A model generated the notes under the pieces. It was not told where the DNA came from. It saw only the letters and a program-made list of their open reading frames with translations, and made no database searches. A stretch of 64,000 nt of DNA from Flavobacteriia bacterium (GTDB lineage Bacteria > Bacteroidota > Bacteroidia > Flavobacteriales_D > Crocinitomicaceae). Shown here piece after piece: positions 1 through 64,000 of the stretch (position 1 is the first letter of the stretch; each line of letters opens with the position of its first letter). Made by a program: the position numbers and the translations under genes. The DNA lies in assembly GCA_947450325.1 (NCBI GenBank), contig CANFUT010000022.1, positions 1-64,000 on the forward strand, in the 5' to 3' direction.

Positions 1-1
1 A

Positions 2-112
2 AACGCTTCGGCGGAATCATTTAATGCAAAAATAAAAGCTTTCAGAGCTCAATTTAGAGGAGTCAGAAATGTTGGATTCTTTTTATTTAGATTAACCCAA
101 ATTTATGCTTGA
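2..112 (+). mobile_element. 3' end of an ISAon1/ISL3-like transposase gene (cut by window edge)
   Basis: An open frame enters from the left edge and ends at TGA 110-112. Its 36 residues include NASAESFNAKIKAFRAQF followed by RGVRNV and FFLFRLTQIYA. This is the typical C-terminus of DDE transposases of the ISAon1/ISL3 type in Bacteroidota, where AESFNAKIKAFR follows the last catalytic Glu region. The rest of the gene lies outside the window, so I cannot tell whether the element is intact. A short dyad, TCTGTG-N5-CACAGA, at 115-131 just after the stop could belong to the element's end; this is inference. Confidence 0.72.
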
Positions 113-187
113 TTTTCTGTGAAGTCCACAGAATTTTGACATGATCCTGCATTTTTAGAATTGTAAAGGTTTCTAAAAACAAAAAAA

Positions 188-210
188 GCACTTACATGAG
201 ATGTAAGTGC
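188..210 (-). terminator. Rho-independent terminator of tRNA-Asn
   Basis: A perfect 10-bp stem (188-197 with 201-210) has a 3-nt loop. Read on the minus strand it is followed by seven T, then GTTTTT. It lies 11 nt past the tRNA 3' end, so it most likely ends the tRNA transcript. Confidence 0.85.
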
Positions 211-221
211 TTGAATTTTTG

Positions 222-295
222 CGCTCTCTCTTGGGCTCGAACCAAGGACCCTCTGATTAACAGTCAGATGCTCTAACCAACTGAGCTAAGAAAGC
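222..295 (-). tRNA. tRNA-Asn (anticodon GTT)
   Basis: The minus strand folds into a standard cloverleaf. The acceptor stem GCTTTCT pairs with AGAGAGC with one G-T wobble. The D-arm is TAGCTCAGTTGGTTAGAGCA. The anticodon loop CTGTTAA gives GTT, and the T-arm contains GGTTCGAGCC. The discriminator base is G, and CCA is not encoded. The tRNA decodes AAC/AAT. It is followed directly by its own terminator. Confidence 0.95.
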
Positions 296-417
296 GTTTA
301 CAACCCAATTTTGAATTGCGAGTGCAAATATATACAAAGATTTTTAAATGGAATCAAAATACCTACAAAAAATCAGATTTTTTCTCGATGGAACATTAAA
401 TAATTGTAAATCAACAA

Positions 418-876
418 TTAAAAATCATCTTCATCCAATGTGAAATCGTCTAAAGAACTTTCTAAACAGTCTGCATCGTCGTCGCAATCGTTGTTATCGC
501 TGTCAACTAAGTCTTCCAACAGAATATCGTCACATTTCGCAGGACGCAAAATATTTGTTTTTGAAACGTTTAATCTGATTTCGGTGCGTAAAAAACCATC
601 TTCTTGGTTGTACGCTTTCGCAAATGGACTTCCAATTAATTCAACCAGTGCACCTTTTTTCAAAAAATCCAATATGCGTAAATTTGCGCCATCTTTTTTC
701 CAGATTGTACAATTTACCCAAGTAGTTTTGGTTTTAGATTCACCTGTCCGTTTATCGCGCCAATTTTTGTTGTGAGCAACAGGAAAATTGATTGCGACAA
801 CGCCGCGTTCCATGTTCTTTACTGTTGCGTCTTTTCCAATGTTACCTATTAATCTTGTTTCGAATACCGTAGCCAT
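418..876 (-). CDS. Single-stranded DNA-binding protein (SSB family)
   Basis: The 152-residue protein has an SSB-type OB fold at residues 3-112: RLIGNIGKDATVK, then VAINFPVAHNKNW, then TTWVNCTIWKKDGANL, with LKKGALVELIGSPFAKAY. SSB proteins coat single-stranded DNA and recruit replication and repair partners. After residue 113 comes a strongly acidic tail ending LDEDDF, which matches the protein-binding acidic tip of SSBs but lacks the usual DDIPF. I start it at the ATG at 876 (MATVFETRL). The frame could extend to 936, but the extra residues do not look like SSB. It stands alone. Because the tail differs, it may be a secondary SSB paralogue rather than the main genome SSB. Confidence 0.88.
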   Translation of the reverse strand: MATVFETRLIGNIGKDATVKNMERGVVAINFPVAHNKNWRDKRTGESKTKTTWVNCTIWKKDGANLRILDFLKKGALVELIGSPFAKAYNQEDGFLRTEIRLNVSKTNILRPAKCDDILLEDLVDSDNNDCDDDADCLESSLDDFTLDEDDF

Positions 877-1042
877 GTTCGTGTATTTTTCATGAAAATT
901 AACAAACAATACGGAAAACACAAAATAATGTTCCAATTAATCCTTTAATTGAAATGAATCTAATTAATAAAAAACCAATTCTCTAGCAAATCCAAGCGTA
1001 ATGATGACATTATAGATATTTCGTTCATTTTCAAAAATCTAG

Positions 1043-1050
1043 TATATTTG
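1043..1050 (+). promoter_or_regulatory. Candidate Bacteroidota -7 element for the first GT2 gene
   Basis: TATATTTG matches the TAnnTTTG consensus of the Bacteroidota primary sigma factor. It lies 53 nt before the ATG at 1104. No good TTG -33 element is seen at the right distance, so the call rests on the -7 box only. Confidence 0.4.
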
Positions 1051-1103
1051 CAGGAAATCAACTGTAAAAACCTTACATTTATTTTTGACAATTGATTATT
1101 TGC

Positions 1104-1865
1104 ATGAAAAAACTTTCCATATTAATTCCTGTTTTTAACGAAAGTAAAACCATTTATGATGTTTTACAAAAAGTCAACGGAGTCGTTTTAATTCGAGGAA
1201 TTGAAAAGGAAATAATCGTTGTAAATGACCAATCTACAGATTCAAGCATTCAAGAGATTGAACGATACATACAAGATTTCCCCAAACATCCTATTCAGCT
1301 CATCAGCCACGAAATAAATCAAGGAAAAGGCGCCACTTTGCGAACGGGAATTGGTTATGCTACGGGAGATTACACGATCATTCAAGACGCTGATTTAGAA
1401 TTAGACCCGAATGATTTCAACGATATTTTGATGCCAGTTTTAGAACAAGCAGCAAATATCGTTTACGGAAGTAGATTTCTTAAAAAGAAAAAAGAAGGCA
1501 CTTTTTTTAGTGTTTTGGCAAATGGTTTTTTGACGCTGTTAAGCAATGTTGTATTCAGAACCAAAATTACCGACATGGAAACTTGCTATAAGTTGATTCC
1601 AACGCATATTTTTCAATCTTTAAATTTGGTTGAAAATCGATTTGGATTTGAACCTGAAATCACCGCAAAATTGGCTAAAATCAGATATTTGAAATGGGCA
1701 GAAGTTCCGATTACCTATAACCCTAGAACAAATGTGCAAGGGAAAAAAATTGGTTGGAAAGATGGATTTCGCGCGATGTTTTGTATAATCCGCTATGGCT
1801 GGTTTTGGAATGCAAAGAAATCATTTAAAGACAGTTCAGCGTTTATTTATCTTGATAAAGATTGA
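1104..1865 (+). CDS. GT2 glycosyltransferase, polyprenyl-phosphate-sugar synthase type
   Basis: The protein has 253 residues. The N-terminus KLSILIPVFNES and the following IIVVNDQSTD form the nucleotide-sugar fold of GT2. QGKGATLRTGIGYATGD and the DADLE metal-binding motif match the dolichol-phosphate-mannose synthase (DPM1/Ppm) group. Such enzymes move a sugar from NDP-sugar to a polyprenyl phosphate on the cytoplasmic face of the membrane. No C-terminal membrane segments are present. I use ATG 1104; the TTG 12 nt upstream is in frame but is not needed. The gene converges on a GT-C membrane protein at 2223-3977, a likely user of its product. The gene at 41049-41768 is a close paralogue (shared ENRFG.EPEITAKLA and GKKIGWKDGFRA). 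Confidence 0.88.
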   Translation: MKKLSILIPVFNESKTIYDVLQKVNGVVLIRGIEKEIIVVNDQSTDSSIQEIERYIQDFPKHPIQLISHEINQGKGATLRTGIGYATGDYTIIQDADLELDPNDFNDILMPVLEQAANIVYGSRFLKKKKEGTFFSVLANGFLTLLSNVVFRTKITDMETCYKLIPTHIFQSLNLVENRFGFEPEITAKLAKIRYLKWAEVPITYNPRTNVQGKKIGWKDGFRAMFCIIRYGWFWNAKKSFKDSSAFIYLDKD

Positions 1866-2222
1866 TTTTAAATAATTATCGTCCGACTTAAATTTTTTGT
1901 TCCTTTTGCTTGATCAAAACGAACCCAAAAATCAAGGCTGAGTCATCAAGTTAAAGCGCAAATTTTCGCACGGAAAAAATTATCGCTTCGAGCGCTTTAT
2001 TTTAAAAACTTCTGAAAACGTGATTTTGTCGGTGATCTACTCCATTGTCACTGCGTAGCTTACTCCAAAAGTCTACTTTTTCAGTTCGCCTTTAAACCGA
2101 GCAGCAGCCACGTTAGTGAAACCTTTCTTCCAAGGCCATAATTCAAAACTATTAATTTTCGCAACTACAAATTTAATTCAACATAAACAATTTGATTTAA
2201 TACAATTTATAAAATGATTTTT
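1866..2222. other. Gene-free convergent gap, possible dispersed repeat
   Basis: No open frame of useful length exists on either strand. The middle part (about 1900-2145) has higher GC than other gaps here. It contains an 8-bp inverted repeat TAAAGCGC/GCGCTTTA around 1953-2005. From memory, similar stretches such as CTTTTGCTTGATCAAAACGA recur between genes in Flavobacteriales genomes. I see only this copy in the window, so repeat status is inference. Confidence 0.35.
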
Positions 2223-3977
2223 CTATCGAACAACGTTGATTTTAAATTGCACATTTTTCAACATGAAATGCTTTTTACCACTATTGAAAATGTAAATTCT
2301 AATCACATCATATTGTTGCAAACAGTCAATATCTGAAGATTCTTCAAACACAAATTTTGTCCAATGATTCTTGGCCTCAAATCGGTCGTTATACAAAGGA
2401 ATTGCCTGATAATGTCTTAATTTTTCATCCTTGGAATGGGCGTCAATTACTAAAAATACATCTGACCAATCAGCTTCAAAATTTTTCTTTTCAATGTCTA
2501 CAGTAACGTAAAAACGCTTGTTTTTTCTATCCACTGGAAAATTAAAATCAACTGTATTTATGTACAAATCTGTTGGCTTCACTTCTATTTCAGCGAAATT
2601 TGAATTCAAATTAATCTCTTCTACTTTCTTGCCAAAAGGCGCGCAAGCCAAAGTGAAATTCCATCGATCATGATTTTTTTTGTCCCAAATATTTAAACTT
2701 TCAAGGTAATTCTGCTTCGTAAATCGCTGGTTGACAAAAATCCCTGTTAAAGAAGCATACAGTCGATTCGTTCCGATGAGCGCGAAAAGAACAAAACTTA
2801 ACGCGACCCATTTTTTCCAATGCTTTAGCAACTCAAAAATCGGCAAAATCAGAAAAACCCCATGTTCAGTATAAGGTCTTGCACCAAAGGAAGATTCATA
2901 GTCCCAGCACCACCAAGATGAAATTACATAGACACTGATTCCGAAATAGCAGAAAAACCAAAACGCTTTGAAACGATTTTGAAAAAACAATAAAATCAAT
3001 CCTAAAATGGTCAGCAGAAATATCGGTGAATGCAAAAACAAGCCAATTCTAAAACTAAAAAGTGATTGAAAAATCATGGCTTTTCCGAAGTTGAATCCTT
3101 CGCCGTTATAAGCACCAATAATCCAATTCCCCGTTTGCAATTTCCAAGAAAAAAACAAAATACTGATGAATGAAAGAAAAGCAAATGCGGCGAAAATCAA
3201 CCATTTCCCTTTAAATTGAAACAGTTTTGTGAAAAAAAGTTTGGTTTCCTCCCATGACCCAAGTAAGAAAGGTACAATCAAAACGACTAAAATATTTGTC
3301 GGTCGAATCAACGCAATTGCACCTAAAGTCAACCCTAAAAATACCATCCATTTGAATGAAAATTGTGCTTGCAATTTCAAAATCAACCAAGCAAAAAGTG
3401 CAAAAAGAAAGAATGAATAGCCGTGAGAAATACTCGGCGTGTGAATCGAATAAAAAAGCAAAGGTGTTGCCAAGTAATAAAGTGGCACTAACCATTGAAT
3501 AATTGCGGTTGATTCTGGAAATAAACGTTTTAATACTTGATTGAAAAAGAAAATTCCAGCTAAAGTATAAAACAAACTTCCAAGGTAAAATCCGATGATA
3601 AAAATGTCAGAATAGCCATCCACAGGCTGACCAAAAATCCAAGACAGCAAACATGATAAAAGAAAAAATGGCGTTTGTAAAACAGAAATTCCAGGAAAAC
3701 ACTTGTTGTATTTATTTCCTTGTTTATCAAAAATCAAGTAATGTTGTTGAAGTTCCAGTTTTCGAACATTTCGCTCGACTTCAGCTGTTTTTTCAAAATG
3801 TTTTTCGTGATAAATGAAAAGCGCAGGCAAATATGCATAATAACCACTTCCATCTGAACTGATTACGTTGGACAATCCATTTTTACGCTGAAGATATAAA
3901 ATACTAAAAACACAAACCAACAACAGAAATAACCATTGCACCTTGCTTTGAGATTGAAGTTTGTTAAATATTTTCAT
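2223..3977 (-). CDS. Polytopic GT-C type membrane glycosyltransferase (putative)
   Basis: The protein has 584 residues with about 11-12 hydrophobic segments from residue 14 to about 400, then a soluble C-terminal domain of about 170 residues. The first periplasmic loop carries SSDGSGYYAYLP. An acidic residue in that loop is typical of GT-C enzymes, which transfer a sugar from a polyprenyl-phosphate donor at the outer face of the inner membrane. The acceptor is unknown. The same layout and loop (EADGRGYYEFLP) occur in the 575-residue protein at 41820-43547. Each protein lies next to a DPM1-like GT2, which supports a donor-synthase/transferase partnership. Family membership is inferred from layout and context; I recognise no exact family. 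Confidence 0.75.
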   Translation of the reverse strand: MKIFNKLQSQSKVQWLFLLLVCVFSILYLQRKNGLSNVISSDGSGYYAYLPALFIYHEKHFEKTAEVERNVRKLELQQHYLIFDKQGNKYNKCFPGISVLQTPFFLLSCLLSWIFGQPVDGYSDIFIIGFYLGSLFYTLAGIFFFNQVLKRLFPESTAIIQWLVPLYYLATPLLFYSIHTPSISHGYSFFLFALFAWLILKLQAQFSFKWMVFLGLTLGAIALIRPTNILVVLIVPFLLGSWEETKLFFTKLFQFKGKWLIFAAFAFLSFISILFFSWKLQTGNWIIGAYNGEGFNFGKAMIFQSLFSFRIGLFLHSPIFLLTILGLILLFFQNRFKAFWFFCYFGISVYVISSWWCWDYESSFGARPYTEHGVFLILPIFELLKHWKKWVALSFVLFALIGTNRLYASLTGIFVNQRFTKQNYLESLNIWDKKNHDRWNFTLACAPFGKKVEEINLNSNFAEIEVKPTDLYINTVDFNFPVDRKNKRFYVTVDIEKKNFEADWSDVFLVIDAHSKDEKLRHYQAIPLYNDRFEAKNHWTKFVFEESSDIDCLQQYDVIRIYIFNSGKKHFMLKNVQFKINVVR

Positions 3978-4009
3978 TGAAAATGAATAAACTGCTCAAA
4001 TGTAAGTTT

Positions 4010-4942
4010 TTATTTCTCAATGATTATGGCATCAGGAAAACCTTTCACTTTGACTTTTTCTAATACCGTTTTCGCCTCACTTTTCGAAGCAAATGAACCA
4101 ATGATATAACGGTATTTATATGCACTTGTTGTATTTAATTTTTCTCTGGTCACTTTTTCACCAGTTCGTTTGAAAGATTCATGATCGGTGTCAATCCATT
4201 CTTTGGAAGAAGTAATTTGAACGTAAAAAGTTCCCGACTTGGAAGCTACATCATTGTTTTTTACTTTGGATTTTGTTTCTTGTTTGGTGAAAGCAATTTT
4301 AGGAAATTCTTTTTTTAAATGCGTCCTAATTCCTCTGAAAAGTGCCGATGCGATGATGTCTTGTCCTTCGGTGGTATTCAAGTAATTGGCTTCTTTGGTA
4401 TTGGTTAAAAAACCACATTCCACCAAAACACTCGTCATTTTAGTGTATTTCAACACTTGTAAAGTATGCTCTCTGTCTCCATTGTCTTTTACACCGCGAG
4501 AAGATCTACCTGCTTTGCCAGAGAATTCTTTTTCGATGCATTTTGCTAAAGCGACGGATTTTTTTGAATCGAATGTATGCACATGACATTCAGTTCCGTG
4601 GGTTTTCGATTTTTCGCTAGCGTTGCAATGAATGCTAATAAAAAAATCTACGTCTGCGTTATTTGCTTTTTCAACCCTTGCATCCAAACTCACAAAATCA
4701 TCAGTCGTTCGGGTGTAAGTTACATCAACATTTTCAAGGTTATTGGTTAGGTAATTTCCTACTTTTTTGGCAATAATCAAATTCAACTCTTTCTCTTGCA
4801 AATGCGCACTATTGGCGGATAAATGTCCTGGATCGCTGCCACCGTGACCTGCATCAATCAAAACTGAAATTCTCTTTTTTTGAGCGTTAACTGTTACTGG
4901 AAAAACCAACAACAATAAAAGTAAAATTCGAACTAACTGCAT
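4010..4942 (-). CDS. N-acetylmuramoyl-L-alanine amidase (Amidase_3), secreted
   Basis: The enzyme cleaves the amide bond between MurNAc and the stem peptide in the periplasm, typically during cell separation. A signal peptide (residues 1-20, ending VNA|QKK) is followed by the Amidase_3 domain at about 25-212. Zinc ligands are visible as H33 (DAGHGG), E50 (LQEKEL) and H105 (SIHCNA), with catalytic E175 (VECGFLTN). Residues about 235-310 form a second domain that looks like a SPOR or SPOR-like fold (TFYVQITSS and YRYIIGSFASKSEAKTVLEKVK), which may bind denuded glycan at the septum. The length of 310 is normal. A -7 box lies so close to the ATG that the mRNA may be leaderless. Confidence 0.92.
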   Translation of the reverse strand: MQLVRILLLLLLVFPVTVNAQKKRISVLIDAGHGGSDPGHLSANSAHLQEKELNLIIAKKVGNYLTNNLENVDVTYTRTTDDFVSLDARVEKANNADVDFFISIHCNASEKSKTHGTECHVHTFDSKKSVALAKCIEKEFSGKAGRSSRGVKDNGDREHTLQVLKYTKMTSVLVECGFLTNTKEANYLNTTEGQDIIASALFRGIRTHLKKEFPKIAFTKQETKSKVKNNDVASKSGTFYVQITSSKEWIDTDHESFKRTGEKVTREKLNTTSAYKYRYIIGSFASKSEAKTVLEKVKVKGFPDAIIIEK

Positions 4943-4946
4943 TTTA

Positions 4947-4954
4947 CAAAATTA
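4947..4954 (-). promoter_or_regulatory. Candidate -7 element of the amidase gene
   Basis: The minus strand reads TAATTTTG, a match to TAnnTTTG. It ends only 4 nt before the amidase ATG (4942), which would put transcription start at or near the start codon. No clear TTG lies at 17-20 nt upstream, so support is partial. Confidence 0.35.
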
Positions 4955-5031
4955 ATACATCAATTTTTTGATTTACTTTGCAATACAAAAGGTTTCGAAA
5001 CAAACATTGTTGAAATCTCAAACGTTTTTGA

Positions 5032-6096
5032 ATGACAATGAAGGTTGCGCTGATAGAATTAGGTGGTTCACACGAAGAATGTATGTTGACACAAATGATT
5101 GCATTGAAATCAATAAACGCTTCTATTACATTGATTTGCACACCAGAAATCAAAGCAAGAAATCCTCATTTCGAAAAATATGTAGATGCGATTTTAGTGG
5201 TAGATTTCACCAAAAAAGCTTGGGAGGATTTCAAATTAATACTGGGAATCAACCAATTCCTCAAAAACAATGATTTTCAAAAAGCCGTGTTAAATACCGC
5301 GCAGGGTGGGCAAATACGCAACTTGTGTTTGACAGCGCCAAAATCGGTAGAATTTATTGGAATCATTCACACGATTCGCAAGTTTCAAGGGAGTTTTACG
5401 CAGAAAATAATTCACCGTAAAATCAGGAAATATTTGCTTCTCAGTGATTTTTTACTGGATAAAATTACGATTCCAAAAAAGTTGAAGGTAGAGAGTTTTT
5501 ATCCCTTGGATTATCCTGAATTTGATTTGAAAATTACCAAAACACCTTCAGAAACTTGGATTACCATTGTGGGAGGAGTTGAAAACAGACGCAAAGATTT
5601 GACTGGGTTTCTATCGATGTTGGAAAATACAAATGATGAAAAGGTCAAATTTATTTTCTTAGGAAAAAGCGACGAAAACAAAGAAGAAGTCGTGAATTTC
5701 AAAGCGCAAATTCAAGCAATCAATAAATCAAATCACGTGCTTATGTTCCACGATTTTATTGCACCTGATTTATTCAATGCTTACCTTAAAGAATCTGATT
5801 TTCTTTGTCCTTTGATTCACCCAGAAACGCAAAGCGCAGAGCAATATATTTCCAATCAAATTTCTGGTGCTTTTAATTTAGCGTACAGTTATCAAATTCC
5901 GTTGTTGATTCACGAAAACTACAGCGATATTGAAGATTTACTAAACAGTAGCGTATTTTATAATCTCACAAACTTTGATTCCATTTTACCAAATGCAATA
6001 CTTACTCGAGGAGCAATTTCAACAAAAATTGCGACAATTGAAAAATGGAAAAAGGAATTTCAACAAAAGAAATTTGTAGAATTTATTTCAAAATAG
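5032..6096 (+). CDS. GT-B type glycosyltransferase (GT4-like)
   Basis: The protein has 354 residues. It begins VALIELGGSHEECMLTQM with a Rossmann-like N-half. The C-half starts at about residue 183 (ITIVGGVENRRKDLTGFLSML) and includes VKFIFLGKSD, then VLMFHDFIAPDLFNAYLKESDFLCPLIHPE. This is the order seen in GT4-like GT-B enzymes, with the usual late E-x7-E site replaced by looser sequence. The donor and acceptor cannot be told. No signal peptide or membrane segment is seen, so it is probably cytosolic. Two ATGs (5032 and 5038) are possible starts. It diverges from the amidase gene and converges on the T9SS esterase, with a shared terminator between. Confidence 0.75.
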   Translation: MTMKVALIELGGSHEECMLTQMIALKSINASITLICTPEIKARNPHFEKYVDAILVVDFTKKAWEDFKLILGINQFLKNNDFQKAVLNTAQGGQIRNLCLTAPKSVEFIGIIHTIRKFQGSFTQKIIHRKIRKYLLLSDFLLDKITIPKKLKVESFYPLDYPEFDLKITKTPSETWITIVGGVENRRKDLTGFLSMLENTNDEKVKFIFLGKSDENKEEVVNFKAQIQAINKSNHVLMFHDFIAPDLFNAYLKESDFLCPLIHPETQSAEQYISNQISGAFNLAYSYQIPLLIHENYSDIEDLLNSSVFYNLTNFDSILPNAILTRGAISTKIATIEKWKKEFQQKKFVEFISK

Positions 6097-6128
6097 ATTC
6101 CATATCTTATTGACTTTAATGCATAAAA

Positions 6129-6154
6129 AAAGCCTCCTTTTTCAAGGAGGCTTT
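6129..6154. terminator. Bidirectional terminator between convergent genes
   Basis: An 11-bp stem (6129-6139 with 6144-6154) has a 4-nt loop. A T-run follows on the minus strand and CTTTCATTT follows on the plus strand. It can serve both the GT-B gene and the esterase operon. Confidence 0.85.
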
Positions 6155-6174
6155 CATTTGAAAATTGGTTCAGA

Positions 6175-7500
6175 CTAGTAGAACATTACATGTTGAATAC
6201 TAACTTGACCTAAATTATTTGAAACTTTCAAAATGTAGTTTCCTGCATTTAAATTTCCTTTTTCAATAGTGTATGCTGCATTCGAAGTTTGAATTGATTT
6301 CATCACTCTTCCTGACAAATCCAACAATTGAACTGTATGCGTTTCATTAGCATCAGCAAAAACAATTGTCATGTAATTATCTGCTGGATTTGGATAAACT
6401 GAGTGAGTCAATTCATTGGTAACCTCATCAATTCCTGCCTCAGTACAAAATACTGATGGAACGTTTGCTGTACATCCTGTGTATGGATACAAAGTTGCTG
6501 TTTCAGCTGGTGCATTCGCTGCTTGAAGTGGTGTTTCAGTACATCCTAAACGTCCAACTAAATAGTCACGAACAAAATTAACTGTTGTGTCCATGTAAGC
6601 TAATTCTGTTGCACCTGTTCCTGCATAAGGAACGTGCGGCGCACCTAACCATGTGTAGAAATTACTTTGGATACCAAGGGCTTGCGCTTGTTCGTGAACC
6701 ATTCTACTTCCATCCAAATAAATCAAAGGAATACCAGGATTTACAATTCCACGGTTGTATAATACTGTTGCATCTGCTGTTCCGTGCATAGAACAAACTG
6801 GTAAATCACCAGTTTCCAACCATCCGTAGATTGCCAAAGCACCACACAAATTGATTACTCCATTTACTTTCGTTGAATAGCAAGGATTTCCACTGTTACC
6901 TTCAATTCCTCCTAAAGCGTCAACAGTTGCTGGAGTCAAATAAGCATTCAATTCACAAGTTTTATCCAAGTAAGCTGTGTGCAAAGCTGTAATCGCTCCT
7001 GCAGAACTTCCACCGATGTAAATATTGTTCGTGTCAATTTTGTACAAATTTGTTCCTTCTTTGCTGTCTTTGTAGAAGAAACGAATTGAAGCTTTCATGT
7101 CTTGAACCGCTCTTGCTACCGCTTTCACAGCGTTTACAGAATCAAATGGGAAAAATCCTAAACGATAGTTGATTGACGCACAAGCATATCCTTTTTTTGC
7201 GAAATGATCACACAAACTAGATACATCAACATCAGTACTTGAACCACCGATAAAACTTCCACCGTGAGCAAAAATAATCAATGGACGCGCTGTTTCTGTA
7301 TCGCCTGTTGGTTCGTAAAAATCAAGTGTCAAGACTTGGTTTGTTCCTGTATAAGTAGCATTTGCACCATAGGCAATTCCACTCGTAGTAGTAACATTTG
7401 TAAACACGTCTGATGCGTATCTACCATTGTTACATTGTGCAAACGACGAAGCTGAAAATAAGCTCATCGCAGCAAGTAAAGCAAAGTTGAATTTTCTCAT
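6175..7500 (-). CDS. Secreted alpha/beta-hydrolase esterase with T9SS sorting domain
   Basis: The protein has 441 residues. A signal peptide (1-21, ASSFAQ) is followed by a carboxylesterase domain. The oxyanion motif is HGGS at 79-82 and the nucleophile elbow is GSSAG with S166. Likely partners are D243 (HGTADAT) and H289 (GAPHVPY). From about residue 370 it has a type A T9SS sorting domain (VYPNPADNYMTI, then LLDLSGRVMKS and LNAGNYILKVSN), so it should be exported through the outer membrane and released or surface-anchored. It is the last gene of an operon behind a FadL-type porin and an SGNH lipoprotein. I use ATG 7500 because it gives a clean signal peptide and a 24-nt gap to the previous gene. 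The substrate is unknown. Confidence 0.9.
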   Translation of the reverse strand: MRKFNFALLAAMSLFSASSFAQCNNGRYASDVFTNVTTTSGIAYGANATYTGTNQVLTLDFYEPTGDTETARPLIIFAHGGSFIGGSSTDVDVSSLCDHFAKKGYACASINYRLGFFPFDSVNAVKAVARAVQDMKASIRFFYKDSKEGTNLYKIDTNNIYIGGSSAGAITALHTAYLDKTCELNAYLTPATVDALGGIEGNSGNPCYSTKVNGVINLCGALAIYGWLETGDLPVCSMHGTADATVLYNRGIVNPGIPLIYLDGSRMVHEQAQALGIQSNFYTWLGAPHVPYAGTGATELAYMDTTVNFVRDYLVGRLGCTETPLQAANAPAETATLYPYTGCTANVPSVFCTEAGIDEVTNELTHSVYPNPADNYMTIVFADANETHTVQLLDLSGRVMKSIQTSNAAYTIEKGNLNAGNYILKVSNNLGQVSIQHVMFY

Positions 7501-7524
7501 AATTCTAAATTTAAAAATAAACAT

Positions 7525-8862
7525 TTAAGGAAATTTGACGCCCCTGTATTTTGTAGCATCAACCTGGGGAATTGTTGAGCCAAATGTTTGATTAATCGCT
7601 TTGATAAAAACATTAGAAACCATTGCGTTTCCAATCGGATTTAGGTGAATTCCATCTAAAGAAAAAGTTCCGCCGGAAACAAAATTGGCATTCAAACCAA
7701 TGCCGTTAAAAACAACACCAGTTTTGACAGATTTCAAAAAAGTATTGACATCAGCCAAAGCTAAACCATAAGTTGCAGCCACTTGACTAATAACAGCATT
7801 GTAAGAATTGGTTGCCGATTTGATATTGGCAACTTCTTCCAAAGTCAAGATGTATTTTTCTGGAATTGGAATCAATGAACCCATTTTATTGCATTTCACT
7901 GAATCCAATGGAATGCTCAATAAAATATATTCTCCTGGTTTGATTTGACGAGCACCTAATGGTAGAGAATTGTCTTGAATTACAAAAGCATTGTTTCCTG
8001 CTGCAAACGACATTCCTTGTTGACCCAAAGCATTGGTTAATAACTGAGCAGTTGCAGCGTCCAATTTCAATCCGTTGTATGGAATTGTGTTAAAAAATGG
8101 ATACAAAGTAACGTCTGGAATATTTCCAATCACTCCTTTTGCACCGTTTGATGTCAAAGTAGTAACAGCCGTTGTGATACTTCCATCAAAACCTACACCT
8201 GCAGCCCCATTAACAGGCGTAATTGTTGCGGCTCCACCTCCACTGATTGCATAATTTAAGATGTCTTGCTCTCCTGCATAAAGTGAGAAAAAAGTTGGAT
8301 TTGTAGCCATTGCATCAGAAAGTACTGAAGATGTTGTTGGATTGGAAGCCATTCTTGCAAAAAACGGATTGTAATTTCCTGCGCCATTCGCAGAATTTCC
8401 ATATCCTGGGAAAACCAATTCATTCGCTTTCACTCCAGGAACTCCCATGTTATTGAAAGGCGAAGTGTAAACACTTGTTCCCAAAGCGGCAAGATCGCCA
8501 CCAGCTGCATTAAAAGGTATTGGAGAAAGTGACGTTGTACCAGTACAATCTGTTTTATAACCTAAAATTGATTTTGATTTTCCTGTAAAACCAATCCCAA
8601 CTGATGAACTTGGCATCAATGGCTGCAAGAAACTTCCGCCACCCACTAATTGAAATTGTGTTGCTAGAATGTTTCCTATTGAATTTTCTTGACCTTCTGC
8701 ATACAAAGCACCATCAGCAAAACCAGCCGTGGTAGAACCTCCAAGAGAAACAAATCTAGTTGGGTCCATATTGCCTTTTTCAGGTGTATCTGCGTCCAAC
8801 TTTGGTTTACAACTCGTAAAAGCAACCGCTGTTGAAATAACTAAAGCAAATTTTAATTTCAT
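7525..8862 (-). CDS. SGNH/GDSL-family lipoprotein hydrolase
   Basis: The protein has 445 residues with a lipoprotein signal (FTSC, lipidated C18). The SGNH blocks are present: block I SLGGSTTAG with nucleophile S43 (G-G-S rather than G-D-S), a block II-like GVPGVKA, block III YAGEQD in place of GxND, and block V DGIHLNP with D403 and H406. Family members act as esterases or lipases. The G-D to G-G change and E-Q in block III are departures from the textbook motif but are common in Bacteroidota lipoproteins of this group. The gene lies 11 nt after the FadL-like gene and directly before the esterase, so all three are probably co-transcribed. Confidence 0.88.
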   Translation of the reverse strand: MKLKFALVISTAVAFTSCKPKLDADTPEKGNMDPTRFVSLGGSTTAGFADGALYAEGQENSIGNILATQFQLVGGGSFLQPLMPSSSVGIGFTGKSKSILGYKTDCTGTTSLSPIPFNAAGGDLAALGTSVYTSPFNNMGVPGVKANELVFPGYGNSANGAGNYNPFFARMASNPTTSSVLSDAMATNPTFFSLYAGEQDILNYAISGGGAATITPVNGAAGVGFDGSITTAVTTLTSNGAKGVIGNIPDVTLYPFFNTIPYNGLKLDAATAQLLTNALGQQGMSFAAGNNAFVIQDNSLPLGARQIKPGEYILLSIPLDSVKCNKMGSLIPIPEKYILTLEEVANIKSATNSYNAVISQVAATYGLALADVNTFLKSVKTGVVFNGIGLNANFVSGGTFSLDGIHLNPIGNAMVSNVFIKAINQTFGSTIPQVDATKYRGVKFP

Positions 8863-8873
8863 CTTAGTAATTA

Positions 8874-10103
8874 TTAAAATTTATAATTAAAACCAATCCC
8901 TGGTGCACAAACATTTGTTTTGAATGTTCCGTCTAAATTCGTTTCTAAGTTTTTGTCTTTTCTTTTCAATGAAACAAACAAAAATGAAGCGTCTAAAGAA
9001 ATGTGCTCTCCAATTTTATAACTTACACCTGCAGTATAAGTAATTCTATCTGCATCAGGAGTTTCTGGTGTTACATATCCGTCTTTTACAGGCGTAGTGT
9101 TGAAAGAAATACCAGCCATCGCAGTAAAATCTTTGGTAACCATGTATTTTCCACCTAGTCTAAAAGCATATGTGTTTTTGTAGCTTCGTGCCGATTTTGT
9201 ATCTAATAACGAAGTCGTGTTTTTTTCATAATCAAAAGCCAATGTATCATATGCTTTCCAACCTGCATAATTGAAATCAAAAGCCATGTTGAATTTATCT
9301 GAAAACTTGTATGCCACTCCAAAGGAAGCAATTTGTGGCAAAGGCAAAGCTGCGCTAAACTTTCCATCAGGGAAATTCGCGTTCAATGCATCTGGAACAG
9401 TAAAAGTTGCTTCACCGTCATCTACTTTCATGTCCACTTGTGAGCGGTAAGTCAATCCAAAAGATAATTTTTCAGTTGGTTGAAAATAAATTCCCGCATT
9501 GTAACCAAATCCTGCAGCGGAACCAGCCAATTCAGCATGTCCGTAATTGCCATCATTTCCTAAAACAGGAATGTCTTTTTGCAAATTAACGCTTCCTGTC
9601 GAATAAACGAATCCAGCGCCAATTCCTATTTTATCAGTGATTTTGTAACTAACAGTTGGTTGCACAAAGATGGCTTTCAATTCCAATCTTGTCAATGCAA
9701 AACGACCTGTCCAGCCATCTTCCCATTGAACTGTACTTCCGAAAGGCGTGTAAACAGCCAAACCTAATTTCAATTTTTCCACTTTTTTGAAACCAAAAGC
9801 GCCATACAAACTGAAGGGCGTTCCCATAGGAGAATTGGTTCTTGCAGAAGCATTTGTGTTTGCATCAACAAATTTTCCACGGGCGAAAATAGGTGTAAAA
9901 CCAGCGTTTATTTCACTTTTTTTCAAAAAACTTGCACCGCCGGGATTGTAAAACAAGATTGCTGCATCTTGAACCAAGGCTGTTCCTGCGCTACCCATGG
10001 CTTGTTGTTTTTGTCCTTGCAAATTTACCTGAAAGCCTTGACTTCGAAGCATCGCGGGAACTAAAAACAACAATAAAAGTAATCGTTTTTCCATCGTTTT
10101 CAT
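8874..10103 (-). CDS. FadL/TodX-family outer-membrane transport protein
   Basis: The protein has 409 residues with a signal peptide ending LRSQ. The mature start GFQVNLQGQKQQAMGSAG, then DAAILFYNPGG and a beta-strand-rich barrel ending in aromatic-terminated strands (GIGFNYKF), match OmpP1/FadL/TodX proteins. These take up hydrophobic molecules such as long-chain fatty acids through the outer membrane. It is the first gene of an operon with two ester hydrolases, so products of lipid cleavage are a reasonable cargo. The start could be ATG 10103 or ATG 10094; both leave the signal peptide intact. Substrate specificity cannot be read from the sequence. Confidence 0.92.
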   Translation of the reverse strand: MKTMEKRLLLLLFLVPAMLRSQGFQVNLQGQKQQAMGSAGTALVQDAAILFYNPGGASFLKKSEINAGFTPIFARGKFVDANTNASARTNSPMGTPFSLYGAFGFKKVEKLKLGLAVYTPFGSTVQWEDGWTGRFALTRLELKAIFVQPTVSYKITDKIGIGAGFVYSTGSVNLQKDIPVLGNDGNYGHAELAGSAAGFGYNAGIYFQPTEKLSFGLTYRSQVDMKVDDGEATFTVPDALNANFPDGKFSAALPLPQIASFGVAYKFSDKFNMAFDFNYAGWKAYDTLAFDYEKNTTSLLDTKSARSYKNTYAFRLGGKYMVTKDFTAMAGISFNTTPVKDGYVTPETPDADRITYTAGVSYKIGEHISLDASFLFVSLKRKDKNLETNLDGTFKTNVCAPGIGFNYKF

Positions 10104-10149
10104 TTTCAATTGTTAGACTAAAAAATTCATTTTGGCAAAACAAAAAATG

Positions 10150-10163
10150 TTATGCTAGCATAA
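10150..10163. promoter_or_regulatory. 14-bp perfect palindrome, weak terminator or operator
   Basis: TTATGCTAGCATAA is its own reverse complement. On the minus strand it is preceded by a run of nine A and followed by CATTTTTT, as in a weak intrinsic terminator for the 429-residue membrane protein. It also lies about 45 nt upstream of the fadL-like gene, where an operator could sit. I cannot decide between the two. Confidence 0.4.
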
Positions 10164-10238
10164 AGCTAATTTTTTTTTCTTAATAAATTGTTAATGTCGG
10201 GAAAAAAGGGTGAAAATTAACGTTTGGTAGGGCTGTGT

Positions 10239-11528
10239 TTACTTAACCTTCTTAAACCCAAAAATATCTTTCCCTAGATCTTCGTCCTTTCTCACACGCC
10301 AAATTACAGCGTCCAAATAATAGTGATGCAATACCAACGAGAGAAACAAAAATGCTACAATGTTCTTCAAAATGAAGGCATCAGGATTTGTAAACAAGTT
10401 AAAATTGGTACCTGTTCTGCCGAGTTCGAAAAGGAAAGCAAAAATCACTGAAATAACAAAAAACAAAATAGCTTTTTGACTCAGAATTGTCGCCAATCCA
10501 TGATTTTTAGTTGAATTTGCGTAATGCTTCTTATTGAAAAGTCCTACGAACACCAAATACTGAATATTGTGCGGAATCGTAATTCCAATGATGATCAATC
10601 CTTTGTTTTCAATGGGCAAAGATAAAACGCCCCAATATAAGACCAAGGCGCTCAACAACATTGCCCATTTTCTAAGATTTAATTTGCCAAATTTAAACGC
10701 TTTTTCCAAGGTCAAAATCAATGAAAAAACAAAAACGATTGCAAGCGCAATTAATACTCCGTTCAACACTTTATCTGAACCATTGACCAAAATCAATTTG
10801 ATCAAAATAAATATCCCCACAAAATAATAGCCCAAATTTCTACTGACATACTTGTATTGTGGTCGCGCGTTGATTGCAAATCCAATCACTAAGAAAAACA
10901 ACCCTAAAACCAGCATATATGCACCAATCTTTCCCCAAAATTCTAACACATAAGCCAGTTCATTTGAATTGGGTGTGAAAGCTGAAATTTCGTCATTGAA
11001 CCAAATCGTTTTGGTTTTTGCCAAATAAGTAAATGGAATAAAAGAGCCGCTCAACAACAACAATTTTTCCCATCGATCTGAACCATCTTCTGGCTCGTTG
11101 AATTTCTTTTTATAAATCGCAATGAAACCCCAGTTTTGTTTAATCAAATGATAAAAACCCAAGGTTAAGGTTACACGTCTTGCAAAAGACAAAACAATTT
11201 GTCCATTGTAAGCCATCGCTTCTCCCTGAATAAGAATCAAATATGAAATTAATGGAATCAAAATAATCGCTGCAGTGCTTCCCAACAACCAACTTTTGTT
11301 TTCCTTGAAATAGTCTTTGTCTAAAAAAGTTCGGGTGTAAGTCGGGAAAAAATGGCGCACATCAAACAACAATGAGAATAATATCAAAGTAATCAGAAAC
11401 GCTGTTGTTTCATCCAATTTAATTAAGTTGGCAAGCACAAAATAAAAGCCTATCATCAAGAAACCTGAAACGGTACTTAAAATGATGTACATCCAATCTT
11501 GTCGCGCATTTTTAAGGATATTTTCCAT
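10239..11528 (-). CDS. Polytopic membrane protein with spaced histidines, function unknown
   Basis: The protein has 429 residues with about 10-11 hydrophobic segments from residue 13 to 402. I do not recognise the family with confidence. Histidine-bearing motifs sit at or near membrane edges: VRHFFPTYTR (H59), FYHLIKQNWGF (H127), IPHNIQYLVF (H320), KKHYAN (H335) and HHYYLDAVIWR (H401, H402). Repeated His motifs of this kind occur in membrane metal enzymes such as desaturases and Brp/Blh carotene oxygenases, so a diiron or similar enzyme is conceivable; that is inference. It stands alone, divergent from kynU. Confidence 0.8.
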   Translation of the reverse strand: MENILKNARQDWMYIILSTVSGFLMIGFYFVLANLIKLDETTAFLITLILFSLLFDVRHFFPTYTRTFLDKDYFKENKSWLLGSTAAIILIPLISYLILIQGEAMAYNGQIVLSFARRVTLTLGFYHLIKQNWGFIAIYKKKFNEPEDGSDRWEKLLLLSGSFIPFTYLAKTKTIWFNDEISAFTPNSNELAYVLEFWGKIGAYMLVLGLFFLVIGFAINARPQYKYVSRNLGYYFVGIFILIKLILVNGSDKVLNGVLIALAIVFVFSLILTLEKAFKFGKLNLRKWAMLLSALVLYWGVLSLPIENKGLIIIGITIPHNIQYLVFVGLFNKKHYANSTKNHGLATILSQKAILFFVISVIFAFLFELGRTGTNFNLFTNPDAFILKNIVAFLFLSLVLHHYYLDAVIWRVRKDEDLGKDIFGFKKVK

Positions 11529-11831
11529 TGGTAATAGAATTGCTATTGATTGTATAAATGTAAGTAAAACTTCAGTTTTAATACAAATTTTGATTCCTTG
11601 AATTGGGATTAGTGTGAAAAATGAAATTGACTAAAAATGGTATTATTAAACATAAACTATTTATTTACAGATATATAAATAAAATAATCCCGCTAGCTTT
11701 TGAAAAAACAACATTATTCTCAAATATTGTGAACCTGACAAAAATCATTAAAAATCGCGCTCAAACAAATGCAAATTGACTTGTCTCTCTAATTGGTTTG
11801 TTTATCTTTGGTGCATCTAAAAAAAGAGTAC
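11529..11831. other. Divergent intergenic region upstream of kynU
   Basis: This 303-nt AT-rich gap lies between divergent genes. It holds the kynU promoter at its right end. Elsewhere I see only AT-rich sequence (about 11650-11700) with no open frame and no clear hairpin. Confidence 0.6.
11781..11810 (+). promoter_or_regulatory. kynU promoter, full Bacteroidota consensus
   Basis: TTG at 11781-11783, a 19-nt spacer, and TATCTTTG at 11803-11810 match both consensus elements. The predicted start near 11815 gives a leader of about 15-17 nt. It also rules out the upstream in-frame TTG at 11793 as start codon. Confidence 0.8.
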
Positions 11832-13115
11832 ATGCTTTTCGAAAATTCATTGTCATTTGCCCAAAAAATGGACGCGCAAGATCCATTGAAAGATTACAGA
11901 AACCGTTTTCATTTGCCTTCATTTCATCCAGACGGAGTGCGCTATTTCACAGGAAATTCCTTGGGATTGCAACCAAAATCAACTTCAAGTTATATCCAAC
12001 AAGAATTAGATGCTTGGGCAAAATGGGGCGTTGAAGGTCACTTTTTAGCGGAAAGACCATGGTATTCTTACCACGAACAATTGACTGAAAAAGCTGCGAA
12101 AATTGTAGGTGCAACCAACAAAGAAGTGGTCATTACACATTCATTGACAACCAATTTACACCTGTTGATGGTTTCATTTTACCAACCAACAGGAAAAAGA
12201 AATAAAATCATTTGCGAAGCGAAAGCATTTCCAAGTGATCAATATGCATTGGAATCACAAGTGAAATTCCACGGATTAGATCCTGATTCACATATCGTTG
12301 AAATCGCGCCACGAGAAGGACAACATTTGATTGATGAATCAGACATTTTAGCCAAAATTGCTGAAGTTGGAGATGAATTGGCGCTTGTAATGTTTGGCGG
12401 TGTGAACTATTATTCAGGGCAGTTGTTTGACATGAAGAAAATCACTGAAGCAGCGCATGCAGTTGGAGCCATTGCTGGATTTGATTTGGCACATGCTGCA
12501 GGAAACATCGATATGAAATTACACGAATGGAATGTAGATTTCGCCGCTTGGTGTACTTACAAATATTTGAATTCATCTCCCGGAGGAGTTTCTGGAATGT
12601 TTGTGCATGAAAAACACGCCAATCGTCCAGAATTGCCGCGCTTTGCGGGTTGGTGGGGACACGACAAAGAAACACGTTTTCAAATGCAAAAAGGCTTTCA
12701 CCCGATGGAAGGCGCTGAAGGTTGGCAATTGAGCAACGCGCCGATTTTGGGAATGGCAGCACATTTGGCGTCGTTGGATTTATTTGATGAAGTTGGAATG
12801 CAAGCGCTTTGTCAAAAAAGAGATTTATTGACCGGATTTTTAGAATTTGTGATTGATTCAATTTCAGAAAAGCACAAAGAAAAATGCACGTTTGAAATCA
12901 TTACCCCAAGAAATCAAGCGCAAAGAGGAGCTCAAATTTCCATGTTGGTGCATGGAGAAGCGAAAAAATTGTTTAATCAATTGACAGAAGATGGTGTAAT
13001 TGCAGATTGGAGAGAACCAAATGTAATCCGCTTAGCACCAGTTCCAATGTACAATTCATTCGAAGACGTTTTTGTTTTCGGAGAAATTTTGGAAAAAGCC
13101 ATTTTGTCGATTTGA
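11832..13115 (+). CDS. kynU: Kynureninase
   Basis: This PLP enzyme cleaves kynurenine or 3-hydroxykynurenine to anthranilate or 3-hydroxyanthranilate plus alanine (EC 3.7.1.3). The protein has 427 residues, which is normal length. Family signatures are [12 protein letters not shown] near the start, [32 protein letters not shown], and the PLP lysine K244 in [13 protein letters not shown]. The late motifs [11 protein letters not shown] and [14 protein letters not shown] are also present. It is the first gene of a run with kmo 34 nt downstream, so the preferred substrate is probably 3-hydroxykynurenine. ATG 11832 fits the promoter position. Confidence 0.96.
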
Positions 13116-13149
13116 AAATAAAAATTGATACATCGAAAAAAATATCAGT

Positions 13150-14490
13150 ATGAAAAAAGTAGGAATTGTAGGAGCAGGATTGGTTGGAAGTTTACAAGCA
13201 ATCTTGATGGCAAAAAAAGGTTACCAAGTTTCTGTATTTGAACGCCGACCAGATTTGAGAAAAGCAAAATTATTGGCTGGAAAATCAATCAACCTGGCAC
13301 TTTCAGACCGTGGTTGGAAAGCCTTGGAATTGGCCGGAATTGCAGAAGATATTCGTGCCATTTCGATTCCTATGTACAAACGTTGCATGCACGCATTGGA
13401 CGGAACTTTGACTTATCAACCTTACGGAAAAGAAGATCAAGCGATTTATTCCGTTTCGCGTGGTGGATTGAACCAAAAATTGATGAATTTGGCGGACGAT
13501 TTTCCAAGCATCGATTACAATTTCAACCGCAAATGCGACGATATTGATTTAAAAACAAACACGTTGACTTTCACCAACAGCGAAACCAATCAAAAAGAAA
13601 ATCATTCATTTGATAAAGTTTTTGCAACGGATGGTGCTTTTTCTGCGGTTAGAATGCGCATGCAAAAAAACACGATTTTTGATTATTCTCAAAAATACTT
13701 GGATCACGGTTACAAAGAATTGGTTATTCCAGCAAATGCTGATGGAACACATCAATTAGACAAAAACTGTTTGCACATTTGGCCACGTGGTGAATTTATG
13801 ATGATTGCTTTGGCGAATTTAGACGGAAGTTTTACTTGTACCTTATTCTTCCCGATGAAAGGAGAAACTTCATTTGAAACGCTCGAAACAAGAGAACAAG
13901 TTTCAGATTTTTTCAATTTGATGTTCGCTGATGCCGTTTCAATGATGCCAACTTTGATTGACGATTATTTTGAAAATCCAACTTCATCGCTGGTAATGGT
14001 TCGTTGTAACCCTTGGAACTACGGCGATGATGTAGTTTTATTAGGTGATTCTGCCCATGCAATTGTTCCTTTCTACGGACAAGGAATGAATTGTGGATTT
14101 GAAGATTGCACCGTTTTCCATGAAATGCATGAAGAAGCAAACGGCAATTGGGACGGACTTTTGGGAAGATTTTCTGACCAACGTGTACCAGACGGAAATG
14201 CGATTTTAGACTTGGCTTTGTTGAATTATGTTGAAATGCGTGATTTGACTGCTGACCCAAATTTCTTGTTAAGAAAGAAAATTGAAGCAAAATTTAGTAA
14301 TTTGTACCCAAATAAGTGGTTGCCGTTATATTCTCAAGTCACTTTTAGCCACATCAGATACAGTGAGGCGTTGGCGAACGGGAAAAAACAAGACCAAATT
14401 ATGGTGAAGCTCATGGAAATGGAAAACATCCACGAAAAATGGGACGCGCCAGAAGTAATGGAAAAATTAAACGAATTAGTTGATCAATGA
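13150..14490 (+). CDS. kmo: Kynurenine 3-monooxygenase
   Basis: This FAD enzyme hydroxylates L-kynurenine with NADPH and O2 (EC 1.14.13.9). The 446-residue protein starts with the FAD-binding GIVGAGLVGSLQAIL, then VFERRPDLR and the KMO-type SINLALSDRGWKALE. The second FAD motif is LLGDSAHAIVPFYGQGMNCGFED. The mitochondrial-type C-terminal anchor of eukaryotic KMO is absent, as is usual in bacteria. It follows kynU and overlaps the next gene by ATGA, so the three genes are probably translationally linked. With kynU it makes 3-hydroxyanthranilate, which can feed NAD synthesis or complete tryptophan breakdown. Confidence 0.96.
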   Translation: MKKVGIVGAGLVGSLQAILMAKKGYQVSVFERRPDLRKAKLLAGKSINLALSDRGWKALELAGIAEDIRAISIPMYKRCMHALDGTLTYQPYGKEDQAIYSVSRGGLNQKLMNLADDFPSIDYNFNRKCDDIDLKTNTLTFTNSETNQKENHSFDKVFATDGAFSAVRMRMQKNTIFDYSQKYLDHGYKELVIPANADGTHQLDKNCLHIWPRGEFMMIALANLDGSFTCTLFFPMKGETSFETLETREQVSDFFNLMFADAVSMMPTLIDDYFENPTSSLVMVRCNPWNYGDDVVLLGDSAHAIVPFYGQGMNCGFEDCTVFHEMHEEANGNWDGLLGRFSDQRVPDGNAILDLALLNYVEMRDLTADPNFLLRKKIEAKFSNLYPNKWLPLYSQVTFSHIRYSEALANGKKQDQIMVKLMEMENIHEKWDAPEVMEKLNELVDQ

Positions 14491-15377
14491 AAATTATTTT
14501 GCTGACTTTGATAAGTTTGTTGACAGTCTCAACTTTAGACGCTCAAAAACTGTATAAACAAAAAAAGAAACGCAAAGACTTTTTTGGAAAAGTTGAAAGT
14601 CCAAATGATGGAAAAGTGCGTCCAATTGGACTTCAAGTTCAAGTTGGACCAACTTATACTTTGACAAGAAAAGTCAATCAAACATTTCAAAGCCCGCTTG
14701 ATTCTGTAAATCGATACAATGAATATACCCATGACCCTAGCGGAAAAGTAGGATTTTTCGCAGAAGTTGGATTGGTCCATTTCAACATGAAAGAACCTAA
14801 ATTCAAATTTGGACGTTTTGTAGATTACATTGATTATGGAATTGGATTTAAATTGATTAAAGGAAGAGAAACAGTTACAGTAACGCAATTCAATGCTTCT
14901 GGAAATGCGCTTTTTACCAATACTGGAGAAGGAAATTTCAGCAAAGGTTATGTTTACGGTCGATTTGCTGTGCATAAATTGCAATATTTGAATAAAACCA
15001 AAAAGATTTTCTTGGACCATTCTTTAGGACTCAATGGTGATTATAGCATGTTGCAAAAATCCACCTATAAGGGAGCAATGGTTGGGCAGCAAACTTTTTC
15101 ACCAGACTTCAGGGCGCAATTGCATTATGATCTTGGTTTCGGTGTTCGTTTGAAAAAAGGAAGATATTTAATTCCTGGCGTGCAACTTCCGGTGTTGGGC
15201 ATTCAAGAATGGAACAGTGGAAGTGCCAAATTGCAATGGTTTTCTAGCAAATATTATCCTGTGATGTTTCATATCAAATACATCCATCTTTTTCCAGCCA
15301 AAAAATCGAAACACGCTTGTTTTGAAGGAAGTGCGGAAGATAGAAAACGCAATGAGGAATATTTGCAGAATCGTTGA
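14487..15377 (+). CDS. Probable outer-membrane beta-barrel protein, unknown function
   Basis: The protein has 296 residues with a signal peptide (1-19, TLDAQ). A basic stretch (KQKKKRKDF) is followed by alternating strands such as PIGLQVQVGPTYTLTRK and KVGFFAEVGLVHFNMK. The pattern ends with YYPVMFHIKYIHLFP, then a polar tail. This suggests a barrel of about 8-10 strands. The ATG overlaps the kmo stop (ATGA at 14487), so it is probably co-translated with the kynurenine genes. No named family is recognised, and a link to kynurenine metabolism rests on position only. Confidence 0.8.
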   Translation: MKIILLTLISLLTVSTLDAQKLYKQKKKRKDFFGKVESPNDGKVRPIGLQVQVGPTYTLTRKVNQTFQSPLDSVNRYNEYTHDPSGKVGFFAEVGLVHFNMKEPKFKFGRFVDYIDYGIGFKLIKGRETVTVTQFNASGNALFTNTGEGNFSKGYVYGRFAVHKLQYLNKTKKIFLDHSLGLNGDYSMLQKSTYKGAMVGQQTFSPDFRAQLHYDLGFGVRLKKGRYLIPGVQLPVLGIQEWNSGSAKLQWFSSKYYPVMFHIKYIHLFPAKKSKHACFEGSAEDRKRNEEYLQNR

Positions 15378-15414
15378 TTACTAAGTGAGTTTTGATTACG
15401 AGAAGGAAAACTTA

Positions 15415-16131
15415 ATGATTTTGAAAAACTTAATCACATTCATTTCTTTCATGACATTTGCATATTCAAATGCCCAATTGCGCATTTTGAATAACTCACT
15501 TATAGAACCAACGAAAAACATTGCTTACCCTGGTTTATCGAATGAATTAACAATTGAAGGAATTAATGTTAATTTAACCTATATTCTTCTTTGTTTAAAT
15601 GATACTTTAAAAAGCACAAATAGAACCTTTTTTTATATTCCAAAAAGATTAGGGTACGACACCTTGAAACTATTTCAAAATGAATTACTCTTAGGAAAGT
15701 ATATTTTTAAAATTGAAAATTTAGCCAAACCTCGAGTATATTTGGGTAACATCAGAGATTCAATCCTAAAAATTGATTCAATAAACTCCAATTTAGTTCT
15801 TTACATTTCTTATGAACCATCCATACTAAAGAGTGATGCAAGAATAACAAAATTTAACAGTTCTATTATAAAGAAAAATGGTCGGGAAAAATCTTTGAAT
15901 GAAAAGTCAAAAATTAACTGGGATGAGTGGAGCGAAAAAAAAATTCAGCGAGTAAGCGACCGACTATTAAAAAGAAATAGAATTGCCCCTTGTACTGCTT
16001 GTTTTTCTAAATCTCAATTGAAAAAAATACGAAAAAGTAAAACGCTCTGGATCAAAGAGGTTGTATGTATTAGTCCAGACTCAAGGGCAAATAGAATTAC
16101 CGTCGATTTGAAATTCACGATCACTAAATAA
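15415..16131 (+). CDS. Secreted protein resembling the GldM C-terminal domain
   Basis: The protein has 238 residues with signal peptide MILKNLITFISFMTF ending in SNAQ. The segment EPTKNIAYPGLSNELTIEG, then a strand-rich region with YIPKRLGYDTLKL and GKYIFKIENLAKPRVYLG, resembles the Ig-like C-terminal repeats of GldM, the T9SS motor shaft, where PTKMNVxYxGVxNP-type sequences occur. The N-terminal membrane helix and coiled domains of GldM are absent. I therefore read it as a stand-alone GldM-C-like protein, at moderate confidence. A CxxC (ACTACF) sits near residue 193. An upstream GTG at 15385 is in frame, but ATG 15415 has GAAGGAAAA before it and gives a clean signal peptide. Confidence 0.65.
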   Translation: MILKNLITFISFMTFAYSNAQLRILNNSLIEPTKNIAYPGLSNELTIEGINVNLTYILLCLNDTLKSTNRTFFYIPKRLGYDTLKLFQNELLLGKYIFKIENLAKPRVYLGNIRDSILKIDSINSNLVLYISYEPSILKSDARITKFNSSIIKKNGREKSLNEKSKINWDEWSEKKIQRVSDRLLKRNRIAPCTACFSKSQLKKIRKSKTLWIKEVVCISPDSRANRITVDLKFTITK

Positions 16132-16218
16132 AAGTTAAAATTCGCCAATTAACATTTCGCTCACAATTTAATTTAGTTTAACAAGTTATCTTGGTAGAAA
16201 CATTTAAAGCGAAAAGTC

Positions 16219-16404
16219 ATGGTAGAATTGAGTAAAAAAATCTTAATGAAAGTGAGTTTTGACGCACAACTATTTCAAAAAGAATTGGCAAAAGCATTGC
16301 AATGGATTAACGATCAAGAAGAAATCCGATTATTGAGAGAATGGTGTCAGCAAGAATTTGGGAAGAAATATCCTGTTATTTTGCAAAAAGCATTTATTTC
16401 CTAG
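16219..16404 (+). CDS. Small conserved Bacteroidota protein, unknown function
   Basis: The 61-residue protein contains KKILMKVSFDAQLFQKELAKAL and IRLLREWCQQEFG. I recall near-identical small proteins (KVSFD..LFxKELxKA, then EEIxxLKxWC) across Flavobacteriales, without assigned function. It is predicted helical with no signal peptide, so probably cytosolic. It lies between the kynurenine run and ldcA, on the same strand as both. Confidence 0.65.
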   Translation: MVELSKKILMKVSFDAQLFQKELAKALQWINDQEEIRLLREWCQQEFGKKYPVILQKAFIS

Positions 16405-16456
16405 TTCCAAAAATTCCAATTCATTTACTGTTTCAGAAAAAATGTAATTTTACCAC

Positions 16457-17362
16457 ATGAATTCTGAAATTTCGCCCCTTCTAAAAGGTGATTTAATCGC
16501 CATTGTTGCTCCTGCAAAAGCAATCGAAGCACAATTGGTGTTGGACGCAAAAGCATTTTTTGAGTCGCACGGCTATCGTGTTGTTTTGGGCGAACATTGT
16601 TTGGGAACACACCATTATTTTTCAGGAACTGATGCGCAACGTGCAGAAGATTTTCAAAAAGCCATCGATAATCCAGAAATCAAAGCAATTATTTGCGCAA
16701 GAGGCGGTTATGGTTGCATTCGAATTCTAGATAGCATCAATTGGGCAGGCATGTTGCGAGATCCAAAATGGATTGTAGGATTTTCAGACGTTACCGTTTT
16801 TCACCAACGCATGCAAAAATTCGAGTTGAAAAGCATCCATGCCACCATGCCACTCAATTATGCAGAAAACACAACGATTTCCATGGATTCTATGCTCGAT
16901 GCATTGCAAGGAAAACAAACTGAAATTCAAATTACATCTCACCCATATAACAAACGCGGAAATGCTGTTGGAAAATTGATTGGTGGGAATTTTTCGATTT
17001 TATACAGTTTGTTAGCAACGGACGATCAACCAGAATATGCCAACACAATTCTCTTTATTGAAGATTTAGCAGAACAATTGTATCACCTCGACCGCATGTT
17101 TTATGCATTTGCAAAAGCAGGTATTTTAAACAGAATCAACGGTTTAATTGTCGGTGGAATGACAGACATGAAAGATACAGCGACGCCAATCGGTTTGACT
17201 TTACACGAAATTATTTTGTCGCATTTTGAATATCGAAAAATTCCGATTGTGTTTGATTTTCCAGCTGGACACATTGCAGATAACCGCGCGCTCATTTTTG
17301 GTACAGAAGTTGAATTAAACGTGGACGAATTAGCAGTTAATTTGAGTACTTTTGTTTCATAA
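16457..17362 (+). CDS. Muramoyltetrapeptide LD-carboxypeptidase (family S66)
   Basis: The enzyme removes the terminal D-Ala from muropeptide tetrapeptides during cell-wall recycling. The 301-residue protein has the full S66 layout: LKGDLIAIVAPA at the N-terminus, ICARGGYGCIRILD, and nucleophile S110 in GFSDVT. E202 lies in LFIEDLAEQLYHLDRM and H272 in FPAGHIADN, completing the Ser-Glu-His triad. There is no signal peptide, as expected for a cytosolic recycling enzyme. It starts a same-strand run with three envelope-type genes of unknown role. Confidence 0.94.
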   Translation: MNSEISPLLKGDLIAIVAPAKAIEAQLVLDAKAFFESHGYRVVLGEHCLGTHHYFSGTDAQRAEDFQKAIDNPEIKAIICARGGYGCIRILDSINWAGMLRDPKWIVGFSDVTVFHQRMQKFELKSIHATMPLNYAENTTISMDSMLDALQGKQTEIQITSHPYNKRGNAVGKLIGGNFSILYSLLATDDQPEYANTILFIEDLAEQLYHLDRMFYAFAKAGILNRINGLIVGGMTDMKDTATPIGLTLHEIILSHFEYRKIPIVFDFPAGHIADNRALIFGTEVELNVDELAVNLSTFVS

Positions 17363-17374
17363 TTCCATTTTTTG

Positions 17375-18046
17375 ATGAAAATTTTATTAGCCATATTGGT
17401 CATTTTTAGTTTGGGTTCTTGCGTTGAAATCATCGATGATTTAAGTATCAAAAGCGATGGATCAGGAACTTTCAAATATACAATCAACTTGAGTTCAAGC
17501 AAGGTAAAAATCAATTCGATTTTAGCGTTGGACAGTTTGGACGGTAAAAAAGTGCCTTCGATTGCTGAAATTCAGGAAAAAGTAAAATTTTACAAAGAAA
17601 AGTTAGGAAAAAAAGAAGGAATTACAAACGTGAAAGTAGAAGCAAACTACACTGAGTTTATCTTCAAATTTCAATGTGATTTCACCAATATTCAGATTCT
17701 ACAAAAATCAATCAAGGAAATCATTCGCGAAGAAAATGCGGATTGGGTGAACAAAGATTCTGACCACAATTGGTTGGTTTGGGATGGAAATAAATTGACA
17801 AGAACGATTCCTAAACTTCCTGCAACAGCGCAAGAAAGAATCAAAAAAGAAGACACAGAGGCCTTACAAAAAGGCAGTTACATTTCTATCACCAGATTCG
17901 ACAGACCGATAGAAAAATTTGAAAATGTGCAAGCGCAAATGTCAGCAAATAAAATGGCTGTAATGATTAAAACCAATCCATATTCTTTGAGTCAAAACAC
18001 TGAATTATTGGAAAATACCATTTACCTTAGCGGAATAAAAAAATAA
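17375..18046 (+). CDS. Putative lipoprotein, unknown function
   Basis: The protein has 223 residues. The signal MKILLAILVIFSLGSC gives a lipobox LGSC with Cys16. The mature part starts VEIIDDLSIKSDGSGTFKYTINLS, a pattern seen in Bacteroidota lipoproteins that resemble LppM-like or DUF-type mixed folds. I recognise no family with confidence. The start is ATG 17375; the TTG just before it is in frame but unnecessary. It follows ldcA by 12 nt, so they are probably co-transcribed. Confidence 0.75.
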   Translation: MKILLAILVIFSLGSCVEIIDDLSIKSDGSGTFKYTINLSSSKVKINSILALDSLDGKKVPSIAEIQEKVKFYKEKLGKKEGITNVKVEANYTEFIFKFQCDFTNIQILQKSIKEIIREENADWVNKDSDHNWLVWDGNKLTRTIPKLPATAQERIKKEDTEALQKGSYISITRFDRPIEKFENVQAQMSANKMAVMIKTNPYSLSQNTELLENTIYLSGIKK

Positions 18047-18108
18047 GTTAATTTTTCGGTAAATTCGAAAGGATGCCGTACATTGTGAAAAAGTTGTTTT
18101 TACCGAAT

Positions 18109-19974
18109 ATGAAGAATCTATATTGCCTTATCAGTGTGTTTGCTTTCACTTATTCCTTTGGGCAATCTTCCGAAGATTTAATCCCAAAAGATGCTGTTAC
18201 TGTATTCAGTATCAACAACATTAGTTTGTTGAAGAAAGTATCGATGGATGAATTAGTGCAATACGAATTCATGTCAGAAGTGCAATCTGAATTGTTTGAT
18301 GGTTCTACACAAGGCAAAACCTTGAAAGATTCTGGAATTGATTTTGATCAAAAATTAAACATTTTCTATGGTTTAAATCCAGATTTTGAAGTGGCAGGAT
18401 TCACTTTTGGAATCAAAAATAAAAAACAACTTTTCACCGTTTTTGACGATTTCGACCGTGTGGAAACCAAAATTCCGAACGTTGAGTTTTATTCAAGTTA
18501 TTCAAACTACTTAATCATCAAGGGAAATTCTGGATTGATTTTACGGGTTGACCCAAGCTACGAAAAAGTTTCAACTATCGCAGATTCTATTTGGTTTGCA
18601 AGAGGTTATGGCTATTTCAACGACAACACCAACAACGATGAATTTGATGAAATGGATCCAGAAATGGAAGAAGATTTTGGTCCTATTGTCCCAGAAGTAG
18701 ACGAAGCCATCGAAGAAGTAGAAATCGAAGGCGAAATGGACGAAAATGATTTGATGAGTAAAAACTATTGGGAAATGCGTGACAGCATCAATGTTACTTT
18801 ACAAAGTAAATATTTGAAAAACATCTGCGACGAAATTTTTGTACAAAACATTGATTTAAAGAAAAATGACCCAAAATTTGCTGCACAACTTGCCCACGCA
18901 TCAGACGGTATTTTTTACTTAGACAATTCTAGAAATTTCAGAAATACAAGAGGTTTATGGAATTTTCAGATTCTATTTCCTGAGTTGTTCACCGACATGC
19001 AAGAATTGTACACTGGAAACGTAATGGTTGGTGATATAGTTCTGAAAGACAACACGATTGACATCAATTTTCAAGCAAATTATGGTGAAACATTGGGGAC
19101 CATTTATGAAAAATTGAACAGCACCAAATTTGATTCTCACGTGTTGCAATACATCCATGAAAATAGTACTGGTTTTTTCACTTACAATATCAATTTAAAA
19201 GAAGGATACAACCAAGCTTATGATATCATCATTCCGATCTTAAGTGAAGAAAAAGATCCGCGCATTTCAAGTAACGTTTTGATGGCTGAGTTGATCAATG
19301 AATTTGTAGATACTGATGCACTTTTCGAGACTTACAAAGGAAGTATGTTTGGCAGTTTCAACGGTATCAAAAAAGTAAAAACGACCAGAATCGAATTTTT
19401 ATACGACGAAAATACTTTTGAATACGAAGAAAAAGAAATTCAAAGCGAAGAAGACATGCCGATTTTCACGTTAGGATTTTCGACAAATCGAAGCGATATT
19501 CCTGAGAAAATCTTGAAACACTTCGGAAAAATGACTTCAAGATTTAAAAATAAAGGTGAATATTGGGTGATTGAAGATGCAGTACTAAATTCGATTCCAT
19601 TGTATATCATCAATAAAAACGGTTTGTTGATTTTTACCAATGACGAAGATTTGGCAATTAACCACAACAATGGTTATGGTTCTCAAGCTTTGTCTGGAAA
19701 AAGAGCGAAAAAAGCGAAATCTAGCAAATTCATGTACGGCTATTTTGACTGGAGCGAAGCTTTATCAAGTCTTCCAAGAGAAATGTTCAATACCAGACAA
19801 AATGAAATTCTAGATGCGATGCGTAACAAAACAGGCGTATTGGAATTGACTTCATCCAAAACAACCAAAACAAATACAACTTTCAATTTGGTTTACAATT
19901 TTGATGGAACTTATGATAATTCAGGAAAATATTTATTGGATTTAGTGAATTCAATTTATGTACTTTCTAAATAA
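18109..19974 (+). CDS. Secreted DUF4836-like protein with an acidic insert
   Basis: The protein has 621 residues with signal peptide MKNLYCLISVFAFTYSFGQ. The mature start SEDLIPKDAVTVFSINNISLLKK fits the DUF4836 theme (PKDAVxVxSINxxxLLxK) of Bacteroidota envelope proteins. Around residues 188-222 there is a highly acidic insert (NNDEFDEMDPEMEEDFG, then EEVEIEGEMDEND), which probably forms a flexible loop and may bind cations. The function of the family is unknown. ATG 18073 also exists, but ATG 18109 gives the clean signal peptide. The next gene begins 17 nt after its stop. Confidence 0.72.
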   Translation: MKNLYCLISVFAFTYSFGQSSEDLIPKDAVTVFSINNISLLKKVSMDELVQYEFMSEVQSELFDGSTQGKTLKDSGIDFDQKLNIFYGLNPDFEVAGFTFGIKNKKQLFTVFDDFDRVETKIPNVEFYSSYSNYLIIKGNSGLILRVDPSYEKVSTIADSIWFARGYGYFNDNTNNDEFDEMDPEMEEDFGPIVPEVDEAIEEVEIEGEMDENDLMSKNYWEMRDSINVTLQSKYLKNICDEIFVQNIDLKKNDPKFAAQLAHASDGIFYLDNSRNFRNTRGLWNFQILFPELFTDMQELYTGNVMVGDIVLKDNTIDINFQANYGETLGTIYEKLNSTKFDSHVLQYIHENSTGFFTYNINLKEGYNQAYDIIIPILSEEKDPRISSNVLMAELINEFVDTDALFETYKGSMFGSFNGIKKVKTTRIEFLYDENTFEYEEKEIQSEEDMPIFTLGFSTNRSDIPEKILKHFGKMTSRFKNKGEYWVIEDAVLNSIPLYIINKNGLLIFTNDEDLAINHNNGYGSQALSGKRAKKAKSSKFMYGYFDWSEALSSLPREMFNTRQNEILDAMRNKTGVLELTSSKTTKTNTTFNLVYNFDGTYDNSGKYLLDLVNSIYVLSK

Positions 19975-19991
19975 ATCAGCAAACATTATCT

Positions 19992-21320
19992 ATGGCTAGA
20001 AAAGTTTTATTTATTGTTTTTTTGATTACGTTATTGGCTGGATTTTTCTACTACAAACCACTTTTTAGCAAAACACTTCCAGAACCTTCATTGGTAGATA
20101 GACTTCCTGATGGTGATTTTTTAGGTCGCATTTATATTTTGGATGTTGCCAGAGAATCCTCTCCGATGCTTTTCTACAACAAAGTTCCAATTCGAGATTT
20201 TTTAACTCATGAATTTTTGTTGGCTCAAGGAAAAAATTACGGTCTCGATCTACAAAAGCCAGCCTATTTTTTCGCCAATGAATCGGGAGAATGGGGCGCA
20301 TTGATTTCAGTTAATGACAGTTCTAAAATTTATCCTGGAATTGTGCGACTGAAAAGCAATATCAAATTGGACGACACATTGGTCAGCGAGCAAAAAGTAC
20401 ACGTTTTGCGTTCAGAACATTTGTATTTAACGTATGATAAAAAATGGTTTTTCGTTTACCAAGGAACGCAACTTCCGAAAAGGTTGTACAATGTGAAATT
20501 CGCTGAGAAAAATGATGTCACCAAAGCTTGGAAAGCATTTACTGAAGAAAAACAATTCAAGGATGAAAAATTAGTCATCTTTTCCAATTCAAAAAAATTG
20601 AGAAGCCAAGGAATTGAAACCGCTTTGTTTGCCCACGACAGTGATTCAATGAACATTCACCTCAAAACCTATATTCGGAACAAGAAGCCGTTAAATATCT
20701 CTTTTAAACCATCAGGATTGGCTTTTGAAGACAAACTTGGAACTGATAAATTGGTGAATTTGCATTTGAATGTAGAAAATCTGCGCAATGACAAATCAGA
20801 TCCAATTTACAAAGCACTCGTCAGATTGGGAAAAAAAGTAAGTTTTCCAACAGATGCCTTTTTGAAAGCTTGGAATGGCGATTTATCGTTTCACCAAGGA
20901 GGAACAGTGAAAATCAAAGAAACGTTTGTAGAATCTATTTTGGATGAAAATTTCAATGTTACTGAGGTAAAAAGCAGCGTGATGAAAGATGTTCCAGGAT
21001 TTGCCTTTATGATGTCGACGAATGAATATCAAAAAGAATTTTTGTCGAAACTTTTCGCCAAAGGAATCATGCGCAAGGAAAACAACAAATTCTATGTGCT
21101 TACTTCTCCCCCACTGAGAATCAGACAAACACCTTCACACATTTATTTGTATTCTTCAGATTTTACGCCCAAAACCAAAGAATCAAATTTCAATGGCGGA
21201 ATTTGGAACGACAAAGGGATCAAATACGGATTTTCTTTGGATTCACTGACAAGCAATGAGCTTTTTGGAAGCGTTCACATTCCAGTCAAAAGATTTTTGA
21301 AGCGCAATAAGTTTTTCTAA
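19992..21320 (+). CDS. Membrane-anchored protein, unknown function
   Basis: The protein has 442 residues. One N-terminal hydrophobic segment (KVLFIVFLITLLAGFFYY) acts as anchor or uncleaved signal. The rest is a strand-rich soluble domain including LPDGDFLGRIYILDVARESS and FPTDAFLKAWNGDLSFHQGG. The latter echoes the mid-part of DUF4836-like proteins (substrate-free barrels with LPxxMF), so it may be a distant partner of the preceding gene. It ends by overlapping the convergent aldehyde dehydrogenase gene by 4 nt (CTAA, 21317-21320). No family is recognised. Confidence 0.72.
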   Translation: MARKVLFIVFLITLLAGFFYYKPLFSKTLPEPSLVDRLPDGDFLGRIYILDVARESSPMLFYNKVPIRDFLTHEFLLAQGKNYGLDLQKPAYFFANESGEWGALISVNDSSKIYPGIVRLKSNIKLDDTLVSEQKVHVLRSEHLYLTYDKKWFFVYQGTQLPKRLYNVKFAEKNDVTKAWKAFTEEKQFKDEKLVIFSNSKKLRSQGIETALFAHDSDSMNIHLKTYIRNKKPLNISFKPSGLAFEDKLGTDKLVNLHLNVENLRNDKSDPIYKALVRLGKKVSFPTDAFLKAWNGDLSFHQGGTVKIKETFVESILDENFNVTEVKSSVMKDVPGFAFMMSTNEYQKEFLSKLFAKGIMRKENNKFYVLTSPPLRIRQTPSHIYLYSSDFTPKTKESNFNGGIWNDKGIKYGFSLDSLTSNELFGSVHIPVKRFLKRNKFF

Positions 21321-22759
21321 AACTTCACGAAAACATTTTTCGGTTCGGTGAAAAAGCGAAGCGCTTCCCATCCTCCTTCTCTTCCAACTCCAGAAGATTT
21401 TACTCCACCAAAAGGCGTTCTCAAATCTCTGACCAACCATGCATTGATCCAAACAATTCCTGCTTCGATTTGATCGGCCATTCTGTGTGCTCGTTTTAAA
21501 TCGGAAGTCCATAAAGTAGCACTCAATCCATATTGCGTGGAATTCGCCATTTCTAATACTTCTTCTTCCGTATCAAAAGGCGTCAACGTCACTACAGGCC
21601 CAAAAATTTCTTCTTGATTGGTTCTGCATTTAAAATCCAATCCTTCTATCACGGTTGCTTGCAAAAAATATCCTTCATTGTAAGGCGCTTCAAGATGCAC
21701 TTGGTTTCCACCAGCAATCACTTTTCCGCCTTCTTGTTTGGCTATTTCAATGTAGGAAATAACTTTCTCCAAATGCGGCTTGGACACCAAGGCACCCATT
21801 TTTGCCTTCGGATCAGTTGGATGAGAAACAGTTAATTTCTCAACTCTTTCAACAAATGCGGTTTTGAATTTATCATAGATTCCACGTTGAACGAAGATTC
21901 TAGAACCACACAAACAAATCTGTCCTTGATTTGCAAAAGATGAACGCACAGTTGTTGTTAGCATTTCATCAAAATCACAATCGTCAAAAATGATATTTGG
22001 GTTTTTTCCTCCTAATTCTAGTGATAATTTCTTGAACATTGGCGCAGCAGTTCTCGCGATATATTCACCAGTTTTGGTTCCGCCCGTAAATGAAATTGCT
22101 TTGATTTTAGGATGCTTTACGATGGCATCGCCCACTTTACTTCCAGCGCCATGAATGATATTTAAAACACCTGCTGGCATCCCAGCTTCAGATAAAACTT
22201 TGCCAAGTAAATATGCGGTGTATGGAGTTACTTCTGATGGCTTTGCAATCACACAATTTCCTGCAGCCAATGCGGGAGCAATTTTCCAAGTAAAAAGATA
22301 CAAGGGCAAATTCCAAGGAGAAATGCAACCTACGACACCAATTGGTTTTCTAGTGGTATAATTGATTCCTTCTCCTTCCATGGAGTGTGCTTCGGCAGCA
22401 AAATGCAAAATTCCAGTAGCAAAGAAATGAAAATTAGAAATCGCTCTCGGAATATCAACATGTGCAGCCAAAGAAACAGGCTTTCCATTGTCTTTAGATT
22501 CTGCTTGAACAAATTCATCCATTCGATTCTGAATACCTTCGGAAACCTTCACTAAAATAGCACTACGCTGATCGATTGACATCTTAGACCAAATTGGAAA
22601 AGCTTTTTCTGCGGCTTCAACGGCTACTTGAACATCACTTTCATCCGAATCTGGAATCAAGGAATAAACTTTGCCTGTGGCAGGTTCATAATTATCAATG
22701 TAATTTCCTTCATTTGGATTGATGTATTGACCGTTGATGTAGTTCTGAAGCTTTTCCAT
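21317..22759 (-). CDS. Aldehyde dehydrogenase, 2-aminomuconate/2-hydroxymuconate semialdehyde type
   Basis: The protein has 480 residues, full ALDH length. The active site shows N150 (SPWNLP), E248 (LELGGKNP) and C282 (GQICLCGSR). The C-terminal motif INAWLVRDLRTPFGGVKSSG and the CLCGSR context resemble ALDH8A1 and 2-hydroxymuconic semialdehyde dehydrogenases. These oxidise the semialdehyde formed after ring opening of 3-hydroxyanthranilate. With kynU and kmo 7-10 kb away, a role in tryptophan carbon breakdown is likely but not proven. No 3-hydroxyanthranilate dioxygenase or ACMS decarboxylase lies in the window. It stands alone, with convergent overlap with the preceding plus-strand gene. 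Confidence 0.85.
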   Translation of the reverse strand: MEKLQNYINGQYINPNEGNYIDNYEPATGKVYSLIPDSDESDVQVAVEAAEKAFPIWSKMSIDQRSAILVKVSEGIQNRMDEFVQAESKDNGKPVSLAAHVDIPRAISNFHFFATGILHFAAEAHSMEGEGINYTTRKPIGVVGCISPWNLPLYLFTWKIAPALAAGNCVIAKPSEVTPYTAYLLGKVLSEAGMPAGVLNIIHGAGSKVGDAIVKHPKIKAISFTGGTKTGEYIARTAAPMFKKLSLELGGKNPNIIFDDCDFDEMLTTTVRSSFANQGQICLCGSRIFVQRGIYDKFKTAFVERVEKLTVSHPTDPKAKMGALVSKPHLEKVISYIEIAKQEGGKVIAGGNQVHLEAPYNEGYFLQATVIEGLDFKCRTNQEEIFGPVVTLTPFDTEEEVLEMANSTQYGLSATLWTSDLKRAHRMADQIEAGIVWINAWLVRDLRTPFGGVKSSGVGREGGWEALRFFTEPKNVFVKF

Positions 22760-22840
22760 GGTGTTGATTTCTTTTGGGTAAAATTACAGCATTTTTTTGA
22801 CTTGAAAATTGAAGGTTGCATGAAATTTTCTGGACAAAAA

Positions 22841-22869
22841 AAATCCTGAATTCAAAGAATCCAGGATTT
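22841..22869 (-). terminator. Terminator of the PA-domain T9SS gene
   Basis: The stem AAATCCTG/CAGGATTT (22841-22848, 22862-22869) continues inward as ATTC/GAAT around an AAA loop after one mismatch. On the minus strand it is followed by a T-run (22840-22836). It lies 20 nt past the stop of the 22890-24617 gene. Confidence 0.75.
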
Positions 22870-22889
22870 CAAAATATTAAAGTATTTTA

Positions 22890-24617
22890 TTATTTATTGA
22901 TAACAACATTTACTTTGCTAACAGTTCCATCAGTCATTTGTAAATTGATGATGTACATACCGTTGTTCAATTCAGCAGTATTCACTTTCACTTTACCATT
23001 TGCATCAGTTGTAACTGTTGTATTCATAACTGTTTTACCAGCCAAATCAGTTACAGTCATAGTAGCATCACCAGTATAACCTTTTATTGCAACAATCACT
23101 TGATCTTTTGCAGGATTTGGGTAAACATTTGCTTCAACAGTATTTGTTTCCAAAATTCCAGCTTCAGCAGCTAAATAAGTTTTCACACCAATTGCAGGAA
23201 CAGGATCACCTGAGAAACCGATGCTAAATGTACCAGCGTCAGCGATCGGACCAACAGGTTGAGCGTCTAATGCTGAATTTTGAGCATATTTAGTTTGAGT
23301 GTCATAAGCCATGAAAATTGTAGTACTGCTAGTTGTAGCACAAAACAAATATCTAGCACCATCCTCTAACATAAATGGAGTATCAAAAGCTTGGTAAAGG
23401 ATTGTATCTTGCAAATCTGCAGCAAAAGTGTAAGAACCAGAACCTTTCTCGTCTAATGCTGTAAAACCAAATGCAGCATCATTTAAATCAATAAATTGGT
23501 CATTCCATTGGTAACCTTGTACCAAGATTTCTTCACCAATTACATCTCCATCGGCAGCATTTTTCAAAACTCCAAAGTAAACACCTTGTGCTCCAACTCT
23601 ACTTGCATTTGCATTTTTAAAATGAATACAAGTTGTAAAAGAACCAGTTTGAGTACTTGGTTTAGAACCTTGATCGATTGTTGGTTTTCCATTTGCATCT
23701 AAGCGAGCTAAAGAAATCATATCGTTTGTCAATACAAATCTTGTAGTAATGACATTATCGGAAGGGTAATCATCAGTTACAGTTGGAGTCAAAGTGTAAG
23801 TAATTGCATAATTTCCTGCACTGAAAGCTGAAGAAGAAAAAGCTGGGAAATCTACCCAAACACTGTCTTGAGTCGCTGTTCCAGAAACGAAATCAAAAGA
23901 ATTCGAAGTTTGATTGTAAATAGAAGTTCCATTATATGTAATATCTGCAGTTACAGTCACACCTGTTTGAAAAGCAGAACCATAATTGAAAACATATAAC
24001 CCAAGATTTACTGGAAATTCAGTAGAGTTTACAGCCAATACAGAAGGAATCGCTTGTTCTTCAGCAACTCTGATGTATTTACTAGCAGTTCCAATATCAT
24101 TTACATAATAATTTTCTTTATTACCAATAAAAGCAATTACATTTTCACCATTATCGATTTTTGCTCTGATCAATGCTCCAGTTACATCTGAAACCATTAC
24201 AACAGGAATTGTAACATTTAACCCTTGAGCTCCACCTCCCATTGCGATTGGTGGACCAGAAATATTATTGACAACGATTACAGCAATAGCTCCAGCATTT
24301 TGTGCATTTAATGCTTTTACACCAAATTCGCAAGAACCTCGATATAACATGGCAATTTTACCATTCAAAGAACCAACAGCAGCTACATCACACATTAAAG
24401 AATCAGCAGTTGGAGTTAAATCATTTGCCAAAACAACAGTATCTAATACCGCATTAGCAGTGATTAACAAATCTGGAACACCCCAATCGGTGATCGCAGC
24501 ATATGTTAATTCATACCCTCCAGCAATTGAAGCAGGCTCTTCAACGGAGAAAATCACCTGAGAATTTGCGCAAAAACCTGTAAAGGCAAGCGCGATTGTA
24601 AGTAGTGTTTTTTTCAT
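22890..24617 (-). CDS. Secreted PA-domain protein with T9SS sorting domain
   Basis: The protein has 575 residues with a signal peptide ending FCANSQ. Residues about 75-165 form a protease-associated (PA) domain: LNGKIAMLYRGSCEFGVKAL, NAGAIAVIVVNN, and IPVVMVSDVTGALI. The middle part (about 195-485) is strand-rich and carries no protease motif that I can see. From about 495 a type A sorting domain (VEANVYPNPAKDQVIV, LAGKTVMNTTV, LNNGMYIINLQ) directs export by T9SS. PA domains usually act as substrate or protein interaction modules beside a peptidase. Here there is none, so an adhesive or structural role is possible. Confidence 0.88.
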   Translation of the reverse strand: MKKTLLTIALAFTGFCANSQVIFSVEEPASIAGGYELTYAAITDWGVPDLLITANAVLDTVVLANDLTPTADSLMCDVAAVGSLNGKIAMLYRGSCEFGVKALNAQNAGAIAVIVVNNISGPPIAMGGGAQGLNVTIPVVMVSDVTGALIRAKIDNGENVIAFIGNKENYYVNDIGTASKYIRVAEEQAIPSVLAVNSTEFPVNLGLYVFNYGSAFQTGVTVTADITYNGTSIYNQTSNSFDFVSGTATQDSVWVDFPAFSSSAFSAGNYAITYTLTPTVTDDYPSDNVITTRFVLTNDMISLARLDANGKPTIDQGSKPSTQTGSFTTCIHFKNANASRVGAQGVYFGVLKNAADGDVIGEEILVQGYQWNDQFIDLNDAAFGFTALDEKGSGSYTFAADLQDTILYQAFDTPFMLEDGARYLFCATTSSTTIFMAYDTQTKYAQNSALDAQPVGPIADAGTFSIGFSGDPVPAIGVKTYLAAEAGILETNTVEANVYPNPAKDQVIVAIKGYTGDATMTVTDLAGKTVMNTTVTTDANGKVKVNTAELNNGMYIINLQMTDGTVSKVNVVINK

Positions 24618-24731
24618 AATTTTTTGAGTTTATAATTGTAAAAGTAAGAAAACATTCAAATAAATAAAAATTTTATTCTGCCTAAATTTTTAATATTAAA
24701 TGAAAGGAATATATTAATTAATAGAAAATGA

Positions 24732-24757
24732 AAAAGGCCACATCACTGTGACCTTTT
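24732..24757 (-). terminator. Terminator of sdhCAB
   Basis: The stem AAAAGGCCACA with TGTGACCTTTT has one C-A mismatch on the plus strand. In minus-strand RNA this becomes a U-G wobble, which fits termination of the minus-strand sdh operon 22 nt upstream. Confidence 0.75.
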
Positions 24758-24778
24758 AAAGTATTATGAGAAACTTAA

Positions 24779-25546
24779 TTAAGCTTCAGAAGTTACTGCT
24801 GCTTTCAAGAATTCACGGTTCATTCTAGCGATGTTATCCAAAGAAATTTCTTTCGGACATTCAACGGCACAAGCACCAGTATTTGTACAATTTCCAAAAC
24901 CTTCTTCGTCCATTGTTCTAACCATATTAAGCACTCGCTCTTTTGCTTCAACTTTTCCTTGAGGCAATAAAGCCATTTGAGAAACTTTAGCAGAAACGAA
25001 TAACATTGCGGATGCATTTACACAAGAAGCTACACACGCACCACAACCAATACATGCAGCTGCTTCGAAAGCTTTGTCTGCATCGTGTTTTGGAATTGGA
25101 ATCGCATTTGCATCCATTGTTCTACCAGAAGTGTTTACAGAAACAAATCCTCCTGCTTGTTGGATTCTATCAAAAGCACTTCTATCAACAACTAAATCTT
25201 TGATTACAGGAAAAGCTTTTGCTCTCCATGGCTCAACATAGATAGTTTCTCCATCTTTGAATTTACGCATGTGCAACTGACAAGTTGTTACTGCTCTGTC
25301 AGGTCCGTGAGCTTCTCCGTTGATAAATAAAGAACACATTCCGCAAATTCCTTCGCGACAATCGTGATCAAATGCGATTGGTTCTTGTCTTTCATTGATT
25401 AATTGTTCATTTAATTGGTCTAACATTTCCAAAAATGAACTATCTGTAGAAACGTTATCTAACTTGTACGTTTCCATACTACCTTTTGCATTGGCATTTT
25501 TTTGACGCCAGATTTTAAGGTTTATATTTATAGTTTTTGATGCCAT
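24779..25546 (-). CDS. sdhB: Succinate dehydrogenase iron-sulfur subunit
   Basis: The protein carries electrons from the flavoprotein to the quinone site of complex II. The 255-residue protein has a plant-type [2Fe-2S] cluster (C63, C68, C71, C89 in [11 protein letters not shown] and TTC). It also has two ferredoxin-like clusters, [11 protein letters not shown] and [12 protein letters not shown]. In the second, a Thr replaces the second Cys, as in many complex II proteins. It is the last gene of sdhCAB. Confidence 0.96.
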
Positions 25547-25600
25547 TTTAAATCGTTTTTTCTTACTTTTTACTCTTGCCTAATAACTCAATACTAATGC

Positions 25601-27613
25601 TTACTTGTAATTTCTTGCGGCAATTTTGATGAATTCATAATTCAAAGCTTCTTTATGAAGTTCTTCGTTATTAATATCATCACCTTTATATTCCCAAGCA
25701 CCAACAAATTTGAAGTTTTCATCATCTCTCAATGTTTCACCTTCAGCATCTTGATATTCTTCACGGAAATGTCCTCCACAAGATTCTTTTCTTTGTAAAG
25801 CATCGATTGCCATCAATTGTCCTAGTTCAATAAAATCTGCAACTCTCATTGCTTTTTCTAGTTGAGGATTCATTTCATTGGCAGTCCCTGGAACGTAAAC
25901 ATTTTGATGAAACTCTTCTTTCAATTGAGCGATTTCAGCAATTGCTTCTTTTAGACCTTGTTCATTTCTACCCATTCCAACTTTATTCCACATAATTAAT
26001 CCTAATTTTTTGTGGTAATAATCAACAGATTTTGTTCCGTTGTTGTTAAGGAATTTATTGATTTGATCATTCACTCTTTGTTCCGCTGCATCAAACTCTG
26101 GAGAATCAGTTGCTATTGCTCCGGTTCTAATTTCGTTTGCTAAATAATCAGACACAGTATATGGCAATACAAAATATCCATCCGCTAAACCTTGCATCAA
26201 AGCAGAAGCTCCTAATCTATTTGCTCCGTGATCTGAGAAATTAGCTTCCCCAGCAACAAAACAACCAGGAATTGTTGATTGTAAGTTGTAATCAACCCAA
26301 ACTCCACCCATTGTGTAGTGAACAGCTGGATAAATTTTCATTGGGGTTTCATATGGATTTTCGTCAGTGATTTTCTCATACATTTGGAATAAATTCCCGT
26401 ATTTACTTTCAACCCATTTTTTTCCTAAAGTGATAATTTCTTCTTCACTTGGATTGTGATTCCCTGCAGCAAAAGCTGATTGTTTTCCTTTGCTTTTAAT
26501 TTCTGATGAAAAATCCAAATAAACACCTTCATTGGTATCATTAGCTTCAATACCGTAACCAGCATCACATCTTTCTTTAGCAGCACGTGAAGCAACGTCA
26601 CGAGGCACCAAATTTCCAAATGCAGGATATCTTCTTTCTAAGAAATAATCTCTATCGTCTTCCGCAATCGCAGTTGGTTTCAATTTACCAGCTCTGATTG
26701 CTTCAGCATCTTCTTTTTTCTTTGGAACCCAAATTCGTCCAGAATTACGCAAAGACTCTGACATCAAGGTCAACTTGGCTTGATTTGTTCCGTGAACAGG
26801 AATACAAGTTGGGTGAATTTGAACAAAACATGGATTCGCGAACAAAGCTCCTTGTTTGTGAATTTTCCAAGCAGCAGTTACGTTACTTCCCATCGCATTT
26901 GTAGACAAGAAATATACATTTCCATATCCACCAGATGCAATAATAACCGCATGAGCAGAATGTCTTTCGATTTCACCTGTCACCAAGTTACGAGCGATAA
27001 TTCCTCTTGCTTTTCCATCAACTTTTACAATGTCTAACATTTCGTGACGGTTGTACATTTTCACACGACCTAAACCAATTTGGCGAGACAATGCTGAATA
27101 TGCACCTAATAACAATTGTTGACCTGTTTGTCCAGCTGCGTAAAAAGTACGTTGTACTTGAGTACCACCAAAAGAACGGTTGTCTAATAATCCACCGTAT
27201 TCACGAGCAAAAGGAACACCTTGAGCGACACATTGGTCGATGATATTTCCAGAAACTTCAGCTAAACGGTGAACATTTGCTTCACGCGCTCTGTAATCAC
27301 CTCCTTTGATTGTATCGTAGAATAAACGGAAAATTGAATCTCCATCGTTTTGGTAATTTTTCGCTGCATTAATCCCTCCTTGAGCAGCAATAGAATGCGC
27401 TCTACGCGGAGAATCTTGAAAACAAAATGCTTTCACATTGTATCCCATTTCACCTAAAGAAGCTGCCGCAGATGAACCAGCTAATCCAGTTCCTACAACA
27501 ATTACATCGATTTTAGGACGGTTATTTGGAGCAACTAATTTTAAATGATCTTTGTAATCAGTCCATTTTTTTGAAATGTGACCTTCTGGTATTTTTGAAT
27601 CTAATATTGACAT
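25601..27613 (-). CDS. sdhA: Succinate dehydrogenase flavoprotein subunit
   Basis: The 670-residue protein oxidises succinate to fumarate (or the reverse) with covalently bound FAD. Signatures are [17 protein letters not shown], the FAD-linking H73 in [14 protein letters not shown], the active-site region HPTCIPVHG, and the late [17 protein letters not shown]. It is longer than the E. coli subunit, as is usual for the Bacteroidota/epsilonproteobacterial SdhA/FrdA type. It lies between sdhC and sdhB, with gaps of 27 and 54 nt. Confidence 0.97.
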
Positions 27614-27640
27614 ATCGAAGCTATTTTTTAATGATCTAAA

Positions 27641-28498
27641 TTATTTCGTCAAGTAAAGGAAAATTGGAATTGAAGCAAAAGCCATTGGTACAATTACAGC
27701 AAACCCTTTTCCAAGTGCCTGAATAAATGGAGTGTACTTTGGATGACGAACTCCTAAAGATTGAAATGCTGAAGAGAATCCATGCCACAAGTGGAAGGAA
27801 AGTGTCAACATAGCTAAAGCATATAAAACAACCGCTAATAACGCAAATTCGTTTGCAGGAAAACCTTCAGCTGATTTATCATGTCCGAAGAAAGCGACTG
27901 TCAATGAATGTAGATCTTTGTAACCTTCACCCACTTTCAAATTAACTTCCGGTGCATAAATTTGAGTTCCGTGTTTGATTACTAAACCTTCTGTAGGCAA
28001 AAAGCTACCTGTTGTAGTTAAATACAAAGATTGTTTTTGTTCACTTCCAGGAGCGCTCACTTCAACTCTATGCAAAGGCATTGGTGTAGAAGAATATTTC
28101 GCTTTCCACCAAAAGTTAGCCATGTGCGTACAAATGAAAATCAAAATGATACTCCCTAACAAAGCCATACTTCTTGAAGCCCATGCAGAATTTGCACTTG
28201 GCTTGTTGTAAGCATAATTTACAGGACGCGCTTTTTTGTTTTGAAAAGCTAACAAAAATCCATCAATTGCGTGAAATAAAATAGAGATGTAAGTCGTGTA
28301 AGACAATACCTTAATAAAAATATTGTGAGACATGAAATAACCATACTCGTTAAACGCACGTTTGCCTTCTTCTCCTCCAGCAAACAATTGAAGGTTTCCT
28401 AAAAGGTGTCCAATCAGGAAAGTACACAAGAATAACCCCGTTAAAGCCATCCAATATTTTTTGGCTAGAGAGGATTTTAATAATACTGACTTACTCAT
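27641..28498 (-). CDS. sdhC: Succinate dehydrogenase cytochrome b subunit
   Basis: The 285-residue protein is the single-chain, five-helix cytochrome b558 type (complex II type B), which anchors SdhAB and binds two haems. Haem-ligand histidines are likely in LIGHLLGNL, SILFHAIDGFLL, CTHMANFWW and SFHLWHGFSSAFQ. A loop of about 80 residues between helices 3 and 4 carries EVSAPGSEQKQSLYL. It is the first gene of the operon. This type can work with menaquinone, the usual quinone of Bacteroidota. Confidence 0.95.
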   Translation of the reverse strand: MSKSVLLKSSLAKKYWMALTGLFLCTFLIGHLLGNLQLFAGGEEGKRAFNEYGYFMSHNIFIKVLSYTTYISILFHAIDGFLLAFQNKKARPVNYAYNKPSANSAWASRSMALLGSIILIFICTHMANFWWKAKYSSTPMPLHRVEVSAPGSEQKQSLYLTTTGSFLPTEGLVIKHGTQIYAPEVNLKVGEGYKDLHSLTVAFFGHDKSAEGFPANEFALLAVVLYALAMLTLSFHLWHGFSSAFQSLGVRHPKYTPFIQALGKGFAVIVPMAFASIPIFLYLTK

Positions 28499-28688
28499 TT
28501 TATATAGAAAATTTGAAAATATTCACTACAAATTTAACAGCTACAACAAAGCAAATTAAACTCTATCGTTATTTAGATTGAATTTAGATAGAGAACCTTA
28601 CATTGTTGAAATACCGTTTTCATCAATTGTGAATATTTTGGTTGATACTAATTTGATTCTTTTTACAATTTAAAACAGCTTAAAAACA

Positions 28689-28721
28689 AAAATGTTCAAC
28701 CTTATTTTGGCTGAACATTTT
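28689..28721 (-). terminator. Terminator of the pccB-like gene
   Basis: The stem AAAATGTTCAACC with GGCTGAACATTTT has a single mismatch that becomes a U-G wobble in minus-strand RNA. A T-rich tract follows on the minus strand. It lies 13 nt past the carboxyltransferase stop. Confidence 0.8.
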
Positions 28722-28734
28722 ATTGTTTGAAACA

Positions 28735-30273
28735 TTATAATGGAATGTTTCCATGTTTTTTTTGCGGCAAGCTTTCTGCTTTGTTTTCTAACATTTGGAA
28801 AGCGGCAATCAATTTTGCTCGGGTTTCTTCAGGTAATATTACATCATCGACAAAACCACGCTCAGCTGCTCTGTATGGGTTGGCGAACATTTCAGCATAT
28901 TCAGCTTCTTTTTCTTTCCATTTTTCTTCACGATTTGCCGCCTCAGAAATTTCCTTTTTGAAAATAATTTCCGCAGCACCTTTTGCTCCCATTACAGCAA
29001 CCTCCGCCGTTGGCCAAGCAAAATTTAAATCAGCACCAATGTTCTTAGAATTCATTACATCAAAAGCACCACCATATGCTTTACGTGTGATAACAGTAAC
29101 TCTTGGTACAGTTGCCTCAGAGAAAGCGTAAAGTAATTTCGCTCCATGTGTAATAATACCTCTCCATTCTTGATCAGTACCCGGCAAAAATCCTGGTACA
29201 TCTTCCAACACCAATAAAGGTATATTGAAACAATCACAAAAACGAACGAATCTTCCACCTTTCCTCGAAGCATCAATGTCTAACACTCCAGCCATTGCAG
29301 CGGGCTGATTGGCGACAATTCCGATTGTTCTTCCTTCTAAGCGCGCAAAACCAACAACAATGTTTTTGGCAAAACCTTCTTGCACTTCACGGAAAGAATT
29401 GTCATCTACAATGCAATCTAAAACCGAACGAATATCGTAAGGAAGTGTTGAATTTGCTGGTAAAATATTTTTGATTGCTTCTGTTTTCGAAGCTGTAAAC
29501 TCAAATTTTGTTGTCGGTGCTAATTCGCCATAATTTTGAGGCATGTAAGTCATCAAATCACGAACATCTTTCAAGCACTGTACATCATTTGCAGAAGTAA
29601 AATGTGTAACTCCAGATTTTTCTGCATGTGTTTTAGCACCTCCTAAATCTTCGGACGTAACTTCTTCGTGTGTAACAGTTTTGACAACATTTGGACCTGT
29701 TACAAACATATATGAAGTATCTTCAACCATGAAAATAAAGTCAGTCAACGCAGGACTATATACGGCTCCACCAGCACAAGGTCCCATGATGACACTAATT
29801 TGCGGTATCACTCCTGAAGCTCGCGTATTTCGATAAAAAATATCTGCATAACCAGCCAAAGAAACAACACCTTCTTGAATTCGCGCACCTCCAGAATCAT
29901 TCAATCCAATTACGGGAGCCCCGTTTTTTAGCGCTAAATCCATGACTTTGCAAATTTTCTCAGCGTGAGTTTCAGAAAGAGAACCCCCTAAAACAGTAAA
30001 GTCCTGAGAAAAAACGTACACCAAACGACCGTGAATTTTTCCATAACCAGTAACTACTCCGTCACCAGGAAAGGTTTGTTTGTCTAATCCGAAAGAAGTT
30101 GAACGGTGCTCGATAAACATTCCCATTTCTTGAAAAGAATTATCGTCAAGTAATAAAATCACACGTTCGCGCGCGGTCAGTTTTCCTTGTTGATGCTGAC
30201 GATCAATGCGATTTTGTCCACCTCCCAACTGAGATTTTTTGCGGCGTTCAATTAGTTCATTGCTACTATTCAT
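28735..30273 (-). CDS. Acyl-CoA carboxylase carboxyltransferase (propionyl-CoA carboxylase beta type)
   Basis: The protein moves CO2 from carboxybiotin to an acyl-CoA, most likely propionyl-CoA. The 512-residue protein has the N-terminal crotonase half with [15 protein letters not shown] and [16 protein letters not shown]. The oxyanion-forming [16 protein letters not shown] is present, as are the C-terminal half motifs [21 protein letters not shown] and [11 protein letters not shown]. No alpha (biotin) subunit lies in the window. ATG 30273 begins one nt after the stop of a transpeptidase remnant, so translation may have been coupled to it. Methylcrotonyl-CoA carboxylase is less likely from the [13 protein letters not shown] region. 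Confidence 0.92.
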
Positions 30274-30274
30274 A

Positions 30275-30478
30275 TTATTTGCGTATTTCAATGGTTGTTT
30301 CAAGTCGGATATCTTGATATAAATCTGTAATATCTTTCGTTGACAAAGATATACAACCTAAAGTCCAATCTATCTTTTTTTCAATAATTTCATCGAGCGA
30401 ATTTTCATTTTGATTCGAATGTCTTGCATTATTCACATTGTAAAAACAATTAAAACAAGAAAACAGCTTGAAAATCAA
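30275..30478 (-). pseudogene. N-terminally deleted L,D-transpeptidase (YkuD) remnant
   Basis: An open frame of 67 codons starts only from TTG 30478. Its second half, [19 protein letters not shown] followed by DLYQDI and TTIEIRK, looks like the end of a YkuD domain. T39-L-G-C42 fits the [S/T]xGC catalytic motif, and H20 stands 17 residues before T39 plus one, the spacing of the catalytic His. A full YkuD enzyme needs about 100 more residues upstream, but radA ends 24 nt before this frame. The first 18 residues do not resemble the family. I infer a deletion remnant lying between radA and the carboxylase gene, not a working enzyme. Confidence 0.55.
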
Positions 30479-30502
30479 AAGAAAACGAATTACAATATTG
30501 TC

Positions 30503-31867
30503 TTAACCGAACAAAGCGCGAAGTACCTCATCAATTCTTCCACACTTTATCAATTCTATTTTGAAATTTTTTTGATCAATTCCCTTATTAAATTTAGAAA
30601 TGATGATTTTTTCAAATCCCAACTTTTCCGCTTCGTAAATACGTTGATCGATTCTATTAACAGGTCTAACTTCACCAGAAAGCCCAACTTCTGCTGCCAA
30701 ACAAAAGTTTTTGGGAATTGGCAAATCAGCATTTGAAGATAAAACAGCCGCAACAACTGCTAAATCGATTGCTGGATCGTCTACCCTAATTCCACCAGCG
30801 ATATTGAGAAAAACATCTTTTGCACCCAATTTAAATCCGCATCGCTTTTCCATTACTGCCAAAAGCATATTCAATCTTCGTGCATCAAAACCTGTCGATG
30901 ATCGTTGGGGTGTTCCGTATGCAGCAGTGCTCACTAAAGCTTGAACTTCTATTAAAATTGGTCTCAATCCTTCCAAAGTAGATGCAATTGAAATTCCACT
31001 TAAAGTTGCATCGGTGTTTGTAATAAGTATCTCTGAAGGATTTTCAACTTGTCTTAAGCCAGATCCTAACATTTCATAAATTCCTAACTCATTGGTACTA
31101 CCAAAACGGTTTTTTATGGTTCGCAACAATCTGTAAACGTGATTTCTATCTCCTTCAAACTGCAAAACTACATCTACCATGTGTTCCAACACTTTTGGTC
31201 CAGCCAAAGCGCCTTCTTTGGTAATGTGTCCAATCAAAAATACAGGAACATCCGTTTGTTTGGCATATCGCAAAAGTTGTGCAGTACATTCTCGAACTTG
31301 AGAAATACTTCCTGGTGAGCTTTCTATTTGATTGCTGTATAAAGTTTGGATTGAATCAATTACCAAAAGTTTTGGCTGAATCTCCTCCGCCTGCATGAAA
31401 ATATTTTGCAAGTTTGTTTCAGTCAGGATGAAGCATTCTTTGTTATCTAAACCAATTCTTTCGGCGCGCATTTTAATTTGCTGATCACTCTCCTCACCGG
31501 ATACATACAATACACGCAAGTTTTTTTCTAAAACCGCCAATTGCAACATCAACGTAGATTTCCCAATACCAGGTTCTCCACCAAAAAGTATCAATGATCC
31601 AGGAACCATTCCATTGCCTAAAACTCTGTTTAATTCTGAATCGCATAAAGTGATTCTTTCTTGGCCTCTATTTTCTATGTCTTGAATCGGTTGTGGTTTA
31701 GCTGTTCGTCCAGTATTGGTCGAAAAAGCAACAACTTGCGAAAGGTTTTTCTCTACAATTTCTTCCACAAAAGTATTCCATTCTGAACAAGATGGACATT
31801 TTCCAAGCCATTTAGGTGTTTGATAACCACAGTTTTGACAAAAGAATGCTGATTTAATTTTAGCCAT
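30503..31867 (-). CDS. radA: DNA repair protein RadA
   Basis: RadA is a RecA-like ATPase that promotes branch migration in recombinational repair. The 454-residue protein has the N-terminal zinc finger (C10, C13, C24, C27 in FCQNCGYQTPKWLGKCPSC). Walker A is GGEPGIGKST at 96-105, and the RadA-specific motif KNRFGSTNE is present. A C-terminal Lon-like domain includes GVRVDDP-type GIRVDDPAIDLAVVAA. The length is normal. A -7 box ends 4 nt before the ATG. Confidence 0.96.
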   Translation of the reverse strand: MAKIKSAFFCQNCGYQTPKWLGKCPSCSEWNTFVEEIVEKNLSQVVAFSTNTGRTAKPQPIQDIENRGQERITLCDSELNRVLGNGMVPGSLILFGGEPGIGKSTLMLQLAVLEKNLRVLYVSGEESDQQIKMRAERIGLDNKECFILTETNLQNIFMQAEEIQPKLLVIDSIQTLYSNQIESSPGSISQVRECTAQLLRYAKQTDVPVFLIGHITKEGALAGPKVLEHMVDVVLQFEGDRNHVYRLLRTIKNRFGSTNELGIYEMLGSGLRQVENPSEILITNTDATLSGISIASTLEGLRPILIEVQALVSTAAYGTPQRSSTGFDARRLNMLLAVMEKRCGFKLGAKDVFLNIAGGIRVDDPAIDLAVVAAVLSSNADLPIPKNFCLAAEVGLSGEVRPVNRIDQRIYEAEKLGFEKIIISKFNKGIDQKNFKIELIKCGRIDEVLRALFG

Positions 31868-31871
31868 AAAG

Positions 31872-31879
31872 CAAAGTTA
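31872..31879 (-). promoter_or_regulatory. Candidate -7 element of radA, leaderless spacing
   Basis: The minus strand reads TAACTTTG (TAnnTTTG). The radA ATG begins only 4 nt after it, so the transcript would start at or near the start codon. The -33 box is not clear. Confidence 0.4.
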
Positions 31880-31917
31880 AGAGAAAAAGCAGAAATTCAC
31901 ATTTGAAATACCGTAAA

Positions 31918-32388
31918 TTATGAATAATTATTTACCTCTATTGGTGCCTGCGTTTGCTTCATTTGCCAATCCATTTCCCACCTTTTATAGACATAAGGTG
32001 AGAGCAAACGTTGATCGTTATTTTGAAATATCACGATATTGTCGTGGGTTGTATAATACCATGAGATTTCATAGACTTTCATTTTGATTCCCAATTTTGT
32101 CTTTTCAAACCCAGAAACTGTGGAAAAATCAAATTTCAATTCTTGTAAGGCAAGTTTGTTGATTGTTATCTTCTTTCCTTTGACGCCAAGTAATTGAATC
32201 AAAATCACATAATTTCGATTGAGAATTTTAATGTTGTTTGTAGACACAGATTGCGTGTGATTTCTCACTTCTTTGTGATATTTATTTTTACAATGAATAT
32301 CACAAAATACTTTGTCTGAGCGACCATAGAGTTGTTTATTGCAGACGCAACATTGTCTAGTGTATGCAATGTTTGATGTTTTTTGCAT
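31918..32388 (-). CDS. Zinc-ribbon protein, unknown function
   Basis: The protein has 156 residues. The N-terminus has a treble-clef-like site, CCVCNKQLYGRSDKVFCDIHC, in which GRSDKxFCxxxC is typical of small Bacteroidota zinc-ribbon proteins. The remaining part (about 45-150) is a mixed fold including LLGVKGKKITINKLALQELKF and has no known domain. A DNA or RNA contact through the zinc site is possible but not shown. It lies upstream of radA on the same strand. Confidence 0.78.
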   Translation of the reverse strand: MQKTSNIAYTRQCCVCNKQLYGRSDKVFCDIHCKNKYHKEVRNHTQSVSTNNIKILNRNYVILIQLLGVKGKKITINKLALQELKFDFSTVSGFEKTKLGIKMKVYEISWYYTTHDNIVIFQNNDQRLLSPYVYKRWEMDWQMKQTQAPIEVNNYS

Positions 32389-32464
32389 GAGTGTAAAAGA
32401 TAAATTGGTTTGTTAATCTAAGTTATGGAAAATTATGATTTGAAACCAAATATTTTTGAACAAT

Positions 32465-32493
32465 TAAGTGATTTTATCCGTTATAATCACTTA
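32465..32493. promoter_or_regulatory. 29-bp dyad upstream of hemL
   Basis: TAAGTGATT at 32465-32473 and AATCACTTA at 32485-32493 are perfect 9-bp inverted arms with an 11-nt AT-rich spacer. No T-run follows, so it is not a terminator. It lies about 110 nt before hemL and could be a dimeric-regulator site. Confidence 0.45.
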
Positions 32494-32603
32494 CAACCCC
32501 GAAAACATGGAGAATAAATTTTGCAAAAATCTTTATCAAATCCAAAACAAGATTATTCGTAATTTCGCCAAAAAATTTAGCAACAATTCAAAATTCATCC
32601 AAA

Positions 32604-33899
32604 ATGGCTATCAAAAGAACAAACTCAGAATCTCTTTTTTCAAAAGCTAAAAATTATTTCCCTGGAGGTGTTAATTCCCCGGTAAGAGCTTTTAAATCTG
32701 TTGATGGCTCACCATTATTCATTAAAAAAGGAGATGGTTGCATGATCTGGGATGAAGATGACAACCAATTCATCGATTTCTGCTGCAGTTGGGGACCGTT
32801 GATTTTGGGACACAATCATCCTAATGTTTACAACAAAGTTGTAGAAACGCTTCAAAATGGTTCAAGCTTTGGAGCTCCAACTCGATTAGAAAATGAATTG
32901 GCTGAATTAATTCTACAAAGAAATCCATTTATCGATAAAATCAGATTTGTAAGTTCTGGAACTGAAGCTGTGATGTCTGCATTAAGACTGGCGCGAGGTT
33001 ATACTGAAAAAGACAAAGTCATCAAATTTGACGGTTGTTACCACGGACATTCTGATTCCCTTTTGGTAAATGCTGGAAGCGGACTTGTTACTTTAGGTGA
33101 ATCATCAAGTGCTGGCGTTCCAGCAAGTTTTGCACATGAAACGTTGGTTTTGCCGTTAAATGATATCGAAGCACTCAAAGCTTGCGTTGAAGCATACAAA
33201 GATCAAATTGCTTGCGCGATTATTGAACCAATCCCAGCCAACAATGGTTTACTTCTGCAAGAAAAAACCTTTCTGTTAGCGCTGAGAGAAATCTGCACAG
33301 AAAACAACATTCTGCTATTTTTTGACGAAGTAATTTCAGGTTTCCGAGTTGCCTTTGCTGGTGCTGCGGAATATTATGGAATCGAGCCAGACTTGGTAAC
33401 CTACGGTAAAATCATCGGTGGTGGACTTCCGGTTGGTGCTTATGGTGCTAAAAAAGAAATCATGGCAAGAGTTTCTCCAGATGGAAATGTTTACCAAGCG
33501 GGAACATTGTCTGGAAATCCAGTGGCGATGGCAGCGGGAATAGCACAACTAACAGAATGTGCAAAACCAGGATTCTATGAAGATCAAGCCCAAAGAACGA
33601 TTGACTTTATTGCTCCAATTAACGCTCATGCGAAAGATAAAGGGTATGATTTTGAAATTGTGAGCATTGGTTCTATATTTTGGTTGAATTTCGCAGGTAA
33701 TAAAACAATTCGAAAAGCACAAGAAATAAATCCAGACATGACTGGCTTCAGACATTTACATAGTGCGCTGTTAGAGCGAGGAATTTACTTAGGACCAAGT
33801 GGTTACGAAGTCGGTTTTGTTTCCTTGGCACATACTCCTGAAATTCTTCAAAAAGCAGCAATTATGATGTGTGAAGCGCTTGATGCGATTTATCAATAG
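32604..33899 (+). CDS. hemL: Glutamate-1-semialdehyde 2,1-aminomutase
   Basis: The enzyme converts glutamate-1-semialdehyde to 5-aminolevulinate, the haem precursor (EC 5.4.3.8). The 431-residue protein has YFPGGVNSPVRAF at the N-terminus, SSGTEAVMSALRLARG, and the PLP lysine K269 in TYGKIIGGGLPVGAYG. These separate it from ordinary aminotransferases. It stands alone here; hemD lies 20 kb away at 53.6 kb. A strong dyad upstream may control it. Confidence 0.96.
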   Translation: MAIKRTNSESLFSKAKNYFPGGVNSPVRAFKSVDGSPLFIKKGDGCMIWDEDDNQFIDFCCSWGPLILGHNHPNVYNKVVETLQNGSSFGAPTRLENELAELILQRNPFIDKIRFVSSGTEAVMSALRLARGYTEKDKVIKFDGCYHGHSDSLLVNAGSGLVTLGESSSAGVPASFAHETLVLPLNDIEALKACVEAYKDQIACAIIEPIPANNGLLLQEKTFLLALREICTENNILLFFDEVISGFRVAFAGAAEYYGIEPDLVTYGKIIGGGLPVGAYGAKKEIMARVSPDGNVYQAGTLSGNPVAMAAGIAQLTECAKPGFYEDQAQRTIDFIAPINAHAKDKGYDFEIVSIGSIFWLNFAGNKTIRKAQEINPDMTGFRHLHSALLERGIYLGPSGYEVGFVSLAHTPEILQKAAIMMCEALDAIYQ

Positions 33900-34070
33900 T
33901 AACATCTCTTTTTTGAATTTCTTTACATTAGTTTTAATGTTTAGCTTTTAGATTTATTCTCCTTTCAAACATTTTGAAATGAATAAACTAAGCTTTAAAA
34001 AGTAATTATAACCATCATATAATATAAGTATTTGATTGCTAAAATTTCACAATTAATAATATTAATTTTC

Positions 34071-34099
34071 TTGAAAACAATTTAAAGGTCGTAAATTTG
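34071..34099 (+). promoter_or_regulatory. Promoter of the lipid desaturase gene
   Basis: TTG at 34071-34073, an 18-nt spacer, and TAAATTTG at 34092-34099 match both Bacteroidota consensus elements. The leader would be about 45 nt. Confidence 0.75.
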
Positions 34100-34151
34100 C
34101 ATAGGTTGAAATCAGCGTATCACTGCGCTTTTAAATACCAAACCAGATAAG

Positions 34152-35234
34152 ATGGAATATATTAAATTCACAAAAAGAGATGCATTTTCTAAAGAACTTG
34201 CTCAAAAAGTCAACGATTATTTAAAATCTAATAATCTCAAAAAGTTTGGAAGCTGGAAAATTCTTTTGAAAGTTCCGCTAATGTTTACAATTTACCTTTT
34301 ACCTTATTTTTTAATGGTCTTTGGCGTAATTGAAAGTAAATGGATCATGCTTTTGATGTCACTTACAATGGGCGTGGGAATGGCAGGTATTGGACTTTCT
34401 ATTATGCACGATGCAAACCACGGTTCTTTTTCTAAACGTCCTTGGATTAACAAAATGATGAGTTACTCTATGGAAGTTTTAGGCGGAAATGGCTTAAACT
34501 GGAGAATTCAACACAATGTTCTTCACCACAGTTTTACCAATGTCCACGATTTAGATGAAGACATCAAACCAGTCGGATTATTGAGATTTTCACCAAATGA
34601 ACCGAAAAAGAAAATCCATAAATTTCAAGTTTATTATGCTTGGTTTTTCTATGGATTGATGACGCTTTCTTGGATGACAAACAAAGATTTTGCCCAATTG
34701 ATTCGCTACAAAAAGAAAGATTTGCTCGCAGCACAAAATGTGACTTATAGCAAAGCCATGCTCTTTTTGATTTTCTCCAAAGTGCTTTACTACGTTGCAA
34801 TTGCCGTCGTTCCTTTAGTTGTTATGGACATTTCATGGTGGCAATGGCTAATCGGATTTTTCTCCATGCATTTTGTTAGTGGTTCAATCCTTGCTTTTGT
34901 TTTTCAACCAGCGCACGTAATGCCTGAAACAAGCTTCATGACAGTTGAAAATCACCAAGAAGAAAATCCTGATGAAAGTTGGGCAGTTCACCAAATGAAA
35001 ACAACAGCGAACTTTGAAAATTGGAATCCTATTTTAACTTGGTATGTTGGCGGTTTAAATTACCAAATTGAGCACCACTTGTTCCCAGACATTTCTCATG
35101 TACATTATCCAAAAATTTCGAAAATTGTAAAAACAATTGCAGAAAAACATGGAGTACCATACAATTATCACAAAACGTGGGGTGGAGCAATTTTCTCTCA
35201 CCTAAGATTATTGAATAGATTGGGAAGAGCATAA
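34152..35234 (+). CDS. Membrane fatty-acid (acyl-lipid/acyl-CoA) desaturase
   Basis: The protein has 360 residues with four to six hydrophobic segments. The three histidine boxes of diiron desaturases are complete: HDANH (86-90), HNVLHH (121-126) and QIEHH (305-309). The Gln in the third box is typical of front-end or linoleoyl-CoA-like desaturases (DesA3/Des6 group). Here the N-terminal cytochrome b5 domain is absent, so an external electron donor is needed. It is likely to adjust membrane fluidity, for example in cold. Its own promoter and terminator make it a single-gene unit. Confidence 0.93.
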   Translation: MEYIKFTKRDAFSKELAQKVNDYLKSNNLKKFGSWKILLKVPLMFTIYLLPYFLMVFGVIESKWIMLLMSLTMGVGMAGIGLSIMHDANHGSFSKRPWINKMMSYSMEVLGGNGLNWRIQHNVLHHSFTNVHDLDEDIKPVGLLRFSPNEPKKKIHKFQVYYAWFFYGLMTLSWMTNKDFAQLIRYKKKDLLAAQNVTYSKAMLFLIFSKVLYYVAIAVVPLVVMDISWWQWLIGFFSMHFVSGSILAFVFQPAHVMPETSFMTVENHQEENPDESWAVHQMKTTANFENWNPILTWYVGGLNYQIEHHLFPDISHVHYPKISKIVKTIAEKHGVPYNYHKTWGGAIFSHLRLLNRLGRA

Positions 35235-35260
35235 ATATTCAAATCAAATATAAATGCATA

Positions 35261-35294
35261 AAAAACGGCGCTTGAATCATCAATCGCCGTTTTT
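35261..35294. terminator. Bidirectional terminator, desaturase / barrel protein
   Basis: A perfect 10-bp stem AAAAACGGCG (35261-35270) with CGCCGTTTTT (35285-35294) has a 14-nt loop. T-runs on both strands serve the two convergent genes. Confidence 0.85.
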
Positions 35295-35313
35295 GTTTTA
35301 CAAATTTCTTATT

Positions 35314-36177
35314 CTACCAAACTGGACAATCATCACAATTGTTGGTTGGCTTCAAATAAACGAAAAATCCAGCAACAATGTGACCCATTGCAAAACCATA
35401 TTTTTGTGTTGCGTAAGCTGTTAAATCATTTGGTCTTGTATGAACCCTTACTTGATGCATAAATCCACCACTTCCTTCTGCTTGCAAAAAGACATGATTG
35501 AAAAATTCGAATCGCAATCCTGCGTGTGCTGAAACTGAATAACCAGACATAGAAATAGTCACCATATCCTTTTGCTGACCAAAATTGAAATCATTGAATG
35601 ACAAAATACCTCCAGCTCCTACACCAAAATTGGTTGAAACTGCAAATCTTCTGTTTTTAGTTCTATATAGCATATCAGAACGAGTCAAATCAAAATGCAA
35701 ATAATTTAAACCGTTCGAATTTTCATAGTGAAAATTCTCCCTATTCGTTGTAACTGGCACATTGTTGTAAGTTCCAGACCAAATAGTATCAACTCCTGGA
35801 TTTATCTTTCCGTTCAACAACACTTTATTTCCATCATCAAAAATGTATTTCATGTGATCGTAACCAAATGAAAGTGCATAATGGTTTTTAAAATAATAAC
35901 CAATTCTAGCGTTAAACTGAGGAACTGTAATGTTTCCTAAATCAACATATTCTTTGAATTTATGACTCGGATTATCATGAGCTGTCGCATTTTTCAAGGT
36001 GAAATCATATCCACTGCCGATCAATCTTAAATTGCTTTTGGTATATGCCGAACGGTTGTAGCCCCAATAACCATATAAAGTTCCTTTTCCGTATGAAACT
36101 TTCTTGATTTTTTTCTTCGTTTGTGCTTGTAAATTCAAGGACAAACAAACCATAATTAACAAACAAATTTGCTTCAT
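35314..36177 (-). CDS. Secreted, probable outer-membrane beta-barrel protein
   Basis: The protein has 287 residues with a signal peptide ending LNLQAQ. After KKKIKKVSYGKGTLYGYWG come alternating strands, including FNARIGYYFKNHYALSFGYDH, AVSTNFGVGAGGIL and GYSVSAHAGLRFEFFNHVFLQAEG. It ends with two Cys (NCDDCPVW). The pattern fits an 8-12 strand barrel; no family is recognised. The last strand is followed by this short Cys tail rather than ending on an aromatic residue alone. It stands apart from the pseudouridine synthase gene by 16 nt and may share its transcript. Confidence 0.78.
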   Translation of the reverse strand: MKQICLLIMVCLSLNLQAQTKKKIKKVSYGKGTLYGYWGYNRSAYTKSNLRLIGSGYDFTLKNATAHDNPSHKFKEYVDLGNITVPQFNARIGYYFKNHYALSFGYDHMKYIFDDGNKVLLNGKINPGVDTIWSGTYNNVPVTTNRENFHYENSNGLNYLHFDLTRSDMLYRTKNRRFAVSTNFGVGAGGILSFNDFNFGQQKDMVTISMSGYSVSAHAGLRFEFFNHVFLQAEGSGGFMHQVRVHTRPNDLTAYATQKYGFAMGHIVAGFFVYLKPTNNCDDCPVW

Positions 36178-36193
36178 TCTTCTTACTTTTAAA

Positions 36194-37147
36194 TCAACTC
36201 ATTTTCAAAAATGACACTTCCTTTTCTGTCAAATGTCTATAAAATCCTCTAGGTAAATCCTTTTTAGTCAAACTGGCAAATTTAACTCTGTCCAACTTTA
36301 CAACTTCATATCCCAAAGATTCAAAAATTCTTCTTACAACGCGGTTTTTTCCAGAATGTAACTCAACTCCTATTTCACGTGAACCACCGTTTTCAATAAA
36401 TTCAACGTGATCACATTTGATGATTCCGTCCTCAAGCGTAATACCAGCTTTCATTTTTTCTACATCCTCTAAAGTAACAGCTTTGTTGGCTTCTACATGG
36501 TAGATTTTTGATGCTTTGTATTTTGGGTGCGTCAATTTTTTAGCTAAATCGCCATCGTTTGTAAACAACAAAAGTCCTGTAGTTTCTCTATCCAATCTTC
36601 CAACAGGATAAATTCGCTCTTTACAAGCTTTTTTCACCAGTGACATTACCGTCTTTCTTCCCAATGGATCATCCATCGTGGTGATAAAATCTTTTGGCTT
36701 GTTTAATAAAACGTATCTTTTTGTTTCAGCATTGATTGTTTGACCATCATATTTTACAACATCACCAGGTTTGATTTTGTAACCCAATTCTAAAATAATT
36801 TGATCATTGACGCTAACAACTCCTGTTTGAATCAAAACATCTGCCTCTCTTCTAGAAGCAACTCCTGCATTGGACAAAAATTTGTTTAATCGAATGGCAT
36901 CTTCATTGAAAGAAGGCATTGGATCGCCCACTTTTTCTTTATCCTTGAAAGGAACATATTTTTTTCCTTTACCAGCAAATCCTTTTTTGGTGTCAATTTG
37001 TTTCTTTTGAAAACTTGACATTGTCGGAGTTTTGGATTTAAATCCAGTTTTTTTTGAATCTTTAGGTTTTAAAGTAGTCTCTTGTTCTTTCGAACTTTCT
37101 TTCTTTTTTGATTCTTGTCGGCCTCGGCCTTTTTCATTTGTGTTCAT
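36194..37147 (-). CDS. RluB/RsuA-family rRNA pseudouridine synthase
   Basis: The enzyme isomerises a uridine of rRNA (by family 23S U2605 or 16S U516). The 317-residue protein has a lysine-rich disordered N-terminal extension of about 80 residues, an S4 RNA-binding domain (about 84-145: IRLNKFLSNAGVASRREAD), and the catalytic domain with Asp in GRLDRETTGLLLFTNDG. The motif GKNRVVRRIFESLG follows. The charged N-terminal extension is common in Bacteroidota RluB. The start is uncertain: GTG 37165, ATG 37156 and ATG 37147 are all in frame; I chose the last. The exact target base cannot be read. Confidence 0.9.
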   Translation of the reverse strand: MNTNEKGRGRQESKKKESSKEQETTLKPKDSKKTGFKSKTPTMSSFQKKQIDTKKGFAGKGKKYVPFKDKEKVGDPMPSFNEDAIRLNKFLSNAGVASRREADVLIQTGVVSVNDQIILELGYKIKPGDVVKYDGQTINAETKRYVLLNKPKDFITTMDDPLGRKTVMSLVKKACKERIYPVGRLDRETTGLLLFTNDGDLAKKLTHPKYKASKIYHVEANKAVTLEDVEKMKAGITLEDGIIKCDHVEFIENGGSREIGVELHSGKNRVVRRIFESLGYEVVKLDRVKFASLTKKDLPRGFYRHLTEKEVSFLKMS

Positions 37148-37225
37148 CACGAGCATATTTTCCACAAAGGTAAGAAAATATATTGTTGGTATTATTTTTT
37201 CAAATACAACACAAGATGATATTAA

Positions 37226-37258
37226 TCAGGCAATCAAACGATAAAATTGATTGCCTGA
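37226..37258 (-). terminator. Hairpin downstream of the coiled-coil protein gene
   Basis: A 12-bp perfect stem TCAGGCAATCAA (37226-37237) with TTGATTGCCTGA (37247-37258) has a 9-nt loop. The T-tract on the minus strand is weak, so this is a probable but not strong terminator for the gene ending at 37271. Confidence 0.6.
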
Positions 37259-37270
37259 ATTTTAAACTAA

Positions 37271-37930
37271 TTATTTAATATTTTTCTTTTTTTCTATTTC
37301 TTTCACCTTTTGAGCCTGAGTCGAAATTTCTGTTTTTTTATTTGATTGATTCGTCATATTTTCTTCAATCTTTTTTTCTGCTTCACTGATTTTCTTTCTG
37401 TAATCATCAATAGAATTCAGCAAATTTTCTTTTTCCTTTTCCAAATCCTTTTGGTCTTTTTCAAAATTCTCAAGCTTCTTAGATTCTACTTTTAAGTCCT
37501 CTTCTACGCATTCTTTGGAGGTTTCCAACGCAAATTTTCTAATTACCTCTCGCATTTCATTGAATTGAGCACCATGTTGATTGCTGTTCATAAATGCTCC
37601 GCCCAAATCAATCGCAAAAGCTACTTTGATAACGTCTCCTGAAGTGATAATTTTAGCATAAGCATCAAACGGTTTATCGCCCATTACTTTCAATTTTGCT
37701 TGCATGGAAGTAAATTCTCCTTTTGAAGAATTGTATTTTCCATCCCAATCTTTCAGCTCACTTTTAAGCGCTTTTTCAACGACATCCAAATTTCCATAAG
37801 GGATATTGACCACAATACTATTTTTTGATCCGACACTAAAATTGTTGTTTTCCTCTGAAACCGATACGGTATTTTGCGCAAACAAAGCAAAACCAACCAA
37901 TGTAAATAAACTTGTAATTAAATGTTTCAT
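37271..37930 (-). CDS. Secreted protein with C-terminal coiled coil
   Basis: The protein has 219 residues with a signal peptide ending ALFAQ. Residues about 20-140 form a mixed domain (VVNIPYGNLDVVEKALKSEL, DWDGKYNSSKGEF). From about 142 to the end there is a lysine/glutamate-rich coiled coil (KKLENFEKDQKDLEKEKENL and onward). I recall similar Bacteroidota proteins with no assigned function. It is likely periplasmic. It is followed by a hairpin, and no operon partner is clear. Confidence 0.75.
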   Translation of the reverse strand: MKHLITSLFTLVGFALFAQNTVSVSEENNNFSVGSKNSIVVNIPYGNLDVVEKALKSELKDWDGKYNSSKGEFTSMQAKLKVMGDKPFDAYAKIITSGDVIKVAFAIDLGGAFMNSNQHGAQFNEMREVIRKFALETSKECVEEDLKVESKKLENFEKDQKDLEKEKENLLNSIDDYRKKISEAEKKIEENMTNQSNKKTEISTQAQKVKEIEKKKNIK

Positions 37931-38153
37931 AAATAAATTGTTAAAGAGAATAATGATTAAATCAAACCTGTCAATATTGTTTTCAGTTTACAACGTTTTT
38001 ACAATCTTAATAAATTCTATTCTCATTAGAATAAAGTTAATCAAAAATAATTCACACAAAAGTAAATTGTGCAAATTTGGCTTTCAGCTGTTTTTTTTCT
38101 ATTTCATCAGTTTTCCGCTTGTAAAGAGTGATAAATAATAATTAATTTAGCAC

Positions 38154-39272
38154 ATGCAATTCAAGGATGTTGTTGGTCAAGATGAATTAAAAGCTCACTT
38201 AATTCAAGAAGTAAATCAAGGAAAGATTAGCCATGCGCAAATGTTTCTTGGCAATGCTGGATATGGTGGTTTGCCTCTAGCAATGGCTTTTTTACAATAT
38301 TTATTCTGCGAAAACAAACAAGCAAAAGATAGTTGTGGCGAATGTAATTCTTGCAGGAAAGTAAATGAAATGCAACACCCAGACATTCACTTTTCATTTC
38401 CAGTTGTACAAGCAATCAATAAAAAAAGTGATTTTTTCCTTCCCGATTGGAGGGCTCAATTTGCTTCACAACCATATTTCAATTTGAATCAATGGACCAA
38501 TCGAATTGACGATAAAGGAAGAACTCCCATTATTTCAACAGAAGAGAGTCAGGAAATCATTAGAAAACTGAGCTTTAAATCTTTTGAAGGTGGTTATAAA
38601 GTGATGCTGATTTGGATGGCAGAGGAAATGAATTTGCAGTGTTCCAATAAATTGCTGAAAATTTTAGAAGAACCACCAGCTAAAACGTTGTTTATACTCA
38701 TTGCAGATTCACAGGAAAAATTATTACAAACCATCCTTTCTAGAACCCAATTATTAAAAGTTCCTAGGATTCATTTGGATGACTTGTCCAAATATTTACA
38801 GATTAAATACCAACAAGACGGCTCCACTGCAACAAGTATTGCTTCTCAAACAGAAGGAAATCTAATTGAAGCAATTGAAATGCTCAATTCAAATTTGGAA
38901 AAAAATATCAATCGAGATCTTTTTATTCAGTTGATGCGTGTTTGCTATAAAAAAGATGTCAATCCAATGCTTGATTGGGCGGAAGAAATTAGCGGAATTG
39001 GTAAAGAAAGACAAAAAACTTTTTTGAAATATGCACTTCACATGTTTCGACAAAGTTTATTGAGAAACTACACAGAAAACCAACTCACTAAGACGTCTGC
39101 GGAAGAAGAAGCATTTTTGAAAAACTTCTCAAAATTTATTACGGGAAATAATATCCATGGATTTATGGAAAACTTCAATGATGCAGTTTACCACATTGAT
39201 CGAAATGCCAATCCCAAAATACTATTTACAGAATTGTGCTTCAAAGTGATGCGATTCATTCATTTTGCGTGA
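38154..39272 (+). CDS. holB: DNA polymerase III delta' subunit
   Basis: The 372-residue protein is a clamp-loader subunit. It has the AAA+ start FKDVVGQDELKAHLIQ and a four-Cys zinc site (C52, C61, C64, C67 in CGECNSCRK). The Walker A loop is degenerate (GNAGYGGLP without GKT), as in delta', which does not hydrolyse ATP. The sensor region KLLKILEEPPAKTLFIL and the arginine-finger SRTQLL are present. It converges with pgk. Confidence 0.92.
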   Translation: MQFKDVVGQDELKAHLIQEVNQGKISHAQMFLGNAGYGGLPLAMAFLQYLFCENKQAKDSCGECNSCRKVNEMQHPDIHFSFPVVQAINKKSDFFLPDWRAQFASQPYFNLNQWTNRIDDKGRTPIISTEESQEIIRKLSFKSFEGGYKVMLIWMAEEMNLQCSNKLLKILEEPPAKTLFILIADSQEKLLQTILSRTQLLKVPRIHLDDLSKYLQIKYQQDGSTATSIASQTEGNLIEAIEMLNSNLEKNINRDLFIQLMRVCYKKDVNPMLDWAEEISGIGKERQKTFLKYALHMFRQSLLRNYTENQLTKTSAEEEAFLKNFSKFITGNNIHGFMENFNDAVYHIDRNANPKILFTELCFKVMRFIHFA

Positions 39273-39286
39273 TTCTACAAACAAAA

Positions 39287-39316
39287 AAAGGACTAAAGCA
39301 AAAACTCCAATCCTTT
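39287..39316 (-). terminator. Terminator of pgk
   Basis: In minus-strand RNA, AAAGGAUU pairs with AGUCCUUU (8 bp including a U-G wobble) and is followed by a run of seven U. It lies 24 nt past the pgk stop. Confidence 0.65.
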
Positions 39317-39339
39317 CAAAAATCTATTCAATAATTCGT

Positions 39340-40536
39340 TTATTTATCGTTGATCGCTTTGATTCCTGGTAATTCAATTCCTTCCAAATACTCTAACATA
39401 GCGCCTCCTCCAGTTGATACGTAACTTACTTTGTCAGCTAGATTGAATTTGTTAATTGCTGCAACAGAATCTCCTCCTCCAATCAATGAAAAAGCACCAT
39501 TTGCAGTTGCATCAACAATCGACATGGCTACATCTTTCGTTCCTTGTTGGAAATTATCCATTTCAAAAACACCCATTGGTCCGTTCCACAAAATCAATTT
39601 GGAATTCAAAATGATTTCTCTGCAAGCTTTGGACGTTTCAGAACCTGTATCAAGTCCCATCCAACCATCAGGAATTTCTCCGATTTTCACTTCCTTGCGA
39701 TTGGCATCATTGTCAAATTTATCTGCAATGATCGTATCTGTTGGAATGTATAAATTTACACCGTTTGCTTTGGCTTTTGCTATAATGTCTTTTGCCATAT
39801 CCAAGTAATTATCCTCAACCAATGAATTACCAACATTTCCACCTTGTGCTTTTACAAACGTATAAGCCATTCCTCCACCAACAATTAAATTGTCAACTTT
39901 ATCCAATAACTGTTGAATAATGGTGATTTTAGAAGAAACTTTAGCTCCACCAACAATGGCTGTTAATGGTTTTTCTGTGCTATTCAATACTTTATCTACT
40001 GCTTTAATTTCTCCTTCAAGCAAAAAGCCAAACATTTTGTCATTCGGGAAAAACTTGGCGATAACCGTTGTACTGGCATGCGCTCTGTGTGCAGTTCCGA
40101 ATGCATCGTTTACATAAACATCACCCAATTTAGACAATGATTCAGCAAAACTTTCAGTACCAGCAGTTTCTTGTTTGTAAAAACGTAAATTTTCCAACAA
40201 CAAAACTTCACCGGATTTTAAACCAGCACTTAAATTCTCAGCTTCTTCACCAATACAATCGCTTGCAAATTTCACTTCACGATGCAACAATTCACTTGTG
40301 TGTTTTACAATATGCTTCAAAGAAAACTTGTCTTCAAATCCTTCTTTTGGACGACCTAAATGCGATATTAAAACTACACATCCACCAGCGTCTAAAATGT
40401 GATTGATTGTAGGAAGCGCAGCGCGGATTCTTGTGTCATCAGTGATTTCCAAAGTTTCTTTATCCAAAGGAACATTGAAATCAACACGAATTAAAGCACG
40501 TTTTCCGTTAAAGTCATAAGAATGAATATCAGCCAT
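39340..40536 (-). CDS. pgk: Phosphoglycerate kinase
   Basis: The enzyme transfers phosphate between 1,3-bisphosphoglycerate and ADP in glycolysis. The 398-residue protein has normal length. Signatures are the N-terminal [48 protein letters not shown], and the C-terminal nucleotide loop [14 protein letters not shown] use ATG 40536 (MADIHSYDF); the longer frame from 40596 adds residues foreign to the family. It has its own terminator and a candidate promoter. Confidence 0.97.
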
Positions 40537-40561
40537 TTCTGTAAATTTAAATTTATGCGAA

Positions 40562-40596
40562 CAAAAGTAGCAAAAATCTACAGATTTAAGGGCCAA
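40562..40596 (-). promoter_or_regulatory. Candidate pgk promoter
   Basis: The minus strand has TACTTTTG (40569-40562), a TAnnTTTG match about 25 nt before the ATG. The nearest TTG (40596-40594) is at a spacer of 24 nt, longer than usual, so the -33 part is doubtful. Confidence 0.4.
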
Positions 40597-40646
40597 CGAG
40601 AGCGATTTAAATCTTATTAGAAATTAAAAAACAAAGATTTAAATAA

Positions 40647-41047
40647 TTAATTATCAAGTAAATCTTGGCTAGAAATTTTTTCCGAATCGATGTACTTCGC
40701 ATCGCCAAAAGCCAAAATTGGAAAGAAAATATACGGCAAAAAGATTATTCCAACAGTGAATCCATCTGATTTTCCGAAGTTTTTAACTAATCCGTTGATA
40801 ATCATAATCATGAAAACAAAATTTGCCAAAGGAACAAACATCATCCCAAACTACCAAGTTGGTTTTTTTGCGATTTCAACCATGACGTAATAATTGTAAA
40901 ATGGAACTATCGCTGCCCAACCAGGTTGATTGGCTTTGACGAAAATTTTCCACATGGAAACACTCAACAATGCAATAACGCCAATCTACAATAGAAAGAA
41001 AATGATAAAAAAGTAATCAAGGAACCTGAAGGAGAAACCATTTCCAT
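40647..41047 (-). pseudogene. Broken DUF5684-like membrane protein gene
   Basis: On the minus strand a single membrane-protein reading frame can be followed across two TAG stops. Upstream of the first stop the frame reads LDYFFIIFFLL, then TAG (40988-40986), then IGVIALLSVSMWKIFVKANQ and PGWAAIVPFYNYYVMVEIA. It continues KKPTW, TAG (40853-40851), then FGMMFVPLANFVFMIMIING and ends DLLDN. The WKIFxKAxxPGWAAIVPFYNxYVM and FGDAKY motifs fit the DUF5684 family. At the second site TGG is expected (KPTWW), so one base change explains TAG. The probable ATG at 41047 is in another frame, so a frameshift near 41010-41020 (a run of T) is also needed. The 65-codon piece after the last stop is not a separate gene. 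Confidence 0.75.
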
Positions 41048-41048
41048 A

Positions 41049-41768
41049 TTATTTTATGAATCGATATTTCAAAATACACCAAATGGCTCTAAATCCATCT
41101 TTCCAGCCAATTTTCTTGCCTTCTTCGTAGGTGCGACCGTAATAAGAAATTCCAACTTCATAAATTCTAATTTTTGGCACTCGGGCTAATTTTGCGGTGA
41201 TTTCTGGTTCAATACCAAATCGATTTTCTTTGATTTCAATATTTTTTGCAATGGATGTGCGAATCAACTTGTAGCATGTTTCCATGTCAGTCAAATTCAA
41301 ATTCGTCATCATATTTGATAACCTTGTCAGAAATTTATTACCGATTGAATGCCAGAAAAACAAGATTCTATGCGGATGATGGCCAACAAAACGTGAACCA
41401 TAAACAACATCGGCATTATCCATGAAGACTGGTTTCAACAACAAATTATATTCTTGCGGATCATATTCTAAATCAGCGTCTTGAACAATCATATAATCAC
41501 CTGAACACTCTTTGATTGCACGATTGATTGCTGCTCCTTTTCCTTGATTATGGGTTTGTGAAAACAATCGAATATCCATTTCAGCATTTTGTGAAATATA
41601 CTCTTCTACTTTTTCAATTGTCTTGTCTTTAGAACAATCATTTACAATCACGATTTCCTTCACAATTCCGTTTGGCAATTCAACTTCTTTGACACGTTCT
41701 AAAATCAATTGAATCGTATTTTCCTCGTTATATGCAGGAATAAGAATAGACAATTTGTGGATACTCAT
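41049..41768 (-). CDS. GT2 glycosyltransferase, polyprenyl-phosphate-sugar synthase type (second copy)
   Basis: The protein has 239 residues. It has HKLSILIPAYNEENTI, IVIVNDCSKD, QGKGAAINRAIKECSGD and the metal-binding DADLEYD of DPM1-like GT2 enzymes. It shares ENRFGIEPEITAKLAR and GKKIGWKDGFRAIWC with the gene at 1104-1865, so the two are paralogues. It lies 51 nt downstream of a GT-C gene in a five-gene minus-strand run and ends just before a pseudogene. Substrate sugar and lipid are not readable. Start ATG 41768 is chosen; the longer frame from 41789 adds MNILNYK, which the paralogue lacks. Confidence 0.88.
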   Translation of the reverse strand: MSIHKLSILIPAYNEENTIQLILERVKEVELPNGIVKEIVIVNDCSKDKTIEKVEEYISQNAEMDIRLFSQTHNQGKGAAINRAIKECSGDYMIVQDADLEYDPQEYNLLLKPVFMDNADVVYGSRFVGHHPHRILFFWHSIGNKFLTRLSNMMTNLNLTDMETCYKLIRTSIAKNIEIKENRFGIEPEITAKLARVPKIRIYEVGISYYGRTYEEGKKIGWKDGFRAIWCILKYRFIK

Positions 41769-41819
41769 TTTATAATTTAAAATATTCAAATCGGTGAAAA
41801 AGTTTTCTGAAAGCAGAAA

Positions 41820-43547
41820 TCAGTCAGTAAAGAAACGAATTTTCATTGAATCTATTGTCAATGTTTCCTTTTTCGTCAAAATTACAAACACACATTTTAT
41901 CTTTTTAGGAAATCCTTTATCAATGTAAAAACGATAATCAGCTAATTTTTTGTTCCTTTTTTCATCAATAACATGCAATAAAGTTGTGTAATGATTGAAT
42001 AAAAGCGAATCTTTATCATTTAATATTCGAATTTCTAAAGATTCACCAAGGTCCTTTGTATGCGCATTAAATAATATTTGCCCACCATGAATCAAAGTGT
42101 CTTTTGGCAAATCTAAATTTAAAGTATCCAAAATATACCAGGTATCTTTTGACATCACCTTAAAATTTGTCCATCTAGATTGTTTCGCACAGGTTATAAA
42201 TTCTATGTTTTCTTTTGAAAGATAGTTTATATATTTTGAATCTGTTTTCAAGAAAACTTTCCAATAAGATTCTTTGTCCATGTGATCTATTCTCAAAATC
42301 CCTTTTTGAAATTGATATGTTTGCGTAATCATCACAACTGCGAAAACGGGTATGCTCAAAAGAATGGATAATTTCAATAAGTTAAGTTTCGAAGCTAAAA
42401 TGGGAGCGACAAAAACCAAAAATAAAGGATAAAAATCGATCATTGGTCTGGAACCTATGCTTCCACCGTAACTCCAAATCCACCAGCTTGAAAAAACATA
42501 AATAAATAAAGAAAATGCCACGATTATATAAGTCAATCTTTGATTTAACTTTAAATATATGTGTCCAATAATTCCAACAACAAAAACGATAAAAAACCAA
42601 GGTGCCCACAAGAAAAAACCCTTTCTGTAGCTAAAAAGAAAGTCAAAAAAATGTGGCTCTGTCCAATTGAATGTTTCTTCACCATATGCATAATGAATCC
42701 ATTTTCCCGTTTGAGAATACCAAACCAAACATTGAATTTGTAAAAATAAAATGACAATTATAACTGCAAAAATAGTTGTTTTTAAATGATTTAAATATAA
42801 GCTTTTAAGAGACGAAATTAAGCAACTAAAATTTTCAGCTAAAATAGGAATAAAAATCAAAATTAATCCATTGACAGGACGAACTAAAAATATCATTCCG
42901 AGAAAAATAATCGCCCAGAAAAGTGATCTACTTTTGTCTTCGAGAAAATAATTTCTTGTGAAAAACAAAAATCCAGCAACCAGAAAAAATGAATAAACAT
43001 GACTGTATGCCGCATCCCAATGCATGTAATCAAGCATCGATGTACAAAAAACAACACCAAATTGAGCAACTAAAATCCAAGTTCGATTGACCTGATATGA
43101 TCTTAACAGCAAACGAATGAAAACAAGTCCAAAAAAAGTATAAAAAAGCGCAGCTAAGAAAATGCTTATTTGATACGGAGTTGAAAATCCATCAGCTGCA
43201 TAATGAATTGAATTGCTTGCCCATAAATGCCCGATTGCAAAAAATGGAGCTTGTAATACAGCCGTTCCAATGAAATATTTATCATAACGTTGACCATTTT
43301 CCAATCTTGGATAAAAGTCACGCGTGATCATCTCATCGTCGTAAAAATCGGTTTGTAAAGTGTCTAAATAATTGAAATGTAAATCTTTGTAAATAAAAGT
43401 AGCTGGAAGAAACTCATAGTAACCACGACCATCCGCTTCTATCAAATTGTTACGTGTTGACAAATAACTTTTCGATACAAATAAGAAAAAAAGTATCAGA
43501 ATGATTTCACCAAAGTAACTGCGAATTAGCCGAAAAATACTGCCCAC
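41820..43547 (-). CDS. Polytopic GT-C type membrane glycosyltransferase (second copy)
   Basis: The protein has 575 residues, about 11-12 hydrophobic segments (residues 12-415) and a C-terminal soluble domain of about 160 residues. The first loop has EADGRGYYEFLPATF, matching SSDGSGYYAYLPALF in the 584-residue protein at 2223-3977; both also share a SSWW.W.Y segment near residue 350-360. It probably transfers a sugar from the lipid carrier made by the GT2 gene directly downstream. The start codon is GTG (43547); no in-frame ATG lies near. It follows scoB by 13 nt, which suggests co-transcription with CoA-transferase genes. Confidence 0.75.
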   Translation of the reverse strand: MGSIFRLIRSYFGEIILILFFLFVSKSYLSTRNNLIEADGRGYYEFLPATFIYKDLHFNYLDTLQTDFYDDEMITRDFYPRLENGQRYDKYFIGTAVLQAPFFAIGHLWASNSIHYAADGFSTPYQISIFLAALFYTFFGLVFIRLLLRSYQVNRTWILVAQFGVVFCTSMLDYMHWDAAYSHVYSFFLVAGFLFFTRNYFLEDKSRSLFWAIIFLGMIFLVRPVNGLILIFIPILAENFSCLISSLKSLYLNHLKTTIFAVIIVILFLQIQCLVWYSQTGKWIHYAYGEETFNWTEPHFFDFLFSYRKGFFLWAPWFFIVFVVGIIGHIYLKLNQRLTYIIVAFSLFIYVFSSWWIWSYGGSIGSRPMIDFYPLFLVFVAPILASKLNLLKLSILLSIPVFAVVMITQTYQFQKGILRIDHMDKESYWKVFLKTDSKYINYLSKENIEFITCAKQSRWTNFKVMSKDTWYILDTLNLDLPKDTLIHGGQILFNAHTKDLGESLEIRILNDKDSLLFNHYTTLLHVIDEKRNKKLADYRFYIDKGFPKKIKCVFVILTKKETLTIDSMKIRFFTD

Positions 43548-43560
43548 ACTACCTTAATTC

Positions 43561-44220
43561 TTATGCCAGATTCATTTCCGGTACAACATCTGGTACAACC
43601 AAATCACCTTCAGTTTTTGAAATAATCTCTTCAACGGAAACACCTGGTGCTCTTTCAATTAAATGAAATTTCCCGTCTTTTATTTCCATTACCGCCAATT
43701 CAGTAACTACTTTTTTAACGCAACCAACACCTGTAAGAGGCAAGGTGCATGCTTTTAAGATTTTCGATTCACCTGCTTTATTGCTGTGCATCATGGCAAC
43801 AATGATATTCTCTGCAGACGCAACCAAATCCATTGCTCCACCCATTCCTTTCACCATTTTTCCTGGAATTTTCCAGTTGGCAATGTCTCCATTTTGTGAA
43901 ACTTCCATGGCACCCAACACGGTTAATTGAACATGTTGTCCTCGAATCATGGCAAAAGACATGGCAGAATCAAAAAATGAAGCGCCTTCTCTTGCTGTAA
44001 TTGTTTGTTTTCCAGCGTTGATTAAATCTGCATCTTCCTCACCTTCAAAGGGAAAAGGCCCCATACCAAGTACGCCATTTTCAGATTGAAATTCAACTTC
44101 AATTCCTTCAGGTATATAGTTGGCAACCAACGTTGGGATACCAATTCCCAAATTAACATACCATCCGTCTATCAATTCTTGAGCGATTCGTTTTGCGATT
44201 CCAATTTTATCTAAAGCCAT
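43561..44220 (-). CDS. scoB: 3-oxoacid CoA-transferase subunit B
   Basis: The 219-residue protein forms with ScoA a family I CoA-transferase, which activates acetoacetate with succinyl-CoA. The family motif with the catalytic Glu is ENGVLGMGPFP (E in SENG). Also present are NLGIGIPTLVANYIP and the late LTGVGCVKKVVTELAVM. The length is normal for the beta subunit. In most genomes scoB follows scoA directly. Here a 598-residue membrane-protein gene lies between them, with gaps of only 10 and 3 nt, so all three appear to be one operon. Confidence 0.94.
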   Translation of the reverse strand: MALDKIGIAKRIAQELIDGWYVNLGIGIPTLVANYIPEGIEVEFQSENGVLGMGPFPFEGEEDADLINAGKQTITAREGASFFDSAMSFAMIRGQHVQLTVLGAMEVSQNGDIANWKIPGKMVKGMGGAMDLVASAENIIVAMMHSNKAGESKILKACTLPLTGVGCVKKVVTELAVMEIKDGKFHLIERAPGVSVEEIISKTEGDLVVPDVVPEMNLA

Positions 44221-44223
44221 TTT

Positions 44224-46020
44224 CTATTCTTTTAATTTATAAAAATGAACGCTGCCATTTTCAAAATCTATTTTACTGTGTTGTGGATTCCAAATATACA
44301 ATCTAAATTCGATTTCTTCTGGATAAAAACGTTTAAAAACTGAATTTATCTTCACTTTAAATTGACCCTTATTTGCACCATGAATCCATCTTTGATCGAA
44401 GGTTTCATACCGTACCGTTTCATTTTTGGAATTGAAAGTTGTAAAAATTAATTTAACATCCTGAAAAGGAGTTCCAATGTTAAAATCACCACTCAACTTA
44501 ATAAGTAAATCTTGATTTCTCAATGAGTCTAAACCTTTTATTTCCAACAAATTGATATATTCTTCGGTTGATGTTTTTGTTTCAATTGTCCAAGACTTCA
44601 AAATTGTTTTTTGATATGGTTTCAATCTTTTATATGCCACAAAACCACTGGGCAAATCTTCGCAAAGCAATTGATAATCTTTCAAATCTCGTATATTGAG
44701 TTCTGAAGATTTATTGATAATTACATCGTACAATGGAGAAAATTCATTCAAAATATTGGGCTGAATTTTTACCTCATCTTTGGTTTGGCGCTCCAATAAA
44801 TCCCAATTCAAAGCCATTGTGTGATAAACTGAGACAGTTGTGGATGTATCAATCGATTTCTTGACTTGCTGATAAAAAGATGCATCCAAACGCTCGTCAG
44901 GTGTGAAAACCGAGGTATTCAAATTTAATTGCAAAATGGCAGTAATTGGAAAAAATAGCAAAATCAATTGCACATATCGCCATTTGTAAAATTCGTGGCT
45001 AAAAAATCCAACTAACAATATAATTAAAGGAATGAAATACATGCCCGCTCTATCCTCTGGATAATTGACTTTCATGAAAATGGCAAGCACAAAAATGGCA
45101 ACGATATTTCCGAATAAAAACCAAGATAAAATCGTTGTTTCTTGCGCTGCTTGTTTCCAAAATCCTCTTTTGAACAGCAAATAAATAAGCAATCCAAAAA
45201 ACAAAATGAAAAGCAAAATAAAAAACCATTTTAACCAATCGGCATCATCATAAAGCACATATTTAGAAAGTGTTTTTCCCGTTACAATCCAAAATCCGTC
45301 CAAACTTCCGTAGTATAAAGCGCCATGTTCTTTCAATAATTGACCGAAAGAAATAATTGGTAGTAAACTGTAAATGAAAACAAAATGAAGAACCAATAAA
45401 AACACATTTTTAGCAACGGCAAAAGATCGGATATTTTTCAAATGTATAATCAAAGCTAAAACAAGCGCCAAACAGGCGGAAACCAAAAAAACCAAATTCG
45501 AAAAAACAGCCAAAAAGCTGAAAACATAAAGTAAAATTAAACTCTTAGTTTTCGATTCTTTGACAAATCTTTGCGCATACACCAACATCCAAATGAAAAA
45601 GGAGATTGCCATGGCATATCCGCGTGAATAGGAGAAATAATCGTTCATGTAAACGACCGTGACAGCCGCTGTGAGCAAGATTATTTGTGTAAACCGATTG
45701 TCGATGGATTTCAAAAAAGCATAAATCCCCCAAAAATAAATCGGGAAACATAGCAAGCTTGGTATGCGAAAAAGGAAAAATTCATTTCCAAAAACAGAGT
45801 GAAGTAAACTTCCTAAAAATGAATTAAATAAATGATTATTTGCATCGAGCATAACGGCATCACCAAACCATATTTTTGGTTCGATAAAGTGCAAAAAAGT
45901 AGCTGATTCATCGTGTAAAGGTGCCAAAAATAGCGCGCGCAAGACAAAATAAACCATCAAAAATGAAAAAAGTATCCAACTGTAATTTCTATAGCTGAAT
46001 ACTTTTCTATCTAATTCCAT
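44224..46020 (-). CDS. GT-C/GT39-like membrane glycosyltransferase between scoA and scoB
   Basis: The protein has 598 residues, about 11-12 hydrophobic segments (residues 12-390) and a C-terminal soluble domain of about 200 residues. The first periplasmic loop has APLHDESATF, where the acidic DE pair resembles the catalytic site of GT39/ArnT-like enzymes. A second charged loop motif is NYPEDRAGMYFIP. It differs in sequence from the two other GT-C proteins in this window. ATG 46020 is used; the longer frame from 46104 would run into scoA. Its place between CoA-transferase subunits is odd and gives no functional clue. The transferred sugar is unknown. Confidence 0.78.
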   Translation of the reverse strand: MELDRKVFSYRNYSWILFSFLMVYFVLRALFLAPLHDESATFLHFIEPKIWFGDAVMLDANNHLFNSFLGSLLHSVFGNEFFLFRIPSLLCFPIYFWGIYAFLKSIDNRFTQIILLTAAVTVVYMNDYFSYSRGYAMAISFFIWMLVYAQRFVKESKTKSLILLYVFSFLAVFSNLVFLVSACLALVLALIIHLKNIRSFAVAKNVFLLVLHFVFIYSLLPIISFGQLLKEHGALYYGSLDGFWIVTGKTLSKYVLYDDADWLKWFFILLFILFFGLLIYLLFKRGFWKQAAQETTILSWFLFGNIVAIFVLAIFMKVNYPEDRAGMYFIPLIILLVGFFSHEFYKWRYVQLILLFFPITAILQLNLNTSVFTPDERLDASFYQQVKKSIDTSTTVSVYHTMALNWDLLERQTKDEVKIQPNILNEFSPLYDVIINKSSELNIRDLKDYQLLCEDLPSGFVAYKRLKPYQKTILKSWTIETKTSTEEYINLLEIKGLDSLRNQDLLIKLSGDFNIGTPFQDVKLIFTTFNSKNETVRYETFDQRWIHGANKGQFKVKINSVFKRFYPEEIEFRLYIWNPQHSKIDFENGSVHFYKLKE

Positions 46021-46030
46021 TAAAATATTT

Positions 46031-46729
46031 TTATGATTTTTGACGAACTGTTCGTTGCTCAATTCGTTTCTCAAATTTCTCTCCTTTGAAAATACGTTGA
46101 ACAAAAATTCCTGGTGTATGAATTTGATTTGGATCTAATTCGCCTGCAGGAACCAATTCTTCCACTTCAGCAATGGTTATTTTTCCAGCCATGGCCATCA
46201 TTGGATTGAAATTTCTGGCTGTTGCTTTGAAAACCAGATTTCCTTCCGTGTCGCCTTTCCAAGCTTTCACAATCGCAAAATCTGCAGTTAATGCCGATTC
46301 TAAAATATGCGGTTTACCGTTGTAAATTCTTACTTCTTTGCCTTCAGCAACTTCCGTTCCATAGCCAGCAGGCGTGAAAAAAGCAGGAATTCCAGCTCCA
46401 CCAGCACGACATCTTTCTGCCAATGAACCTTGGGGAATCAAATCAACTTCTAATTCTCCTGACAACATTTGTCGTTCGAATTCGTCGTTTTCACCGACAT
46501 AAGAACTGATCATTTTTTTCACTTGCTTATTTTGCAAAAGCAATCCCAAACCAAAATCGTCTACTCCAGCATTATTTGAAATGCAAGTTAGATTTTTGAT
46601 GCCTTTTTTGACCAATTCTGCAATAGAATTTTCAGGAATTCCACACAAGCCAAAACCGCCAACCATCAAAGTCATATTGTCTTCAATTCCTTGACAAGCT
46701 TCTGAAACATTTTTTACTACTTTGTTCAT
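46031..46729 (-). CDS. scoA: 3-oxoacid CoA-transferase subunit A
   Basis: This 232-residue protein is the alpha subunit of the succinyl-CoA:3-ketoacid CoA-transferase. Signatures are [22 protein letters not shown], the CoA-binding loop [14 protein letters not shown], and [20 protein letters not shown]. The protein joins ScoB in the same operon but not next to it. The operon can serve ketone-body or branched-chain amino-acid breakdown. It lies 33 nt past the PBP1A gene on the same strand. Confidence 0.94.
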
Positions 46730-46762
46730 TTTGAAAATATTGTTGTTCGATTAGAAATCAAT

Positions 46763-49300
46763 TTACATAGATATTATTGGATCACCATTTTCATCTAATT
46801 CGACTGGCACTTCATCTTCTGCGGGCGGCAAAACATTGTCTGCACCGATACATGAAAACTGACTGTCATCGAAACCTTTCGGTTTTTCAAAATCCGTGGT
46901 TGAAATCGCAATATTGGCGTCTTTGTAGACTTTCTGCATGTAATATCCATAAATTGGCGCGGCAGTTCGTCCTCCTTGTCCTTCTCTAGTAGAACGATAG
47001 TGAACACCTCTGTCTTCAGCTCCAACCCAAACACCTGTTGCTAAATCTGGTGTTAAACCAACGAACCAACCATCAGAGTTATTTTGTGTTGTTCCTGTTT
47101 TTCCAGCTGTTGGGTAAATCAAATTTCCCCAAGAAGCTCCACTTCTCAATGTACTTGCTGTTCCACCTTGAACAACCGCTTCCATCATTTTCAAAACAGA
47201 AAAGGCAACTTGTTCATTGATTGCTTCACGCATCGTTGGTTTTGCATTGTAAATGACATGTCCATTTCTATCTTCAATACGAAGAATCGTAGTTGGTTTA
47301 TTGAAAATTCCTTTGTTTACAAATGTGGCTTGCGCGCCTACTAATTCGTACAAAGACAAATCCATAGAACCCAAACACATAGCTGGAACAACATCCAATG
47401 GATTTAATTCGATGTCCAAACTTTTCATCAATTTAGCAACTGTTTGTGGACCTGCTTGCGCACCCATTTTTTGCATGATCGCTACCGTGATGTTGTTTTT
47501 AGACATTTGCAAACCTCTTCTAACAGAACACATTCCACCAGAAGTTTCACCGTCTGAATTTTTTGGACACCATTGCCCATCAGGATTTCCACTTGGGTCA
47601 AACAAATCGACACAATGCGTAATATCAGGAATTTGGGTACATGGTTTTACAACGTTCATCGCAATTCCAGAAGCGTAAATAAAAGGTTTGATTGTTGAAC
47701 CAACTTGACGTTTTCCTAAACGAACGTGGTCAAAAGCGAAATGATCAATATTTGTTCCTCCAACCCAAGCTTTAACAAATCCAGTTTCAGGTTCGATAGA
47801 AATCAATCCCGCTTGCAAATAAGATTTGTAATACAACATGGAATCATAAGGAGTCATCAAAGTATCAATTTCACCGTCCCAAGAAAAAACACGCATTTGT
47901 ACTTTCTCTTTGAAACTTTTGACAATGTCCGCTTCTGAAAATCCTTGAGCAGCCATGCTGATGTAGCGATTTGAGCGCTTCATAGAAGTTCTCATGATTT
48001 TATCCACTTCTTCGTTTGTCAAATTATTTGAAAAAGGGAAATTTCTCAATCCTCTATTATTTCTGTCAAAAGATGGTTGTAAATTTTCTTTCAAATGACG
48101 TTCAACTGCTTCCTCGGCATATTGTTGCATATCAGCATTTAGCGTGGTGTAAATTTTCAAACCATCACTGTAAATATTCCATGGAACACCATCTTCGCGT
48201 TTGTACTTCAATGAACCATCGGGATTTTTTTCATTCAAAATCGAGGTTACTTCAGCCCTAACAGATTCTCTAAAATACGGTGCAAGTCCTTTTTTGTGAT
48301 CTACAACTTGATAATCAGTAACCAAAGGTTTCACTTTCAATTGGTCATATTCAGCTTGTGTCAATTTGATTCTCAAACTTTCATTTCCATCGTTTGAGTT
48401 TTTCAACCATTGAAATAACACTTGGTTTCTTCTTTCAAGTGCGCGAAGGCTGTCTGCGGCTCTTGCTTCTCTGATTTCCGATAAGGTAATTTGACTTGCT
48501 GGTACTTCTTTTTTGTTGGCTAATCTTTGTCTGTAATTGCGAATTTTGAAAGTGTAAGGATTAAATAAATCAGGATTTTTACACATTCCAATCAACATGG
48601 CTGCTTCGTCTTTCGTAAGTTGAATCGGCTTTTTATTGAAATATACTTTCGATGCATTTGCAATTCCAACTGCATTGTACAAGAAATCAAACTGATTCAA
48701 GTACATGGTAATAATTTCTTCTTTTGTATAACGTTCTTCCAAACGAGTTGCGATGATATTTTCACGCGCTTTTTCGTTCAAACGACTGAAAATTCGGCCA
48801 ATTCTTCCTGAGCTTTCACTTCCTACGTCTTCGCCATTTGCACGTGCAATGGCTTCTCTGTCTCGCATTTGAAGCGTAAACAATAATTTTGCTAATTGTT
48901 GAGAAATCGTAGAAGCACCACCAGCACCACCCACACTTACTACTGCACGACCGATTGCTTTGATGTCAACTCCTGAATGCTCATGAAAACGCTCATCTTC
49001 TGTAGAAATCAAGGCATCTGTTACAAAAGGAGAAATCGCTTTGTATTCAACACTTGAACGGTTGATTTTCCAATATTTTCCAAGTTCTGTTTCTCCATCG
49101 TCAGCATAAATAACAGAAGCCAACAATTCTGGTGGATTGTCAAGCATTGCTACTGGCGGCAAGTCATCTTCCGATTGAAAAAGCAATAAACAAGCAATAA
49201 ATAAAAGTGGAAATAAAGCGCCACCCCAAAAAACGATAGTCATTTTTTTCTTTCCTCGCTCGGAAAAAAAGGGTGAAGAATTGGATACTTTTTTACTCAT
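46763..49300 (-). CDS. Bifunctional penicillin-binding protein 1A
   Basis: The 845-residue protein polymerises and cross-links peptidoglycan. After a cytoplasmic tail and one membrane helix (21-41) comes the GT51 transglycosylase domain (about 70-245). Its catalytic E101 sits in ALISTEDERFHEHSG, with GASTISQQLAKLL following. The transpeptidase domain has S535-x-x-K538 (GSTIKPF), S600-K-N602 and K734-TGT. Between them lies an OB/insert region with long charged stretches. The C-terminus is acidic (PPAEDEVPVELDENGD). It is the first gene of the minus-strand run leading to scoA. Confidence 0.95.
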   Translation of the reverse strand: MSKKVSNSSPFFSERGKKKMTIVFWGGALFPLLFIACLLLFQSEDDLPPVAMLDNPPELLASVIYADDGETELGKYWKINRSSVEYKAISPFVTDALISTEDERFHEHSGVDIKAIGRAVVSVGGAGGASTISQQLAKLLFTLQMRDREAIARANGEDVGSESSGRIGRIFSRLNEKARENIIATRLEERYTKEEIITMYLNQFDFLYNAVGIANASKVYFNKKPIQLTKDEAAMLIGMCKNPDLFNPYTFKIRNYRQRLANKKEVPASQITLSEIREARAADSLRALERRNQVLFQWLKNSNDGNESLRIKLTQAEYDQLKVKPLVTDYQVVDHKKGLAPYFRESVRAEVTSILNEKNPDGSLKYKREDGVPWNIYSDGLKIYTTLNADMQQYAEEAVERHLKENLQPSFDRNNRGLRNFPFSNNLTNEEVDKIMRTSMKRSNRYISMAAQGFSEADIVKSFKEKVQMRVFSWDGEIDTLMTPYDSMLYYKSYLQAGLISIEPETGFVKAWVGGTNIDHFAFDHVRLGKRQVGSTIKPFIYASGIAMNVVKPCTQIPDITHCVDLFDPSGNPDGQWCPKNSDGETSGGMCSVRRGLQMSKNNITVAIMQKMGAQAGPQTVAKLMKSLDIELNPLDVVPAMCLGSMDLSLYELVGAQATFVNKGIFNKPTTILRIEDRNGHVIYNAKPTMREAINEQVAFSVLKMMEAVVQGGTASTLRSGASWGNLIYPTAGKTGTTQNNSDGWFVGLTPDLATGVWVGAEDRGVHYRSTREGQGGRTAAPIYGYYMQKVYKDANIAISTTDFEKPKGFDDSQFSCIGADNVLPPAEDEVPVELDENGDPIISM

Positions 49301-49463
49301 GAAACAAAAGATTTGGTGTAAAAATAAGGAAAATCGCGACTTGATATAATTTTCGATTCACAAAAGAATTAAAAAGGAGTTTTTGATAAAATTTATAGTC
49401 AAAAAATCTTTCAAAAAGTTAAATTATTAAGTGTTTGAAGCGAAAAGTAAAATGAATAAATTC

Positions 49464-49492
49464 TTGTGTTTGGTATTAAATTTATATCTTTG
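49464..49492 (+). promoter_or_regulatory. MNT/HEPN promoter, nearly leaderless
   Basis: TTG at 49464-49466, an 18-nt spacer and TATCTTTG at 49485-49492 match both consensus elements. The ATG at 49500 begins 7 nt after the -7 box, so the mRNA leader is zero to a few nt. This rules out the longer upstream frame. Confidence 0.78.
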
Positions 49493-49499
49493 GTTTAGG

Positions 49500-49802
49500 A
49501 TGAAAATTGAAGAAATCAAATTAAAGCAAATTCAAGAACTTTGTAAAATTAACAAAGTAAAATCCTTGTTTGTTTTTGGTTCAGTTTTACGATCTGATTT
49601 TAATGAATCTTCAGATATCGATTTGATTGTTGATTTTGATGAAAAAGATCCAATTAAATATACCGATTTATACTTTAACTTAAAAGATAAATTAGAAACG
49701 ATATTAACTCGACACGTAGATTTACTTGAAGAAAGAGCCATAAAAAATAAATTTTTTAGAGAAGAACTTGATAATACCAAAGTGAAAATTTATGGATATT
49801 AA
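49500..49802 (+). CDS. MNT-domain nucleotidyltransferase antitoxin (MntA type)
   Basis: The 100-residue protein is a minimal nucleotidyltransferase. Active-site motif GSVLRSDFNESSDIDL has G27-S28, R31-x-D33 and D39-x-D41, with a third acid D74 in RHVDLLEE. In type VII toxin-antitoxin pairs this enzyme AMPylates its HEPN partner on a tyrosine and so silences it. All three metal-binding acids are kept, so it should be active. It overlaps the HEPN gene by 11 nt. The start is fixed by the promoter at 49464-49492. Confidence 0.88.
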   Translation: MKIEEIKLKQIQELCKINKVKSLFVFGSVLRSDFNESSDIDLIVDFDEKDPIKYTDLYFNLKDKLETILTRHVDLLEERAIKNKFFREELDNTKVKIYGY

Positions 49803-50130
49803 GATAAACACTTGGTTGCTTGACATTCAACAATGTATCGACGAAATATTTGTTTTTAATAATGAAAACACGGATTTTAAAAAATATAAATCCGACTTAA
49901 AAACAAAGAAAGCAATTGAACGGAATATTGAAATAATTGGAGAGGCAGTGAACCGTATACTAAAAGTTGATAATGACTTTCCATTAAAAAATGCCAAAAA
50001 TATTATTGGAACGAGAAATAGAATTATACATAGCTATGATAATATATCCGATGAAGTAATTTGGACTATTGTTCAGCGAGAATTACCCGATTTAAAAATT
50101 CAAATTGAAAAATTACTAAAACAAGAATAA
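49792..50130 (+). CDS. HEPN-domain (DUF86) RNase toxin (HepT type)
   Basis: The 112-residue protein is helical and carries the HEPN motif RNRIIHSY: R75-x4-H80-x-Y82. This is the exact RX4HXY pattern, in which Arg and His cut RNA and the Tyr is the AMPylation target of MntA. AIERNIEIIGEAVNRILK is typical of DUF86. The start overlaps the antitoxin end, so the pair is translated together. Phage-defence and plasmid-maintenance roles are known for such pairs; neither is shown here. Confidence 0.9.
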   Translation: MDIKINTWLLDIQQCIDEIFVFNNENTDFKKYKSDLKTKKAIERNIEIIGEAVNRILKVDNDFPLKNAKNIIGTRNRIIHSYDNISDEVIWTIVQRELPDLKIQIEKLLKQE

Positions 50131-50149
50131 ACATTAATCCAAACACAAA

Positions 50150-50581
50150 ATGAAACTGATTTTCAAATTTTTAATATTTACTTTGTTCATTTCTGGTTGC
50201 TCAAACAAGCTAAAGAAAACACCAGCAGAAAATTTCATTGGAATTTGGAAAATTGAAGGTAGAAGCATGTTTAATGGAATTCAAATAAAAATTGAAAAAA
50301 ACGAAAACGAATTAATAGGAAGGATTTACAAGCTAAATGAAAATAAATTTGTCCAGCTTTTTGCAGATTCTAATGACGTTTGGGTTTCTGGGATTGAAAG
50401 ACGGTCAAATTTTGAATTCGCATTAACCGAAAAGAAAATCGCAAAAGATCTTTTTTCTCTTTATGGACTTTCTACATCACAAGAATATAAGGTTGAATTT
50501 TTTAATGAAAATGCCTTTGGATTGTCGATTGACAATTCTAAACCATTAAACTCTAAAATTATATATCGACGAATAAATTAA
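50150..50581 (+). CDS. Small lipoprotein, DUF2147-like (uncertain)
   Basis: The protein has 143 residues with lipobox FISGC (Cys17). The mature part has FIGIWKIEGRSMFNGIQIKIEKNENELIGRI. The GIW...I.I.......G.I order resembles DUF2147-type small barrels, but the match is loose. It starts 19 nt after the HEPN gene on the same strand, so it may be cargo of the same unit or an unrelated neighbour. Confidence 0.68.
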   Translation: MKLIFKFLIFTLFISGCSNKLKKTPAENFIGIWKIEGRSMFNGIQIKIEKNENELIGRIYKLNENKFVQLFADSNDVWVSGIERRSNFEFALTEKKIAKDLFSLYGLSTSQEYKVEFFNENAFGLSIDNSKPLNSKIIYRRIN

Positions 50582-50632
50582 GTAAACCTTAACTACCATT
50601 TTCCAAAACAATTTTGACTTCTCATTCCTTTA

Positions 50633-50650
50633 TGTGATTATACAATCACA
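50633..50650. promoter_or_regulatory. Dyad just upstream of the DUF2071 gene
   Basis: TGTGATT (50633-50639) and AATCACA (50644-50650) form a perfect 7-bp inverted repeat with a 4-nt spacer. It ends 5 nt before the ATG at 50656. The half-site GTGATT also occurs in the hemL dyad, there with an 11-nt spacer. Confidence 0.45.
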
Positions 50651-50655
50651 CAAAC

Positions 50656-51372
50656 ATGACAAAAACATTTCTATCTGCACGTTGGGAAAATTTGATCATG
50701 GCGAACTACGCCGTGAATCCTGAAGTATTAATTCCCTATTTACCCAAAGGTGTCGAACTGGACTTTTATGAAGGAAAAGCGCTGGTCAGTTTGGTAGGTT
50801 TTATGTTCAAAAAAACAAGTTTATTTCGCATTCCTATTCCTTTAATGGGCACATTTGAAGAAGTGAATTTGCGGTTTTATGTGAAAAGAATTGACGGAAA
50901 TGAAATCAAACGTGGCGTTGTTTTTATCAATGAAACTGTGCCTTATAAGCCAGTTGCGTGGATTGCGAATAAACTTTACAAAGAACATTACATCGCCATT
51001 CCAACCAAAAATAAAATTCAAATAAATACTGAAAATCAAATTATTCATTACAGTTGGAAAATAAACCAACATTGGAACGAAATTAACGTAAACACAGCCA
51101 TTGAAAACAACGAAATGATCCCAAATAGTGTTGAAGAATTTATTTTTGAGCATTATTATGGTTACACGAAAATCAGCGAGGACGTTTCTCAGGAATACAG
51201 CGTAAATCATCCGAGATGGAAAGTGAACAAAGTGCTAGATTTTTCAATCAATTGCGATTTTCAGGCAATGTATGGCAATGATTTTACTTTACTAAATAAT
51301 CAACAGCCACATTCGGTCATTTTTGCTGCTGGTTCGGCAGTTACTGTCGATTGGAAAAGGAAAAAGTTTTAA
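50656..51372 (+). CDS. DUF2071 (YqjF-like) protein
   Basis: The 238-residue protein follows the DUF2071 pattern: [25 protein letters not shown] at the start (W-N-L-x-M-x-x-Y at the entry of the fold), then [19 protein letters not shown] and [12 protein letters not shown]. The end [22 protein letters not shown] is also typical. The family shares the acetoacetate-decarboxylase-like fold, but its reaction is unknown. It is followed by a DUF2256 gene 8 nt downstream. Confidence 0.85.
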
Positions 51373-51380
51373 TCCAAAAG

Positions 51381-51518
51381 ATGAAAAAGCGCGATTTACC
51401 AACTAAGATTTGCATTTTTTGCAAACGTCCTTTCACTTGGCGCAAGAAATGGGAGAAGGTTTGGGATGACGTAAAATATTGCAGTGATAAATGTAGAATA
51501 AATCGCAATAAAGATTGA
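51381..51518 (+). CDS. DUF2256 small zinc-binding protein
   Basis: The 45-residue protein is easily missed for its size. [18 protein letters not shown] followed by VKYCSDKCR is the full DUF2256 signature, with four Cys (11, 14, 34, 38) that should bind one zinc ion. The function is unknown. The ATG at 51381 is preceded by CCAAAAG and lies 8 nt after the DUF2071 stop, so the two genes are probably one transcript. Such proteins often lie beside photolyase or DUF-type genes in other genomes. Confidence 0.85.
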
Positions 51519-51681
51519 ATCAGTCTTCTAATCAAAACTTGTAATTATACAACATTCTTTAAAAATTGTGTAACGATACTTCTTTCGAAAGTAAACACCT
51601 TTAAACTTTGATTTATTTAACCACTGAATTACATAATTTTTCAGTTTAAATTCCAAGGAATCAAACTTTAAAACACAATTT

Positions 51682-52239
51682 ATGAAAAAGTATCTTCCAA
51701 TTTATCTGTATGGCTTAAGTATTATTTTAGCGGGAATCTTCTTGATTAACTCAGCGTACAGTTCTTTCAAAGAAGTGAATGTAATCATTGGTTACATGGT
51801 AACAATTGGTGCTGGATTTGCATTTACGGCGGCCATGATAAACCAAAAAAAGCAAGTACAATTTGCCTACCACAATCTACACGCTTTGGTAATGGTAATT
51901 TTTGGCGTTTTTATTCTGTTGTTTTGCGATACAATTGATAAATTATTGACAGCTACATCATATCTTTTTATTTTTTATGCTGTTTCAGAAATCACTTTTT
52001 GCAGTTGGATTTTTAATTTGCGCCAAAAAGTGGTCTTTAAAATCTTATTTATTAGAATCATTTTGGGATTAATAATAGGAATTGGAACCGTAATAACGAT
52101 GTATTTTACAACATTTCAGCTTGAAACATTTGGTGTTTTGTTCATTTTGATAGGAATTAACATCCTTCTTTATGTTCCGATTATGAAAGGAAGAGAATCA
52201 AGTGAAATGGAAAATGTGATTCAAAAACAAACAACATGA
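51682..52239 (+). CDS. HdeD/DUF308-like membrane protein (uncertain)
   Basis: The protein has 185 residues with six hydrophobic segments and short loops. This layout, with pairs of helices and Gly-rich turns such as GYMVTIGAGFAFTAAMI and IILGLIIGIGTVI, is like HdeD/DUF308 acid-resistance proteins, but I see no diagnostic motif. It ends in a polar tail (GRESSEMENVIQKQ). It is followed 63 nt later by the SOUL gene. Confidence 0.65.
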   Translation: MKKYLPIYLYGLSIILAGIFLINSAYSSFKEVNVIIGYMVTIGAGFAFTAAMINQKKQVQFAYHNLHALVMVIFGVFILLFCDTIDKLLTATSYLFIFYAVSEITFCSWIFNLRQKVVFKILFIRIILGLIIGIGTVITMYFTTFQLETFGVLFILIGINILLYVPIMKGRESSEMENVIQKQTT

Positions 52240-52302
52240 AAATTTTTAAATCGATTATCTCTGAATTTACATGTTTATTAACTTGTTCAATTTTAAATAA
52301 TT

Positions 52303-53148
52303 ATGGCAACCAACAAAACTGAAACCCAAGATTACACGGTTATAAAAAAAGAAAATTTATTCGAGATCAGATTTTATCCTGCTGCAAAATTGGCCAAAAT
52401 CACTTCAACATCTAAATCCTACCGCGATTTAGGTTATTCTGGTTTTGGCAAATTGGCAAAATATATTTTTGGAGGAAATAATGAAAACAAAAAAATTGCC
52501 ATGACTTCGCCAGTTCACATGGACATTGGAGATTCTATCTCAACAATGGCGTTTGTTATGCCTGCGCATATGACAATCAACGATCTTCCCCAACCAAACA
52601 ATTCTGAAATAACGATTGAAACCACAGAACCAGAATATGTTGCTGCTATCAAATTTGGCGGTTTTGCCAATACTGCGCGTATTGAGAAACAGAAAGTGAT
52701 TTTGAAAAAAGCGTTAGACCAAAAAGGTCTTACCTATTTTGGAAATTTCAGATACTTAGGATATAACCCTCCTTATCAACTCTTTGGGAGAAGGAATGAG
52801 GTGATTGTTGCATTAAATGAAACAAATTTTATTATGAAAAAAAAACCCACGAATAACGAGAATCTTGAAGGTTATCCGCACTATCCTGCTTCTGAGGATA
52901 TCTATAGTCAACAAAAGGAAGAAAAAGATTTGGACCCTGAAGATACCACGAAGAAAAAAACACCAAATGAAACAGAAGGCGGACGTAACGAGAAGAACTT
53001 TAAAAACCACATGTCGGGCGATGATTTAGACATTCCTGGTGGTGATTTAGATGACGAAGAAGACCAAATTGGAAATGAAGACGAAGAAAACAACTATTAC
53101 AGTTTGGGTGGAGATAATCACAATGATTTAGACGAAGATAAAGACTAA
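52303..53148 (+). CDS. SOUL haem-binding domain fused to an acidic Bacteroidota domain
   Basis: The protein has 281 residues. Residues 9-172 form a SOUL/HBP domain: YTVIKKENLFEIRFYPAAKLAKI, FGKLAKYIFGGNNENKKIAM, TSPVHM, YVAAIKFGG and PPYQLFGRRNEVIVAL, which ends such domains. From M178 a different acidic region begins: LEGYPHYPASEDIY, DPED, MSGDDLDIPGGDLDDEEDQ and ENNYYSLGGD. I recall this second part as small stand-alone proteins in other Bacteroidota, so this looks like a fusion. ATG 52834 is an internal in-frame candidate start after FI and before nine A. There is no signal peptide. SOUL proteins bind haem or related ligands; activity is not shown. Confidence 0.85.
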   Translation: MATNKTETQDYTVIKKENLFEIRFYPAAKLAKITSTSKSYRDLGYSGFGKLAKYIFGGNNENKKIAMTSPVHMDIGDSISTMAFVMPAHMTINDLPQPNNSEITIETTEPEYVAAIKFGGFANTARIEKQKVILKKALDQKGLTYFGNFRYLGYNPPYQLFGRRNEVIVALNETNFIMKKKPTNNENLEGYPHYPASEDIYSQQKEEKDLDPEDTTKKKTPNETEGGRNEKNFKNHMSGDDLDIPGGDLDDEEDQIGNEDEENNYYSLGGDNHNDLDEDKD

Positions 53149-53154
53149 TAAACG

Positions 53155-53550
53155 ATGGAAAACACGAAAAAAATAGGCATTTGGATGGATCATTCAACCG
53201 CCAACTTCATTAATTTGGATAAAGAAAAAAATAACTTTTCGATTCAATCAAATTTTACTTTTAATGACAAAGAATCTGCGCTTCAAAGAAGTGAAAGTTT
53301 GATGCACAACAAAGAAAACCATATGCATGAAAGCTACTTCAAAGAAATTGGGCACGAGATTTTGAAGTACAATCACATTTTAATATTCGGTCCAACAAAG
53401 GCTAAAACTGAACTTTTGAATTTTTTAAACAAAGATTTACATTATAAAAACATCCAAATTGATGTTAAATCAGCAGATAAAATGACTGAAAATGAAAAAC
53501 ATGCCTTTGTTTGGACGCATTTTGAAAAAGATAAAAAACAGCAATTTTAG
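53155..53550 (+). CDS. Small protein resembling the eRF1/Pelota third domain (uncertain)
   Basis: The protein has 131 residues. KKIGIWMDHSTANFINLD starts it. The C-half HILIFGPTKAKTELLNFLNK and VKSADKMTENEKHAFV resembles the core of eRF1 domain 3 or host-attachment-type proteins (FGPxxAKxEL, then DKMTxxE). Similar proteins occur beside the acidic protein of the preceding gene in other Bacteroidota, from memory. It may sense or bind ribosomes or tRNA, but this is inference. It starts 6 nt after the SOUL gene, so they are co-transcribed, and it ends at a bidirectional terminator. Confidence 0.75.
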   Translation: MENTKKIGIWMDHSTANFINLDKEKNNFSIQSNFTFNDKESALQRSESLMHNKENHMHESYFKEIGHEILKYNHILIFGPTKAKTELLNFLNKDLHYKNIQIDVKSADKMTENEKHAFVWTHFEKDKKQQF

Positions 53551-53572
53551 TTTACAAAACCTTCAACAAAAA

Positions 53573-53601
53573 AAAAGCGCATCCGATTTGGATGCGCTTT
53601 T
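53573..53601. terminator. Bidirectional terminator before hemD
   Basis: A 12-bp perfect stem AAAAGCGCATCC (53573-53584) with GGATGCGCTTTT (53590-53601) has a 5-nt loop. It lies between the convergent eRF1-like and hemD genes. T-runs follow on both strands. Confidence 0.9.
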
Positions 53602-53620
53602 CAATTTATTCAAATATTTT

Positions 53621-54370
53621 TTATTTTTTCTTCAAAGAATCTTTGATAAAATTCTCAATGGCTGCTGTCATAGATGGCACATTTGGTTGAGGTGCGTGTA
53701 AATCCAAACGCAAATTATTTTTAACTACAGCATTTGCCGTCGTTGGACCAAAAGCGGCAATCATCGTTTTGTTTTGTTTGAAATCAGGGAAGTTTTTGAA
53801 CAGAGATTCTATTCCTCCAGGACTAAAGAACACCAATAAATCATAGTAAACATCTTCTAAATCACTCAAATCTGAAGCAACTGTTTTATACAGCATCGCT
53901 TTGGTAAAATTGATTTTAAAATGTTCTAATGTTTCTGGAATTTTATCTCTTAAAATATCAGTACAGGGCAATAAGAATTTATCAGTTTTATGCTTCTTCA
54001 TCATTTCTGCTAATTCTTCAATTGTTTGTTTACCGTGAAAAATTTTACGTTTTCTGTAAGTAACATATTTTTGAAGATAAAGCGCCACAGCTTCTGAAAT
54101 ACAAAAATACTTCATCGTATCCGGCACTGCAAAACGAATTTCTTCAGCGATTCTAAAAAAGTGATCGACAGCTGTTTTAGACGTCATTATAACAGCAGTA
54201 TGCTCAGGGATGTTTACCCTTTGTGTTCTAAAATCTTGAACACTAACTCCTTCCACATGAATAAATGGCCTAAAATCAATTTTAAGCTTGTATTTTTCCG
54301 CGAGATCGTAATATGGTGATTTGTCCCCCTCTGGTTTGGGTTGAGAAACCAAAATTGTTTTGATGCTCAA
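53621..54370 (-). CDS. hemD: Uroporphyrinogen-III synthase
   Basis: The enzyme closes and inverts ring D of hydroxymethylbilane to give uroporphyrinogen III. The 249-residue protein has the Bacteroidota HemD start ILVSQPKPEGDKSPYYDLAEKY, FRPFIHVEGV, VIMTSKTAVDHFF, and the C-terminal half LVFFSPGGIESLF and AAFGPTTANAV. HemD sequence is poorly conserved, so the motif fit is good. No in-frame ATG exists nearby. TTG 54370 after GAGGAAA is the best start and leaves an 11-nt gap to DUF4271. A longer frame from TTG 54397 would overlap that gene. Confidence 0.9.
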   Translation of the reverse strand: MSIKTILVSQPKPEGDKSPYYDLAEKYKLKIDFRPFIHVEGVSVQDFRTQRVNIPEHTAVIMTSKTAVDHFFRIAEEIRFAVPDTMKYFCISEAVALYLQKYVTYRKRKIFHGKQTIEELAEMMKKHKTDKFLLPCTDILRDKIPETLEHFKINFTKAMLYKTVASDLSDLEDVYYDLLVFFSPGGIESLFKNFPDFKQNKTMIAAFGPTTANAVVKNNLRLDLHAPQPNVPSMTAAIENFIKDSLKKK

Positions 54371-54381
54371 TTTCCTCAGTA

Positions 54382-55107
54382 TTAATTTAAAAACCAATTA
54401 ATTTGCTCTAATATCTTGTCGTGAAGTGCGAAATAAATCAACACAAACGGCAAAATTTCGAGCGTGCAAAAATACAAAATAATATAATACCAAGTTATAC
54501 CTTTATTTATTGCAAAAATAAATCCTCTAAAAAACCTGTAAATCCACATTAACGCAGTGAACCAAACAAATATTTGTACAAAAATAGTCGTCCATTGGAT
54601 ATTAAAAGCCCAAATCAAAAGCATTAAACTGTAAATTATTCCTGCAAAATGAGCAAAAATGAAAGTGTTGATCTTGCTTTCGGTCACTGAATTTTTTTCA
54701 CCTGTAATAAAACCAACCAAGAACAATGATAACCATGGCAAAAAAACCATCAAAAAAGGAATAGGTAAAAGCAGAAAAATTATTTTAGGATTTAAATTAT
54801 TTGTTGAAGGAATTGATAAAAAAAGCAATGTACTGGCACTTACAATGTAGTTAATTATTAAAAACCAAGATGATGCATTATTCAAAGGATATTCGTCTTG
54901 AATGATTTTATCAATTTGCTTGTTTTTGTAAATCGCTTTGATCATTCCAAAAACCATTTGTTTAGAACTCAATCTTGCAAAAGCAATGATAACAAATGAA
55001 ATCGCCAGCATAAATGAAGCCACAAAAGCTATGTTTTCCGAACGAATCGAAAGACTCGAAGGGATTTCATAATTTGCACCAACAATTCCAAAACTTAATT
55101 CAAACAA
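54382..55107 (-). CDS. DUF4271 membrane protein
   Basis: The 241-residue protein has six hydrophobic segments. Family-typical patterns are FARLSSKQMVFGMIKAIYKNKQI before the second helix and a helix order ending YYIILYFCTLEILPFVLI. DUF4271 sits next to hemD in many Bacteroidota, and this arrangement is kept here. The role is unknown. The start must be TTG 55107 because a TGA is three codons upstream and the first ATG is at residue 34. Confidence 0.8.
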   Translation of the reverse strand: MFELSFGIVGANYEIPSSLSIRSENIAFVASFMLAISFVIIAFARLSSKQMVFGMIKAIYKNKQIDKIIQDEYPLNNASSWFLIINYIVSASTLLFLSIPSTNNLNPKIIFLLLPIPFLMVFLPWLSLFLVGFITGEKNSVTESKINTFIFAHFAGIIYSLMLLIWAFNIQWTTIFVQIFVWFTALMWIYRFFRGFIFAINKGITWYYIILYFCTLEILPFVLIYFALHDKILEQINWFLN

Positions 55108-55229
55108 AATGTATCATTTTTGTGTTTAGGAAACAAAATTAGTATTTGTTCTGCTAGAATTGGATTTAAAAATCAGATTTTGCGTTTTTAATACTAATTT
55201 TGTCGTCACTTTAAATAAAAGGCTGAAAT

Positions 55230-56438
55230 ATGGCAACAGATTTATATGTACATCCAGATTATTACAACATGGATGATTTGCTTACAGAAGAGCAAAAATT
55301 AGTTCGCGATGCGGCTCGTGCTTGGGTGAAAAAAGAAGTTTCTCCAATCATTGATGAGCATTACGAAAAAGCAACTTTCCCAATGCATTTATTGCGTGGT
55401 TTGGGAGAAATTGGTGCTTTTGGACCTTATATTCCTGAAGAATATGGTGGGCCAGGTTTGGATCAAATCTCCTATGGTTTGATTATGCAAGAATTGGAAA
55501 GATGTGATTCTGGATTGCGTTCAACTGCTTCTGTTCAAAGTTCTCTAGTAATGTATCCTATTTGGAAATATGGTTCTGAAGAGCAAAAAATGAAATATTT
55601 GCCTAAGTTGGCAACTGGTGAAATGATGGGTTGTTTTGGATTGACTGAGCCAGATCACGGTTCTAATCCTTCTGGAATGATTACAAATTTCAAAGATGCT
55701 GGCGATCACGTTATCTTGAACGGTGCAAAAATGTGGATTTCAAATGCTCCCTTCGCAGATATCGCGGTAGTTTGGGCAAAAGACGAAACAGGACGTATCC
55801 ATGGATTAGTTGTTGAACGTGGAATGGAAGGCTTCTCAACGCCTGAAATGCACGGAAAACTATCTTTGCGCGCTTCCTCAACGGGAGAATTGATTTTTGT
55901 AAACGTTAAAGTTCCAAAAGCAAATATTTTACCAGGAAGATCTGGATTAGGAGCTCCTTTAAGTTGTCTAGATTCTGCAAGATTTGGTATTGCTTGGGGT
56001 GCATTAGGTGCTGCCATGGATTGCTATGATCAAGCATTAAGATATTCTAAAGAAAGAACTCAATTTGGTGTTCCAATTGCTTCTTTCCAATTGATTCAGA
56101 AAAAATTGGCTGAAATGATTACTGAAATCACGAAAGCGCAATTATTGACATTTAGAGTTGGTCAGTTGAGAAACGAAGGAAGAGCTACTAGTGCTCAAAT
56201 TTCGATGGCAAAAAGAAACAACTGCGAAATCGCTTTGAATATTGCGCGTGAAGCAAGACAAATTCATGGAGCTATGGGAATTACAAGTGAATATTCTATG
56301 ATGCGCCACATGGCAAACTTGGAATCAGTAGTTACTTATGAAGGTACTCACGACATTCACTTATTAATCACTGGTCTTGATATCACTGGAATCTCTGCTT
56401 TCACTCGTGAAGCTCCAGATTTGTCAAACATGAAATAA
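55230..56438 (+). CDS. Glutaryl-CoA dehydrogenase (acyl-CoA dehydrogenase family)
   Basis: The FAD enzyme oxidises and decarboxylates glutaryl-CoA to crotonyl-CoA. The 402-residue protein has the GCDH-type segment SGLRSTASVQSSLVMYPI with R97, which in GCDH binds the glutaryl carboxylate. The catalytic base E371 lies in TYEGTHDIHLLITG, where GCDH enzymes have YEGTHDIHxLxxG. FGLTEPDHGSNPSGM binds FAD. Other acyl-CoA dehydrogenases lack this set. Glutaryl-CoA comes from lysine or tryptophan breakdown, which fits kynU, kmo and the ALDH in this window. It stands alone, with a clear terminator. Confidence 0.88.
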   Translation: MATDLYVHPDYYNMDDLLTEEQKLVRDAARAWVKKEVSPIIDEHYEKATFPMHLLRGLGEIGAFGPYIPEEYGGPGLDQISYGLIMQELERCDSGLRSTASVQSSLVMYPIWKYGSEEQKMKYLPKLATGEMMGCFGLTEPDHGSNPSGMITNFKDAGDHVILNGAKMWISNAPFADIAVVWAKDETGRIHGLVVERGMEGFSTPEMHGKLSLRASSTGELIFVNVKVPKANILPGRSGLGAPLSCLDSARFGIAWGALGAAMDCYDQALRYSKERTQFGVPIASFQLIQKKLAEMITEITKAQLLTFRVGQLRNEGRATSAQISMAKRNNCEIALNIAREARQIHGAMGITSEYSMMRHMANLESVVTYEGTHDIHLLITGLDITGISAFTREAPDLSNMK

Positions 56439-56454
56439 GAAAATTAATACTCAT

Positions 56455-56486
56455 AAAAAAAGCGGAACTAACATTCCGCTTTTTTT
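56455..56486 (+). terminator. Terminator of the glutaryl-CoA dehydrogenase gene
   Basis: The stem AAAAAAAGCGGAA pairs with TTCCGCTTTTTTT around a 6-nt loop. It is followed by T on the plus strand, and A-rich sequence lies before it. It may also stop the convergent GT9 gene. Confidence 0.88.
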
Positions 56487-56503
56487 AGATCCTTAAACTG
56501 AGA

Positions 56504-57514
56504 TTATTTAATTAATTGAATCACTCTTGATGATTCGATTTGTTCTATTGAATTCATGGATGGTTTAATTTTTGAACCTTCTTTGTTTTCATCATTGACA
56601 ATAATCTGAACATTTTCGCCAACTGCTTGCCATCTTCCAGGGTGAATCGGTCGTTTGGAAGAAAATAGTCCAATGGTTTGTAATCCTAAAATACCAGCTA
56701 AATGCAAAGGGCCTGTGCTACAAGCAACCAAAATATCACAACTTGAAATCAATTTTATCAGTTGGTCTAGCGTCAATTTTCCAGTAGTATCTAAACAATT
56801 TTCATTGGCAGGAATGAAGGAACGAATATAAATTCCATCTTTTTCTGTTCCAGTGAAAATAACGCTGTAACCTCTTTCCAATAAATCATTGGCAACAATG
56901 TTATACTTTTCAATCGGCCATTCCATTGCACTTCCTTGCGATTTGGTATGTAGAATAACTTTTTTAGTAGATTTTGATAGCTCATTTTGAATATTTTCAG
57001 ACAACTCAACATCCTTTGCTTTAAAACTTTTCATCCATGAAGCTATTTCTGCAAGACTAGGCAAAACATCAATTCCAAAAGGTTTCAGCAATTCAAAATT
57101 CAACTGTGACTCATGGAAATCAGATTTTTTTCTAGAAAAACTTAATTTAATATTACAAGTCAACAAATGAAACGCTCTATGAGAAGTTCCAACACGAGTT
57201 TCAATTTTTGCTTTTTTAACCAAAGCAGCTATTTTTTTCTTCGGAAAAACGTGGATACAAACATCAATCTTTTTAGATTTTAATAAATCTACTTTATTTG
57301 CTTCAGGCAATTTTTCCAATTCAGCCCACTCAATAATTTCGTCAATTTGCGGTAAACATTCGATAACTGGTTTAGTGTAAGTATTTCCTAGAAAAATAAT
57401 CTTGCATGTTGGATAGGTTTTTTTGATCCAAACACACATTGGCAGCGTCAAAACTACATCACCAATACTATCGGTTCTGCTTATTAAAACTGTTTTGTTG
57501 TTTAATTCTATCAT
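56504..57514 (-). CDS. GT9-family (ADP-heptose:LPS heptosyltransferase-like) glycosyltransferase
   Basis: The 336-residue protein starts with TVLISRTDSIGDVVLTLPM, the GT9 signature (RxDxIGDxVLTxP). The C-half has ILHTKSQGSAMEWPIEKY, VIFTGTEKDGIYI, and VACSTGPLHLAGILGLQTIGLF, which holds the usual nucleotide-binding region (ST GP LH). GT9 enzymes add heptose to the LPS core. In Bacteroidota the exact sugar is often unknown. It lies 19 nt downstream of a GT2 gene on the same strand, so both probably build the LPS core. Confidence 0.9.
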   Translation of the reverse strand: MIELNNKTVLISRTDSIGDVVLTLPMCVWIKKTYPTCKIIFLGNTYTKPVIECLPQIDEIIEWAELEKLPEANKVDLLKSKKIDVCIHVFPKKKIAALVKKAKIETRVGTSHRAFHLLTCNIKLSFSRKKSDFHESQLNFELLKPFGIDVLPSLAEIASWMKSFKAKDVELSENIQNELSKSTKKVILHTKSQGSAMEWPIEKYNIVANDLLERGYSVIFTGTEKDGIYIRSFIPANENCLDTTGKLTLDQLIKLISSCDILVACSTGPLHLAGILGLQTIGLFSSKRPIHPGRWQAVGENVQIIVNDENKEGSKIKPSMNSIEQIESSRVIQLIK

Positions 57515-57532
57515 TATAACTTTACGATTTAA

Positions 57533-58291
57533 TTAGGCTTTTTGGTTTGCTAAAACTCTCATTTTTTTGTACTTTAAATAAGTTGCATAGGCAGAAATTC
57601 GTGCGATTGTAAACCCTACTTTTCCATCTAAAAATCCAAATTTGAAAAAATAATCTCTAATAAATTTTACCATAGGACTAAAAATCAATTTATACAATGG
57701 ACTTTTCTTTCCTTGCAAAAATAAGTCTCGAGATTGAATCGATGTAAATTTCTCTGTCTGATTATAATGTTGTTCTACAGTATAATAGCTGTAATGTAAG
57801 CAGTCGCCAAATAGATGAAAAATTTCAGTCTCTTCGTTAAATTTCAATGTTTCATGAATATCTCCAGTCCAGCAAGTTGAAGTTCTATCAAAAATTCTAA
57901 TTTTTGCGTCAGGGTACCAACCGCCATTTTTAACCCATTTCCCGCAATAATTGGTTAATCTATTAAATTTCGCTGGCTGATTAACTTTGTTTTGCTTCCA
58001 TTCGAGGATTGATTGAATCAACTGCTCTGAAAGCGCTTCATCAGCGTCTAACGATAAAACCCAATCATATTTTGCCAAAGAATTTCCTTTGTTTTTTGAT
58101 CCTGAATAACCTTCCCAAGGATGAGAAATGAAATTTACATTTAAACTTTCGCAAATTTCTTTTGTCCGATCCGTTGAAAAAGAGTCAATCACAATTACTT
58201 CATCTGCAATACTTTTCACTGCTTCAATGCATCTTTCGATGTTTCTTTCCTCATTGAAAGTGATAATTACAACTGAAATTGGTGTTAACAT
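57533..58291 (-). CDS. GT2 glycosyltransferase, WaaE/KdtX-like LPS core enzyme
   Basis: The 252-residue protein has ISVVIITFNEERNIERCIEAV, DEVIVIDSFSTDRTKEIC, HPWEGYSGSKNKGNSLA and SLDADEALS. The last two are typical of the WaaE/KdtX branch, which adds glucose to the inner core. It ends with a short basic-hydrophobic region (FIRDYFFKFGFLDGKVGFTIA) common in this group. ATG 58291 is used; a longer frame from 58405 adds residues not seen in the family. It is co-oriented with the GT9 gene. Confidence 0.88.
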   Translation of the reverse strand: MLTPISVVIITFNEERNIERCIEAVKSIADEVIVIDSFSTDRTKEICESLNVNFISHPWEGYSGSKNKGNSLAKYDWVLSLDADEALSEQLIQSILEWKQNKVNQPAKFNRLTNYCGKWVKNGGWYPDAKIRIFDRTSTCWTGDIHETLKFNEETEIFHLFGDCLHYSYYTVEQHYNQTEKFTSIQSRDLFLQGKKSPLYKLIFSPMVKFIRDYFFKFGFLDGKVGFTIARISAYATYLKYKKMRVLANQKA

Positions 58292-58473
58292 TAATTTAAT
58301 ATTAAGGGGTGTAAAGGTAGTGGAAAAATTAGAAAATTTTGTGTAATTATATGTTAAAAGTCTTTCCTCAACCGAATATTTAGATTGTGAAATCAACCTA
58401 AACAAATATAAAACAGCTGTTAAAATGAAAAATTTAGTTCAAAAATTAATTATAAAAAAGACTTTCGATTTAT

Positions 58474-60540
58474 TCAACTTATTTCTCCTCCTGCTCCAAA
58501 ACTTTTCTCAGGATTCATAAAACTCAATTCCCCTTTTTCGTTTTCTGCCATCAAAATCATTCCTTGAGATTCGACTCCACGAATTTTTCTTGGTTCAAGA
58601 TTTAACAGCACAGAAACTGTTTTACCAACAATATCTTCTGGAGCATAATGTTCAGCGATTCCTGATACGATGGTCCTGATGTCAATTCCTGTATCGACTT
58701 TCAATTTCAATAATTTATCCGCTTTTGGTACTTTTTCAGCTTCCAAAATAGTTCCTAAACGGATGTCTAATTTGGTGAAATCATCAAAACTTACGTTTGG
58801 TTTTTGAGGTGCTAGTGGTTTTTCTTCAACCACAGGATTTTGTTGACTTACTTTTAAAAACTCAATTTCAGCTTCAACCAAACTGTCTTCGATTTTTGGG
58901 AACAAAATTTCAGGTGTTTTAACTAAATCCCCTGTTTTTAAAATGTTTGCTTTTCCTGTTTCACTCCAAGTTGGTAAATCCAAGTTTAAGAAAGTTCTCA
59001 ATTTTTTTGCGGTCGATGGCAAAAACGGCTCTAATAAAAGTGAAAGATTTGCAGTAATTTGAAGTGCAATGTACATGATTGTTTCAACACGTTTTGGATT
59101 TACTTTCACCAATTTCCATGGTTCATTTTCAGCCAAATATTTATTACCTAATCTGGCTAAATTCATCACCTCAGTTTGAGCATCACGCAATTTGTAAGCG
59201 TAAATTAATTTTTCAATTTTTGAAGGAAACTGTTCTAAATCTGCCAAAACTTGTTGGTCTGCTTCTGTTAATTCACCCAAATCAGGAACTTTCCCTTCGT
59301 AATATTTTTGAGTCAATACCAACGCACGGTTGACGAAATTGCCCAAAATATCAGCCAATTCACTATTGACTCTCGTTTGAAATTCTTTCCAAGTAAATTC
59401 GCTGTCTTTGCTTTCTGGAGCGATGGCTGTCAAAGTATATTTCAACTCATCCATTTTATCTGGATAGCGCTCCAAATATTCGTGTAACCAAACTGCCCAG
59501 TTGCGGGAAGTTGAAAATTTATCACCCTCTAAATTCAAGAATTCATAGGCAGGAACATTGTCTGGCAAAATCAAATCTCCGTGATCTTTCAGTAAAATTG
59601 GGAAAATAATGGCGTGAAAAACGATGTTGTCTTTTCCAATAAAATGCACCAATTTAGTATCGCCAGTCCAGTAATCTTTCCAATCTTTTTTATTGTCAAT
59701 GGCCCATTGTTTGGTCGCAGAAATATAACCAATTGGCGCATCCAACCAAACATACAACACTTTTCCATCAGCGCCTTCTAACGGTACTTTTACACCCCAA
59801 TCCAAATCTCTTGTCATGGCGCGAGAATGCAAACCACTATCGATCCAAGATAAAGATTGACCAATCACTTGATTTCTCCAAGCTTTTGGGTCGTGTTGTT
59901 GTTTTCCATCTAAAATCCCTTCTTTGATCCAAGGTCTAAGCCACGATTCATGTCTATCCATAGGTAAAAACCAATGAGACGTTGATTTCAAAACTGGCGT
60001 TTTTCCGCTTAAAGTCGATTTTGGATTGATTAATTCCGTTGGACTTAAGTCTGTTCCGCATTTCTCACATTGATCTCCGTAAGCATTTGGATTTTGACAC
60101 TTTGGACATTCTCCAGTAATATATCGATCAGCTAAAAACTGCTGAAATTCTTCGTCAAAATATTGTTCCGTTGTTTCTTCAACAAATTTATTGTTTTGAT
60201 TCAGTTTCAAGAAAAAATCTTGCGCCGTTTGGTGATGTAATTCAGACGAAGTGCGGTGAAAAATATCAAAAGAAATATCAAATTTTTTGAAAGAATCACC
60301 AATGATTTTATTGTATTTATCTACAATTTCTTGAGGTGTAATTCCTTCTTTTTTAGCGCGCAAAGTGATTGCAGCACCATGTTCATCACTTCCACAAATG
60401 AATGCTACATCGTGACCGTTCATTCTCAAAAAACGCACAAAAATGTCCGCTGGAAGGTAAACTCCGGCAATGTGACCGAGATGTAAAGGGCCGTTTGCAT
60501 AGGGCAATGCGGCTGTAACGGTATATCTTGATTTTGTCAT
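58474..60540 (-). CDS. metG: Methionyl-tRNA synthetase
   Basis: The 688-residue protein attaches methionine to tRNA. It has the HIGH box HLGH (20-23), zinc knuckles CPKCQN and CEKCG, and KFSTS (KMSKS loop, DKFSTSRNW). The C-terminal tRNA-binding OB domain (about 580-688) has FTKLDIRLGTILEAEKVP and EPRKIRGVESQGMIL. This is the long dimeric form. Start ATG 60540; the frame from 60582 adds nothing family-like. Confidence 0.97.
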   Translation of the reverse strand: MTKSRYTVTAALPYANGPLHLGHIAGVYLPADIFVRFLRMNGHDVAFICGSDEHGAAITLRAKKEGITPQEIVDKYNKIIGDSFKKFDISFDIFHRTSSELHHQTAQDFFLKLNQNNKFVEETTEQYFDEEFQQFLADRYITGECPKCQNPNAYGDQCEKCGTDLSPTELINPKSTLSGKTPVLKSTSHWFLPMDRHESWLRPWIKEGILDGKQQHDPKAWRNQVIGQSLSWIDSGLHSRAMTRDLDWGVKVPLEGADGKVLYVWLDAPIGYISATKQWAIDNKKDWKDYWTGDTKLVHFIGKDNIVFHAIIFPILLKDHGDLILPDNVPAYEFLNLEGDKFSTSRNWAVWLHEYLERYPDKMDELKYTLTAIAPESKDSEFTWKEFQTRVNSELADILGNFVNRALVLTQKYYEGKVPDLGELTEADQQVLADLEQFPSKIEKLIYAYKLRDAQTEVMNLARLGNKYLAENEPWKLVKVNPKRVETIMYIALQITANLSLLLEPFLPSTAKKLRTFLNLDLPTWSETGKANILKTGDLVKTPEILFPKIEDSLVEAEIEFLKVSQQNPVVEEKPLAPQKPNVSFDDFTKLDIRLGTILEAEKVPKADKLLKLKVDTGIDIRTIVSGIAEHYAPEDIVGKTVSVLLNLEPRKIRGVESQGMILMAENEKGELSFMNPEKSFGAGGEIS

Positions 60541-60562
60541 TTTTTGAATTTCGATTGAAGCA

Positions 60563-60570
60563 CAAAGATA
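60563..60570 (-). promoter_or_regulatory. Candidate -7 element of metG
   Basis: The minus strand has TATCTTTG, an exact TAnnTTTG, 22 nt before the ATG at 60540. The predicted leader is about 17 nt. No TTG stands at the expected -33 position. Confidence 0.45.
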
Positions 60571-60615
60571 ATGAAAACCCAAAGGATTAAAAACAGTGAA
60601 ATGTTATAAAGCAAA

Positions 60616-60645
60616 AAAGACCACTCCTTTTCGGGAATGATCTTT
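60616..60645 (-). terminator. Terminator of the beta-barrel gene at 60681
   Basis: AAAGACCACTCC (60616-60627) pairs with GGAATGATCTTT (60634-60645), with two mismatches that become G-U wobbles in minus-strand RNA. A T-run follows on that strand. Confidence 0.7.
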
Positions 60646-60680
60646 CGTTGATTTGTATTTTGTTGCTATGAAATACCGAT

Positions 60681-61526
60681 TTAGAAGTTATAAGTTAAAC
60701 CGAATGTAAGCGGATAAACCTCATCTGTTTTTTTAGTATCAAACAGTGGAAGTAAACTGTAATTGGCAAAAACTCCCCAATCCGCGTAACCCATTCTCAC
60801 TGTTCCGTCAAGTTTGAATGCATTCAAACCATAAGTGCCTTTCACCTTTTCTTTGGTGTCAACACCCGTTTGATCTAATTTTCTTTTTACACTAGAAGCC
60901 AATCTTATTCCACCGATTACACCTGCTGCAAAATAAAATGATTTATCGTCATTCGCACTTGTGTTGAATTCAAGTAGTAAAGGAACCTGCAAGTAAGTAG
61001 CTCTCAATTTATTTTTTGAATATTTATTAATGGTATCTTGAACCACCCAAATTGAATCGGCATTTTCATTCAAAATATAGTTGTTTTTTAAACCTATTTG
61101 ATTGAAATTAAATCCAATTCCAGTAGTGATACCAACATATTCCTTGTAGATATTAAATCGGTGATCAAATAAATTTAAATTCCAATAAAAAGATTTTGCT
61201 GGATCATTTTCCCATTGAGGACTGTTTGGAAAACTTGATTTAAATTGACCATTTGTCAACATGTTTACACCAAAATCAACTCCAGCCCAATGACCGTCGT
61301 GTGAAGAATTATTGTCTTTTTCATCCCCGTCTTCGACTTCAATCGTATCCGTTGGCTCAGTTTCACCATCTACAACAACTGTTCCTTTTGGGGTTTTAAT
61401 AATTAGCACTTGTGTTTCTCCCATATTGATACGCGTTGTATCTGGAACGTTTTCTTTTTTCTCTTCTTGTGCTTGAACAGACAGTAATCCCATTATTGCC
61501 AGTCCTGTGATAAGTAGTTTTTTCAT
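60681..61526 (-). CDS. PorT-like outer-membrane beta-barrel protein
   Basis: The 281-residue protein has a signal peptide ending LLSVQAQ. An acidic linker (VDGETEPTDTIEVEDGDEKD) is followed by a barrel of about eight strands: AGVDFGVNMLTN, FNIYKEYVGITTGIGFNFNQ, RATYLQVPLLLEFNTS, FYFAAGVIGGIRLAS and LTFGLTYNF. This matches the PF13568-type outer membrane protein beta-barrel. PorT itself helps T9SS, but many such barrels have unknown roles. The acidic linker is unusual for these. Confidence 0.8.
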   Translation of the reverse strand: MKKLLITGLAIMGLLSVQAQEEKKENVPDTTRINMGETQVLIIKTPKGTVVVDGETEPTDTIEVEDGDEKDNNSSHDGHWAGVDFGVNMLTNGQFKSSFPNSPQWENDPAKSFYWNLNLFDHRFNIYKEYVGITTGIGFNFNQIGLKNNYILNENADSIWVVQDTINKYSKNKLRATYLQVPLLLEFNTSANDDKSFYFAAGVIGGIRLASSVKRKLDQTGVDTKEKVKGTYGLNAFKLDGTVRMGYADWGVFANYSLLPLFDTKKTDEVYPLTFGLTYNF

Positions 61527-61768
61527 TTTATATATTTTTTAATGTTTAATAATCTATTTGAAAACCGGTATTTCTTTTCTAATCTAATTTCTCGTTAGAC
61601 CTTCACATGATTTAAAAGTTACAGAGAAAATAAAACTTTTATAAAAAATAATTTAAACATCTAGAAAACAGAAAGAAAGAAATTTACTTTTTTTAAAAAA
61701 TATTTAATCCTTTTGCGGATTTTTTGTGATTTAAGGAATATTGGCTAAATTGAGCACCGCTAAAGACT

Positions 61769-64000
61769 ATGAAAATGAAAAAAAGCTTCAAAACGATTGT
61801 GACTCTCCTTACTTTGTCTTGTTTTTCTTTGATAAACGCACAAGTAAAATTAACTCCTTCTTATTGGGAGAAATCTGATGAACCATCTATTCCAGCAATG
61901 GGTTCGAGAATTATTCAGCCGAATTTTTATTTGAATTTTAAATTAAATGTGCTTGAAATCAAAGCAAAACTTCAGAATGCAAGTTTGAAATCAGATGCAA
62001 ATCCTACTGGAATTTTGATTGACATACCTCATCCAGATGGAAAATTTTATGAATACCAAGTTTTCTTAAATACCACGATGCATCCTGGTTTGCAAGCAAC
62101 TTTCCCTGAAATTAGATCTTATGATGCTATTGCAACCAATCATTCTGGAAATACAGTAAAGTTAGATTTGACACCACAAGGTTTTCATGCCATGATTTTG
62201 TCTCCTACTGAATCAACTATTTTTATTGATCCATATTCTTTTGGTGGTGGAGATATTGAAAATTACATTGTTTATTTCAAAAAAGATTTCAAGACTGATA
62301 AGATATTTGATTGCGCTTTTACATCTGAATCAAACTCAATTGATGTTGGACAAGATGATATTACACCTAAATCTTTTGGTACTTGTGAATTGAGAACTTA
62401 CAGGCTAGCACTTTCTGCTTCAGGCGAATATACTACCTTTCAAGGCGGAACTGTTGCACTAGCTCAAGCGGCACAAGTTACTACAATGAATCGTGTAAAT
62501 GGCGTTTACGAACGAGACATGGCGATTACTATGGTAATTATTCCAAACAATAATTTGCTGATTTATACCAATTCTGCAACGGATCCTTTCACTAATGGAA
62601 CACCAAATTCAATGATAACTGAAAATCAAACTGCGGTAAACGGCGCGATTGGAAGTTCAAATTACGATATTGGTCACGTTTTTGGAACAAACAGTGGTGG
62701 TTTAGCTGGCTTAGGCGTTGTTTGTGGTTCCCAAAAAGCAAGAGGTGTAACTGGAAGCGGCGCACCTGTGGGTGATGCTTTCGACATCGATTATGTTGCG
62801 CACGAAATGGGTCATCAATTTTCAGGAAATCACTCGTTCAACAATTCTTGCAGTGGCAATAGAAATAATAATACTGCTGTAGAACCTGGAAGCGGAACGA
62901 CAATTATGGGCTATGCTGGAATTTGTGCACCAGATATTCAAGCACATAGCGACGACCATTTTCATGGTAAAAGTTTGCAAGAAATAGGCGCATTTATAAC
63001 TGGTGCATCACATACTTGTCCAGTGAAAACTCCTTTGAGCAATACTGCGCCATCCATTTCTTCCACTGTTGGAACAGTTACAATTCCAGCAAACACTCCA
63101 TTTGCATTGACAGCTGTAGCTTCAGATAATGATGGAAATACGCTTACTTATTGCTGGGAACAGCTAAATAATGAAATTTCAACTCAAGCACCAGTCGCTT
63201 CTGCTACAGGTGGACCAAATTTTAGATCTATTACTCCTTCAACAAGTCCAACACGTTATTTCCCCACAATTGCAAGTCAATTGGCAAATGGCCCTTTTAC
63301 ATGGGAAGTTATTCCATCTGTTTCAAGAACAATGAACTTCAGAGTTACAGTGCGCGATAATGCTGTTGGCGGTGGTTGCAATGACAATGAAGATATAACA
63401 GTTACGACAACTTCTACTGCAGGACCATTTATAGTGAATTATCCAAGTTTAACTGGAATTTCTTGGGCTGTTGGAGACACAAGAACAGTTACGTGGAGTG
63501 TTGCTAATACAGATGTTGCGCCAGTTGCTTGTGCAAATGTAAACATTATGCTTTCTGTCGATGGTGGTGCTACATTTACAACTTTACTATCTAATACTCC
63601 AAACGACGGTTCACAAAACATTGTCGTTCCAAACTCAGTTACGACAACAGCAATTATCATGGTGATTTGTGAAAACGGAACTTTCTTTGATATTTCAAAT
63701 AACTTTTTTGCAATCACAAACGGTGTAAGTTGTAATGGACCATCCTTACCTGTTTTAGCTGGAAACAATACGATGTGTGCGGGTGGTTCTGCTACCTTAA
63801 CGCTTACTGGAGGCTCTCTAAACGATGCTACAGATTGGCATTGGTATACAGGGAGTTGTGGCGGTACAGCTGTTGGAACTGGTACTTCCATTACAGTAAA
63901 CACACCTGGAATTTATTATGTTCGAGGTGAAGGAGGATGCGTAACATCGGGAAATTGCTCAACTGTAAATTTACAAATACAAACCATTGTAAATACTGTT
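61769..64000 (+). CDS. Secreted metzincin metalloprotease (reprolysin-like), cut by window edge
   Basis: An open frame of 744 codons runs off the right edge without a stop. It starts at ATG 61769, with a second ATG at 61775, and has a signal peptide ending SLINAQ. The zinc site HEMGHQFSGNH (H345, E346, H349, H355) has the HExxHxxGxxH form of metzincins. The Met-turn is MGYAG at M380. This fits the reprolysin-like M12 group common in Bacteroidota T9SS cargo. After about residue 420 come strand-rich domains: a cadherin/Fn3-like TAPSISSTVGTVTIPANTPF, and an Ig-like GNNTMCAGGSATLTLTGGS. A T9SS sorting domain probably follows beyond the window; that is inference. Confidence 0.9.
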   Translation, partial: MKMKKSFKTIVTLLTLSCFSLINAQVKLTPSYWEKSDEPSIPAMGSRIIQPNFYLNFKLNVLEIKAKLQNASLKSDANPTGILIDIPHPDGKFYEYQVFLNTTMHPGLQATFPEIRSYDAIATNHSGNTVKLDLTPQGFHAMILSPTESTIFIDPYSFGGGDIENYIVYFKKDFKTDKIFDCAFTSESNSIDVGQDDITPKSFGTCELRTYRLALSASGEYTTFQGGTVALAQAAQVTTMNRVNGVYERDMAITMVIIPNNNLLIYTNSATDPFTNGTPNSMITENQTAVNGAIGSSNYDIGHVFGTNSGGLAGLGVVCGSQKARGVTGSGAPVGDAFDIDYVAHEMGHQFSGNHSFNNSCSGNRNNNTAVEPGSGTTIMGYAGICAPDIQAHSDDHFHGKSLQEIGAFITGASHTCPVKTPLSNTAPSISSTVGTVTIPANTPFALTAVASDNDGNTLTYCWEQLNNEISTQAPVASATGGPNFRSITPSTSPTRYFPTIASQLANGPFTWEVIPSVSRTMNFRVTVRDNAVGGGCNDNEDITVTTTSTAGPFIVNYPSLTGISWAVGDTRTVTWSVANTDVAPVACANVNIMLSVDGGATFTTLLSNTPNDGSQNIVVPNSVTTTAIIMVICENGTFFDISNNFFAITNGVSCNGPSLPVLAGNNTMCAGGSATLTLTGGSLNDATDWHWYTGSCGGTAVGTGTSITVNTPGIYYVRGEGGCVTSGNCSTVNLQIQTIVNTV

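Follow-up and report, generated by a model that had tools for sequence, protein, structure and literature searches.

A SOUL domain fused to an acidic domain of an unnamed family, beside an eRF1-like gene, in two species of one Bacteroidota genus

In a stretch of 64,000 nucleotides from a Flavobacteriia bacterium (contig CANFUT010000022.1; hereafter the window), we found a gene that joins a SOUL domain, putatively haem-binding, in a single reading frame, to an acidic domain of an unnamed family. The fusion is genuine and rare, and two species of a single genus share it. It almost certainly joined genes that had been neighbours in a cassette, and the best reading of the window locus is a shortened version of a stress/ribosome-dormancy cassette found in relatives. 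As the best explanation of the whole we prefer a functional link between the two parts, acting as one polypeptide in a stress or dormancy setting, a judgement that we regard as evenly balanced. The protein is probably part of the stress response; a direct link to the ribosome seems to us rather doubtful.

Table 1. Coordinates of the fused gene, its parts and its neighbours in the window
Feature	Position	Strand	Basis
Upstream gene, 185 aa, looks like a small multi-pass membrane protein (by eye)	51682..52239	+	No Pfam match over cut-off
Decayed N-terminal leader, not in the protein	52236..52302	+	67 nt, in-frame TAA at 52294-52296
Fused SOUL-acidic gene, 281 aa	52303..53148 (including stop)	+	ORF list, Pfam, codon alignment
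SOUL domain PF04832, residues 7-169	52321..52809	+	Pfam profile
Linker and acidic domain of unnamed family	52825..53145	+	Profile A1 match at 52858-53145
ATG of M178, candidate fossil start of a once-separate acidic gene	52834..52836	+	No counterpart in sister species
Single-domain eRF1/Pelota/Balon middle-domain-like protein, 131 aa	53155..53550	+	ORF, model, structure comparison
Terminator-like hairpin, 13 pairs, past the eRF1-like gene	53573..53601	+ (matched on both strands)	Hairpin scan

The first-pass annotation of this DNA had described one open reading frame in which a SOUL domain is followed, near M178, by a different acidic domain, and profile searches bear this out. PF04832 matched the fused protein with an E value of 1.7e-45 (155.6 bits, cut-off 27, profile positions 2-172 of 173), and the profile of the acidic family that we built (A1) matched the second part. 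Position 53550, which closed the annotated interval, is the stop of the downstream gene and not the end of the fused frame. By sequence, the SOUL part also matched HEBP2 and HEBP1 chains of solved structure, at 8.6e-13 or less strongly. From M178 on, no Pfam or NCBIfam model matched at E 1. These 104 residues include 32 D/E and 12 K/R (pI 4.2, charge about -20, GRAVY -1.95). The predicted model of the full fusion was poor (pLDDT 60), with confidence below 50 across most of residues 221-281; SOUL rows were supplied only by the window and four loci, so we draw only a hint of disorder from it.

Among 40 genomes (the window's own and relatives), G004, from another species of the same genus, carries the same fused frame (locus L003) at 86% identity. 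Over the whole fused gene (281 codons) dS was 1.2 and dN/dS 0.062, and the codon alignment of the junction contains neither stop nor indel. For SOUL residues 1-170 dN/dS was 0.075, and for the acidic core (residues 188-281) it was 0.03 at a dS of 2.5, which is near saturation. The linker, residues 171-188, was the least conserved part, with 7.5 amino-acid-changing differences in 18 codons (dN 0.19). The first-pass annotation had allowed that relatives might have two separate genes and that the fusion might be an error in this strain. Relatives with two separate genes do exist, as described below, and they are what would speak for a sequencing or assembly error; the same in-frame fusion in the genome of a second species rules that error out. 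A recombined allele was considered as well and rejected. The dS of 1.2 for the fused gene stands against 0.44 and 0.50 for its two operon partners, but it is ordinary because neighbouring genes span 0.28 to 1.9 (one row with a dS of 0.15 was an antisense ORF and was excluded).

The sister species also bears on the ATG at 52834, which is present ahead of nine A as annotated and had been put forward as a start that could still give a short form. In its favour, some acidic relatives open with Met and a short lysine-rich stretch. At this site the window reads ATT ATG AAA and the sister AGC ACT GAA. Because the sister has no ATG there, a conserved internal start is unsupported, and we rejected it; that the acidic part is additionally made alone from M178 is very improbable. 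M178 may be the fossil start of a formerly separate acidic gene.

Unfused arrangements in relatives point to the origin of the fusion. Three other loci have an acidic gene preceded by a separate SOUL gene at a distance of 35-240 nt. In two MAGs named Saprospiraceae and uncultured Bacteroidetes (loci L017 and L019), the SOUL stop is followed after 36 and 35 nt, respectively, by the acidic gene. The order in G175 (L107/L131), by its label a member of the same phylum as the window and of another class, is SOUL, 31 nt, a helical protein, an overlapping acidic protein and an HPF-like gene. Its SOUL protein (L131) was the closest match outside the window's genome among 395 genomes of the phylum (76% identical). 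This protein ends in NEVIVALNAENFN followed by a stop, and its counterpart in the window is NEVIVALNETNF, directly ahead of M178. Since SOUL and acidic genes are adjacent in relatives, the fusion most likely joined cassette neighbours; the SOUL part would have retained roughly its natural C-terminus, and the acidic gene would have been incorporated nearly from its start. A further order, in L163 (G103), is acidic, HPF-like and eRF1-like, the last encoding an eRF1-middle-domain protein.

A tree of SOUL proteins (47 rows, of which 16 are at most half-length) placed the two fusion SOULs with L131 at 100/96. A wider group that also takes in L017, L019, L018, L132 and the very long-branched L142 (branch 3.3) reached 89/83, below the tool's star, and the second SOUL of the window's genome (L002) falls outside it. 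When labels were shuffled on this tree, with five labelled rows only, values as low arose in 110 of 500 shuffles for the fusion and in 98 of 500 for SOULs near a separate acidic gene, so this test alone does not demonstrate a grouping.

Cassette neighbours may also have been joined to no effect, by loss of a stop between co-directional genes whose products stay independent across a functionless link. The gaps of 35-36 nt in L017 and L019, the weak conservation of the linker and the confinement of the fusion to two species of one genus all fit such a neutral event. It sits less well with a frame kept in two species at a dS of about 1.2, and with the sister's lack of a start codon at the M178 site, which makes separate synthesis from there impossible in that species. 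We consider a neutral fusion a serious possibility, on the less probable side.

We built profile A1 from 48 of 67 acidic-domain ORFs. It matched the window, itself one of the 48 rows, at E 5.1e-38, and L003, which is not a row, at E 2.8e-37. The window domain shares 39-66% identity with the other 47 rows, and at least 52% with 37 of them. At E values up to 0.001, A1 had matches in 15 of the 150 family genomes, in 13 of 349 from the order, in 28 of 345 from the class and in 34 of 395 from the phylum. By hand count over these overlapping samples, 67 different genomes are positive, a few of them weakly (E 1e-6 to 5e-4). In our searches this acidic family of Bacteroidota and Ignavibacteria corresponded to no entry of Pfam or NCBIfam. 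A PDB profile search with the family gave a single match, at E 0.99. When plasmids were searched, 10 of 72,556 records matched, every one through the SOUL part.

After removal of 17 duplicate loci and of copies identical in the last 60 residues, the fetched loci contained 119 distinct acidic proteins, a figure that includes two overlapping pieces of the single locus L200. Fused and separate forms, both of which the first-pass annotation had proposed looking for in databases, exist: two proteins are fused to SOUL (the window and L003, in one genus), seven to a helical module, and 110 to neither, in line with its description of the acidic part as a stand-alone small protein elsewhere. The seven helical-module fusions are in L012 (1495-2004), L020 (2815-3366), L022, L046, L084, L109 and L186, and L012 (G003) comes from the same genus as the window. 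They share the C-terminal acidic domain with the window protein and differ in the N-terminal partner, which is not SOUL but a module of about 70 residues, helical by eye and in no Pfam family; in L107 it is a separate gene. Other members of the acidic family have the same domain, which in the window sits behind SOUL, and of the 99 whose length was measured, 90 fall between 75 and 151 aa. The C-terminal motif of the family is LDVPGSELDD, GNEDEENNYYS. NEDEENNY formed part of the peptide patterns by which many loci were collected, and the invariance of this segment is therefore partly a product of selection.

Locus L053 holds two acidic-family genes, at 1232-1615 and 3010-3366, 1.4 kb apart. In L015, L033, L054, L057, L077, L087, L089 and L090, two of which are named Fluviicola, the surroundings of the acidic gene are constant: upstream lies an aldehyde dehydrogenase-like gene, and downstream an AraC-like gene that faces it (names by eye).

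Within 1.5 kb of the 119 acidic genes we counted nine eRF1-like genes (two of them beside the fusions), nine Usp, six HPF-like, six Dps, three separate SOUL genes and one separate helical protein. At least one of these types was present for 28 of the 119 and none for 91, in a set where many loci span only 1.5 kb per side and some end sooner. The HPF-like neighbours are in L012, L020, L082, L084, L131 and L186, that in L020 being barely above the PF02482 cut-off (25.1 vs 23.7 bits). As controls we took loci that lack an acidic gene: none of their 42 SOUL genes had other cassette types on the same strand, and Dps lay near two of their six eRF1-like genes. In the 150 family genomes, the acidic gene occurs in 15 and the eRF1-like gene in 20. 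Eight genomes carry both, against an expectation of 2 under independence, in a count uncorrected for kinship. The two genes are neighbours in four of those eight genomes (G000, G004, G103 and G154) and far apart or on different contigs in the other four. The first-pass annotation had described the acidic gene as often near an eRF1-like gene; it sometimes is, and with 9 of 119 within 1.5 kb and linkage in four of eight family genomes, "often" is too strong. The 91 acidic proteins that have none of the neighbours looked for and the four unlinked genomes count against our preferred explanation. Neither genome with the fusion (G000, G004) has a PF02482 (HPF) gene beside it, which is a point against the dormancy reading. 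The single PF02482 match of the window's genome lies elsewhere (C4), and its single helical-module match lies away from the fusion. A scan of 51301-53200 for TAnnTTTG gave one site, within the SOUL gene.

These counts also leave room for a simpler role of the tail, as a general stress protectant (hydrophilin- or chaperone-like and disordered) that shares only a regulon with dormancy neighbours. The acidic, very hydrophilic composition and the low confidence of the (poor) model over most of 221-281 are consistent with this, and Usp and Dps are as frequent as eRF1-like and HPF-like genes near the family. Conservation of the C-terminal motif goes far beyond the needs of a bulk protectant, in loci that were partly chosen by NEDEENNY, and we hold a protectant tail to be rather unlikely. 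The functional link, the neutral fusion and the protectant tail partly overlap and are not mutually exclusive.

The downstream gene follows the fused stop after 6 nt in the window, as had been annotated, and after 8 nt in L003. Sequence profiles placed it nowhere: the best Pfam hit of the window protein scored 15.3 bits (cut-off 27), no Pfam family was matched by more than two of 13 members (best E 0.0034), and a PDB profile search with the family gave two cellulase rows (E 0.21 and 0.98) that we judged to be chance. An AlphaFold2 model from five rows had a pLDDT of 78.5. Foldseek against the PDB returned eRF1, aRF1 and Pelota as the best rows (best E 1.1e-4). VIA-align gave Balon of M. smegmatis a Z of 10.8 (3.7 A over 127 residues), Pelota 10.6 and human eRF1 9.9; among the rows listed, Balon, Pelota, aRF1 and eRF1 ranged from 7.6 to 10.8, and RNase H-like proteins of other function from 7.8 down. 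The predicted fold of the protein is thus that of the eRF1/Pelota/Balon middle domain. It had been annotated as eRF1-domain-3-like, but among the rows listed the model aligns over the middle domain (human eRF1 141-283, Balon about 114-267), so domain 3 is not supported.

Burroughs and Aravind report that three of the baeRF-1 families retain only the RNase H-fold core, and that several families recurrently adjoin HPF (PMC6514570); the eRF1-like relatives in L020, L082 and L186 likewise lie near HPF. Three-domain Balon occupies the ribosomal A site in stress, and its gene most often adjoins RaiA, occurs also in stress operons and has HdeD-like as a reported neighbour (PMC10901736). The window neighbour has the middle-domain (RNase H-like) fold in common with baeRF-1 and Balon; it differs from Balon in having one domain instead of three, and no Pfam model reaches it above cut-off. 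Neither PMC6514570 nor PMC10901736 uses the word "soul" in its main text. Literature searches for a SOUL fusion, bacterial SOUL, and SOUL with ribosome hibernation returned nothing among the matches listed, which are mostly without subscription papers and do not establish absence from print.

SOUL genes occur in 82 of 150 genomes of the window's bacterial family. To our knowledge their function there is not settled. Of 31 SOULs examined, 29 carry a hydrophobic stretch at the N-terminus (19-residue mean 1.2 or more); the sister fusion has it, and the exceptions are the window's fused SOUL and L132, which the tree places close to the fusion SOULs. In the sister, 69 nt ahead of the SOUL domain encode this stretch in frame, if the first ATG is used. 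The window has two bases fewer here, and an in-frame TAA interrupts the stretch; the leader should therefore be missing from the product. From these reading frames we expect that the window product should be soluble and that the sister product may still be membrane-anchored. A leader in 29 of 31 SOULs is hard to reconcile with a ribosome partner in the cytoplasm, unless the domain lies on the cytoplasmic side.

The window protein shares a near-full-length PF04832 match with the SOUL/HEBP family, and it differs in its acidic C-terminal domain, in the lack of a hydrophobic leader and in two residues, a Phe at the position of mouse His42 and His72. Phe24 aligns to the His of the EIRHY stretch in human HEBP2, which we take to be the mouse His42 position. 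Mouse SOUL binds haem through His42 (PMC6321638). No His was found at this position among the 31 SOULs compared, all longer than 150 residues, and the window protein thus lacks the histidine of the mammalian haem-binding type (HEBP2). His72 was present in all seven rows that we took as the cassette group (window, L003, L131, L018, L017, L019 and L132) and in none of 24 others; L142, which the tree puts in the wider group, was counted among the 24 and has Tyr there. Common descent would account for this pattern as well as function would, and we take His72 as a residue to test. Haem as the ligand of the SOUL domain is conceivable, and we lean against it.

Under the preferred functional link, the protein would be active in stress or stationary phase as a single polypeptide. 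Haem or another tetrapyrrole would be the small amphipathic ligand of its SOUL domain, and the tail, polyacidic and probably flexible, would dock to a cassette partner or to ribosomes entering dormancy. Those ribosomes would also be the target of the neighbouring eRF1-like protein, in keeping with what has been proposed for baeRF-1 and shown for three-domain Balon. A stricter version, in which SOUL senses haem or porphyrin, perhaps through His72, and the tail and the Balon-like neighbour act on ribosomes, would make this a ligand-gated ribosome-dormancy factor; we think it quite improbable. If true, it would tie ribosome hibernation in Bacteroidota to tetrapyrrole or redox state. Through the fusion and the three unfused neighbourhoods, one SOUL clade is linked to the unnamed acidic family and, by way of that family, to HPF-type and Balon-like genes, so that both parts can be tested by a few knockouts. 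The acidic family is spread across the phylum, and the fusion offers a testable hint at the function of both parts.

The end of the upstream gene overlaps the old leader start (ATGA). Among the genus genomes compared, the three genes at 51682-53550 are present in G000 and G004 only. A DUF2071 gene is directly followed by hemD in G001, a penicillin-binding-protein gene lies beside hemD in G003, and G002 (73% complete) gave no hemD match. Two species may have gained the genes, or the others may have lost them. In the window, hemD (PF02602) and a DUF4271 gene (53621-55107, minus strand) converge on the fusion operon. We rejected a link to haem synthesis through this convergent hemD, because the hemD-DUF4271 pair exists in G001 and G003 as well, without the cassette beside it. 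Farther upstream, at 49431-50130, an MNT-like nucleotidyltransferase gene is followed by a HepT-like gene (PF18765 and PF01934, above cut-off). This pair of toxin-antitoxin type sits between the penicillin-binding-protein gene and the DUF2071 gene, and it is missing in the sister locus L162, where just 244 nt separate the flanking genes.
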